DNA from: an uncultured Gemmiger sp. | GTDB lineage: Bacteria > Bacillota > Clostridia > Oscillospirales > Ruminococcaceae | Direction: 5' to 3' | NCBI GenBank assembly: GCA_947629015.1 | Contig: CANRCB010000017.1 | Location: 1-40,777 of the forward strand | Length of the DNA stretch: 40,777 bases | Part shown: one piece after another, positions 1 to 40,777 of the stretch | Numbering within the stretch: position 1 is the stretch's first letter | Layout of the letters: each line of letters starts with the position of its first letter | Made by a program: the position numbers and the translations under genes | Notes under the pieces: model-generated | Databases searched by the model: none | Seen by the model: only the letters and a program-made list of their open reading frames with translations | What the model was told of the DNA's origin: nothing

Positions 1-60
1 GCCGTGCTGGATGACCCCTCCCTGGCCCCCCGCCAGCGGGAGGAGTTTGCCTACCTGTAA
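1..60 (+). CDS. 3' end of an unidentified gene (partial)
   Basis: The first frame reads 19 codons (AVLDDPSLAPRQREEFAYL) and then TAA at 58-60. The rest of the gene lies outside the window, and these residues are too few to name a family. Treating it as a real gene end rests on the open frame, codon use like the neighbours, and the strong intrinsic terminator about 100 bp downstream. Confidence 0.55.
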   Translation, partial: AVLDDPSLAPRQREEFAYL

Positions 61-161
61 GCGGCAGCCGCCCGCCATAAATGACGGGGCCGGCTGCGCC
101 GGCGGGTCTGCATCCCCTCTCACCGGCACGCCCCGCCGCAAAATACATTTTTCACCGTTTG

Positions 162-193
162 CGCCGTGCGGGCAGTCCCGCGCGGCGTTTTTT
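162..193 (+). terminator. Intrinsic terminator after the upstream gene
   Basis: An 11-bp stem (162-172 pairing with 177-187, with one G-U) closes a CAGT loop and is followed by six T at 188-193. It lies between the end of the upstream gene and the kinase promoter, so it should isolate the two. A weaker GC hairpin at 89-103 has no T run. Confidence 0.8.
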
Positions 194-200
194 GCGCGCC

Positions 201-248
201 GGAAAATTTCGGTGCCCGGGGCGCGGAAAATTTCGGTGCCCGGGGCGC
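201..248 (+). repeat. Two perfect tandem 24-bp repeats upstream of the kinase promoter
   Basis: Positions 201-224 and 225-248 are identical. Each holds a near-palindrome GGAAAATTTC followed by GGTGCCCGGGGCGC. The second copy ends five bases before the -35 hexamer at 254. The placement fits a repeated activator or repressor site, but no known regulator consensus is recognised. Confidence 0.75.
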
Positions 249-253
249 GTTCC

Positions 254-282
254 TTGATTTCCCACGCGCGCTATGGTAGAAT
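254..282 (+). promoter_or_regulatory. Sigma-A promoter of the kinase operon
   Basis: TTGATT (254-259), a 17-nt spacer and TAGAAT (277-282). The ATG at 345 follows about 55 nt after the expected transcription start. A second -10-like TATAGT at 291-296 lacks a good -35. Confidence 0.7.
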
Positions 283-344
283 AGAATTGGTATAGTACAG
301 GCCGAAAGCGAACGGCCAAGACAAAACAAGAGCGCAGGTGCAGG

Positions 345-3344
345 ATGAAAAAGCGGTTTGCAAAATGGCTCCCGGTGATCTTGCTGTGTATCGTGGGGGC
401 GGCCTCGGTGGGCATCGGGCGGGTCTATTTCGACTACATCGCCCAGCACATCTACGAGGACAGCACCTCCCACCTGGAGGAGCTCTACGGGCAGGTCAAC
501 CGTTCCCTGGGCAACTTTATCACGCGCAACTGGGGCCTTTTACACAGCTGGAGCGCCCACCCCGCCCTGGCCGGCGGGGCCGCCGCGCCCGGTGCACAGG
601 CCGAAAACGCGGCCCCCGCGTCCGGTGACTTTGCCGCCTTCATGGCCGACGAGCAGGCTTTTTGGGGCTTTTCCGGGTTTTATCTTCTGGGCGAGGACGG
701 CGCGTGCGACACCCTGGCCGGCAGCGACGCCGCCGTGCTGGAGAACACCGGCGCCGCGCTCGCCGCGCGCAGCGAGCCGGTGATGGTGGGCGAGACGCTG
801 CCCGACGGGCGGGAGGTCACGGTGTTCGCGGCGCCGGCGGGGCCCGGCGTGTACAAAGGTTTTTCCTACGATGCCGTTGCCGTCAGCTATACCAACGCCG
901 ACATCGCCGCCTCGCTCAACGTCGACGCCTTCTCCGGCAAGGCGAAATGCTTCGTCGTCTATCCCGACGGCGACGTGCTGCTCTCGACCCAGAACGGCGG
1001 CAGCGTGTTCGACAACTATCTTTCCTACCTGCAGGCCGTCTCCGACCTGGACAGGGCGGCGCTTGCTTCCATCCGCGCGGATTGGGAGAAGGGCGTCTCC
1101 GGCCTGCGGCAGTGCAGCATCGGCGGCGTGAACCAGTGCATTTTGTACCAGCCCGTCGGCTATGAGGACTGTATGCTGCTCAGCGTGGTGCCGGAAAACG
1201 TCGTCAGCGGCGGGTTTTTGTCGGTACAGAAGGCCACGATGAACGTGCTGCTGTTCATTTTTGCCCTTATCGGCGTGACGGTGGTGGCGCTGTTCCTTGT
1301 GCGCAGCCACCAGCAGAACCGCCAGAGCCGGCGGGAGCTGCAATACCGCGACGCCATGTTCAACGCCCTGTCCGAGAGCGTGGACGACATCTTCCTGATG
1401 CTGGACGCCGAGAGCCAGCGGGTGGATTACATCAGCCCCAACATCGAGCGGCTGCTTGGCATCCCGGCGGAGGAGGCGCGCCGCGACATCTACGTGATGC
1501 AGCGCTGCGCGGTGGACCGCGATGTGGTCATCCCGCGGGGGCAGCTGGCCGCCATCCCCTTGGGCGGCAGCGCCGAGCGGGAATACGCGTACCGGCACCA
1601 GACCACCGGCGAGCGCCGCTGGTACCGGATGCGGGTGTACCACACCCGCATCCAGGATGTGGTCAAATACATCATGGTGCTTTCCGACCGCACGCAGGAC
1701 GAGCAGCTCAACCAGAAATTGCAGGAGGCCCTGAACGCCGCGCAGAGCGCCAACGAGGCCAAGAGCAACTTCCTTTCCAACATGAGCCATGACATCCGCA
1801 CCCCGATGAACGCCATTGTGGGCTTTTCGGTGCTGCTGGAAAAGGACGCCGGCGACCCCGAGAAGGTGCGCGAATATACCCGCAAGATCACCGCCTCCAG
1901 CCATCACCTTTTGAGCCTTATCAACGACGTGCTGGATATGAGCAAGATCGAGAGCGGCAAGACCTCGCTGAATGTGGACCGCTTCAGCCTGCCGGAGCTG
2001 CTTGAGGAGCTCAGTATCATCCTGATGCCGCAGGCCAAGGCCAAGCACCAGAGCTTTACCGTCCATGTGCACGGCGCCCCGCCCGAGCAGCTGCTGGGCG
2101 ACAAGCTGCGCCTCAACCAGATCCTCATCAACCTGCTCTCCAACGCCATCAAGTACACGCCGGAGGGCGGCAGCGTCGATTTCTCGGTCGAGGATCTGCC
2201 GCGCACCGCGCCGCAGTATGCCAAGCTGCGCTTTGTGGTGAAGGACAACGGCATCGGCATGAGCGAGGAATACCAGAAACGTGTTTTTGAGCCCTTCAGC
2301 CGCGAGATCAACTCCGTCACCAACAAGATCCAGGGCACCGGGCTCGGCATGGCCATCACCAAAAACCTTGTCGATCTGATGGGCGGCATCATCGGCGTGC
2401 AGAGCGAGCCGGGGAAGGGCAGCACCTTTACGGTGGAGCTGCAGCTGGCCCTGCCGGAGACACAGACGAGCGACGTCTGGGCGCGGCACAGCATCACCCG
2501 CATCCTGGCCGTCGACGATGAGGAGGAGATCTGCCAGGGCATCCGGGAGCTGATGCGCGGCGTGGGCGTGGAGGTCATTTACACGACACAGGGCGCCGAG
2601 GCCGTGGAGCTGGCCGCGGCGGCACACCGCCGCGGTGAGGATTTCCAGATCATCCTGCTGGACTGGAAGATGCCCGGCATGGACGGCGTGGAGACGGCGC
2701 GCCGCATCCGCGCCGAGGTGGGCAGCGGCGTGCCCATCCTGGTGCTGACCTCCTACGATTGGAGCGACATCGAGGCACAGGCACGGCAGGCGGGCATCAA
2801 CGCCTTTATGCCCAAACCGTTCTTTGTATCGACCTTCTGGCAGACCATCCAGCCGCTGTTCGCCGACCGGCAGCCCCCCGCCGCGCTCCCGGACGCCGAT
2901 GCCGCCGCGCCCAGCCCGCTGGCCGGCCGGCTGTTCCTGGTGGCGGAGGACAACGCCCTCAACGCCGAGATCCTGGCCGAGATGCTGGATATGGAGGGCG
3001 CGCGCTATGAATTGGCCGAGGACGGCAAACAGGCGGTGGAGATGTTTGAAGCCTCCGCGCCGGGGCACTATGACATGATCCTGATGGACGTGCAGATGCC
3101 GGTGATGAACGGCTACGAGGCCACGCGCGCCATCCGCGCCGGCACCCACCCCGAGGCGAAAAGCATCCCCATCGCGGCGATGACCGCCAACACCTTTGCC
3201 GAGGATGTGCGCAACGCGCTGGCGGCCGGCATGGACGGCCACTTGGCCAAGCCCATCGACATGGCCGCCGTGCGCGAGCTGGTGGGCCGCCTGCTGCGCC
3301 GCAGGGACGCTGCAAATACGGAGGAAGGAGACCGGCAGGAATGA
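345..3344 (+). CDS. Hybrid sensor histidine kinase with two receiver domains
   Basis: A 999-aa membrane sensor kinase. TM1 is at about residues 8-27. An extracellular Cache-like sensing region (28-298) follows, then TM2 (299-319). A PAS domain (about 332-450) precedes a HisKA domain whose H-box NMSHDIRTPMNAIVGF has the phosphorylated His at 482. The HATPase domain (about 580-702) shows the N-box NQILINLLSNAIKYTPEGG, G1 DNGIGM and G2 GTGLGMAI. Receiver 1 (about 716-835) has its acceptor Asp at 773 (LLDWKMPGMDG). Receiver 2 (about 862-985) has Asp 915 (LMDVQMPVMNG) and the Lys in HLAKPID. No DNA-binding output domain or Hpt domain is present, so phosphate must leave to a partner elsewhere or the output is protein-protein. 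It overlaps the next gene by 4 nt, which points to a solute-binding protein as a functional partner. Ligand unknown. Confidence 0.93.
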   Translation: MKKRFAKWLPVILLCIVGAASVGIGRVYFDYIAQHIYEDSTSHLEELYGQVNRSLGNFITRNWGLLHSWSAHPALAGGAAAPGAQAENAAPASGDFAAFMADEQAFWGFSGFYLLGEDGACDTLAGSDAAVLENTGAALAARSEPVMVGETLPDGREVTVFAAPAGPGVYKGFSYDAVAVSYTNADIAASLNVDAFSGKAKCFVVYPDGDVLLSTQNGGSVFDNYLSYLQAVSDLDRAALASIRADWEKGVSGLRQCSIGGVNQCILYQPVGYEDCMLLSVVPENVVSGGFLSVQKATMNVLLFIFALIGVTVVALFLVRSHQQNRQSRRELQYRDAMFNALSESVDDIFLMLDAESQRVDYISPNIERLLGIPAEEARRDIYVMQRCAVDRDVVIPRGQLAAIPLGGSAEREYAYRHQTTGERRWYRMRVYHTRIQDVVKYIMVLSDRTQDEQLNQKLQEALNAAQSANEAKSNFLSNMSHDIRTPMNAIVGFSVLLEKDAGDPEKVREYTRKITASSHHLLSLINDVLDMSKIESGKTSLNVDRFSLPELLEELSIILMPQAKAKHQSFTVHVHGAPPEQLLGDKLRLNQILINLLSNAIKYTPEGGSVDFSVEDLPRTAPQYAKLRFVVKDNGIGMSEEYQKRVFEPFSREINSVTNKIQGTGLGMAITKNLVDLMGGIIGVQSEPGKGSTFTVELQLALPETQTSDVWARHSITRILAVDDEEEICQGIRELMRGVGVEVIYTTQGAEAVELAAAAHRRGEDFQIILLDWKMPGMDGVETARRIRAEVGSGVPILVLTSYDWSDIEAQARQAGINAFMPKPFFVSTFWQTIQPLFADRQPPAALPDADAAAPSPLAGRLFLVAEDNALNAEILAEMLDMEGARYELAEDGKQAVEMFEASAPGHYDMILMDVQMPVMNGYEATRAIRAGTHPEAKSIPIAAMTANTFAEDVRNALAAGMDGHLAKPIDMAAVRELVGRLLRRRDAANTEEGDRQE

Positions 3345-4609
3345 AAAAACATCTGGCGCCGCTGCTCGCTTTGCTGTTTGCCGCCGCCGCGGTGCTGAGC
3401 GCCTGCGTCCGCGCCGACGACGGGCATTTGACGCTGACCCTGATGGGCAAAAAAAGCGACCTGGAAAAAAGCTACATGACCGATATCTTTGCCCGCTATG
3501 AGGCGCAGACCGGCAACCGGCTGGAGCTTGTGGCCATAGAGGACAGTGACTATGAAAACGCCGTGGCCGAGCGCCTGGACGGCGGCAAGGCGCCGGATAT
3601 CCTGCTGCATTTCCACAACGCCGACCTGGCGCGCTTTGACGTGGAAAATAATTTCCTCTACCTGAACGGCCAGCCCTGGGCCGACGATCTGACCGAAAGC
3701 GCGCGCGCCTACTGCCTGGACCGCAACGGCAACCTGCTGGGCCTGCCTTTTTGGGAGAGTTCCGTTTCCGGCTGCTACTACAACAAGACCATCCTGGACA
3801 GCCTCGGCCTGCGGCCCGCCGCCACACAGGCGGAGTTCGATATGCTCTGCCAGGTTTTGGCGGACGCCGGCTATACGCCCATCTGCTGGCCGGCGGACGG
3901 CTGCACCTGGATGTTCCAGTTCGGGCTGGACCCCGTCTTTGCCGACGACCCCGCGCTGCTGGAACGCCTCAACGCGGGCGATGTTTCCTACGCCGGCATC
4001 CCCGCCGTGGCCGATATGGTGCAGTGGGTGGCCGGCGCCGCCGAAAAGGGCTGGTTCGGCACCGACTATCTCAACACCGGCTGGGGGGATATCAGCACCG
4101 CGCTGGGCAGCGGCGAGGCCGTGATGACCTTCATCTGGGATACCTGGTTCTACACCGACCTGGCGCCGGGGCAGGCCTATGACGTTGCGGATTTTGCCCT
4201 GATGCCGGTGTTCATGGGCACCGCCGACGGCGGCACCTATGAGGGCGGCAACCTCAACATGATGATGGTCAACAAAAACAGCGCCCATACCGACGAGGCG
4301 CTGGCCTTCCTGCAATTCTGCGCCACGCCGGAAAACTACAACGCCGCCTTCGACGGCATTGCGACGGTGAGCTGTTTCCGGGGCCAGACGACCAACATCG
4401 AGTCCCCCATGGTGTCCGCCGCCGCGGCGTCCATCCGGGCGCATGAGCGCGTTTCGACGGCAGCCTCCCGCATCGTCGGCTACAGTGCCGACGACGTAGC
4501 CGACGCCTTCGCGGCGCTGCTGCGCGGCCGCACCGATGTGGCGGGCTGCGTTGCCATGATGGACGCCGCCCGCCTGCGCGAGGCGGGGCTGGAGGGCGGC
4601 ACCGTCTGA
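3341..4609 (+). CDS. Extracellular solute-binding lipoprotein (family 1)
   Basis: A 422-aa lipoprotein. A charged start and hydrophobic stretch lead to lipobox LSAC with the acylated Cys at 22. The rest looks like a family 1 (sugar-type) periplasmic-binding fold: early LTLTLMG strand, KAPDILLHFHNADLARF (about 83-99), LPFWESSVSGCYYNKTIL (about 133-150), and GGNLNMMMVNKNSAHTDEALAFLQF near residue 300, typical of ABC sugar-binding lipoproteins. The ATG overlaps the kinase stop (ATGA), so translation is coupled. No ABC permease or ATPase is present, so it may present ligand to the kinase sensor instead of feeding a transporter. That role is inference. Confidence 0.85.
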   Translation: MKKHLAPLLALLFAAAAVLSACVRADDGHLTLTLMGKKSDLEKSYMTDIFARYEAQTGNRLELVAIEDSDYENAVAERLDGGKAPDILLHFHNADLARFDVENNFLYLNGQPWADDLTESARAYCLDRNGNLLGLPFWESSVSGCYYNKTILDSLGLRPAATQAEFDMLCQVLADAGYTPICWPADGCTWMFQFGLDPVFADDPALLERLNAGDVSYAGIPAVADMVQWVAGAAEKGWFGTDYLNTGWGDISTALGSGEAVMTFIWDTWFYTDLAPGQAYDVADFALMPVFMGTADGGTYEGGNLNMMMVNKNSAHTDEALAFLQFCATPENYNAAFDGIATVSCFRGQTTNIESPMVSAAAASIRAHERVSTAASRIVGYSADDVADAFAALLRGRTDVAGCVAMMDAARLREAGLEGGTV

Positions 4610-4626
4610 TGACCGGCGATGCGCAA

Positions 4627-4670
4627 AAGGCGCCGCCGCGGGCTTCGGCCCGCGGCGGCGCCTTGGTTTT
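4627..4670. terminator. Bidirectional terminator between convergent operons
   Basis: A perfect 17-bp stem (4627-4643 with 4648-4664) closes a TTCG tetraloop. It is followed by GGTTTTTT on the plus strand and TTTT on the minus strand. It sits between the lipoprotein gene end (4609) and the end of the his operon (4682) and can serve both. Confidence 0.9.
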
Positions 4671-4681
4671 TGTATCCGCCT

Positions 4682-5509
4682 TTACAGCGCGCAGGGCGCA
4701 AAGCCGCCCTCACCCAGCACCAGCACCTTTGCATAGCCCAGCTCCCGGAGCTGGGCGGCGGCGGCCGCAAAGCCGTAGGTCAGGTGGCTTTTCTCGTGTG
4801 CGTCGGCGGTGATAACCACGTTACCGGAAAGGGCCAGCCATTCCTTCAAAAGCTCCGGCCCGGGGAACAGGTCCTGCCGGAAGCCGCGCGCCATGCCGGA
4901 GGTGTTGACCTCCAGCACGCAGCGGCTGCGGGCGGCCGCCACCAGCGCGGCGCTGGCCGCCCGGCGGTAGCGCGGGCTGCCCTCGTCAAAAAATTTGTTG
5001 CCGGCGTTGATCTTTTTGATCAGGTCAAAGTGGCCGAGGATGGTGGGCTTTTTGGCCGCCACCGCCGCGACGTTGGCAAAATACTGCTCCGCCACGGTCA
5101 GGCCGTCGCCGTCAAAATCCTCAGCGATGCAGGCGGCCAGGTCCGCCTCGCGCCAGTCGATCTCATAATACCGGCCGGTCTTGGGGCCGCGGATGTAGTG
5201 CGCCGAGCCGATCCAGTAATCGTAGCCGGCGGGGTCGTCGTCGGAGTAAAGATCCCACTCCAACCCCGAAAGGATCTCCAGCTTGCCGGCGTACCGCTCC
5301 TTGAGTTTGGCGATCTGGGCCTTGTAGAGCGCGGTACGGCTGGGGGTCATGCAGTATTCAAGGTCACAGGGGGTGTGGCTGTGGCCGGAAAAGCCCAGCG
5401 TTTTCAACCCCTGCTTCCACGCCGTGACGGCCAGCTCCTCGGGGGTGTTTTTGCCGTCACAGAATTTGGTGTGGACATGCACGGAGCTCAACAGATATTC
5501 GCTGCCCAT
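4682..5509 (-). CDS. hisK: PHP-family histidinol-phosphatase
   Basis: 275 aa with the metal-binding PHP motifs HVH (11-13), GHSH (42-45), GHFD near residue 158 and DAH near residue 236, as in Bacillus HisK/HisJ-type histidinol-phosphatases. It would dephosphorylate histidinol phosphate to histidinol, the step before HisD. It is the last gene of the his operon, and its start ATG shares one base with the hisIE stop (TAATG). The context makes the histidinol-phosphatase assignment much better than a generic PHP hydrolase. The HAD-type phosphatase that is fused to HisB in enterobacteria is absent. Confidence 0.87.
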   Translation of the reverse strand: MGSEYLLSSVHVHTKFCDGKNTPEELAVTAWKQGLKTLGFSGHSHTPCDLEYCMTPSRTALYKAQIAKLKERYAGKLEILSGLEWDLYSDDDPAGYDYWIGSAHYIRGPKTGRYYEIDWREADLAACIAEDFDGDGLTVAEQYFANVAAVAAKKPTILGHFDLIKKINAGNKFFDEGSPRYRRAASAALVAAARSRCVLEVNTSGMARGFRQDLFPGPELLKEWLALSGNVVITADAHEKSHLTYGFAAAAAQLRELGYAKVLVLGEGGFAPCAL

Positions 5510-6162
5510 TACTGCATCCTTTCCTGCTTGACCTTGTGGTCGATGACATGACGTTTTTCGAGTTCTTTGGTGATATCCTCGATGGTGATGCCGGCCTCGA
5601 TCATGAGCACCAGGACATGGTAGGCAAGGTCGCTGATCTCATACACCGTCTCGGCGTTGTCGGCCTTGGCGGCGGCGATGATGACCTCGGTGGCCTCCTC
5701 GCCGATCTTTTTGAGGATCTTTTCGCGCCCTTTCTGGAACAGGTAGGTGGTGTAGCTGCCCTCCTGCGGGTGGGTCTTGCGGCCGGCGATGAGGGCGTAG
5801 AGCGCCTGCCAGGTGAACTGCTTGAGCTCCTCCGAGACGTAGACCGGTTCAAAAAAGCAGCTTTCGGCGCCGGTGTGGCAGGCGGGGCCCGCCTTGATGA
5901 CGTCGACGACCAGCGCGTCGCGGTCACAGTCCGCCGTGACGGAGACGACGCGCTGGACATTGCCGCTCGTCTCGCCTTTGCGCCAGATCTCCTGCCGGCT
6001 GCGGCTCCAGAACACCGTGCGGCCCTCGGCGATGGTCAGGGCCAGCGTCTCGGCGTTCATGTAGGCGAGGGTGAGCACCTCGCGGGTGTAGTGGTCCTGC
6101 ACGATGGCGGGGATGAGGCCGTCCTTGTCAAACTTGAGGGCATCGGGTCGAAGATATTGCAT
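5509..6162 (-). CDS. hisIE: Bifunctional phosphoribosyl-AMP cyclohydrolase / phosphoribosyl-ATP pyrophosphatase
   Basis: 217 aa. The N-terminal HisI half (about 1-110) shows [34 protein letters not shown] and the Zn/Mg site around DCDRDAL and GPACHTG. The C-terminal HisE half (about 115-205) shows [26 protein letters not shown] and the helix pair around [14 protein letters not shown]. The two halves do steps 2 and 3 of histidine synthesis. AGGGGAG precedes the ATG, and a private promoter (6195-6223) lies just upstream, so hisIE-hisK can be read apart from the rest of the operon. Confidence 0.95.
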
Positions 6163-6194
6163 TGGGTACGCTCCCCTGTTTTCAGCTTACTTCC

Positions 6195-6223
6195 AGTGTA
6201 GCGGGAAAATGCCGGTTTTGCAA
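6195..6223 (-). promoter_or_regulatory. Internal sigma-A-like promoter for hisIE-hisK
   Basis: On the minus strand: TTGCAA (6223-6218), 17-nt spacer, TACACT (6200-6195). The gap between the membrane-protein gene and hisIE is only 69 bp, so this is the only candidate element in it. Confidence 0.5.
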
Positions 6224-6231
6224 GTGTTTTA

Positions 6232-6564
6232 TCACGCGGGGGCCCCCAGCCGCGCCCCCAGCAGCAGCACGGAGCCGACCAGCCCCAGCGCGAACCCGAT
6301 GAGGAACAGCCGCCGCGCCGTTTTGCGGGGCTTGCCGTACTGCCACAGCGCGAACACCGCGCCCGCGTACAGCAAAAGGAAGATAAAGCCGAACGGGCGC
6401 ATGGCGGTGTCGTCGGCGTAGGCGGCGTCGCCGGGCTTGGAAAGCGGGTTGAACGCCATGATGAACGCCGAGGTCAGCCAGTAAAAGCTGAGCCAGCCAA
6501 AGGCGAACCCCGCCGCGATGACCAGAAACTTGACAAAGATCTCATACGGGTTGCTCCGGTTCAT
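6232..6564 (-). CDS. Small three-TM membrane protein inside the his operon
   Basis: 110 aa, no family recognised. Hydrophobic helices lie at about residues 9-36 (FVKFLVIAAGFAFGWLSFYW), 56-74 (FGFIFLLLYAGAVFALW) and 83-104 (RLFLIGFALGLVGSVLLLG), with a basic KPRKTARR loop between the last two. It has no extracellular domain and no catalytic motif. Its ATG overlaps the hisF stop (ATGA at 6561-6564), so it is translationally coupled to hisF. A link to histidine metabolism is possible but unsupported beyond position. Confidence 0.75.
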   Translation of the reverse strand: MNRSNPYEIFVKFLVIAAGFAFGWLSFYWLTSAFIMAFNPLSKPGDAAYADDTAMRPFGFIFLLLYAGAVFALWQYGKPRKTARRLFLIGFALGLVGSVLLLGARLGAPA

Positions 6565-7319
6565 AGCCGCACCTCCACGCCCTGCGCGCGCAGGGCCTTT
6601 TTCAGTTCCGGGATGGTGAGTTTGCGTTCATGGAAGATGCCGGCGGCAAGGCCGGCGTCGATGCCGGGATGGGTGAACAGCTCGATAAAATCCTGCGCCC
6701 GGCCGGCGCCGCCGCTGGCGATGATGGGCACGCCGGGGCAGCGCGCGGCGACGGCATCGAGCAGCTCCAGGTCAAAGCCGGCGCGCACGCCGTCGGTGTC
6801 GATGGAATTGACGACGAGCTCCCCCGCCCCGTGGGCCACGCCCCAGCCGAGCCAATCGAGCGCTTCGCGGCCCGTATCCTCGCGCCCGCCCCGGGCAAAC
6901 ACATGGAAGGCCCCGCCCACCCGCTTGATATCGGCCGAGAGCACGACGCACTGGTCGCCGTAGCGCTGCGCGGCCTCGGGGATGAGGGCCGGGCGGCGCA
7001 GCGCGCCGGAATTGACGCTGACCTTGTCGGCCCCGCATTTGAGCACGCGGTCAAAATCCGCAAGGGTGTTGACGCCGCCCCCCACGGTGAGCGGGATAAA
7101 GATATTTTCGGCCACACGGCGCAAAATATCGGTGAACAGGGCGCGGTGCTCGGCGCTGGCGGTGATGTCGTAAAAAACAAGCTCGTCGGCGCCGTCGGCG
7201 TTGTACATACGGGCCATCTCGACGGGGTCGGCCATATCGCGCAGGCCGGCGAAGTTGGTGCCCTTGACGACGCGCCCGTCCCGGACATCCAGGCAGGGGA
7301 TGATGCGTTTGGTGAGCAT
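6561..7319 (-). CDS. hisF: Imidazole glycerol phosphate synthase, cyclase subunit
   Basis: 252 aa, the usual length. The TIM barrel starts LTKRIIPCLDVRDGRVVKG, with the catalytic Asp of CLDV near residue 11 and the second in LSADIKR near 130. Phosphate-binding loops appear as VGGGV and ASGGAG. With HisH it makes IGP and AICAR from PRFAR. The open frame extends far upstream, but the ATG at 7319 behind GGGGGG matches the family start and leaves a 13-nt gap after hisA. Confidence 0.97.
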   Translation of the reverse strand: MLTKRIIPCLDVRDGRVVKGTNFAGLRDMADPVEMARMYNADGADELVFYDITASAEHRALFTDILRRVAENIFIPLTVGGGVNTLADFDRVLKCGADKVSVNSGALRRPALIPEAAQRYGDQCVVLSADIKRVGGAFHVFARGGREDTGREALDWLGWGVAHGAGELVVNSIDTDGVRAGFDLELLDAVAARCPGVPIIASGGAGRAQDFIELFTHPGIDAGLAAGIFHERKLTIPELKKALRAQGVEVRL

Positions 7320-7332
7320 GGCGGCACCCCCC

Positions 7333-8052
7333 TCAGGTCTGGTATTGCCGGATGGCGGCGGCCAGGTCGATGCTGCCGGCATAGAGCGATTTGCCCAAAA
7401 TGGCGGCGTGGCAGCCCATCTTTTGCAGCGCGTCCAGCTCCGCCATGGCGGCGATGCCGCCGCTGGCCGTGACCTCCAGCCCCGGGATGGTGAGCAGTTC
7501 GCGGTAGAGCGCGAGGTTGGTGCCCTGCAGGGTGCCGTCACGGGAGATGTCGGTGGCGATGACGGCCCGGACCCCCGCGGCGGCGCAGCGCCGGCAGAAG
7601 GCGACGCCCGGCTCCGGCGTGAGCTCCCGCCAGCCGGAAACGGCGACGAGGCCGCCCTTCATGTCGACGCCGACGGCGACCTTTTCGCCGTACCGGCGCG
7701 CCATTTCCTCCGCAAAGGCAAAATTTTTGACCGCCGCGGTGCCCAAAATGCACCGCCCGGCGCCAAGGGCCAGGTACGCCTGCAAACACGCCTCGTCCCG
7801 GATGCCGCCGCCGACCTCGACAAAAAGGCCGTCCAAGGCGGCAAGGGCGGCGATGGCGGCGCGGTTGGCGGCGGTGGGCTCGCCCCTGGCGGCGTCCAGG
7901 TCAACGACGTGCAGGTACCGCGCCCCGGCGGCCAGGAATTCCCTGGCCTGGGCGACGGGGTCGGGGTTATAGACGGTCATTTGGGCGTAATCGCCCTGAT
8001 AGAGGCGCACGGCCTGCCCGCCGCGCAGGTCGATGGCGGGGAAAAGTTTCAT
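7333..8052 (-). CDS. hisA: ProFAR isomerase
   Basis: 239 aa, TIM-barrel HisA. It begins MKLFPAIDLRGGQAVRLYQG with the catalytic Asp of AIDL at residue 8. The second Asp is in ATDISRDGTLQG near residue 130, and phosphate-gripping loops VEVGGGIR and ASGGIA are present. It converts ProFAR to PRFAR (step 4). The start at 8052 is chosen for the family N-terminus and the AAAGGAG site upstream; the frame stays open well upstream without meaning. Confidence 0.96.
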   Translation of the reverse strand: MKLFPAIDLRGGQAVRLYQGDYAQMTVYNPDPVAQAREFLAAGARYLHVVDLDAARGEPTAANRAAIAALAALDGLFVEVGGGIRDEACLQAYLALGAGRCILGTAAVKNFAFAEEMARRYGEKVAVGVDMKGGLVAVSGWRELTPEPGVAFCRRCAAAGVRAVIATDISRDGTLQGTNLALYRELLTIPGLEVTASGGIAAMAELDALQKMGCHAAILGKSLYAGSIDLAAAIRQYQT

Positions 8053-8087
8053 ACGGATGGCTCCTTTGTGCGGGGCTGCGGGATGCG

Positions 8088-8705
8088 CTACAGTTCGGCA
8101 AAGGCGCGCAGCAGGCGCAGGCCGGCGTCGCCGGATTTTTCGGGGTGGAACTGGGTGCCGTACACGTGCCCGCTGCGCACGGCGCCGGTCACCGGCAGGC
8201 TGTAGCCGCTGGTGGCAAGGGTATGGGCGGCGCAGTGCTTGGCGTAGTAGCTGTGGACATAATAGACGTGCTCCCCGCTTTGGAAGTAGCGGAACAGCGG
8301 GTCGTTTTCGCGGCCGGGCACGATGTCCAGCGCGTTCCAGCCCATGTGCGGCACCTTGAGCGTTTTGTCGGCCAGGTCGTCGGCCAGCGGGCACACCTCG
8401 CCGGGGATGAGGCCAAGGCCGGCATGCACGCCGTATTCATAGCTTTTTTCAAACAACAGCTGCATACCGAGGCAGATGCCCAGCAGCGGCTTTTGCGCGG
8501 CCTGGGCCCGCAGCACCGGGACAAGGCCGGTGCTTTCAAGTTTTGCCATGGCATCGCCGAAAGCGCCCACGCCGGGCAGCAGGATGTGGCTGGCGGCGGC
8601 GAGCTCGCCGGCCTTTGCGGTGACGCACACCTCACACCCGAGGCTGCGCACGCTGCCCGCCAGGCTGAACAGGTTGCCGACGCCGTAATCCACGATGGCA
8701 AGCAT
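8088..8705 (-). CDS. hisH: Imidazole glycerol phosphate synthase, glutaminase subunit
   Basis: 205 aa class I glutamine amidotransferase. The N-terminus IVDYGVGNLFSLAGSV is typical of HisH. The nucleophile Cys is in LLGICLGMQLLFE near residue 78, and the His-Glu pair is in YGTQFHPEKSG near residue 185. It supplies ammonia to HisF. AGGGGG precedes the ATG. It is separated from hisC by an unusual 155-bp purine/pyrimidine repeat, the largest non-coding gap in the operon apart from the REP array. Confidence 0.96.
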   Translation of the reverse strand: MLAIVDYGVGNLFSLAGSVRSLGCEVCVTAKAGELAAASHILLPGVGAFGDAMAKLESTGLVPVLRAQAAQKPLLGICLGMQLLFEKSYEYGVHAGLGLIPGEVCPLADDLADKTLKVPHMGWNALDIVPGRENDPLFRYFQSGEHVYYVHSYYAKHCAAHTLATSGYSLPVTGAVRSGHVYGTQFHPEKSGDAGLRLLRAFAEL

Positions 8706-8719
8706 AAAAGCGACCCCCT

Positions 8720-8862
8720 GAGAGATAGGAGTGAAGAGTGAAAAGATAAGAGATGTGGTATCCCCTTTTTACCGCGCAGCTTTGCGGCACAGAAACCCTC
8801 TTCTCTTTTCTTTTTTCTCTCTTCTTTTTTCTCTCTTCTTTTTTCTCTCTTCTTTTTTCTCT
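8720..8862. repeat. Polypyrimidine 14-bp tandem repeat and imperfect inverted repeat between hisC and hisH
   Basis: Positions 8811-8862 hold 3.7 copies of a 14-bp unit TTTTTTCTCTCTTC (purine-rich in the his mRNA). The tract runs into the hisC stop codon. About 60 bp away, 8720-8760 is rich in GAGAG/GAAGAG/GAAAAG motifs complementary to it. The mRNA could therefore fold a long purine-pyrimidine stem around a GCGCAGCTTTGCGGC core. The tract is prone to slippage. Confidence 0.8.
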
Positions 8863-9931
8863 ACTTTGAAAGCAGTATTTCCCGCAAAGCCGTTTCCAGC
8901 GCCTGCATCTGTTCCGGCGTGCCGACGGTGATGCGCAGCCAGTCTTTGGTGCGCGGGGCGCCGAAATGCCGCACAAGGATGCCGCGGGCGCGCAGCGCTT
9001 TGTACAATCCTTCGCCGTCCATTTTGGGCGTTTTGGCAAACAGGAAGTTGGCCTGGCTGGGTAGCACGGTAAAGCCCAGCGCCGTGAGCATGGCGGCCGT
9101 CCAGGTGCGGGCGGCGCGGATGGCGGCGGTGGTCTGGCGGAAATACGCCTCGTCGGCCAGCGCGGCGGCGCCCGCCGCCTGCGTGAGGGCGTTGACGTTG
9201 TAGGGGTTCATGCTGTATTTGACGCGCTCCAGGTCCGCGATGAGCCCGGCGCTGCCGACGCAGAAGCCCAGCCGCGCACCCGCCATCGAGCGGGATTTGG
9301 AGAAGGTCTGCACCACGAGCAGGTTGTCATACCGCCGGGTGAGGGGCACGCAGCTGGCGTTTTCGGCGTCACAGAAATCGACGTAGGCTTCGTCCACGAT
9401 GACGACGTTGTCGGGGTTTGCCTCCAGCACCGGCACGAGCGCCGCCGGCGGCAGCCACCGCCCGGTGGGGGCGTTGGGGTTGGCGATGACGATGGTCTGC
9501 CCGAGGCCGCAGTAGGCGGCGGGGTCAAGCGAAAGATCCTCGCACAGCGGCACGATGTGCTTGGGGATGCCGAACAGATCGCACCAGACGGGGTAAAAGC
9601 CGTAGGTGACATCGGCAAAGGCGAGGGGGCGCTGCGCATCGCAGAAGGCGCGGATGGCAAGCATGAGGTTTTCGTCACTGCCGTTGCCGAACAGCAGGTT
9701 TTCCGCCCCGACGCCCAGCCGCGCGGCGGCGGCGTCCTTGAGGGCGGTACAGTTCAGATCACAATAGCGGCGCAGCGCCGGCACCTCGCCCGCCACCGCC
9801 GCCGCCACGCCGGGCGCCGGGGGGTAGGGGTTCTCGTTGGTGTTGAGCTTGATGAGGTTTTGCACCCGCGGCTGTTCGCCGGGGGTGTAGGGTTCCAGCC
9901 CGGCCAGCGCCGGGGTAAGGTAGCGGCTCAT
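8861..9931 (-). CDS. hisC: Histidinol-phosphate aminotransferase
   Basis: 356 aa PLP aminotransferase, fold type I. Visible motifs are LNTNENPYPP near the N-terminus, NPNAPTGRWLPP, VIVDEAYVDF, the Schiff-base Lys in TFSKSRSMAGARLGF near residue 217, and LRITVGTPEQM near the end. It converts imidazole acetol phosphate to histidinol phosphate with glutamate as donor. The ATG at 9931, preceded by AGGAGA, gives the family start (MSRYLTPALAGLEPY). A start 36 bp upstream falls at the edge of the REP array and is rejected. Confidence 0.95.
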   Translation of the reverse strand: MSRYLTPALAGLEPYTPGEQPRVQNLIKLNTNENPYPPAPGVAAAVAGEVPALRRYCDLNCTALKDAAAARLGVGAENLLFGNGSDENLMLAIRAFCDAQRPLAFADVTYGFYPVWCDLFGIPKHIVPLCEDLSLDPAAYCGLGQTIVIANPNAPTGRWLPPAALVPVLEANPDNVVIVDEAYVDFCDAENASCVPLTRRYDNLLVVQTFSKSRSMAGARLGFCVGSAGLIADLERVKYSMNPYNVNALTQAAGAAALADEAYFRQTTAAIRAARTWTAAMLTALGFTVLPSQANFLFAKTPKMDGEGLYKALRARGILVRHFGAPRTKDWLRITVGTPEQMQALETALREILLSK

Positions 9932-9950
9932 GGTGGTTTCTCCTGTTTTG

Positions 9951-10125
9951 CGGCGGGGTGAGGGCACCCCGCCCTACGGCTTTTGCGGCGGGATGAGGGC
10001 ATCCCGCCCTGCGGCTCTTGCGGCGGGGTGAGGGCACCCCGCCCTACGGCTTTTACGGCGGGATGAGGGCATCCCGCCCTGCGGCTCTTGCGGCGGGGTG
10101 AGGGTATCCCGCCCTACGGGTCCTT
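9951..10125 (-). repeat. Array of five 35-bp REP units downstream of the RAYT gene
   Basis: Five head-to-tail copies start at 9951, 9986, 10021, 10056 and 10091. Each has a 27-bp hairpin unit plus an 8-bp linker. Read on the minus strand, a unit is a GTAG or GCAG head, a GGCGGGGTG or GGCGGGATG arm, a CCCT loop, and the matching arm. Copies 2 and 4 are identical; copies 1 and 3 differ by one base. Odd and even copies differ by a paired change (G-C versus A-T) that keeps the stem. Copy 5 overlaps the last codons and stop of the RAYT gene. Confidence 0.92.
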
Positions 10126-10605
10126 ATAGAACGCATCTTCCCGCCAGCGGCGGGGGTTGTCATCAATGTATCGCCAAATCTCCTGATATGAGATCTCATC
10201 CCGCACGATATGGTCATAAAACGACGTCTGCCAAATCGGCTTCCCGGCTTCCCGCGTGGTCAACCCTTTGATGGCACGCACGATCAGCGGCAACGTAGGG
10301 CGGGGTGCCCCCACCCCGCCGTCCAACGGGGGATGGATGGTCAACAAAAGATGGATATGGTTGGGCATGATAACATACTTGTCGACGGTGACCCCACTGT
10401 ACGCCTGCGCGGTATCACGGATATGCCTCTCCACGGCCCGGCCGGTATCCGTCAACACTACGTCCGGCGGGGTGAGGGCACCCCGCCCTACGATCTTGCT
10501 GAAAAGGCAGCGCTTGTCCTTTGCGCAGATCGTCACAAAATAACTGCCCGGAGCGCTGTAGTCATACCGCTTCAGCCGGGGGTGCTTCCGTTCCGGCGGC
10601 GTCAT
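10114..10605 (-). CDS. REP-associated tyrosine transposase (RAYT, Y1/IS200-like)
   Basis: 163 aa. The N-terminus RKHPRLKRYDYSAPGSYFVTICAKDKR and the HUH motif in VIMPNHIHLLL (near residues 80-90) are typical of RAYTs and other Y1 transposases. The C-terminal WQTSFYDHIVRDE and YIDDNPRRW are also RAYT-like; the Tyr of SFYDH is my candidate nucleophile. Such enzymes cut and join single-stranded REP/REPIN DNA. The ATG overlaps the hisD stop (ATGA), so it is read as part of the his operon. Two segments (VGRGALTPP and VGAPRPT) are encoded by REP units inside the gene, and its TAG stop lies in REP copy 5. Despite these inserts the frame is intact. Activity is uncertain. Confidence 0.9.
   Translation of the reverse strand: MTPPERKHPRLKRYDYSAPGSYFVTICAKDKRCLFSKIVGRGALTPPDVVLTDTGRAVERHIRDTAQAYSGVTVDKYVIMPNHIHLLLTIHPPLDGGVGAPRPTLPLIVRAIKGLTTREAGKPIWQTSFYDHIVRDEISYQEIWRYIDDNPRRWREDAFYKDP
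10295..10321 (+). repeat. REP unit inside the RAYT gene (first)
   Basis: A 27-bp unit with GTAG head and GGCGGGGTG / CACCCCGCC arms around CCCC. It matches the downstream array units but lies in the opposite orientation. It is in frame and encodes GGVGAPRPT in the transposase. Confidence 0.88.
10465..10491 (-). repeat. REP unit inside the RAYT gene (second)
   Basis: A 27-bp unit in the same orientation as the downstream array and with the same arms and loop as its odd copies. It is in frame and encodes VGRGALTPP, an insertion relative to the RAYT motifs on either side. Confidence 0.9.
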
Positions 10606-11888
10606 TTTTCCGCAAAGCGGATGGTCACGCTTTGGGCGTGGGCGTGCAGGCCCTCGTGCTCGGCAAAATCGGCCACGGCGGGGGCCACGCTGCCCAGCGC
10701 CTCGCGGGTATAGTAGATAAAACTGGACCGCTTGACGAAATCGTCCACGCCCAGGGGGCTCGAGAACCTTGCCGTGCCGGAGGTGGGCAGCGTGTGGTTG
10801 GGCCCGGCGAAGTAATCGCCCAGGGCCTCGGGGCAGTTTTTGCCCAGGAACACGCTGCCGGCGTTCTTCACCTGCCCCAGCGCCGCGAACGGGTCCGCCA
10901 CGCAGAGCTCGAGGTGTTCCGGCGCGATGATGTTGGCGGCGGCGATGGCCTTTTGCAAATCGTCCGTCACAATGATTTTGCCGTTTGTATCAACGCTTTG
11001 CCGTGCGATTTTTGCGCGCGGCAGCAGCGGGATCTGCCGTTCGAGCTCCGCCTGCACGGCCCTGGCCAGGTCGGCGCTGTCGGTCACGAGCACGGGGCTT
11101 GCCAGCACGTCGTGCTCGGCCTGGCTGAGCAGGTCGGCCGCGACCCAGGCGGGGTCGTTGTCTTTATCGGCCAGCACCAAAATCTCGCTGGGGCCGGCAA
11201 TCATGTCGATGCCCACCTTGCCGAACACCTTGCGCTTGGCGGTGGCCACATAGATGTTGCCGGGGCCGACGATCTTGTCAACGGCCGGCACCTGTTTGGT
11301 GCCGTATGCCAGCGCCGCCACCGCCTGCGCGCCGCCGGTCTTGACGATGCAGTCGATGCCGGCGATGGCGGCGGCGGCCAGGATGGCGGGGGCCACCTTG
11401 CCGTCCGGGCCGGCGGGCGTGGTCATCACGATTTGGGCGACGCCCGCCACCCTGGCGGGGATGACATCCATGAGCACGGTGGAGGGGTAGGCCGCGGTGC
11501 CGCCCGGCACATAGACGCCGGCCTTTTCGATGGGGGTGTAGCGCTGGCCCAGCAGCACGCCGGGCGCGCCGTCCATGACGAAGTTTTTGTGCACCTGATG
11601 CTCATGGAAGGCGCGGATGTTGGCGGCCGCCTGCCGCAGCGTGGCAAGGAAATCCTCCCCGCAGGCGGCGAACGCCTCGTCCAACTCGGCTTTGGTCACC
11701 AGCAGGGTGTCCTCGGTGAGGGGGGCGCGGTCGAATTTGCGCCCGTACTCGACGAGCGCGGCGTCGCCGCGCTCGCGCACGTCGGCGATGATGGCGTCCA
11801 CCACCGCCTCGACGTCCGCCTCGGCGCGGATATCGCGGTTGAGGATGTCCTCGGGGCGCACGGCGTCAAAGTCCAGGATGCGTATCAT
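10602..11888 (-). CDS. hisD: Histidinol dehydrogenase
   Basis: 428 aa, the normal length. Family landmarks include GVYVPGGTAAYPSTVLM (about 118-134), KIVGPGNIYVATAKR, GPSEILVLAD, LLSQAEHD (Zn-binding Gln/His), NIIAPEHLEL with the catalytic Glu-His, and GPNHTLPTSGTARF. It oxidises histidinol to histidine in two NAD-dependent steps. The ATG at 11888 overlaps the hisZG stop (ATGA) and has GGAGG upstream; its own stop overlaps the RAYT start. The much longer open frame upstream is hisZG read out of frame. Confidence 0.97.
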   Translation of the reverse strand: MIRILDFDAVRPEDILNRDIRAEADVEAVVDAIIADVRERGDAALVEYGRKFDRAPLTEDTLLVTKAELDEAFAACGEDFLATLRQAAANIRAFHEHQVHKNFVMDGAPGVLLGQRYTPIEKAGVYVPGGTAAYPSTVLMDVIPARVAGVAQIVMTTPAGPDGKVAPAILAAAAIAGIDCIVKTGGAQAVAALAYGTKQVPAVDKIVGPGNIYVATAKRKVFGKVGIDMIAGPSEILVLADKDNDPAWVAADLLSQAEHDVLASPVLVTDSADLARAVQAELERQIPLLPRAKIARQSVDTNGKIIVTDDLQKAIAAANIIAPEHLELCVADPFAALGQVKNAGSVFLGKNCPEALGDYFAGPNHTLPTSGTARFSSPLGVDDFVKRSSFIYYTREALGSVAPAVADFAEHEGLHAHAQSVTIRFAEK

Positions 11889-13456
11889 CGGGGCAATGCC
11901 TCCTTCATTTTCTGCAACAGCGCCGCGACCTGCCGCTGCTTGAAGCGGTAGCCGGCCTTGTTGGCGATGAGCCGGGCCGAGATGGGCATGAACTCTTTGA
12001 GCACCGTCAGATCGTTCTCGCGCAGGGTGGTGCCCGTCTCGACGATATCGACGATGACGTCGCACAGGCCCAAAATCGGCGCCAGCTCGATGGAACCGTT
12101 CAGATGGATGATCTCGATATCGCGGCCTACGCTCTCGAAATAGCTGCGGGCGATGGCGGTGAACTTGGTCGCCACGCGCAGCGCGCGGCTCTCGTCGTCC
12201 CGGAAGCCCTTGGGCCCGGCCACGCACATACGGCAGGTGCCAAGGCCGGTATCCAGCAGCTCATAGACGTCGGCGCCGGATTCCTCGAGGATGTCCTTGC
12301 CGACGATGCCGATATCGGCGGCGCCGTGCTCCACATAGATGGCCACGTCGCTGGGCTTGACGAGGAAATACCGCACGCGGGCGGCGGGGTTTTCCACCAC
12401 CAGCTTGCGGGTGGCCTTATAGTCCTCGTTGGCGCTGTAGCCCGCCCCGGCCAGCAGCGCGTAGGCGGTATCGCCCAGGCGCCCCTTGGGCAGCGCGATG
12501 TTGAGCCAGCCGTCCTCCAGGCTGCCGGGGGCGGCGGCGGGCAGATGCTCCAGCTCGTTGAGGTAGAGCGCGAAGCCCACCGCCCCGGCGCCGGGGGTAA
12601 AGCGCTGCAAAAGATAATCGTACCGGCCGCCCTTGAGCACGGCGCGCGGCGCGCCGGAAAGGTACCCGGTAAAGATCAGGCCGTTGTAATAGTCCGCCTC
12701 GGCGGTCTGGCTGAGGTCCAGCTGCAGGCCCGCCGCAGCGCCGCCCTGCGCCGGCCGCAGGGCCTCCAGCTCCGCCAGGGCGGCGCGCTGGGCCTCGCCG
12801 TGGCAGTGGCGGCGGGCGGCGGCGAGGGTGGCGGCAAAGGGGCCGCGCAGCTCCAGCAGGGCGCACAGCGCCGCGGCGGCGTTGGCGCCAAGGCCGGCGG
12901 CCAGGGCAGCTTCCCGCAGGGCCTGCGGGTTTTTGGCGCCCAGCAGCCGCAGCAGGCGCGGGTGCACGGCCTGCGGCACGCCGAAGGTGTCCAGCAGGCC
13001 GTTCACGAACCCCATATGCCCCAAAACCAGCACCGACGGGGCGCCCAGCCCCGCGAGGCTTTGCTGTGCCAGCGCCACCACACGGCCCTGCTCGGCGGCA
13101 TCGACGGCGCCGATGCATTCCAGGCCCATCTGGTCGATGGAGGCAAAGGTATGGCTGGCGCGGGCGGGGCGGCAGACCTGCTCGATGTAATAGTATTTTT
13201 TGCACTCCCCGGGCGCGGGCTGCGCGTTTTTGGCGATGGAGAGCGTCACGTCCGGCTTGATGGCGCACAGGCGGCCGTCCAGGTCGGTAAAGGTGATGAC
13301 CTGCGGGTCGGGCAGGAAGCGCTCATACTGCTGGTAGAGGGCGTACTCCTCAAAGCGGGACATACGGTACTTTTGGTACCCGGCCTGCTCGTACAGCCCG
13401 CGCAGGGTGATCGTTGCGCGCTCGGGCGCGGAAAAGTTGGAAAGATCAAGCTCCAT
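11885..13456 (-). CDS. hisZG: Fused HisZ-HisG ATP phosphoribosyltransferase
   Basis: 523 aa joining two normally separate proteins. Residues 1 to about 310 are HisZ, the class II histidyl-tRNA-synthetase-like regulatory subunit: IKPDVTLSIAK, YYYIEQVCRPA, the late GGRYDYLLQRF and GAVGFALYLNEL. From about residue 314 (WLNIALPKGRLGD) to 523 is short-form HisG: KPSDVAIYVEHGAADIGIVGKD and the PRPP loop in DIVETGTTLREN. The short form lacks the C-terminal regulatory domain and normally needs HisZ for activity, so the fusion fixes a 1:1 ratio. First step of histidine synthesis, first gene of the operon. The linker is short (about 310-316). Confidence 0.92.
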   Translation of the reverse strand: MELDLSNFSAPERATITLRGLYEQAGYQKYRMSRFEEYALYQQYERFLPDPQVITFTDLDGRLCAIKPDVTLSIAKNAQPAPGECKKYYYIEQVCRPARASHTFASIDQMGLECIGAVDAAEQGRVVALAQQSLAGLGAPSVLVLGHMGFVNGLLDTFGVPQAVHPRLLRLLGAKNPQALREAALAAGLGANAAAALCALLELRGPFAATLAAARRHCHGEAQRAALAELEALRPAQGGAAAGLQLDLSQTAEADYYNGLIFTGYLSGAPRAVLKGGRYDYLLQRFTPGAGAVGFALYLNELEHLPAAAPGSLEDGWLNIALPKGRLGDTAYALLAGAGYSANEDYKATRKLVVENPAARVRYFLVKPSDVAIYVEHGAADIGIVGKDILEESGADVYELLDTGLGTCRMCVAGPKGFRDDESRALRVATKFTAIARSYFESVGRDIEIIHLNGSIELAPILGLCDVIVDIVETGTTLRENDLTVLKEFMPISARLIANKAGYRFKQRQVAALLQKMKEALPR

Positions 13457-13490
13457 GGCGTTCCCCTCTCGCTGCGGGTGGGATACCGCT

Positions 13491-13519
13491 ATTATACGTT
13501 AGGGCGGGGAAGTTGTAAA
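13491..13519 (-). promoter_or_regulatory. Sigma-A promoter of the his operon
   Basis: On the minus strand: TTTACA (13519-13514), 17-nt spacer, TATAAT (13496-13491). The leader to the hisZG ATG is only about 30 nt, so there is no room for a T-box or an attenuator. Confidence 0.8.
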
Positions 13520-13530
13520 GCGGTTTGCCC

Positions 13531-13576
13531 AAAAAAGCGGGCGCGTTTTCGGCTCTGTGCACAAAAACGCGCCCGC
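13531..13576 (-). terminator. Intrinsic terminator of the small anchored protein gene
   Basis: A 13-bp perfect stem (13537-13549 with 13564-13576) is followed, on the minus strand, by six T (13536-13531). It separates the gene at 13596 from the his promoter just downstream. Confidence 0.88.
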
Positions 13577-13595
13577 GGTACCCATCGGTACGGTA

Positions 13596-14108
13596 TCAGC
13601 CCTGGCAGCCCTGCTCGTCCCAGGGGGCGAAATCTTCGGGGGAGGCCAGCTTGGTGGCGTCCAGGCGGCCGTCCTCCTGCACCGGCGCCGCGGCGGGCGC
13701 GGCCTCCACAGGGTTGGGGTTGGGGGCGTCCGGCGCGTCGGCGGCGGGGGCGGCCTCCTCTCCGGCCGGGGCGGAGGGCTCCGCTTCGGCCCCGGCCTCG
13801 CCGTCCCGCGAGACGACCACGATGATATGGCGGCGCAGCCAGCCTTTGGCGAGGGCCAGCCCCGTCTTGAGGGCATTGCCCTCGGCCGCCTTGAGTTCCG
13901 CCTCGGTCCTGGCCTCGTTGGCGGCGCGCGCCGCGTCGAGCTCCTCCCCGGTGGCGCCCTCCTCCGGCTCCTCGGGGAGTTCCTCCCCGGAAAGTTCGTC
14001 CTCCGGGCGGACATCCACCTTGACGTCATAGTTCTTTTTGGCCCACGCGGCGGCGCCGGCCACAGCGCCCGCGCCGGCCAGGACGGCCAGGATACGACCC
14101 AGTTTCAT
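13596..14108 (-). CDS. Membrane-anchored acidic low-complexity protein
   Basis: 170 aa, no family recognised. A hydrophobic alanine-rich N-terminus (LGRILAVLAGAGAVAGAAAWA, about 3-23) could be a signal anchor. It is followed by KKNYDVKVDV, an acidic Glu-rich region (35-65), a short region with LAKGWLRRHIIVVVSRDG (about 86-103), and a Pro/Ala/Glu-rich tail ending DEQGCQG. The start at 14108, behind AAGGGGGC, is preferred to one 63 nt upstream because that one would add a Cys/Thr-rich stretch before the hydrophobic segment. It has its own promoter and terminator, so it is a single-gene unit. Confidence 0.7.
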   Translation of the reverse strand: MKLGRILAVLAGAGAVAGAAAWAKKNYDVKVDVRPEDELSGEELPEEPEEGATGEELDAARAANEARTEAELKAAEGNALKTGLALAKGWLRRHIIVVVSRDGEAGAEAEPSAPAGEEAAPAADAPDAPNPNPVEAAPAAAPVQEDGRLDATKLASPEDFAPWDEQGCQG

Positions 14109-14159
14109 ACAAAAGCCCCCTTGTGTGGAAGTATTTTCGGTGTTAAACATACCAGTTCC

Positions 14160-14188
14160 AGTATAGCACACGCCGGGCGGCGGCGCAA
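14160..14188 (-). promoter_or_regulatory. Sigma-A promoter of the small anchored protein gene
   Basis: On the minus strand: TTGCGC (14188-14183), 17-nt spacer, TATACT (14165-14160). Both hexamers and the spacing are the same as in the nrdG promoter at 14833-14861. Confidence 0.7.
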
Positions 14189-14207
14189 GGTGCGGCGGCG
14201 CTGCATA

Positions 14208-14756
14208 TTACATTTTATGGTCGGCAAAGAGCGGATCCCCCGTCCAGAGCACGGTGTGCCCGGCGGCACGCGTGGCGTTCAAATCGATGATGCGCTGGTT
14301 GGCGCTGCCGCGGAAACGCAGCGTGATGTCCTTCTCGGCCTCGACAAAAGCGCCGTCCACCAGTACGTCTATATAGGTGAGCAGCTCGTCGGTGACCTCG
14401 CACCGCCCCGGGCCGTCGGCCAGGACCTCCGTCTCGTAGACGTTGCCGGTGTAGCACCAGATGTCCTTGTGGGGGTACAGCACCTTGACGTCATGCAAAA
14501 AAGGCAGCAGCGCGCGCTGGTTCTCCGGCTCCAGCGGCTCGCCGCCCAACAGCGACAGCCCCCGCACATACGCCGGCGCGAGGCTTTTCAGGATGGCGTT
14601 GCGCGTCTGCTTATCAAAGGGCTTGCCGTAGGCAAAGTCCCACGCGACGGCGTTGAAGCATTCCGGGCAGTGGCGGCGGCAGCCCGATACGAACAGGCTG
14701 GTGCGCACCCCGTCGCCGTTGGCGATGTCACAGGTCTTGATGGCCGCGTAATTCAA
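14208..14756 (-). CDS. nrdG: Anaerobic ribonucleotide reductase activating protein
   Basis: 182 aa radical-SAM activase. Starting at a TTG (14756) it reads NYAAIKTCDIANGDGVRTS, with the cluster motif CRRHCPEC (Cys 26, 30, 33; CX3CX2C). LSLLGGEPLEPEN is the SAM-binding GGE motif. It generates the glycyl radical on NrdD. The TTG start is chosen because it gives the family N-terminus, has AAGGGGGC at good spacing, and lies downstream of an NrdR box and promoter. An ATG at 14861 would add 35 unrelated residues and begin within the promoter. It is divergent from nrdD rather than downstream of it. Confidence 0.92.
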   Translation of the reverse strand: MNYAAIKTCDIANGDGVRTSLFVSGCRRHCPECFNAVAWDFAYGKPFDKQTRNAILKSLAPAYVRGLSLLGGEPLEPENQRALLPFLHDVKVLYPHKDIWCYTGNVYETEVLADGPGRCEVTDELLTYIDVLVDGAFVEAEKDITLRFRGSANQRIIDLNATRAAGHTVLWTGDPLFADHKM

Positions 14757-14782
14757 ATGCTTGCGCCCCCTTGCTTTTTGCG

Positions 14783-14798
14783 CTACAATATCTTGTGC
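14783..14798 (-). promoter_or_regulatory. NrdR-box-like operator of nrdG
   Basis: Read on the minus strand, GCACAAGATATTGTAG matches the perfect box at 15022-15037 in 14 of 16 positions. It lies between the nrdG promoter and its TTG start, in the 5' leader. Confidence 0.72.
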
Positions 14799-14832
14799 CC
14801 GCCGGGACCCGAAAACCGCCCCGGCCACCCGT

Positions 14833-14861
14833 AGTATAGCAGACACATCCGCCCCGCGCAA
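14833..14861 (-). promoter_or_regulatory. Sigma-A promoter of nrdG
   Basis: On the minus strand: TTGCGC (14861-14856), 17-nt spacer, TATACT (14838-14833). The transcript would start near 14826, about 70 nt before the TTG start codon, and would include the NrdR-like box. Confidence 0.65.
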
Positions 14862-14992
14862 CCCCCGGGCGGCGCGCCGGAGGTCACCTTTTTGTCGTTT
14901 TTACGCGGTTTTGTTGCAACCTGTCGAAATTTGCCAAAAAAACGTCACCAAATTTGGCGCCCTCACTTTTCGGCGTTTCACCGTCAAAAACA

Positions 14993-15037
14993 GCACATTT
15001 TGTTGTAAACAGGAATCCTGGGCACAATATATTGTGG
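14993..15037 (+). promoter_or_regulatory. NrdR box pair upstream of nrdD
   Basis: 15022-15037 contains the perfect 14-bp palindrome CACAATATATTGTG, which fits the known NrdR box. A weaker copy, GCACATTTTGTTGTAA at 14993-15008, matches it at 11 of 16 positions, 29 bp upstream. NrdR usually binds two boxes about three helical turns apart (31-32 bp), so the spacing is slightly short. The strong box ends nine bases before the nrdD -35. Confidence 0.8.
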
Positions 15038-15046
15038 TTTTGGGTA

Positions 15047-15075
15047 TTGACTTTCCGGGGCGCAGGGGGTAAAAT
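15047..15075 (+). promoter_or_regulatory. Sigma-A promoter of nrdD
   Basis: TTGACT (15047-15052), 17-nt spacer, TAAAAT (15070-15075). The ATG follows at 15163, behind GAGGAG. The rest of the 14757-15162 gap holds the nrdG promoter and operator, the NrdR boxes and a 10-bp palindrome CCAAATTTGG (14948-14957) of unknown role. Confidence 0.8.
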
Positions 15076-15162
15076 AAATGTGCTCGCCCGGAAGGATTTT
15101 GTACAGGGCGTAGAATGCGGTCATATATTTCAGTCTGTAATATCGAGTGAGGAGAAGAGGAC

Positions 15163-17388
15163 ATGAAGATCATCAAGCGCAACGGAAGTGAAGCGGTTTT
15201 TGACATTTCCAAGATCATTGCGGCGGTCACCAAGGCCAACAACGTGGTGGAGGCCGACCAGCGCCTGACCCAGGCCCAGATCCTGAAGCTGGCGGACGAC
15301 GTGCAGAAGATCTGCCTTGCCCGCCCCCACGCCATGAACGTGGAGGAAGTGCAGGACCTTGTGGAGGACGGCATCATGCAGGCCGGCGCCTACGAGGTCG
15401 CGCGGCGGTACATCACCTACCGCTATGTGCAGAGCCTCAAGCGCACCAGCAACACCACCGATGACCGCATCCTCTCCCTCATTGAGTGCAACAACGAGGA
15501 AGTCAAGCAGGAGAACGCCAACAAGAACCCCACCGTCAACTCGGTGCAGCGGGACTATATGGCCGGCGAGGTCTCCAAGGATCTGGCCATGCGCCTGCTG
15601 CTGCCGGCGGACGTGGTCAAGGCGCACGAGGACGGCATCATCCACTTCCATGATTCCGACTATTACGCCCAGCATATGCACAACTGTGACCTTGTCAATC
15701 TGGAGGATATGCTGCAAAACGGCACCGTCATCTCGGGCACCCTCATCGAAAAGCCGCATTCCTTCTCCACCGCGTGCAACATCGCCACGCAGATCATCGC
15801 GCAGGTGGCCTCCAACCAGTACGGCGGGCAGAGCATCAGCCTGACGCATCTGGCGCCCTTCGTGGACATCAGCCGCAAAAAGATCCGCAAGGACGTCAAG
15901 GCCGAGATGGAAACGCTGGGCGTGGCCCCCGACGAGGAGAAGCTGGCCCAAATCGTCGAGGCCCGCCTGCGCGAGGAGATCAAGCGCGGCGTGCAGACCA
16001 TCCAGTACCAGGTCGTGACGTTGATGACCACCAACGGCCAGGCGCCGTTCATCACGGTGTTCATGTATCTGGGCGAGGCAGGCGGCGACGAGCGCCTCAA
16101 GGCGGATCTCGCCATCATCATCGAGGAGACGCTGCGCCAGCGCTACGAGGGCGTCAAGAACGAGGCCGGCGTGTGGATCACCCCGGCGTTCCCCAAGCTC
16201 ATCTACGTGCTGGAGGAGGACAACGTCCGCGAGGGCACGCCCTACTTCTACCTGACCAAGCTGGCCGCCAAGTGCACCGCCAAGCGCATGGTGCCGGACT
16301 ATATCAGCGAGAAAAAGATGCGGGAATACAAGCTCTCCAAGGGCGAGACGGAAGGCAACGGCGACGTGTACACCTGCATGGGCTGCCGCAGCTTTTTGAC
16401 GCCCGACCGCTCCGGCAACGGGTGGGACAACATCGCCAACGCCAAAAACTACCAGCCCGGCAAGCCGAAGTACTACGGCCGCTTCAACCAGGGCGTGGTG
16501 ACCATCAACCTCGTCGACGTGGCGCTTTCCAGCGGCGGCGATTTTGAGAAGTTCTGGCAGATCTTTGACGAGCGCCTGGCCCTCTGCCACAAAGCGCTGA
16601 TGTGCCGCCACAACCGTTTGAAGGGCACGCTGTCCGACGCGGCGCCCATCCTGTGGCAGTACGGCGCGCTGGCGCGCCTGGAAAAGGGCGAGCCCATCGA
16701 CAAGCTGCTCTACGGCGGGTACTCCACCATCAGCCTGGGCTACGCGGGGCTGTATGAGTGCTGCAAGTATATGACCGGCCGTTCCCACACCGACCCGGCC
16801 GCCAAGCCCTTCGCGCTGGAGGTCATGCAGCACATGAACGATGCCTGCGCCGGCTGGAAGGCCCAGCACAACATTGATTTCAGCCTGTACGGCACCCCGC
16901 TGGAATCCACCACCTACAAGTTCGCCAAGTGCCTGCAAAAGCGGTTTGGCATCGTGCCCGGCATCACCGACAAGAGCTATATCACCAACAGCTACCATGT
17001 GCACGTGACGGAGGAGATCGACGCCTTTACCAAGCTGAAATTCGAGAGTGAGTTCCAGAAGCTCTCCCCCGGCGGCGCCATCAGCTATGTGGAAGTGCCG
17101 GATATGCAGGACAACCTGGAAGCGGTCATCAGCGTGATGCAGTTCATCTATGACAACATCATGTACGCCGAGCTCAACACCAAGAGCGATTACTGCCAGT
17201 GCTGCGGCTACGACGGCGAGATCAGCATCCAGGAGGAGGACGGCAAGCTGGTGTGGGTGTGCCCCAAGTGCGGCAACCGTGACCAGACCAAGATGAACGT
17301 GGCGCGGCGTACCTGCGGGTATATCGGCACCCAGTTCTGGAACCAGGGCCGCACGGCGGAGATCAAGGACCGTGTGCTGCACCTGTAA
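15163..17388 (+). CDS. nrdD: Anaerobic ribonucleoside-triphosphate reductase
   Basis: 741 aa class III ribonucleotide reductase. The N-terminal ATP-cone (about 1-95; IIKRNGSEAVFDISKI) is the allosteric activity site. The catalytic barrel follows, with HFHDSDYYAQHMHNCDL (about 156-172) and CMGCRSFL. The C-terminus has the zinc site CQCCGYDG ... CPKCGN and the glycyl-radical loop RRTCGYIGTQFWNQGRT, whose Gly becomes the stable radical. It reduces NTPs to dNTPs with formate as reductant and is destroyed by oxygen. Activation is by NrdG, divergently encoded, with both genes carrying NrdR-like boxes. Length and all landmarks are normal. Confidence 0.98.
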   Translation: MKIIKRNGSEAVFDISKIIAAVTKANNVVEADQRLTQAQILKLADDVQKICLARPHAMNVEEVQDLVEDGIMQAGAYEVARRYITYRYVQSLKRTSNTTDDRILSLIECNNEEVKQENANKNPTVNSVQRDYMAGEVSKDLAMRLLLPADVVKAHEDGIIHFHDSDYYAQHMHNCDLVNLEDMLQNGTVISGTLIEKPHSFSTACNIATQIIAQVASNQYGGQSISLTHLAPFVDISRKKIRKDVKAEMETLGVAPDEEKLAQIVEARLREEIKRGVQTIQYQVVTLMTTNGQAPFITVFMYLGEAGGDERLKADLAIIIEETLRQRYEGVKNEAGVWITPAFPKLIYVLEEDNVREGTPYFYLTKLAAKCTAKRMVPDYISEKKMREYKLSKGETEGNGDVYTCMGCRSFLTPDRSGNGWDNIANAKNYQPGKPKYYGRFNQGVVTINLVDVALSSGGDFEKFWQIFDERLALCHKALMCRHNRLKGTLSDAAPILWQYGALARLEKGEPIDKLLYGGYSTISLGYAGLYECCKYMTGRSHTDPAAKPFALEVMQHMNDACAGWKAQHNIDFSLYGTPLESTTYKFAKCLQKRFGIVPGITDKSYITNSYHVHVTEEIDAFTKLKFESEFQKLSPGGAISYVEVPDMQDNLEAVISVMQFIYDNIMYAELNTKSDYCQCCGYDGEISIQEEDGKLVWVCPKCGNRDQTKMNVARRTCGYIGTQFWNQGRTAEIKDRVLHL

Positions 17389-17396
17389 TGCGCAAA

Positions 17397-17512
17397 AAGG
17401 GGAGGTTCGGCTTTGCCGGCTGGCGCCGGTGTGCCGCGCCTCCCCTTCCCCTTTCCAACGCCGCAAAAAATACCGTGCGTATGCCCAAAAGCGGCCGGCA
17501 CGGTATTTTTCT
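17397..17512 (+). terminator. Two tandem hairpins after nrdD
   Basis: Hairpin 1 pairs 17397-17405 with 17439-17447 (AAGGGGAGG arm) but has only CCCCTTT after it. Hairpin 2 pairs 17466-17478 with 17498-17510 (13 bp, A-tract/T-tract ends) and is followed by CTCTC. The second is the likelier terminator; sbcD starts 54 nt later, behind GGAGG. Confidence 0.75.
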
Positions 17513-17563
17513 CTCTACCGGCATCGGCCCCGGCCGATGGCCCTGACGCTCGGAGGCGCCCTT

Positions 17564-18709
17564 ATGAAATTCATCCATCTGGCCGATCTGCACTTGGGCA
17601 AGCGGCTCAACGGGTTTTCGATGCTGGAGGACCAGCGGTATATCCTTGGCCGCATCCTGGACATCGCGGACGCCGAAAAGCCCGACGCCGTGCTCATCGC
17701 CGGCGACGTATATGACCGCGCCGTCCCGCCCGAGGAGGCCGTGCGTCTGTTTGACGATTTCCTTGCCGCGCTGGCGGCGCAGGGCGCGCAGATCCTCATC
17801 ATCAGCGGCAACCATGACTCGGCCGAGCGCGTGGCCTTCGGCGGGCGGCTGATGGAGGCGGGCGGGGTGCATCTGGCCCCGGTGTATGACGGCACGGTGG
17901 CGCCCATCCTGTTGGAGGATGCCCACGGCCCCGTGGCCTTCTACCTGCTGCCGTTTTTAAAGCCGGTGCAGCTGCGCGCCCTCTTTCCGGGCGAGGACAT
18001 CGCCACCTGCACCGACGCCATGCGCGCCGCCATCGCCCGCCTTGCCCTTGACCCCGCCGTGCGCAGCGTGGCGGTGGCGCACCAGTTCGTGACCGGGGCC
18101 GCGGTGTCGGACTCGGAGGAATTGGCGGTCGGCGGGCTGGACGAGGTGGACGGCGCGGTGTTCGAGCCGTTCACCTATGTGGCGCTGGGGCACCTGCACA
18201 GCGCGCAAGCCGTGGGGCGGGATGCCGTGCGCTACGCGGGGGCGCCGCTCAAATATTCCTTCTCGGCGCACGAGCGCGACAAGAGCGTGACGGTGGTGGA
18301 GCTGGGCGCGCCCGGCACGCCGCCCGCCGTGCGCGAGGTGCCGCTGGTGCCGCTGCGCGCCCTGCGCGAGATCCGCGGCCCCTTTGAAGAGTTGACCGCG
18401 CCCGCCTTTGTGGCCGCGCAGCCCCGGCCGCGCGGGGATTACTACCGCATCGTGCTCACCGACGAGCAGGATATCCCCAACGGGCTTGCCCGCCTGCGGG
18501 ATCTTTACCCCAACTGCATGGAGCTTGCGTATGACAACCAGCGCACCCGCCGCAGCGCCGAGGTGCGCGGCCCCGGCGAGGTGGAGCGCAAAAGCCCGCT
18601 GGAACTGTTTGAGGAGCTGTACGCTTTGCAAAACAACCAGCCGATGACCCCGGAACAGCGCGCGCTGGCCGCCGGGATGATCGACGAGATCTGGGAGGTG
18701 GCGCCATGA
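17564..18709 (+). CDS. sbcD: SbcCD nuclease subunit D
   Basis: 381 aa Mre11-type calcineurin-like phosphoesterase. The metal-binding motifs appear in order: DLHLGK (near 7), GDVYDRA (near 49), SGNHDSAERVAFG (near 82), VAVAHQF and GHLHSAQ (near 210). With SbcC it forms an ATP-dependent nuclease that cuts DNA hairpins and blocked ends. The ATG at 17564 with GGAGG is the family start (MKFIHLADLHLGKRL); the longer open frame upstream runs through the nrdD terminator. It overlaps sbcC by 4 nt. Confidence 0.95.
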   Translation: MKFIHLADLHLGKRLNGFSMLEDQRYILGRILDIADAEKPDAVLIAGDVYDRAVPPEEAVRLFDDFLAALAAQGAQILIISGNHDSAERVAFGGRLMEAGGVHLAPVYDGTVAPILLEDAHGPVAFYLLPFLKPVQLRALFPGEDIATCTDAMRAAIARLALDPAVRSVAVAHQFVTGAAVSDSEELAVGGLDEVDGAVFEPFTYVALGHLHSAQAVGRDAVRYAGAPLKYSFSAHERDKSVTVVELGAPGTPPAVREVPLVPLRALREIRGPFEELTAPAFVAAQPRPRGDYYRIVLTDEQDIPNGLARLRDLYPNCMELAYDNQRTRRSAEVRGPGEVERKSPLELFEELYALQNNQPMTPEQRALAAGMIDEIWEVAP

Positions 18710-21465
18710 GGCCGCTGCGGTTGACGATGTCGGCGTTCGGGCCGTATGCCGGCCGCGTGGAGCTGGCGATGGACCGTTTGGGCGAGAGCGGGCTGTACCT
18801 CATCACCGGCAGCACCGGCGCCGGCAAGACCACCATTTTTGACGCCATCACCTTTGCACTGTACGGCCGGGCCAGCGGCACCGGGCGGGACGCCGGGATG
18901 CTGCGCTCCAAATATGCCCTGCCGCAGACGCCGACGGAAGTGGAGCTGGTGTTCAGCTACCGCGGCCGGCCGTACACCGTGGCGCGCAACCCCGCCTACA
19001 CGCGCCCGGCCCGGCGCGGCGGCGGCACCACGACCGAAGCCGCGAACGCCACGCTCTGGCTGCCGGACGGCAGCGTGGCCACCGGTGTGAGCAAAGTGGA
19101 CGCCCGCATCCGGGAGATCCTGGGCATCGACTACGCGCAGTTCACCCAGATCGCCATGATCGCGCAGGGGGATTTTCTGCGCCTTTTGCAGGCGGGCACC
19201 GACGCCCGCAAGGAGATCTTCAGCCGGCTGTTCCGCACCGGCAACTACGGCCGTTTGCAGGAGCGCCTGCGCGCCGAGGCCAGCCGCCTGGACGCCGACT
19301 ACGGCCGCCTGGCGGCCGACCTGCGCGCGCAGCGGGCGCAGGCCAAGCTGCCGCCGGAGGACGCCGAAGGATGGGCCGCCCTGCCCGACGGGCCGGACGG
19401 CGGCGAGGGCGCGCTGGCGCTCCTTGCCGGCGCCATCGCCAAAGACGAGGAGCGGGACAGAGCGCTGGGCGGGCAGCTGGCGGCGTATGACGCGCAGCTG
19501 CGCGCCGTGGCGCAGCAGATCGGCAAGGGCGAGGAAAACGCGCAGCGGCGGCAGCGGCTGGCCGAGGCCGAACAGGCCCTGGCAAAGCAGCGCGCCGCGC
19601 AGGAAACGGCCGCCGCCGCGCACAAGCAGGCGGCCGCCGGGCTGCTGCGCGCCAAAGGATTGGCGGCGCAGGCCGCGGCGCTGGAAAACCGCCTGCCGGA
19701 CTATGACGGGCTGGAGGCCGAGCAGGCCCGCCTTGCGCAAAAGCAGCGGGAGCAGGCCGCCAACGGCGCCGCGCTGGCGAGCGCCCGGCCCGCCGCGGCG
19801 GCGCTGGAAAAGGAGCTGCGGGCCCTTGAGGCGGAGGCCGACACGCTCAAAGACGCCGGCGCCATGCTGGAGCGGTACACCAACCGCCTGCGCGCGCTGG
19901 AGGAGCAGCAAAAGGATCTGGAGGCATTGCAGCGCGCCGAGCGGGAGCTGCGGCGGCTGCGCCGGCAGCTGGCGGCCGAGCAGGCGGCCACCCAAAACGC
20001 GCAGGCGGTGCTCGAGCGCTGCCGGGCGGTATCCGACCAAAAGAGCGACGCCTTTCTGCTGGGGCAGGCGGGCATCCTGGCCCAAAGCCTGCGCCCCGGC
20101 GCGCCCTGCCCCGTCTGCGGCAGTACGGCGCACCCGGCCCCGGCCGTGCTGGCCGACAGCGTGCCCACGCAGGCCGAGGTGGAGCAGGCCAAGGCGGACT
20201 GTGAGGCCGCGCAGGCCGCCTTCAACGCGGCCGCCCAAAAGGCCAACGGCACCAACGAGCGCGCCGGGATGCTGGGGGGCACGGTGGAGGAGCAGGCCGC
20301 CCGGCTGCTGCCGGAGCGCGGCGGGGCCGAGCTTGCCGACGCGGTGCAAACCGCCCTTGCGGAGAACGCCGCCCGCCGGCGCAAAGGGGCGGACTGCATC
20401 GAGACCGAGCGGGCAAACCTGGCCCGCCGGGAAAAGCTGGGCGCACTGCTGCCGAAAAAGCGCGCGGCGCTGGAGGCGCAGCGCGCCGAATCGCAGCGTT
20501 TGGAACAGCAAAGCGCCGTGCTCGCGGCCGACATCGCCAGCCTGACACAGCGCATCGGGCAGATGGCCGCCGCCCTGCCCTGCCCCGACCGCGCCGGGGC
20601 GCAGGCCGCCATCGACGAAAAGCGGGCGGCGCAGGCGGCGCTGGAGACCGCGGCGGCCAACGCCGCCGACGCGCTGGTCGCGCAGCAGACCGCGGCGGCC
20701 GCCGCCGAAGGCAAGGTGAACGAGCTGAAGGCGCAGCTGGCCGCCGCGCCGGACATCGACCTTGCCGCCGCGCAGGCGCAGCACGCCGGCTTGAGCGCCG
20801 AGCGCGAGGCCTGCCAAACGCAGAAAAACGCCGCCTGCAACCGCCTGGAGGCGGACCGCCCGCTGCTGGAGGCCCTGCGCCGCACCTGCCGCGACCTGCG
20901 CGCGGCGGAGGCGCGCTGCCGGACGGTGCGCGCGCTGGCCGATACCGCGTGCGGCACCCTGGCGGGCAAGGACAAGGTCATGCTGGAGACCTATGTGCAG
21001 ACCGCCTACTTTGACCGCATTTTGGAGCGGGCGAACCTGCGTTTCCGGGTGATGAGCCGCGGCCAGTACGAGCTGGTGCGCCGCACCGAAGCCGGCAACC
21101 GCCATTCCCAAAGCGGGCTGGATCTGGACATCCTGGACCATTACAACGGCAGCCGCCGCAGCGTGAACACCCTTTCGGGCGGAGAATCCTTCATGGCGTC
21201 GCTCTCGCTGGCGCTGGGGCTCTCGGACGAGGTGCAAGCCACCGCCGGCGGCGTACAGCTGGACGCCATGTTCGTGGACGAGGGCTTTGGCACCCTGAGC
21301 GAGGACGCGCTGCGCCTTGCGGTGGACGCCCTGCAAAGCCTGACCGCGGGCGGGCGGCTGGTGGGCATCATCTCCCATGTGGGGGAGCTCAAGGGCCGCA
21401 TCGACCGCCAGATCGTGGTGGCGCGCCTCCCCTCCGGGGACAGCACCGCCGCCATCCGAGAATAA
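18706..21465 (+). CDS. sbcC: SbcCD nuclease ATPase subunit C
   Basis: 919 aa Rad50-like SMC ATPase. Walker A is TGSTGAGKTT (34-43). Q-loop region and long Ala/Glu/Arg-rich coiled coils (about 190-450 and 490-760) flank the zinc hook CPVC (468-471). The C-terminal half has the ABC signature NTLSGGESFMASLSLALGL and Walker B LDAMFVDEGFGTLSED. Hook dimers tether DNA ends while SbcD cuts. Its hairpin-cleaving activity is notable next to a window rich in REP hairpins, though that link is only suggestive. Coil composition is alanine-heavy, in keeping with the high GC. Confidence 0.96.
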   Translation: MRPLRLTMSAFGPYAGRVELAMDRLGESGLYLITGSTGAGKTTIFDAITFALYGRASGTGRDAGMLRSKYALPQTPTEVELVFSYRGRPYTVARNPAYTRPARRGGGTTTEAANATLWLPDGSVATGVSKVDARIREILGIDYAQFTQIAMIAQGDFLRLLQAGTDARKEIFSRLFRTGNYGRLQERLRAEASRLDADYGRLAADLRAQRAQAKLPPEDAEGWAALPDGPDGGEGALALLAGAIAKDEERDRALGGQLAAYDAQLRAVAQQIGKGEENAQRRQRLAEAEQALAKQRAAQETAAAAHKQAAAGLLRAKGLAAQAAALENRLPDYDGLEAEQARLAQKQREQAANGAALASARPAAAALEKELRALEAEADTLKDAGAMLERYTNRLRALEEQQKDLEALQRAERELRRLRRQLAAEQAATQNAQAVLERCRAVSDQKSDAFLLGQAGILAQSLRPGAPCPVCGSTAHPAPAVLADSVPTQAEVEQAKADCEAAQAAFNAAAQKANGTNERAGMLGGTVEEQAARLLPERGGAELADAVQTALAENAARRRKGADCIETERANLARREKLGALLPKKRAALEAQRAESQRLEQQSAVLAADIASLTQRIGQMAAALPCPDRAGAQAAIDEKRAAQAALETAAANAADALVAQQTAAAAAEGKVNELKAQLAAAPDIDLAAAQAQHAGLSAEREACQTQKNAACNRLEADRPLLEALRRTCRDLRAAEARCRTVRALADTACGTLAGKDKVMLETYVQTAYFDRILERANLRFRVMSRGQYELVRRTEAGNRHSQSGLDLDILDHYNGSRRSVNTLSGGESFMASLSLALGLSDEVQATAGGVQLDAMFVDEGFGTLSEDALRLAVDALQSLTAGGRLVGIISHVGELKGRIDRQIVVARLPSGDSTAAIRE

Positions 21466-21523
21466 AAGCTATGTACCCGGAAGGTTGTCGAAAAAGAAGC
21501 GACAAATGCTTTTTGGAGTGCTT

Positions 21524-21602
21524 GTAGGGGACGGCCTCCGGACGTCCCGCAAACCTTTCGTCGCTGCAACGTCCACGGGGCGTCGAGGACGCCGCCCCCT
21601 AC
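21524..21602. repeat. REPIN, type B (79 bp)
   Basis: Two inverted copies of a REP with GTAGGGG head and GACGTCCCG / GACGCC arms, at 21524-21549 and 21577-21602, with a 27-bp centre. Each half is a hairpin and the pair forms a larger hairpin. The same type occurs singly at 29058 and 39401. Confidence 0.85.
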
Positions 21603-21650
21603 AGTTTGCCTTGGGATCGCAGTTGATTTTTGTGACACGCTGATCAGGAA

Positions 21651-21695
21651 CGCCCCGGCACCTGTACGGTGCCGGGGCGTCAGTGTGTCAAAAAA
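21651..21695 (+). terminator. Terminator downstream of sbcC
   Basis: A perfect 12-bp GC stem (21651-21662 with 21668-21679) closes a TGTAC loop. Outer flanks TGACACGCTGA (21632-21642) and TCAGTGTGTCA (21680-21690) also pair with one G-T, extending it. No T run follows (AAAAAAG), so termination strength is uncertain. It lies between two REPINs. Confidence 0.55.
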
Positions 21696-21715
21696 GCGCT
21701 TTTATGGGTAGATTT

Positions 21716-21795
21716 GTAGGGCGGGGGCTTGCCCCCGCCGCATCCTACTTGCCGTTGCAACAATGTTTTCCGGCGGGCTCAAGAGCCCGCCCTAC
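21716..21795. repeat. REPIN, type A (80 bp)
   Basis: GTAG head plus GGCGGGGGCTTGCCCCCGCC at 21716-21739 faces an inverted copy, CGGCGGGCTCAAGAGCCCGCC plus CTAC, ending at 21795. This is the same family as the RAYT array (GTAGGGCGGG head). Together with the type B REPIN and the hairpin it fills the 394-bp gap between sbcC and the permease gene. Confidence 0.88.
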
Positions 21796-21859
21796 ACGCT
21801 TCCATGTGGTAACGATCGTTTTTTGACAGTCTCACCCGGAACGCCCCGGGTTTACTTTA

Positions 21860-22720
21860 TCACAGGCCGAGCAGCTGCAGCAGCACGCCGCAGGCGGTGC
21901 CGCAGGCCCAGAGCAGGCCGGTCAAAAACAGGTCCTGCCGGCGGCTGGGGTTGACGCGCCACAGCACCGCCAGCCCCACCCCGGCGCCGGCCGCCAGCCC
22001 GGCGAACAGGCTGCCAAAGCTGATGGTCCCCTGCGCGTACAGCTGTGCCAGCAGCACGCTGGCGGCGCAGTTGGGCACCATACCCACCAGCGCGGCCGCC
22101 GCCGGCTGCAGGATGCCCAGCCCGGCGAGCATCCGCGCGATGGTCTGCTGCCCGACGGCGGCGAACAGCGCCCCCAAAGCGAGGTTGAACAGCAGGATAA
22201 AGGCAAAGATCTCCAGCGTGTGGCGCAGCGCCGCCAGCCACACGCCGCTCGTTTCGGCGTGTTCCTCGCGGCAGTCCACCCCGGCGGCGCTGCCGGCATA
22301 CCCGCCGTACAGCCCCTTTGGCAGCACGCGCCGCAGCGGCACGTCCAGCACAAAGCCCGCCGCGATGCCCAGCACCGCCTTGCCCGCCAGCAGCAGCCCC
22401 AGCGTGCGCCACAGCCCCGGCACGGCGGCCAGGACGGGCAGGGCCTCGTCGCTGGTGGCCAGGAACACCGCCAGCAGCGCCCCCGGCGTGATGACGCGCC
22501 CCGCGTACAGGTTGGCCGCCAGGGCCGAAAACCCGCACTGCGGCACGCAGCCCAGCAGCGCCCCCGGCACAAAGCCCCAGCGCCCGCCGCCCGCCAGCAC
22601 CTTCTCGATGCGCCGGCCGTGGTGGCGTTCGATCGCTTCGATCAAAAGGTAGGCCAGATACAAAAAGGGCAGCAGGCGCGCGCTGTCCCACAAGGCGTCG
22701 GCCACAACATCCAGCACCAA
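21860..22720 (-). CDS. Putative ten-TM heavy-metal/manganese-type permease (ArsP_2-like)
   Basis: 286 aa, almost entirely hydrophobic. The two halves carry similar motifs, GALLGCVPQCGFSALAANLYAGRVITPGALL (about 53-83) and ALVGMVPNCAASVLLAQLYAQGTISFGSL (about 211-240). This inverted-repeat plan with Cys in each half fits the putative ten-TM exporter family (PF11449). The central loop DCREEHAETSG is the only charged stretch. The start codon is TTG (22720) or GTG (22717), with GAGGTG upstream. Substrate unknown; no metal regulator nearby. Confidence 0.75.
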   Translation of the reverse strand: MVLDVVADALWDSARLLPFLYLAYLLIEAIERHHGRRIEKVLAGGGRWGFVPGALLGCVPQCGFSALAANLYAGRVITPGALLAVFLATSDEALPVLAAVPGLWRTLGLLLAGKAVLGIAAGFVLDVPLRRVLPKGLYGGYAGSAAGVDCREEHAETSGVWLAALRHTLEIFAFILLFNLALGALFAAVGQQTIARMLAGLGILQPAAAALVGMVPNCAASVLLAQLYAQGTISFGSLFAGLAAGAGVGLAVLWRVNPSRRQDLFLTGLLWACGTACGVLLQLLGL

Positions 22721-22752
22721 AAACGGAACACCTCAAATCCAGGGATAAGATC

Positions 22753-22776
22753 GGGGCGGCCGCACAGGGCCGCCCC
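22753..22776. terminator. GC hairpin between the 1236-aa protein and permease genes
   Basis: A 9-bp stem GGGGCGGCC (22753-22761) pairs with GGCCGCCCC (22768-22776). On the minus strand it is followed by GATCTTATCC, with no real T run. It could attenuate read-through between the two minus-strand genes. Confidence 0.4.
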
Positions 22777-22785
22777 GGCGTTTTC

Positions 22786-25700
22786 TCAATACCGCTGTAT
22801 CATGGGGAAGACCAGCGCCAGCACCGCCCAGGCCACCTGGTACAGCACCAAAGCGGGCAGCGGCAGCGCCGTCAGGCCCAGCGCCGGCACCGACATGATG
22901 AGCGCCAGCACCGCGCTGAACAGCACCGAGGCCGAAAGCACCATGCTGCCGCGGCGCTCGCCCTCGGCCGCGCCGGCCGCGGCCTCCAACCCGCCGACAA
23001 AGCTGGCAAAGCTGCCCATGTGCAGCATATTGCCGCTGCTCTCCGGCAGCCACGCGGTGGCGGGCTCGAGCGCTTCGCGCTCTTCCTCCGTGAGCACCTT
23101 GACGGCGCCGGCCTGCAGGCCGTACACGGCGGTGAGCAGGGCCTCGTCACAGTTGAAATCGTCGCCGTCCACCACAAAGGACACACCGCTGCGGCGCAGG
23201 CCGTCCAGCACGGCGGCGGTATCGGCATCGCGCTGGTAGGCCACCTGGAACACGCTGAACAGCTTGCCCGACACCGCCAGATAGATGAAGCGGCGTTGGT
23301 CGGCCGGGTCGCGCAGGTCATCGAGGTTGGGCACCTTGACGCCGTATTCCAGCATGAGCGCCCGGTTGCCGGCCAGCACGCGCTCGCCGTCGATCCAGCC
23401 GACATACCCCTTGCCGTACTCGGCCGAGAAATCATCGACCTTGGCCAGCAGCTTGCGGTTGCCGCCGATCATGCCCAAAAACACGCTCTGCATACTGGGG
23501 CAGCCCAGCGCCAGCAGCGAGGCGGCGTAGGTGATGGCGCGGTCGATCTGCTCCTTGTGGGCAGGCTTGATGCCGCACAGCCGGACCGAGCCCTCGGGGA
23601 AAAGGTCGTGCGTGGTGAGGTGGATGACGTTGATGCGCCCGAGCTGGCGGATATCGTGCCAGCCGGGGATGACGGCCCCTACCTGCGCCGCGCTGCGCTG
23701 CATGAGGAAGGCGGGCAGCGCCGAGAGCAGCGTGCCGGCAAGCGGCGCGCCCAGGCACAGCACGCACGCCAGCGCGGTGACGGCCTTGCCGGCATCGCGG
23801 TGGTACAGCAGCGTGAACACCACGCAGAGCAGCGCGCAGCCCGCCAGCACGCGGGCCAGCTGCTGCTGGTTCTTGTCGCTGGGGCGGCGGGCGGTGGCCG
23901 AAGCCAAAAAGCCCTTGAACAGCTCGGTCGGCCGGCTGATGAGCACGTAGGGGCGCGGTTCCGCCAGGCCGCGGGCCGCGGCCTGCAGCATACCGGATTC
24001 CGTCAGGCGGCGGGCCACGGCGTGCTCGGTCTTTGCCGAGACAAGGTCGAACCCGGCGCACAGCGCGCGGGCATCCAGCGCCTTGCCGAGGGTGTTGCCG
24101 CACAGCAGCAGCACCGCCGCGCCGCCCACAAGGGTGAAGCGCGCGGGGTCATACAGGTCCGGCCAGATGAGGAGCACCAGCACCTGTACCAGCGCGCCGA
24201 CGGCCGCCAGCGCGGCCATACTGTCCGGCGAGGGGGTGCGCACAAGGCCCGCCAGGCCCCACAGCATGGTGCGCCAGGCCACCGCGCACGCGGCGGCGAC
24301 GAACACCAGCATGGTGGCCAGCAGCGGCGTTTTGCCGGCGCTCAGCGCCAGCGGGGCGGGCATGGGCGCGCTGCCGGCGGCCGCCACGCCCAGATAGATG
24401 AGCAGCAGCGCCAGCGCGGCCAGGATGATGGTGCTGATGCCCAGCGTCATCGCCTGCCGCCGCAGATCCGCCTGCACGGCGGGGGCGTCCTCGGGTTTGT
24501 CGTAGCTGTGCTGCGCGGTGTGCGGCGCGGCGATAAAGGGCGAGGTTGGGGTCTCGGCCTGCTCGTCCTCGGGCACGCCCTTCAGGCGCACCGGGGCGGT
24601 GCCGGCCGGGGCGGCTTTGCCGGGCACGGAGGCGGTATCGGTCAGGATCTTTGCGGCTTCGGCAAAGCGGTCCTCCGGCTTGCCCGCGGTACCGGCCGCG
24701 GGGGCCGCCGCATCGGCGGGGCGGCTGTTGATGGCCTCCTCAATGTTGCGGACGAACTGGGAGGCCGAGGGCGGCGCCTCCTGCCCGGCGGGGGCCGGCT
24801 GCGGCTGCGCGCCGGCGCCGGCATCCAGCAGCACCTCGCCGGTGTGCGGCGCGGCGGGGGCAGGCCCCGCCGCGGGGCGGCGCATCCGGCGCGCCTCGCC
24901 GTACGCTTCCAGGAACAGGGCGGTATCCTCGGCGGGGCGTTCCCCGCCGATCTGCATGGTAAAGCCGCCCGTCCCGTCGGCGGGGGCGGGGGCAGGGGCC
25001 GGGGCGGCGTCCTCCGCCATCACCGGCTCGCCCACCGGCCCGGGGGCGCGCCAGGTCTGGGGCTCCGCCTTGCGGCGGGCCTGGCCGGGGAAATATTCCA
25101 CGGTATCCCGCTTTTTGCGGTAGACGCCGCCGGCGGGCGGGTCGGAGGGCTGGCCGCCCAAGATGTCCCCCATCCCCTGCTGGAGGAACTCCATCGTCGA
25201 GGTGCCGGGCAAGATGCCCTCAAGGGGGTCGCCCTGCGGTGTCTCAAAGGTGATCTCACCGGTGGTGCCGGCGCCGCCCGGCGCCGCGTCAAGGCCGAGG
25301 CCGGCGTCAAGGCCGAGGTCGGCAAAGATATCCGGTTCGGGTTCGTCCTGCGGCGCGCTATCCGCGGCAGACGGCACCTCCGGCAGGGTCTCGGGCGCGG
25401 GGCCGGCGGGCCACGATGCCGGTTCCGGCTCCGGCGCGGCCTCCTCGGGCCAGGCCTCTTCCTGCGGTTCCATCCGGATGGCCGGGGGCACATCCAGCCC
25501 GTTGCCGCGCCCCGCCGTATAGCGGGAGCGGATGCTGTCCATCGGGAGCTGCATGCTCAGCTGCCCGGCGGGGGGCAGGTCGGGGAAGGTCTCGTCCTCC
25601 AGCACGACGCCGCGGTGGGCGGGCGCCGGGCCGGGGGCGGGCTCCGCCTCGCGCGATTCGGGGATGTAGAGCTCCTCGGCCTGTTTGCCGCGGCCGAACA

Positions 25701-26496
25701 GCCGGGCAAAAAAGCCCTTCTTTTTGGGGGCGGCGGGCTCCTCTTCCTCTTCCTCCTCCGGCGCGGGGGCGGTGTGGTCGCCGGTGAGCGAGACGTTGAT
25801 GGGGCGGAATTCGCCGCTGTCCTCCACACGGCCGAGGCCGAACAGCCCCTTCTTTTTGCTGCGGGCGGGCTTGTTCCCCTTCTCGTCGGGGACGACGGCC
25901 GCGCTCTCGCCGAAAAAGCGCTGGAAGTCCGCCTTGCCCTCGTTGAGGGCGCCCTGGCTGGCGTCGGCGGCGCCGGGCGCCATCTTGAGCAGGAAATTTT
26001 TGATGATGCCGCTGCGGGTGGTATCGCCCAGCCCGTCGGTGGCCCCCTGCGGGGCAGGCGCAGATCCGGGTTCCGGCGCGGGTTCAGGCCGGGGCTCCGG
26101 TGCGGGGCCCGGCACGGGTTCAGGTTCGGGCGCCGGCTCGGGCGCAGGCTCGGGCGCGGGCGTAAACTCCGGCACAGGCGCGGGGGGCGCGGGTTGTGCG
26201 GCACCCTGCAGGCTGGGCAGGTCCTTGAGGAGCTCGTCCAGCATCAGGGTGGGGAACCGCTCCTCCCCGGCCGGCAGCGTGCCGCCGGCCAGCTCGACGG
26301 CGGGCAGGTCGGCGCGCTCGATGGGGCCAAGGCCCCCCGCGGCGGCGGGGGCGGGCTCCTCATACAGGCCCATGCCGCGCAGGATGTCATCCACCTGGCG
26401 GTCCGTCATGCTGCTGTTCACACTCTGGGCGGCCTGCTGGCGGTCCAACTCCTGCAAGATCTTATCGACGGAGTCATTGGTGCTTTTGCCTGGCAT
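22786..26496 (-). CDS. Large membrane protein with degenerate P-type ATPase module
   Basis: 1236 aa. Residues 1 to about 665 are disordered, rich in Pro/Ala/Glu, with short lysine clusters (KKKGLFGLGR, KKKGFFARLFGRGKQ). The C-terminal part follows a P1B ATPase plan: TM helices from about 684; NTLGKALDARA; a much shortened actuator region; VLCLGAPLAGTLLSALPAFL where the CPC helix should be (about 920-940); INVIHLTTHDLF where DKTGT should be (near 960); GKGYVGWIDGERVLAGNRALM, a typical N-domain segment (near 1040); GVSFVVDGDD in place of the TGDN loop; and a final TM pair. The catalytic Asp and the GDGxNDxP hinge are absent, so ATP-driven transport is unlikely. A regulatory or structural role is inference. 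It is downstream of, and possibly cotranscribed with, the rRNA methyltransferase gene. Confidence 0.75.
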   Translation of the reverse strand: MPGKSTNDSVDKILQELDRQQAAQSVNSSMTDRQVDDILRGMGLYEEPAPAAAGGLGPIERADLPAVELAGGTLPAGEERFPTLMLDELLKDLPSLQGAAQPAPPAPVPEFTPAPEPAPEPAPEPEPVPGPAPEPRPEPAPEPGSAPAPQGATDGLGDTTRSGIIKNFLLKMAPGAADASQGALNEGKADFQRFFGESAAVVPDEKGNKPARSKKKGLFGLGRVEDSGEFRPINVSLTGDHTAPAPEEEEEEEPAAPKKKGFFARLFGRGKQAEELYIPESREAEPAPGPAPAHRGVVLEDETFPDLPPAGQLSMQLPMDSIRSRYTAGRGNGLDVPPAIRMEPQEEAWPEEAAPEPEPASWPAGPAPETLPEVPSAADSAPQDEPEPDIFADLGLDAGLGLDAAPGGAGTTGEITFETPQGDPLEGILPGTSTMEFLQQGMGDILGGQPSDPPAGGVYRKKRDTVEYFPGQARRKAEPQTWRAPGPVGEPVMAEDAAPAPAPAPADGTGGFTMQIGGERPAEDTALFLEAYGEARRMRRPAAGPAPAAPHTGEVLLDAGAGAQPQPAPAGQEAPPSASQFVRNIEEAINSRPADAAAPAAGTAGKPEDRFAEAAKILTDTASVPGKAAPAGTAPVRLKGVPEDEQAETPTSPFIAAPHTAQHSYDKPEDAPAVQADLRRQAMTLGISTIILAALALLLIYLGVAAAGSAPMPAPLALSAGKTPLLATMLVFVAAACAVAWRTMLWGLAGLVRTPSPDSMAALAAVGALVQVLVLLIWPDLYDPARFTLVGGAAVLLLCGNTLGKALDARALCAGFDLVSAKTEHAVARRLTESGMLQAAARGLAEPRPYVLISRPTELFKGFLASATARRPSDKNQQQLARVLAGCALLCVVFTLLYHRDAGKAVTALACVLCLGAPLAGTLLSALPAFLMQRSAAQVGAVIPGWHDIRQLGRINVIHLTTHDLFPEGSVRLCGIKPAHKEQIDRAITYAASLLALGCPSMQSVFLGMIGGNRKLLAKVDDFSAEYGKGYVGWIDGERVLAGNRALMLEYGVKVPNLDDLRDPADQRRFIYLAVSGKLFSVFQVAYQRDADTAAVLDGLRRSGVSFVVDGDDFNCDEALLTAVYGLQAGAVKVLTEEEREALEPATAWLPESSGNMLHMGSFASFVGGLEAAAGAAEGERRGSMVLSASVLFSAVLALIMSVPALGLTALPLPALVLYQVAWAVLALVFPMIQRY

Positions 26497-26556
26497 CGGT
26501 GCTTCTCCTCTTTTCTTGCACGTTTTGCCCCGCGCACAGACGGGGCCTTTTTTACA

Positions 26557-27342
26557 TCAGGCGCGGCGGCGCATCATCACGTCATACAGCAGGATGCCTG
26601 CCGCCACGCTCACATTGTAGCTGTCCACCCCGGTGGCGCCGGCCGCGGGGGCCATGGCCAGCGTGACGGCGCCGTCACACAGCTTGCGCACCAGGGCGCC
26701 GGGGCCGCGCCCCTCGCTGCCGAACACCAGCGCGATGGGGCCGGAAAGGTCACACCGGGCAAGGGGCTCGCCGCCGAGGTCGGCGCAGTAGACGAAGATG
26801 TTTTTCTCCTTGAGGGTGCGGATGGCAGCGGGCAGGTTGCCCACGCGCGCCACCGGCAGCCGGGCGGCCGCGCCGGCGCTGGCTTTCATCACGGTGCCGG
26901 TCACGCCGACACCGCCGCGCGCCGGGATGACGGCGCCGTGCGCGCCGCACAAAAACGCCGAGCGCAGGATGGCGCCAAGGTTGTGCGGGTCCTCGATGCC
27001 GTCACACAAGACAAGGAAGGGCGGCTCCCCTTTTTGCGCCGCGGCGGCGAGCAGATCCTCCAGCTGCGCGTACCCGACGGGCGCCGCCCACGCCGCCACG
27101 CCCTGGTGGGCGGTGGTGGCGCACAGCTTTTGCAGCTTGCCCGGCGGCACACGCTTGACGACAGCCCCGGCGTTTTTGGCCAGCGCCGTATAGTAGCCGG
27201 CCAGCGCGGGGGCAAGGGTATCGGCCAGCAGGACGGTATCGACCGCGGCGCCGCTTTGCAGCAGCTCCGTCACGGGGTTTTTGCCCCACACGGGCCCTGC
27301 CGGCGCGGGGCCCGGCTGGCGGCCGCCTTTTGCGGTATCCAT
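26557..27342 (-). CDS. rlmB: TrmH/SpoU-family rRNA 2'-O-methyltransferase
   Basis: 261 aa. The N-terminal substrate-binding domain (about 18-95; VWGKNPVTELLQSG) precedes a SPOUT domain with motif 1 DGIEDPHNLGAILRSA (near 114), motif 2 ALVFGSEGRGPG (near 208) and motif 3 GVDSYNVSVAAGILLYDV (near 238). This layout is that of RlmB, which methylates G2251 of 23S rRNA, though other TrmH-family rRNA enzymes look similar. Motif 3 has SYN where SLN is usual. AGGTATGCC precedes the ATG; a palindrome and promoter lie upstream. Confidence 0.88.
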   Translation of the reverse strand: MDTAKGGRQPGPAPAGPVWGKNPVTELLQSGAAVDTVLLADTLAPALAGYYTALAKNAGAVVKRVPPGKLQKLCATTAHQGVAAWAAPVGYAQLEDLLAAAAQKGEPPFLVLCDGIEDPHNLGAILRSAFLCGAHGAVIPARGGVGVTGTVMKASAGAAARLPVARVGNLPAAIRTLKEKNIFVYCADLGGEPLARCDLSGPIALVFGSEGRGPGALVRKLCDGAVTLAMAPAAGATGVDSYNVSVAAGILLYDVMMRRRA

Positions 27343-27358
27343 GGCATACCTCCACCGG

Positions 27359-27375
27359 TGGGGTACAATACCCCA
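27359..27375. promoter_or_regulatory. 17-bp palindrome in the rlmB leader
   Basis: TGGGGTACAATACCCCA is a perfect inverted repeat (TGGGGTA / TACCCCA around CAA). It lies between the promoter and the ribosome binding site, so it could be an operator or a leader hairpin. No known regulator consensus is recognised. Confidence 0.5.
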
Positions 27376-27391
27376 TACTCATACAATTCGT

Positions 27392-27421
27392 AGTATAGCA
27401 CATCCGGCAACGGTTTGTCAC
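27392..27421 (-). promoter_or_regulatory. Sigma-A promoter of rlmB
   Basis: On the minus strand: GTGACA (27421-27416), 18-nt spacer, TATACT (27397-27392). Confidence 0.6.
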
Positions 27422-27794
27422 CTACCCAAAGGGGGAAAACCGTAAAAATTTTCCGCAAAACCGGTTTTGGGGCACTGCCGGCATGGGGAAAAGCGTTTTT
27501 TCCATATACAAACCGTAAAACCGCCGCCGGGCGGGGGCGGCGGTTTCCACATGGTTGAAAACCTTGGGGAAAATGTTGGTAACCCGCCTTTTTAAGCCAT
27601 TTTGCCGCCATACCCGGAAAAATGGCGGCCGCACTTTCCACTTTTTGTGGAAAACTTTTCAACATAACGGGGCGGATAACCCCCTTTGTCAAGCCCGCAA
27701 AGCGCCGAAAAACGGCCCCGTTTTTGTGGCAAAAACCGCAGTTTGCCCAAACCGCCCGAGGGAGAAAAATGTTGCCCCCGCGCGGCGAAACCCG
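27422..27794. other. A/T-rich divergent intergenic region
   Basis: A gap of over 370 bp between the rlmB and fba promoters with no convincing gene. It is clearly richer in A/T runs than the flanks. It has hairpins TTTCCAC-TTTTT-GTGGAAA (27637-27655) and AAAAACGG-CC-CCGTTTTT (27708-27725), and DnaA-box-like 9-mers (TTTTCCACA on the minus strand at 27644-27652, TTTTCAACA at 27656-27664). An open frame at 27555-27881 lacks a ribosome binding site and any recognised motif. Confidence 0.6.
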
Positions 27795-27823
27795 TTGATT
27801 TCTTCGCGCGCTGCGGCTATAAT
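27795..27823 (+). promoter_or_regulatory. Sigma-A promoter of fba
   Basis: TTGATT (27795-27800), 17-nt spacer, TATAAT (27818-27823), a near-consensus strong promoter as expected for a glycolytic gene. The ATG follows at 27886, with GGAGG. Confidence 0.85.
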
Positions 27824-27885
27824 AAAAATTGTAAAACGCGCCGGGGCGCCCCGGGCGCGAAGCAAGCGATTGGAGGTATGACGAT

Positions 27886-28749
27886 ATGTTGGTGAACGCG
27901 ACCAATATGATGCTGAAAGCCCGTGACGGCAAATATGCCGTGGGCCAGTTCAACATCAACAACCTTGAGTGGACCAAAAGCATCCTTTTGCAGGCGCAGG
28001 CGATGAACAGCCCGGTGATCCTGGGCGTCTCCGAGGGCGCCGGCAAATACATGACCGGCTTCAAAGTGGTGGCGGCGATGGTGCGCGCCATGGACGAGGC
28101 GCTGGGCATCACGGTGCCGGTGGCGCTGCACCTGGACCACGGCACCTACGAGGGCTGCAAAGCCTGCGTGGAGGCCGGCTTTACCTCCATCATGTTCGAC
28201 GGCAGCCACTACCCCATCGAAGAGAACGTTGCCAAAACCAAGGAGCTTGTGGCGCTGGCACATGACCACGGGCTTTCCATCGAGGCGGAGGTCGGCTCCA
28301 TCGGCGGCGTGGAGGACGGCGTCGTGGGCGCCGGCGAGATCGCCGACCCGGAGGAGTGCGCGCGCATCGCGGCGCTGGGGGTGGATTTCCTGGCCGCCGG
28401 CATCGGCAACATCCACGGCCTGTACCCCGACAACTGGAAGGGGCTGGACTTTGACGCGCTGGACCGCATCCACAAGGCCACCAACAACATCCCGCTGGTG
28501 CTGCACGGCGGCACCGGCATCCCCGACGCGATGATCCAGAAAGCCATCAGCCTGGGCGTTTCCAAGATCAACGTCAACACCGACTGCCAGGTCGTGTTTG
28601 CCGAGGCCACCCGCGCCTACATCGAGGCCGGCAAGGACCGCCAGGGCAAAGGCTATGACCCGCGCAAGCTGCTCAAGCCCGGCGCCGACGCCATCATCGC
28701 CAAGGTGGAGGAGAAGGTCAACCTATTCGGCAGCGCCAACAAGGCGTGA
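27886..28749 (+). CDS. fba: Class II fructose-1,6-bisphosphate aldolase
   Basis: 287 aa zinc aldolase. Landmarks are VGQFNINNLEWTKSIL near the N-terminus, LHLDHGTYEGC (near 79; catalytic Asp and zinc His), SIMFDGSHYPIEEN (phosphate loop), EAEVGSIGGVEDG (zinc Glu), LHGGTGIPD (zinc His) and ISKINVNTD-like SKINVNTDCQ. It interconverts fructose bisphosphate with DHAP and glyceraldehyde 3-phosphate. The single-gene unit has its own strong promoter and terminator. Tagatose-bisphosphate aldolases share the family, but context gives no tagatose pathway. Confidence 0.96.
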   Translation: MLVNATNMMLKARDGKYAVGQFNINNLEWTKSILLQAQAMNSPVILGVSEGAGKYMTGFKVVAAMVRAMDEALGITVPVALHLDHGTYEGCKACVEAGFTSIMFDGSHYPIEENVAKTKELVALAHDHGLSIEAEVGSIGGVEDGVVGAGEIADPEECARIAALGVDFLAAGIGNIHGLYPDNWKGLDFDALDRIHKATNNIPLVLHGGTGIPDAMIQKAISLGVSKINVNTDCQVVFAEATRAYIEAGKDRQGKGYDPRKLLKPGADAIIAKVEEKVNLFGSANKA

Positions 28750-28777
28750 ACCGGCCCCCAAAAACAGCCACACATTG

Positions 28778-28812
28778 CCGCGGCCCGCATCAAACGATGC
28801 GGGCCGCGGTTT
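28778..28812 (+). terminator. Terminator of fba
   Basis: A perfect 14-bp GC stem (28778-28791 with 28796-28809) closes an AAAC loop; only three T follow (28810-28812). A further imperfect hairpin (CCTGCGGCG 28842-28850 with CGCCGCAGG 28867-28875) lies beyond. Confidence 0.72.
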
Positions 28813-28950
28813 CCGTGTGCGGAAAAAGCAAAAGGACATCCCCTGCGGCGGGGGCAGGGCCCTACGCGCCGCAGGCGACGGATGAGGGGAAACAAGATGC
28901 CGTTTGCGGGAAGGCAATCGCCATCCCCACGTGTACCTCGCGGGAAAATT

Positions 28951-29029
28951 GTAGGGCGGGCCTTCAGGCCCGCCGTGAAACGTCGATGCCGCGGCAAGGT
29001 TTTGCGGCGGGGTCAAGACCCCGCCCTAC
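28951..29029. repeat. REPIN, type A (79 bp)
   Basis: GTAG plus GGCGGGCCTTCAGGCCCGCC (28951-28974) faces GGCGGGGTCAAGACCCCGCC plus CTAC, ending at 29029. It has the same head, arms and length as the REPIN at 21716, so it belongs to the RAYT-linked family. It lies in the 443-bp gap after fba. Confidence 0.88.
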
Positions 29030-29057
29030 AATCCGGATGATACGTTTCCGTATCCAT

Positions 29058-29088
29058 GTAGGGGGCGGCGTCCCCGACGCCCCGCAAA
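29058..29088 (+). repeat. Single type B REP
   Basis: GTAGGGGGCGGCGTC then CCC then GACGCCCCG, with a GCAAAC tail, as in the left half of the REPIN at 21524. Its upstream flank (GATGATACGTTTCCG) recurs at 39880 before another GTAGGGG element. Confidence 0.82.
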
Positions 29089-29144
29089 CGGTATCGCGCA
29101 GGGCGGCGGCCCCACCCAGGTACCACTTACAAAGATACGACGAA

Positions 29145-29168
29145 AGCCCCCGGCTTTTGGCCGGGGGC
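29145..29168 (-). terminator. Terminator of the cysteine desulfurase-to-DUF4214 operon
   Basis: A 9-bp stem (29146-29154 with 29160-29168) with a TTTTG loop. On the minus strand it is followed by TTTCG. It lies just past the stop at 29193. Confidence 0.7.
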
Positions 29169-29192
29169 CGCTGTAGGGTTTTGGGCAAAGGT

Positions 29193-32036
29193 TTACTGCG
29201 CGCGGATGCCGTACCGGCGGCAGAGGACGGCAAATTCGTCGCTGCCGGTAAAGCCGTCCATCACGGTTTCCCGGCTTCCGCCGCCGTTGAGATCCGTCAC
29301 CCAGCCGCTCTCCTCGCCGCCTTCCGGCATGCGGTCAAAGAAGGCGCGGTACATATACTGTACGAATGTCTCGTTGTCAAAGCCGCGGGCTTTGAACTCA
29401 TCGCTGAAAATAAACCCGTGCGCCACCTGCCGGCCCGTCTCCTGCCGCGTGCGCAGGATCTCCATCCATTTCTGTGCGTCAGCGTCCGGGTCGCGGTCAA
29501 GGCAGATGCGGTACAGCCGCACCACAAAGTCCTCCACGCCGTCGGTGGCGCCGCACCCGGCGCAGGTACCACGCCGCACCGTGCCGACGCCCTCCGGCTC
29601 GGCGGTGCCGGTGCCGGGGTCGATGCCGTACTGTTGGCAGAGGGCCTTGAACTCGTCGCTGCCGACAAAGCCGTTGAACACACTTTCACGGCTCTGGCCC
29701 TCTTCCTCAAGTACGCGCATCCACCCGGCGTGGCCCTCGGTGTCCGGCTCGCGGCCCATGAAGGCGCGGTACAAATGGTCGATATAGCAGCTGTTGCAGT
29801 AGTTTTTCGCCTTGAACTCATCGCTGAAGATAAAGCCGCAGGCCGCTTGGCTGCCGGTGTTGCGGTGGGAGACAAGGGCAGCCGTCCAGCCGTCGAGGCC
29901 GGCGTCGTCCGGTGTACGCCCGAGACAGACCTCATACAGGCGGGTGACAAAGGCCCGGACCTGGCTGTCATCGGCCGAAGTGCCCGGCTGCGTGCCGGGG
30001 TCGGGCTGTTGGGCCGTCACCGTGACGGTTTTGCCTGCGCTGTAGTCACTGTAGAGGGTCTGGCCATCCTCGCGCAGGCAGCACACCGCAAGGGTGTAGG
30101 TGCCGGGGGCGGCGTTGCTGATCATATACGAAGCCGAGGAGCTGCCATCGCCGGCCACATCCCCCGCCGCCGTCCAACCGCTGCCGTTCAACTGATAAAA
30201 CACACGGTAGTACGAGACACCGGGGACACTGCTCCACTCCAGCGTGATGGTATTGCCATACACCAGCGGGTCATAGAGCGTGGGCGGCAGCGCGCCGGTG
30301 GCCACAAAGCGGTAGCCGTTCAGGTTGGCGCAGCGCTGCGCCTCGCTGCCGCAATAGCCCTCGATGGTAAAGCCGACGGCGGGCGAACCAAACGCGCCGC
30401 CGGCGATGGAGTTGACGGACGGCGGGATGGAGACGGTGCGCAGGTTGGCACAGTCCGAAAACACGGTGTTGCCGATTTGGGTGATGCCGCTGCCGATGAC
30501 GGCCCTGGTGATGCAGCCGCTGAACGCCTCCCACTGTTTTGCGGCGTCCTTATCCACGGCGCCGGTGCCTTCCACATACAGCGTATAGTTTTCATCCATG
30601 TGCCAGCGGAGGCTGGCGCCGGCCGTACCGCCGGGCATCTCGCCGCAGCTGTAGCCCCCATCGGCGCTGGAGAAGGCGCCGCTGCTGCTGACGGTATAGA
30701 AGGTGGTCCTGCCGTCGCTGGTATACCAGACCGCCGCCCCGTTTTTGACCACGGGCTTGCAGTCCGACAGGCGGCCGTCCACGGTATGGACGCCGCCCAC
30801 CAGTTTCCCGCTGGCGTTGACAAAGGCATAGCACAGCTTGCGCATGGGATCCTCTTTCCAGATATCCTGGGCCTGGGCCATCTTGTCGCCGATCTCCCAC
30901 AAAACAAGGAAGGAATTATCCCCCATCTTGACCATCTGCGGCGTGGAGGTGGTCAGCGTGCCGTTCTGCGTATAATTGGTCAGCCATGTGGTGGTGGTAG
31001 TGCCCGTCATGCTGCTGCGCGGCGTGGCGGTGACAAAGACGTTGCGCACCGCGACGTTGCTGAAGTACATGGTAGGCGCCTGCACATAGTTGCCCGCCGC
31101 AAGGTAGTTGCTGGCAGAGTATTCCAGCCCGCCGAGCGACGCACCGGTGGCGTTTGTGCCATCATTTCCTTCGAAGGAGCGGATCTCGGCATAGGTGTAT
31201 TGGCTGCCCAGCGGGTTGCTGCCGTTCGCCTTGGTGGCGTAACGCCCCAGCACGGCGCTGCGGGGGCTGGCATCGCTATGGTCGAGCGCGACGAGGTTGC
31301 CCGCGTCATCCACGAGGATGAACTGGTTGTTGGAATGGCTGATGTACCCTTTGCCGGGGTACGATACCCCAGTAGCGGAACCCGTCACCGTCATATTCGA
31401 GGTGCGCACCTGCATCGTCAGGTTGGCCTGGTGGTTCTCGCCGTTTACTGTGTACATTTCGTGGCAGGTACGGATGTAGAGGTACCCGCCGTATTCCGCC
31501 ATGCGCAGCGAACCGGCTTCGAACGGGCGGGTGGTGTTGGCGCCGCGCAGGGACGCGGCGCCCTTACGCACCCAGTTGGTATCGTATTTGGTCACGCGGA
31601 TGACCTCGGTCTGGTCGTTCTGTCCTGGATTGTTCTGGCCGGTGACGAGGTAGCAGGACCCGCCGCTGCCGGCGTAAAACCCGCCGTACAGCGGCAGTTC
31701 GCCGCTGATATCGACATAGCGGTACGACGTGCGGCGGAACGCATCGTCAAAATAGCGCACAAGCAGGGCCTTGCCGCTTTGGGTGAGCTCCACCGCCATG
31801 TACCCGGACGCCTGCGGCACAAGGCAGGAGGTGACGGGCGCCGCCCAGGTGAGATAGTTTTGCGTGCCAAGGGTGGGGCGGCCCGGCTCGTTGCTGCCCG
31901 CGGCCTCCCATACGGCTTCGGCCTGGTCCGCCTCTGCCGGAAGGGGGCCGGCCGGGGTCTCGGCAAAAGCGGGCAGCGCTGCGGCGGCGCACAGCGCCAG
32001 CGCCAGCACCAGGGCGGACAGCGGTTTTTTGAACAT
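29193..32036 (-). CDS. Secreted multidomain protein with BspA-type LRR, Fn3 and two DUF4214 domains
   Basis: 947 aa. A signal peptide with cleavage after LPAFA (25/26) leads into about 480 residues of beta-rich repeats resembling a propeller (repeated aromatic/Gly strands, FILVDDAGNLVALDHS). One BspA/LRR_5 unit (IGSGITQIGNTVFSDCANLRTV, about 509-545) follows, then an Fn3-like domain (about 582-675). Two DUF4214 domains (about 684-802 and 832-943) end the protein. Each holds two similar halves with FIFSDEFKA and FxGSDEF motifs and a Cys pair. A short CAGCGATDG segment links them. There is no sortase motif or C-terminal anchor, so it is secreted or held by binding. It is the last gene of the operon; its function is unknown, and extracellular adhesion is inference. 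Confidence 0.85.
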   Translation of the reverse strand: MFKKPLSALVLALALCAAAALPAFAETPAGPLPAEADQAEAVWEAAGSNEPGRPTLGTQNYLTWAAPVTSCLVPQASGYMAVELTQSGKALLVRYFDDAFRRTSYRYVDISGELPLYGGFYAGSGGSCYLVTGQNNPGQNDQTEVIRVTKYDTNWVRKGAASLRGANTTRPFEAGSLRMAEYGGYLYIRTCHEMYTVNGENHQANLTMQVRTSNMTVTGSATGVSYPGKGYISHSNNQFILVDDAGNLVALDHSDASPRSAVLGRYATKANGSNPLGSQYTYAEIRSFEGNDGTNATGASLGGLEYSASNYLAAGNYVQAPTMYFSNVAVRNVFVTATPRSSMTGTTTTTWLTNYTQNGTLTTSTPQMVKMGDNSFLVLWEIGDKMAQAQDIWKEDPMRKLCYAFVNASGKLVGGVHTVDGRLSDCKPVVKNGAAVWYTSDGRTTFYTVSSSGAFSSADGGYSCGEMPGGTAGASLRWHMDENYTLYVEGTGAVDKDAAKQWEAFSGCITRAVIGSGITQIGNTVFSDCANLRTVSIPPSVNSIAGGAFGSPAVGFTIEGYCGSEAQRCANLNGYRFVATGALPPTLYDPLVYGNTITLEWSSVPGVSYYRVFYQLNGSGWTAAGDVAGDGSSSASYMISNAAPGTYTLAVCCLREDGQTLYSDYSAGKTVTVTAQQPDPGTQPGTSADDSQVRAFVTRLYEVCLGRTPDDAGLDGWTAALVSHRNTGSQAACGFIFSDEFKAKNYCNSCYIDHLYRAFMGREPDTEGHAGWMRVLEEEGQSRESVFNGFVGSDEFKALCQQYGIDPGTGTAEPEGVGTVRRGTCAGCGATDGVEDFVVRLYRICLDRDPDADAQKWMEILRTRQETGRQVAHGFIFSDEFKARGFDNETFVQYMYRAFFDRMPEGGEESGWVTDLNGGGSRETVMDGFTGSDEFAVLCRRYGIRAQ

Positions 32037-32082
32037 GGCTCATCCTTCTTTCTGTTTTGGGCTTTCCCCTGCAAGCGGTGGC

Positions 32083-35000
32083 TCAGTAGGTGGCAAGGGT
32101 GGTGCCGGGGAAATAGTGGGTAAGGATCTGGTCGTAACGCCAGCCGTTGCGGGCGCAGCCGACGGCGCCCCACTGGCTCATACCGCAGCCGTGGCCGTAG
32201 CCGTAGACATCAAAGATAAAACAATCGAGTTCCGCATCATAGGTAAAGGTAAAGCACTGGCTGCGCAGGCTGCCGCCCGTAACGCTCTGCCGGGCCAGCA
32301 GCGTCTCGCGGAACCACGCACCGCTGCAGGTGGTGTTCTGGCCGCCGTCGGGGCCGATCTGCATTTTGGACACCCAGCCGTATTCATTGGCCGAGAGGAT
32401 CTTGAACCACTGGTTGGGGTCTACGCCGGCAAGGTCGATGCCAAGGCGGCTTTTGATGCGCTCCTCGAGCTGGGCGCGGGCAAAGCGCGCCGTGCCGCTG
32501 GTGGCGCCGTTGGTGTGCCAGTTGGTGGCGAACCGTTCGTCATAGGGGCTGTCCACCGGCTGGAGCCACGCGCGCTCCCCGCCCCAGACATCAGCCGAGG
32601 AGGCCGTGCCCTTGCTGGCGGAGGCAAAATAGGGCGTGAACGCCACCTTACCGTTGTAGGTGACGAGCACGTGCGCCACCTCCCGCGCGGCGGCCAGCGC
32701 GGCCTCGCCCGGCTCCTGCCCGAGCACCGCAGGGTAGCCCCCCTGGCTGAGGATCCAGCAGTGGGTGGCCACGCACTGGGCCTTGTACGCCTCGGCGGGC
32801 GCGCCGGCGCCCAGCTCGTTCTGGGCCACCATGGCCAGGCAGCGGACAAGGTCCATCGTCTGGGCGCTGCCGTTCATCGTCACGTTGATGGTCTCGCCCT
32901 CGGCGGAAGTCACGGGCGGTTCTGCCGGGGGTTCCGGCGTGGGCTCCGCGGGCGGTTCCGGCGTGGGCTCGGCGCCGGGATCGGCGCCGGGTTCTGCGCC
33001 GGGGTCGGCGGGGTCATCGACGACCGGGTCGTCGGGCGGGGCGGGCGTAGGCTCCTGCGGGGGCGGCGTGGGCTGGGGCGGGGCCTCGGTGGGGGCGGCG
33101 GGCGGCGCGGCGGGCAGGGTGGGGATATCCACCTGCTGCTCCGGCAGCGTGCCGGCGGCGCCCTGGTCAAGGTCGCTCTCGATGACGGAATGCCCGTCCA
33201 CGACGTCGGTCAGGCCCTTGAGCATCAGCTCGTCGGCCTGCGCGATGACGTTTTCGGCCTGGCTTTGCAGGTTTTGGAGATCTTCCTCCTGCTGCTGCAG
33301 GCCGTCCAAAATGCCGGTGCGGCCGGGGCCGGCCATCTCCTCCAGGGTGGAGCGGTCGGCGGCATAGTCCGCAAGGCAGGCCGCGAGCAGGGCGCCGACG
33401 TCGGGCATGGCGTCCGTGCCGGCGTAGCGCGCGGCGGGCAGCAGCGGCTGTTCGGCCGCCGTGATGGCGGCAGCGTTGAGCTGGGCGGATTCCGTCCCTT
33501 TGACAAGGCGGCCCGTCACGCACAGCAGCCCGCCGGCGTCGTCGGGGGCGGCCAGCGTCAAAAAGCTGGCGCCAAGGCCGGTTTGCAGGCCGGTGTCGAA
33601 CAGGCTGCGCATCCGCACGCCCATCACAAAGGCGAGGTAGCGCCCGTAGGCGGAAAGGTCGCCGTAGGCGGCCGGGTCAAAGGCGGTGGCGGGGGGCTCG
33701 GCGGGGTCGGCATAATAGACGCCCAGCACCTTGTAGCGCAGGGGGTCTTGCGCGGCGGTATACAGCGTAAAACCGCTGTTTTCTTTGAGGGTCTCAAGCG
33801 CGGCAAAGGGGCCGAGGCCGTCCTTCATGTCGATGACGGTATGCCCCGGCTGCGCCGAGCCCAGCCAGCACGGCTCCCCCAGCGCGGCGCGGGCGGGGGC
33901 GTCCGGCCCGGCAGCGTCCGCCTCGGCCGCGGTGTAGACAAGGCGCCCCGCCTGCCCGGGGAAGGCGAGGTACCCCAACACCCCGGCCTGCTTTTGCTGC
34001 GCGTTTTCCAAGTAGGCGGCAGCCTGCGCGTCAAAGCGGGCGGTGCCGTACATGCGCGGCTCGGGCGGGGTGCCGAGGCTGCCGCGGAAATACCGCCACA
34101 GCGCGAACCCGCCCGCCAGCAGGATGAGCAAAAACAGCAGCAGGATCAACAGCACGGTGCGGCGGCTGCGGCGCTCGCTCCGTTCGATAAGCTGCAGGCT
34201 GCGGTTGCGCAGCGCCTCGGCGCGGGCGCCGGGCAGCGGGTCCCCGCGGCCGTACAGGCGGTCGGCCGCCTGCTGCATATCCGGCTGCGGGGCGGAACGC
34301 GGCAGGGTGTAAAAATCCGGCACATCCTCATCCAGCAGCGAATGCGGCGGCGCGGGCCTTTCTTCCGGCTGCGGCGCGGGGGCCGGGGCCGGGGGTTCCG
34401 GCGCAGGCGCGGGGGCCGGGGGTTCGGCCTTTTCGGGCGCGGGGGGCTGGGGCTGCGGGGCGGCGCGGCGGATGCGCCGCGCGGGGGCGCCGCCCGGCGC
34501 CTCAAAGGTGATGGTGCCGGTGCGGCGGGCGCTGCCGCCAAGGTCCATCTCGCCGCCAAGGGTCCTTGTGGCGGCGGCAAGATCCAGCGCGGCGGCATCT
34601 TCCTCCGGCTGGACGGGCAGGTTTTTGGGGCGCGCTTTGTGCGCCGGGAAACGGGCGGTATCGCCGCGGCGCGCCTGCCCCACCTGGGAGACGAGCAGCA
34701 GCGGGTGCTCGTGCCCGGGGCGGAACGCGATGCTGCCGGCGGCGGGCGCCAGGCCCAGCACGCGGCGGCGGACCAGGTCCAGCAGGTGGTTGGTGATGGC
34801 GCCCTCGCCCAAATCGGGGGCAAGGGCGGTGGCCACGGCGCCGCGCCGGTCACACACCAACACAAAGGGCGGCTGCCCCACGCCGGCGGGGGTGTACACG
34901 GCGGCGCAGTCCGCCTGGCCGGCCAGCAGCGCCGTGGCGGCGCGCCCGGCCGCGGCCTGCACAGGGTCACCGGGGAATTTTTGCGCAAGCGCCGGCGGCA

Positions 35001-35424
35001 CCACGATGCGCTTGGCGTTTTGGGGGTGGCGGTAGGTCTGGCTGCCGAAATCAAAGGCGGCCTCGCTGTGCGCAAGGCCCTGCAGCGCGCCGCCCAGCAG
35101 GCGGCCGGTGGCCTCGTCCACCGCGACCAGCAGCTTGCGCTTTTGCAAAAGCGCGGTGAGCGCCGCCTCGGCCAGGCCCACCTCGCCCTCGGCGTAAAGC
35201 GCGTCGCCAAAGGCGGCGCGCAGGCGCGCGGCCCATTTTTCGCAGTAGGCCTTTGCCATCTCCCGTGTGGGGGCGCTGCCCTGGATGCAGACGGCATATT
35301 CCCCGTCGCGCTCCAGCAAACGCAGGCCGGGGCAGCCTTCGTCCCGCACGGTGCGCAGCACGGCGGTGACCTCGGCGCCCGGCAGGCCGAACACGCGCAA
35401 GATTTGCAGACAGGTTTGCAGCAT
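32083..35424 (-). CDS. CinA-like / TM / sortase-like / SpoIID fusion protein
   Basis: 1113 aa from the ATG at 35424 (GGGGGTGTGGCC upstream). Residues 1 to about 90 match the CinA linker and KH domain, and about 95-225 match the CinA C-terminal domain of the adjacent CinA, but ESCTGG has become DEATGR. A Pro/Ala-rich stretch (about 300-370) and a basic region lead to one TM (about 422-443). About 456-640 resembles a class B sortase (GVLGYLAFPG; FTLYTAAQDPLRYKVLGVYY; SFLTLAAPDD; TGRLV). The catalytic His is absent (HTVIDMKDG where YGHNMKDG is expected) and so is the Cys (TLAAP for TLSTC). A Pro-rich spacer (about 765-840) precedes a SpoIID/LytB domain (about 842-1113; QNELGAGAPAEAYKAQCVA, YGYGHGCGMSQWGA). 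SpoIID proteins are lytic transglycosylases. The N-part is cytosolic, the rest outside. Confidence 0.8.
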   Translation of the reverse strand: MLQTCLQILRVFGLPGAEVTAVLRTVRDEGCPGLRLLERDGEYAVCIQGSAPTREMAKAYCEKWAARLRAAFGDALYAEGEVGLAEAALTALLQKRKLLVAVDEATGRLLGGALQGLAHSEAAFDFGSQTYRHPQNAKRIVVPPALAQKFPGDPVQAAAGRAATALLAGQADCAAVYTPAGVGQPPFVLVCDRRGAVATALAPDLGEGAITNHLLDLVRRRVLGLAPAAGSIAFRPGHEHPLLLVSQVGQARRGDTARFPAHKARPKNLPVQPEEDAAALDLAAATRTLGGEMDLGGSARRTGTITFEAPGGAPARRIRRAAPQPQPPAPEKAEPPAPAPAPEPPAPAPAPQPEERPAPPHSLLDEDVPDFYTLPRSAPQPDMQQAADRLYGRGDPLPGARAEALRNRSLQLIERSERRSRRTVLLILLLFLLILLAGGFALWRYFRGSLGTPPEPRMYGTARFDAQAAAYLENAQQKQAGVLGYLAFPGQAGRLVYTAAEADAAGPDAPARAALGEPCWLGSAQPGHTVIDMKDGLGPFAALETLKENSGFTLYTAAQDPLRYKVLGVYYADPAEPPATAFDPAAYGDLSAYGRYLAFVMGVRMRSLFDTGLQTGLGASFLTLAAPDDAGGLLCVTGRLVKGTESAQLNAAAITAAEQPLLPAARYAGTDAMPDVGALLAACLADYAADRSTLEEMAGPGRTGILDGLQQQEEDLQNLQSQAENVIAQADELMLKGLTDVVDGHSVIESDLDQGAAGTLPEQQVDIPTLPAAPPAAPTEAPPQPTPPPQEPTPAPPDDPVVDDPADPGAEPGADPGAEPTPEPPAEPTPEPPAEPPVTSAEGETINVTMNGSAQTMDLVRCLAMVAQNELGAGAPAEAYKAQCVATHCWILSQGGYPAVLGQEPGEAALAAAREVAHVLVTYNGKVAFTPYFASASKGTASSADVWGGERAWLQPVDSPYDERFATNWHTNGATSGTARFARAQLEERIKSRLGIDLAGVDPNQWFKILSANEYGWVSKMQIGPDGGQNTTCSGAWFRETLLARQSVTGGSLRSQCFTFTYDAELDCFIFDVYGYGHGCGMSQWGAVGCARNGWRYDQILTHYFPGTTLATY

Positions 35425-35467
35425 GGCCACACCCCCAAAAACTTTCCAAAATGCCGCCTTGCGGCCG

Positions 35468-36769
35468 TTACAGATCCCAAGTATCGGGCGCGGCGTCGGC
35501 GGCGGCGCACCGCGCCCCCGGCTGGCCGAGCCCCAGCGCCATGCGGCGCAGCACATCCAACGCCCACAGCGCGGCGCGGGCACGCACGACCTCCCGCTCC
35601 CGGTAGGCGGAAAGCGCCAGCCGGTACAGGTACGCCTGCCCGGTGCGCGCATCGGCCCCCGCCAGGTAGACGGTGCCCACCGGCTTGCCCGGCAGCGCCC
35701 CGCCCGGCCCCGCGATGCCGGTGACGGCAACGGCCAGCTCGGCGCCGGAAGCGGCGAGCGCGCCGCGCGCCATGGCTACGGCCACCGGGCCGGAATAGAC
35801 GGTATACCGTTTTAAAAGTTCCTCCGGCACGCCCAGCAGCGTCTGCTTGGCGGCCTCGGCATAGGTGACGAACCCGTAGCCGAACACCTCGCTCGCGCCG
35901 GGGGCCTCGGTCAGGCGCTGGGCGATGAGGCCGCCGGTGCAGCTTTCGGCCGTGGCGGCGTGCAGGCCCCTTTCCCTGAGGGCGCGCACCACCGTCCACG
36001 CAAGGCCGGGCACATCGGTATCGTAGGCGGCGTCGCCCAAAACAGCGCGGAATTTTGCAAGGCGCTCCTCGCACAGGGCCTCGGCGGCGGCCGCGTCGGC
36101 GGCGCGGGCGGTGACGCGTATCTCGCTCTCGCCGGTCTTGCAGTAGATGGCAGCGGTGGGGTTTTCGCCCTCGAACAGCGGGGCCGCCTTGCTGGCGATG
36201 CTGCTCTCGCCGCCCAGCACGTGCAGCGTGCGGCTGCGGATGGTGCAGTTTTGCCGCCGCTCCAGCAGCGGGCGCACCTGCTCGGCCCACATGGCCTTCA
36301 TCTCCCGCGGGACGCCGGGCAGCAGCACGGCGCAGTGCCCCTGCCCATCCTCGAACCACGCGCCGGGCGCGGTGCCGTGGTCGTTTTCCACGGCGTGGCC
36401 GCGGGTGGGCACCATCGCCTGTTTGCGGTTGTTTTCGGTCGGCGTGCGGCCCATGCGGGCGAAAAAGGCGATGATCTTCCGCCACTGCGCCTCGTCAAAG
36501 CGCAGCGGGTCGTCAAAGGCGGCGGCGACCGTCTCCTTGGTCAGGTCGTCGGCCGTGGGGCCAAGCCCCCCGGAAAAGACCAGCAGCCCGCTGCGGGCTT
36601 TGGCCTGGGCGACGAGCGCCTGCAAACGGGGGACGTTGTCCCCCACCACGTGCTGGTGCAGCACGCTGATGCCCAGCTCGGCCAGTTCCCGGCTCAAAAA
36701 TTGGGCGTTGGTGTTGACGATATCGCCGAGCAGCAGCTCGGTGCCGACGCAGATGATCTCAGCGGTCAT
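35468..36769 (-). CDS. cinA: CinA (nucleotide-processing / NMN deamidase family)
   Basis: 433 aa. Residues 1 to about 170 form the MoCF domain (AEIICVGTELLLGDIVNTN; FSGGLGPTADDLTKE). The KH-type linker runs from about 175 to 260. The C-terminal domain carries ATAESCTGGLIAQRLT (near 275), GYGFVTYAEAAKQTLLGV and VTGIAGPGGALPGKPVGTVY. CinA proteins act as ADP-ribose pyrophosphatase and/or NMN deamidase in pyridine-nucleotide salvage. The ATG at 36769 has AAGGAGAGG; a start nine codons upstream is rejected. It lies 23 nt after thiI and 43 nt before the fusion gene whose N-terminus is its paralogue. Confidence 0.95.
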   Translation of the reverse strand: MTAEIICVGTELLLGDIVNTNAQFLSRELAELGISVLHQHVVGDNVPRLQALVAQAKARSGLLVFSGGLGPTADDLTKETVAAAFDDPLRFDEAQWRKIIAFFARMGRTPTENNRKQAMVPTRGHAVENDHGTAPGAWFEDGQGHCAVLLPGVPREMKAMWAEQVRPLLERRQNCTIRSRTLHVLGGESSIASKAAPLFEGENPTAAIYCKTGESEIRVTARAADAAAAEALCEERLAKFRAVLGDAAYDTDVPGLAWTVVRALRERGLHAATAESCTGGLIAQRLTEAPGASEVFGYGFVTYAEAAKQTLLGVPEELLKRYTVYSGPVAVAMARGALAASGAELAVAVTGIAGPGGALPGKPVGTVYLAGADARTGQAYLYRLALSAYREREVVRARAALWALDVLRRMALGLGQPGARCAAADAAPDTWDL

Positions 36770-36792
36770 GGCCTCTCCTTTTTGTACGGCTT

Positions 36793-37989
36793 TCACGGCA
36801 GCGGGGCGTCCCCCATGCGCACGGGCACCTTTTCGGCGCCTTCGGCGGCCGCCGCTTCCAGCGCCGGCAGTTCCGGCATGGCGGCCTCGGCGTCAAGGAT
36901 CCCGGCAAGGCGCGGGCGGGTCTTTGGGTGGGCCGGGGTGAAGATGGTGCAGCAATCCTCATACGGCTGGATGGAGGTATCAAAGGTACCGATGCGCCGC
37001 GCAACGGCGATGATCTCGTTTTTGTCCATGCCGATGCAGGGGCGCAGCACCGGCAGCGCCTGCGCGGTATCGGTGCATTGCAGCGCGGCCAGCGTCTGGC
37101 TGGCCACCTGGGCCAGGCTCTCGCCGGTGACAAGGGCGTCCAACCCGCACCGCTTTGCCACCGCGGCGGCGATGCGCAGCATGCTGCGGCGCATGAGCAC
37201 GGTGAAGATATCGCCGGGGGCGTGGTCGCGCAGGTATTCCTGCGGGGCGGTGTAGGGCACGACGAACAGCGTGCAGTCCCCCGTATATTCGCTGACGAGG
37301 GCGGCCAGCTCCTCGACCTTTTGGCGGGCGCGGGGGCTGGTGTAGGGCGGGCTGGCAAAGTGGATGTGGTGCAAAGCCAGCCCCCGCCGGGCCATCATGT
37401 AGGCGGCGACGGGGCTGTCGATGCCGCCGGAAAGCAGGTTGAGCGCCCGCCCGCTGGTGCCCACCGGCAGCCCGCCGGCCCCTTCCCGCTTGGGGCCGTG
37501 CAGGTAAGCGCCGCCCTCGCGTATCTCGACCATGACCTCCAGCTGCGGCGCGTGCACGTCGACGCGCAGATGCGGGTGGCAGCGCAGCAGATGCGCGCCC
37601 AGCTCGCGGCAGATCTCGGGGCTTTGCATGGGGAATTTTTTGTCCGCCCGCCGCGCCTCGACCTTGAAGGTTTTGACGCGGCGCAGTTCCGGGTCGAGGT
37701 ATTCCTCGGCCGCCGCGCAGATGGCGGCAAAATCCTTTGCGCACACGGCGGCGCGGGAAAGGCGCACCAGGCCGAAAATGCGGGAAAGGCGGCGCTCGGC
37801 CTCGTCCAGGTCAAAACCTTCGCTCTGCGGGGTGATGAACACCGTGCTCTGCGCCTGGGTGAAGCCGAAATCCCCAAGCCCGCGCAGGCGCGCGCGGATG
37901 GTTTTGGCAAGGCACGCCTCAAATTTGCCGCGGTTGAGGCCCTTGAGCGTCATCTCGCCCTCATAAGCAAGCAGTATCTCATGTATCAT
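36793..37989 (-). CDS. thiI: tRNA 4-thiouridine synthase ThiI
   Basis: 398 aa. N-terminal ferredoxin-like and THUMP domains (about 1-165; LLAYEGEMTLKGLNR, FKVEARRADKKFP) precede an adenylation domain with PP-loop LLSGGIDSPVAAYMMARRG (near 185). It ends without the rhodanese domain found in the E. coli protein, as in Bacillus. It puts sulfur on U8 of tRNA with sulfur from a cysteine desulfurase, and the gene 20 nt upstream encodes exactly that. Cys residues PYEDCCTIF near 345 fit the family. The ATG at 37989 has GGGAG upstream. Confidence 0.95.
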   Translation of the reverse strand: MIHEILLAYEGEMTLKGLNRGKFEACLAKTIRARLRGLGDFGFTQAQSTVFITPQSEGFDLDEAERRLSRIFGLVRLSRAAVCAKDFAAICAAAEEYLDPELRRVKTFKVEARRADKKFPMQSPEICRELGAHLLRCHPHLRVDVHAPQLEVMVEIREGGAYLHGPKREGAGGLPVGTSGRALNLLSGGIDSPVAAYMMARRGLALHHIHFASPPYTSPRARQKVEELAALVSEYTGDCTLFVVPYTAPQEYLRDHAPGDIFTVLMRRSMLRIAAAVAKRCGLDALVTGESLAQVASQTLAALQCTDTAQALPVLRPCIGMDKNEIIAVARRIGTFDTSIQPYEDCCTIFTPAHPKTRPRLAGILDAEAAMPELPALEAAAAEGAEKVPVRMGDAPLP

Positions 37990-38009
37990 CGTTATTTTCT
38001 CCCGTTTTG

Positions 38010-39176
38010 TCAGATGTGCCGCAGCGCGGCAAGGCCATCGCGCACGCCGTCGAGCAGGGCGTCGATGTCCTCGGGGGTGTTGTCGGCGCAGAGGCTGACG
38101 CGCAGCGCCGTGCGGACGGTGCGCGCATCGCACCCCATGGCGAGCAGGGTGTGGCTGGGCTCGCCCTTGTCGCACGCGCTGCCGCCCGAGACATACACCC
38201 CGCGCGCGTCCAGAAAGCCGATCATCGTCTGGCTGTTGACGCAGCCGGTGGAAAAATTCAGGATCTCCGGCACGCCGCCGGCGCCCGGCGCGGGGCCGTT
38301 GAAGGTGATGCCCCCAAGCCCTTCCAGCCCCGCCCGCAGGCGCGCGTGCAGCGCGGCGACGGCCGCGGCGCGCTGGCGGAGGGTGGCGGCGCCCTGTTCG
38401 GCGGCAAGGCCGAGGCCGACGATGTAGGGCGTGTTCTCGGTGCCGGGGCGGATGCCGCGCTCCTGATGGCCGCCGAGGTAGGGCGGGCGCAGGTGCTGGC
38501 GCTGGTTGTCGCACAGATAGAGCGCCCCCACGCCCTTGGGCGCGTGCACCTTGTGCCCCGAGACGGAAAGCGTATCCACGCCGGGCAGGCGCTTTATATC
38601 AACGGGCAGGCGCAGCCACGCCTGCACGGCGTCGATATGTACGGCGCAGCGGCTGTTTTTGACCTTGACGCCCGCCGCGAGGGCGGCGATGTCCTGCAGG
38701 GCGCCCGTCTCGTTGTTGACGGCCATGCAGGCCGCGAGGGCGGTATTTTTATCGACGGCGGCCAAAAATTTCTGCAGGTCCAGCGTGCCGTCCCTTTCGG
38801 GCGGGATCTCGCGCACCTCCCACCCCTGCCGGCCCAGCGCGCGGATGGGCCGCTGCACGCTGGGATGCTCGAACCCCGACACGACGATGTTTTTGCCCCA
38901 TGCGGCGCGGGCCCCGGCGGCGCCGAGGATGGCCAGGTTGTTGCCCTCCGACCCGCCGGAGGTGAAATAGACCTCGTCCGCGCGGCAGCCAAGGCTTTTG
39001 GCCACCTGCGCGCGGGCGGTTTGCAGCGCGTTCTGCGCCGCCACGGCCGGGCCGTACAGGCTGCTGGGGTTGGCCCAGTGGCCCGAAAGCGCTTCGGCCA
39101 CGGCCGCCGCCACCGCGGGGCTGACAAGGGTGGTGGCGGCGTTATCAAGGTAGTGCAGCGCGGGGTCGGTGCGCAT
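38010..39176 (-). CDS. Cysteine desulfurase (NifS/IscS family), ThiI partner
   Basis: 388 aa PLP enzyme. YLDNAATTLVSPAV near the N-terminus, TSGGSEGNNLAI, FEHPSV (base-stacking His), HIDAVQAW, the Schiff-base Lys in SVSGHKVHAPKGVG (near 199) and the active-site Cys loop SGGSACDKGEPS (near 323). It takes sulfur from cysteine. Position before thiI makes it the dedicated sulfur donor for 4-thiouridine (as NifZ-ThiI in Bacillus) rather than the main Fe-S enzyme. The ATG at 39176 has AAAGGAT. First gene of the operon. Confidence 0.93.
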   Translation of the reverse strand: MRTDPALHYLDNAATTLVSPAVAAAVAEALSGHWANPSSLYGPAVAAQNALQTARAQVAKSLGCRADEVYFTSGGSEGNNLAILGAAGARAAWGKNIVVSGFEHPSVQRPIRALGRQGWEVREIPPERDGTLDLQKFLAAVDKNTALAACMAVNNETGALQDIAALAAGVKVKNSRCAVHIDAVQAWLRLPVDIKRLPGVDTLSVSGHKVHAPKGVGALYLCDNQRQHLRPPYLGGHQERGIRPGTENTPYIVGLGLAAEQGAATLRQRAAAVAALHARLRAGLEGLGGITFNGPAPGAGGVPEILNFSTGCVNSQTMIGFLDARGVYVSGGSACDKGEPSHTLLAMGCDARTVRTALRVSLCADNTPEDIDALLDGVRDGLAALRHI

Positions 39177-39221
39177 GGCGGGGCATCCTTTCGGTAAAAA
39201 TGTACAAACTGATACAGGATA

Positions 39222-39250
39222 ATTATACACGTGCCGCACACCAAAAACAA
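39222..39250 (-). promoter_or_regulatory. Sigma-A promoter of the cysteine desulfurase operon
   Basis: On the minus strand: TTGTTT (39250-39245), 17-nt spacer, TATAAT (39227-39222). This is the only good promoter seen for the run of five minus-strand genes ending at 29193. Confidence 0.7.
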
Positions 39251-39260
39251 GGCGGAAATG

Positions 39261-39299
39261 TAAAAACCCGGCCTGTGCGGCGCAGCGCACAGGCCGGGT
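39261..39299 (-). terminator. Minus-strand terminator downstream of the spoVAC region
   Basis: A perfect 13-bp stem (39266-39278 with 39287-39299) is followed, on the minus strand, by TTTTTA (39266-39261). It ends transcription coming from spoVAC before the desulfurase promoter. This implies a spoVAC transcript with a roughly 620-nt structured 3' region. Confidence 0.82.
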
Positions 39300-39341
39300 G
39301 GGGGATGCGGCGGGAAACGCCCCGCGGCCGCCATCCCCCTT

Positions 39342-39920
39342 GCGGGCCGATTGGACCCCGCCCTACAAACCACCCGGGAACAACATTTGCAGCAAGGTTC
39401 GGGGCGTCGGGGACGCCGCCCCCTACAAACCCGATGCTATGTTTCTCGCGGTTTGCGGGCCGCATTGCAGGGCACCCCTTGCGGGGCTATGCGGCCCCTA
39501 CGGACGTTCCGTTGGTGTCTGCAAAACCGTTTGCCACGCCCTGCCCATAGCGGCGCGCAGCGCGGCGTGAGCGTGGACGACGCCGCAAGGTGGCGTCCGT
39601 CCGGCGGACGGGAGATGGTGCCCGCCGAAACAACCGGGCGATGTCTTGCCTCGGGGGTTTCCAAAGGGGGGAACCCCCTTTGGTCGTGGGTCCGCTGCAT
39701 GCGAAACCAGCGGGACCTTTCTGGTTCTCTTTCGGTCACGAAAGAGAACGGAAAAACCCAAATCCCGGCAGCAGGCGGCAGCCAACAGGCCTCGTGGCGG
39801 GGTCAAGACCCCGCCCTACAAATCGACCGGAAATGGGATGCAATTTGCGGGCCGATTGTGATCGGCCCTTACGGGATGGATGATACGTTTTCCTTTTCCC
39901 TGTAGGGGTGCGGCGGGGCC
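39342..39920. repeat. Cluster of REP elements and perfect hairpins
   Basis: This region has no convincing gene. It contains REP-like units at 39342-39366 (chimeric), 39401-39426 (type B), 39457-39501 (a longer hairpin, GGGCCGCAT / ATGCGGCCC), 39796-39819 (type A) and 39847-39875 (GGGCCGAT / ATCGGCCC type), plus a partial GTAGGGG element at about 39902. Between them lie perfect hairpins CCAAAGGGGG-GAA-CCCCCTTTGG (39660-39682) and GTTCTCTTTCG-GTCA-CGAAAGAGAAC (39724-39749). It forms the tail of the predicted spoVAC transcript. Confidence 0.8.
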
Positions 39921-40364
39921 TCAAGCGGCGGCCTGCATCGCCCAGTAGATGAGCCCCCACACCCAGGAAGCAAGCGTGCCAAAGGCGATGACCGGCCCCG
40001 CGATGGTGAAGATTTTGGCGCCGACGCCGGTCACCCAGCCTTCGGCCTTGAACTCCACCGCCGGGCTGACGACGGAGTTGGCGAACCCCGTGATGGGCAC
40101 CAGCGTGCCCGCGCCCGCCTTGGCGGCGAGCTTCTGGTACCATCCCGGCACCGTGAGCACCGCCGACAGCAGGATGAGGCTGACGCTCGTGAGCATACCG
40201 GCGGTCTGCTTGTCATACCAGAGCAGATACATCCGGCGCAGCGCCTCGCCGACAGTGCAGATGAGCCCGCCGACGCAGAACGCCCACACGCAGTCCCGCC
40301 ATACCGGCGACGGCGGCGAGGCGTTTTTGACCATCTCGCCATATTTTTTGGGGGTGAGTTTCAT
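39921..40364 (-). CDS. spoVAC: Stage V sporulation protein AC
   Basis: 147 aa. MKLTPKKYGEMVKNASPPSP at the start, FCVGGLICTVGEALRR, and AGTLVPITGFANSVVSPAVEFKAEG are hallmarks of SpoVAC, followed by GVGAKIFTIAGPVIAFG. About four TM helices. SpoVAC is an inner-membrane channel used to move dipicolinate (and reported as mechanosensitive) in spores. Usually it is followed by spoVAD and spoVAE, but here the operon ends after it. Its upstream region has a sigma-G-like promoter. AAGGGATG precedes the ATG. Confidence 0.93.
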   Translation of the reverse strand: MKLTPKKYGEMVKNASPPSPVWRDCVWAFCVGGLICTVGEALRRMYLLWYDKQTAGMLTSVSLILLSAVLTVPGWYQKLAAKAGAGTLVPITGFANSVVSPAVEFKAEGWVTGVGAKIFTIAGPVIAFGTLASWVWGLIYWAMQAAA

Positions 40365-40386
40365 GGGGCATCCCTTCTTTTGGGGG

Positions 40387-40417
40387 TACTATGCCCCGCG
40401 CGGCGGCGGGATATACC
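40387..40417 (-). promoter_or_regulatory. Sigma-G-like forespore promoter of spoVAC
   Basis: On the minus strand: GGTATA (40417-40412), 18-nt spacer, CATAGTA (40393-40387). This fits the sigma-G pattern YGHATR-18-CAHWHTA at 5 of 6 and 6 of 7 positions. The predicted leader is about 16 nt. Confidence 0.55.
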
Positions 40418-40418
40418 T

Positions 40419-40447
40419 TTGCCTTGGCGGCGCGGGTGTGTTATACT
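40419..40447 (+). promoter_or_regulatory. Sigma-A promoter of prmA
   Basis: TTGCCT (40419-40424), 17-nt spacer, TATACT (40442-40447). It is back to back with the spoVAC promoter, with only one base between the two -35 elements. Confidence 0.7.
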
Positions 40448-40478
40448 TGGGAAAAAGCAGGACTGTGGAGGGTTTTGT

Positions 40479-40777
40479 ATGGAATGGACCGACATCAGCG
40501 TCACGGTCGCCAAGCGCGACGCCGACACCGCCGAGGCCATCGCCACGATGGCCGCGGGCGGCGGCATCTACATCGAGGATTACAGCGACCTGGAGGAGCA
40601 GGCGTGGCAGATCGCCCACGTGGATCTCATCGAGCAGGAATTGCTGGACAAGCCGCGCGACGTGGTGACGGTGCATATGTACCTTGCCCCCGACGAGGAC
40701 CCCGCCGAGGTGCTGGCGCTGTTCCGGGCGCGGCTGGACGATGCCGGCATCGCCTACACCCTGAACACCGCCGGCGT
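40479..40777 (+). CDS. prmA: Ribosomal protein L11 methyltransferase (5' part)
   Basis: The first 99 codons, cut by the window end. The N-terminus MEWTDISVTVAKRDADTAEA and the segment GGGIYIEDYSDLEEQAW are typical of Clostridia PrmA, which trimethylates ribosomal protein L11. The Rossmann methyltransferase domain lies beyond the window, so the call rests on the N-terminal domain alone. GGAGG is at proper distance from the ATG. Confidence 0.85.
   Translation, partial: MEWTDISVTVAKRDADTAEAIATMAAGGGIYIEDYSDLEEQAWQIAHVDLIEQELLDKPRDVVTVHMYLAPDEDPAEVLALFRARLDDAGIAYTLNTAG

Follow-up and report, generated by a model that had tools for sequence, protein, structure and literature searches.

The 40,777-nucleotide contig of an uncultured Gemmiger sp. 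analysed here (the window) encodes a 1113-residue protein in which a cytosolic CinA-like part is joined to an extracellular sortase-like part and a SpoIID domain in one membrane protein. From the N to the C terminus, the chain contains degenerate CinA KH and C-terminal domains, a Pro-rich linker, one membrane helix, a degenerate class B sortase, a weak coiled coil and SpoIID. The sequences suggest a bitopic protein whose working end would be a SpoIID-type peptidoglycan glycan-cleaving enzyme and whose enzyme relics would serve as an inner docking module and an outer spacer or wall-binding module; we give this reading as a whole a probability of roughly 0.55. Its support comes from the architecture, from the clustering of genes for these same parts, from the losses of active sites and from purifying selection. 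Curated models, profile–profile matches and hydropathy agree with the domain order CinA–helix–sortase–SpoIID proposed in the initial annotation, which had also described two enzyme folds without active sites (the Gemmiger protein lacks the catalytic Ser of CinA and both His and Cys of the sortase) and a layout new to the literature. In the open-licence literature, no paper joining CinA, sortase and SpoIID in one protein was found. The annotation was right about architecture and lost active sites and missed the spread across the family, which covers 27 genera, some with intact sortase or CinA residues, and a conserved gene cluster.

The reading frame contains no internal stop in the window, and its start Met is the Met to which orthologues align. 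All 35 same-genus genomes searched carry the gene, 30 in one frame and five broken near contig ends. The frame is also present in one-contig genomes (G004 and G027) and in named Gemmiger records, and chance or mis-assembly is ruled out.

Table 1. Features of the fusion gene and its upstream neighbours in the window.
Feature	Position	Strand	Basis or remark
Whole fusion protein	32083..35424	(-)	1113 aa, ATG start at 35424, stop included at 32083
CinA-type KH domain, residues 7-80	35185..35406	(-)	Pfam CinA_KH E 8e-4; hhalign to CinA
Degenerate CinA C-terminal (NMN-deamidase-like) domain, residues 84-225	34750..35175	(-)	PRK00549, hhalign, 6mr3
Lost AESCTGG motif site, here DEATGR, residues 103-108	35101..35118	(-)	alignment
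Pro/Ala-rich cytosolic linker, residues 268-400	34225..34623	(-)	29 Pro/133
Membrane helix, about residues 421-443	34096..34164	(-)	sole stretch with 19-residue mean hydropathy >1.6
Pseudosortase, class B type, residues 471-672	33409..34014	(-)	hhalign probability 98.2, E 4.7e-14; active-only HMM E 6.5e-5
Sortase Cys position, here Pro627 (TLAAP)	33544..33546	(-)	alignment
Cys635, Cys in 23/24 Gemmiger rows	33520..33522	(-)	column survey
Short coiled-coil-like stretch, about residues 708-745	33190..33303	(-)	a/d hydrophobics
Pro-rich extracellular linker, residues 768-842	32899..33123	(-)	31 Pro in residues 760-842
SpoIID/LytB domain, residues 845-1113	32086..32892	(-)	TIGR02669 E 1.1e-29; solved SpoIID 5i1t E 1.2e-18
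Glu870, SpoIID catalytic Glu position	32815..32817	(-)	alignment of 72 SpoIID domains
Free-standing full-length CinA immediately upstream, with ESCTGG	35468..36796	(-)	PRK00549 E 7.8e-133, over cut-off
ORF holding ThiI (tRNA uracil 4-sulfurtransferase; ThiI starts near ORF residue 176)	36793..38514	(-)	TIGR00342 E 1.8e-102, over cut-off
Cysteine desulfurase (NifS/IscS type)	38010..39290	(-)	TIGR03402 E 1.5e-94, under cut-off; Pfam Aminotran_5 E 1.9e-70

The N-terminal part resembles CinA in both its KH and its C-terminal domain. Pfam CinA_KH matched residues 8–78 and NCBIfam PRK00549 matched residues 7–204 (E 1.6e-11), both below the curated cut-offs. Profile–profile comparison of 13 Gemmiger rows with 12 normal CinA proteins gave a probability of 99.2 and E 7e-20 over 230 columns (control against sortases, 0.1), and the solved CinA 6mr3 matched residues 7–176 (E 1.9e-8). 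The N-terminal COG1058 domain was not detected in the window protein by curated-model searches; many fusions of other genera have one. CinA catalysis is reported to depend on a Ser/Lys dyad, S31 and K63 of AtCinA, plus Tyr58 (PMC5384747). In the window protein S/Y/K have become E/Y/N, the dyad is gone, and DEATGR stands where the annotation had noted the absence of ESCTGG. Ser is lost in all 23 Gemmiger rows and Lys in 18, and Tyr is replaced by Trp in four. Across 24 rows 52 of 184 CinA-C columns are invariant, among them D103, E104, T106 and G107 at the former AESCTGG site as well as P179, G183, Q184 and P186.

A conserved motif in place of the lost one would suit inside-out signalling, in which the CinA-like pocket would still bind NMN, ADP-ribose or a related nucleotide and the helix would relay its state, thereby activating or silencing SpoIID. 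Such a mechanism has been proposed for SteAB: SteA is described as having a nucleotide-site-like pocket, with triggering by a ligand proposed (PMC12977500). The loss of the catalytic residues counts against such signalling, as does the 133-residue Pro-rich linker ahead of the helix, across which rigid coupling would be hard. We consider it rather unlikely; the fit of a role as scaffold or anchor is at least equally good.

As to the orientation of the helix, 23 of 24 rows carry more positive charge on its N-terminal flank than on the other; in the window protein the difference is small, +3 versus +2. Beyond the pseudosortase, strong hydrophobics occupy 0.61 of the a/d positions versus 0.12 elsewhere in the 20 anchorable rows of 24, a value reached by 11 of 1000 column shuffles; a coiled coil is weakly supported here, which counts against the preferred reading.

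Similarity of the outer part to class B sortases was detected over 203 columns by profile–profile comparison with 12 stand-alone sortases from relatives, every one of which has His, Cys and Arg (control against CinA, 0.3). Searches of the window protein at thresholds up to E 1 gave no match to a Pfam or NCBIfam sortase model; the tabulated HMM score was obtained with 46 active sortases among 4969 ORFs. With the same HMM, other Gemmiger rows ranged from 5e-11 down to the level of the reversed-sequence control (best 0.027), with L017, L018 and L019 at control level (E 0.03–0.25) and L004/L043 giving no domain under E 1. That some rows are barely recognisable as sortase by sequence counts against the preferred reading. 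Searched against solved structures, the sortase profile built from Gemmiger scored antibody chains above sortase B, and the result was uninformative. In the window protein the sortase His is deleted, Cys is replaced by Pro and Arg by Leu. His and Cys are absent from all 24 Gemmiger rows, as the annotation had stated for the window, Arg is retained in 8 of 23, and 25 of 205 columns are invariant across the 24 rows. When catalytic residues were sought elsewhere in these rows, the absence of a substitute held for His, with no column holding it in at least six rows, and had to be qualified for Cys: Cys635 is conserved (Trp in L014) and lies on the strand expected to carry the sortase Arg. Because no His is conserved, Cys635 is probably not a relocated active site.

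The C-terminal position of SpoIID and the retention of its Glu were as annotated. TIGR02669 matched residues 856–1111 with 104.2 bits against a cut-off of 83.3; Pfam SpoIID remained at 16.1, with a cut-off of 23. The Glu870 position is Glu in all 72 aligned SpoIID domains, and Glu870 pairs with a Glu of 5i1t, within the weak first segment of that alignment. E88 of Bacillus subtilis SpoIID is reported to be essential (PMC6635528). We infer that the SpoIID end would cut glycan strands.

Among 24 orthologues (276 pairs) the median dN/dS was 0.23 for KH, 0.33 for CinA-C, 0.47 for the pseudosortase and 0.20 for SpoIID, with 0.48 for the cytosolic linker and 0.64 for the stretch after the pseudosortase. 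By these ratios the domains, including those without active sites, are under purifying selection. The pseudosortase and the stretch behind it evolve fast, as the linker does, which counts against the preferred reading and would be expected if the gene fusion were neutral, with CinA and sortase as decaying relics and solely the membrane anchor and SpoIID of importance. Repeated loss of active-site residues points the same way, as does the failure to detect the sortase in L129 and the CinA part in L134, L147 and L168. Such passenger domains are nonetheless unlikely given that KH and CinA-C have ratios near that of SpoIID, new conserved motifs are present, and the frame is intact in all same-genus genomes except those in which it breaks near contig ends.

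A CinA part, sortase and SpoIID occur in one frame in 27 genera of the family, at loci picked from the top matches. Outside Gemmiger, some fusions have intact sortase residues, some have the CinA residues and one has both; His, Cys and Arg of the sortase are present in L168, and the two other-genus fusions tested with curated models (L128 and L137) pass for sortase and SpoIID. This breadth, the live residues and the conserved cluster point to a family-wide protein whose enzyme parts are dead in some lineages. No fusion outside the family was recognised in a class search of 292 genomes, in which at most four candidates per genome were scored and a 1670-residue, sortase-matching frame of a genome in another family (G049) was left aside. 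L116, which is the rest of the L117 fusion separated by a contig end, was omitted from fusion counts.

ThiI and NifS both lie within the fetched stretch at 30 of 33 fusions, at all five cinA-srtB loci (L154 and L162–L165), and at three of four loci with unfused srtB and spoIID, L161 having no NifS there. Since the fusions share this neighbourhood with the separate cinA, srtB and spoIID of relatives, neighbouring genes probably fused in place; the three fusions with neither gene in the fetched stretch (L147, L156 and L168) count against the preferred reading. No cluster present in at least five loci represented a sortase substrate, or any other gene downstream, that recurs constantly; this clustering is weak, since its crude longest-ORF choice let in shadow frames as well (clusters c2 and c4, set aside). 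None of the other loci yielded the DUF4214 protein that is encoded downstream in the window.

On the SpoIID tree at least six changes are needed for the sortase state and at least three for S/Y/K of CinA; three sortase contrasts fall on well supported branches. In these alignments, the sortase and CinA active sites are lost repeatedly while the SpoIID Glu stays. CinA copies were surveyed in 29 chosen genomes. Eight have a strong CinA solely inside the fusion, all with S, Y and K kept; 18 have one in a separate frame, and the fusion there lacks at least one of S, Y and K or the domain; three have none. Separate CinA and decayed fused CinA are associated (Fisher 4e-5, relatedness ignored). The 23 rows outside the Gemmiger-type clade comprise 13 with sortase but not CinA residues, six with the reverse, three with neither and one with both; live sortase and live CinA in one chain did not trade off significantly in these rows once relatedness is considered, and the idea of a trade-off was rejected.

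The protein might instead be a second sporulation SpoIID, partnering SpoIIP in engulfment or acting around the spore wall and not in growing cells. Of 26 genomes, 25 have Spo0A and 23 have SpoIIP, all eight Gemmiger genomes tested among them, and a YpeB-like germination gene occurs at 13 fetched loci, eight of them among the 33 fusions. We hold this to be very unlikely: G075 and G099 have the fusion and G125 a sortase-SpoIID with no detectable SpoIIP (genomes 94–97% complete), Spo0A was also not found in G075, the window genome has a further SpoIID frame of ordinary size (358 residues), and SpoIID of Waddlia is reported to act at the septum (PMC6635528).

In the preferred reading, neighbouring cinA, srtB and spoIID behind nifS-thiI would have fused in the family that holds Gemmiger. 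On the Gemmiger branch, a separate CinA beside the fusion would have freed the fused CinA from the need to catalyse; the sortase residues would have been lost as well, and both folds kept for their folds. The KH and deamidase domains are reported to mediate dimerisation of CinA (PMC4246079), and the fused KH and C-terminal fold may be a cytosolic dimerisation or docking module, its partner perhaps the free CinA next door. The pseudosortase and short coiled coil would form an outer spacer or wall-binding module holding SpoIID at the glycan strands. Dimerisation, docking, spacing and cutting, and the place and time of action, are what we infer from the sequences.

The C-terminal domain resembles the SpoIID/LytB enzymes of B. 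subtilis and Waddlia in exceeding the curated cut-off and keeping Glu, but about 840 residues precede it in the fusion. We know of no SpoIID/LytB enzyme with a CinA or sortase part. Profile similarity links the middle part to class B sortases (TIGR03064; relatives L128 and L137 exceed the curated cut-off), whereas the Gemmiger version lacks His and Cys, has a deleted loop and is fused on both sides. Like CinA/PncC NMN deamidase, the fusion has KH and C-terminal domains, and a normal CinA is encoded adjacent; unlike it, the Gemmiger fusion lacks COG1058 and the Ser and is membrane-tethered. In SteAB-RipA of Mycobacteriales, a dimeric nucleotide-enzyme fold inside the cell, membrane helices and an outer core with a coiled coil are described as positioning a wall hydrolase (PMC12977500); the analogy is one of working and implies no sequence kinship, the proteins being separate and the hydrolase an endopeptidase. 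Glp-GlpR of Corynebacteriales, alike by description only, is reported to pair a membrane receptor with a cofactor enzyme, MoeA, that has been given a new role as a scaffold for division, but comprises two proteins, and Glp binds FtsZ (PMC10522489).

One chain across the membrane unites three enzyme families of unrelated processes, NAD salvage, protein anchoring and glycan cutting, and one-domain names for such genes mislead. The protein is a testable candidate for the placement and control of a SpoIID-type enzyme. Tentatively, the CinA fold inside could, via the one helix, couple NAD-salvage state or CinA docking to wall cutting by the SpoIID that stands outside with the sortase fold, a transmembrane device not described before in which, across 27 genera, the other two modules would have turned repeatedly from enzyme to pseudoenzyme around a constant cutter. 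Because the lineage holds unfused genes, live-looking fusions, half-dead fusions and both-dead fusions, and the SpoIID end is constant, the change from enzyme to scaffold may be traced stage by stage. If this is true, the 27-genus series would be a natural record of enzymes turning into scaffolds.

The fusion is read from an uninterrupted ATG-to-stop frame, and its proposed four-part layout, spanning one membrane helix, is borne out. Domain models, a solved structure and profile comparison place the CinA KH and C-terminal domains at residues 7–225; a proline-rich linker and a single helix (residues ~421–443) follow, profile comparison locates class B sortase similarity at residues 471–672, and SpoIID comes last. 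An HMM built from active sortases only detects the sortase-like stretch at E 6.5e-5; curated sortase models gave no match to the window protein itself, and a few of the 24 aligned Gemmiger orthologues score no higher against the active-sortase HMM than a reversed control. A coiled-coil-like stretch after this pseudosortase, anchored in 20 of the 24 rows and reached by 11 of 1000 shuffles, is joined to the SpoIID domain by a second proline-rich linker. The CinA part is probably inside the cell, because the N-terminal flank of the helix is the more positive one in 23/24 orthologues, though only by +3 versus +2 in the window.

Coordinates of the fusion gene and nearby features (window positions unless a fetched locus is named)
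Feature	Position	Strand	Remarks
Fusion ORF	32083–35424	minus	1113 residues
Full-length normal CinA gene	35468–36796		PRK00549, E 7.8e-133
Cys635 codon of the fusion	33520–33522		
DUF4214-repeat protein	29193–32036	minus	weak BspA-type LRR match; immediately downstream of the fusion
Inverted repeat	28948–29032		REP-like; 34-nt arms, 74% complementary
Second copy of one repeat arm	39787–39821		89% identity
1236-aa ORF	22786–26496	minus	no Pfam match at 1e-5; gene of unknown kind or shadow frame
Permuted SpoIID domain	L031:6232–7758		C-terminal GYGHGVGMSQWGA motif ahead of the N-terminal part

Both enzyme folds ahead of SpoIID are degenerate in Gemmiger. At the positions of the AtCinA reference residues S31, Y58 and K63 (PMC5384747), the window reads E, Y and N, so that the predicted loss of the CinA active site holds with the tyrosine kept. 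In the window sortase the catalytic His falls within a deleted loop, Cys is replaced by Pro and Arg by Leu; as the initial annotation had claimed, His and Cys are missing, here from all 24 Gemmiger rows, and Arg is retained in 8/23. A different cysteine, Cys635, is present in 23/24 rows; it lies on the strand expected to carry the sortase Arg. The SpoIID Glu is conserved in 72/72 domains.

Median dN/dS over 276 pairs from the 24 orthologues, rough values because roughly every second silent site differs, was 0.20 for SpoIID, 0.23 for KH, 0.33 for CinA-C, 0.47 for the pseudosortase, 0.48 for the cytosolic linker, and 0.64 for both the helix and the stretch following the sortase. By these ratios the CinA relic is clearly retained, and the pseudosortase is under no tighter constraint than the linker. 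Among 29 chosen genomes, 8 have the fused copy as their only strong CinA, with S, Y and K all kept; 18 have a strong separate CinA and a fusion lacking at least one of these residues or the domain, and in G090, G084 and G125 no strong CinA was found. The fused CinA thus sheds these residues where another copy can serve, and in most such cases remains in the chain.

The fusion is real, and its extent is larger than first annotated. The protein is present in 35/35 same-genus genomes (the window's own counted) and forms a single frame in 30; the broken copies (G001, G003, G018, G024, G032) are in pieces that end near contig ends. The named records belong to Gemmiger formicilis and relatives. A family search with residues 449–1113 matched 189/197 family genomes, SpoIID alone being enough to match. 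The loci fetched from its top matches, which show breadth and not frequency, contain 33 ORFs that carry sortase and SpoIID in a single frame, a CinA part being present in 30; with Gemmiger added, the fusion is seen in 27 genera, all within its family. Curated models were run on two fusions, L128 and L137: both score as class B sortase with TIGR03064 and as SpoIID with TIGR02669, passing each model, and L137 additionally passes the PncC domain model.

Outside the Gemmiger-type clade, sortase H, C and R are retained in 16/27 ORFs and CinA S, Y and K in 8/27; both sets are retained in L137 alone and neither in four (L134, L138, L144, L171). A SpoIID tree of 52 rows, with 20/49 inner branches well supported, needs six changes of sortase state and three of CinA state, and its well supported branches carry three sortase contrasts.

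In the window, ThiI and cysteine desulfurase (NifS) genes are followed by the full-length CinA gene and, 43 bases downstream, by the fusion, no terminator-like site being listed in this gap. No ORF similar to the DUF4214 protein (1e-15) was found in the other fetched loci. ThiI and NifS both lie in the fetched stretch for 30/33 fusions (exceptions L147, L156, L168), and likewise at L154 and L162–L165, where cinA adjoins srtB as separate genes, and at three of the four loci L158–L161, where a PncC-like gene, between two and four class B sortase genes and spoIID line up; L161 has ThiI alone of the pair. In L158, L160 and L161, three to four tandem sortase genes have the PncC-like gene on one side and spoIID on the other. 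CinA-TM-sortase chains that lack SpoIID are found both outside the family (L032, L036, L153, L155) and within it (L031, L157). Given the ThiI/NifS setting shared by fused and separate genes, the fusion looks like a gene cluster turned into a single protein.

The fusion may act in sporulation. Spo0A was detected in 25/26 genomes and SpoIIP in 23/26, and a YpeB-like gene occurs at 13 fetched loci (L141 by model, the rest by similarity to it), which would fit such a role; however, the protein is kept without detectable SpoIIP in G075, G099 and G125, and SpoIID of Waddlia is septal (PMC6635528). G125, a 0.7-Mb genome that is 97% complete and in which neither SpoIIP nor CinA was found, keeps the sortase-SpoIID frame (L168); in its congener G216, a frame of 613 aa matches SpoIID.

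Among open-licence papers, none was found joining SpoIID, sortase and CinA, on cinA with srtB, or on a sortase-SpoIID domain architecture; judged by their listings, those retrieved with pseudosortase concern pili and those with SpoIID-sortase fusion other matters. The fusion is most likely a membrane-anchored glycan cutter, in which the two enzyme relics would most likely serve as a scaffold.
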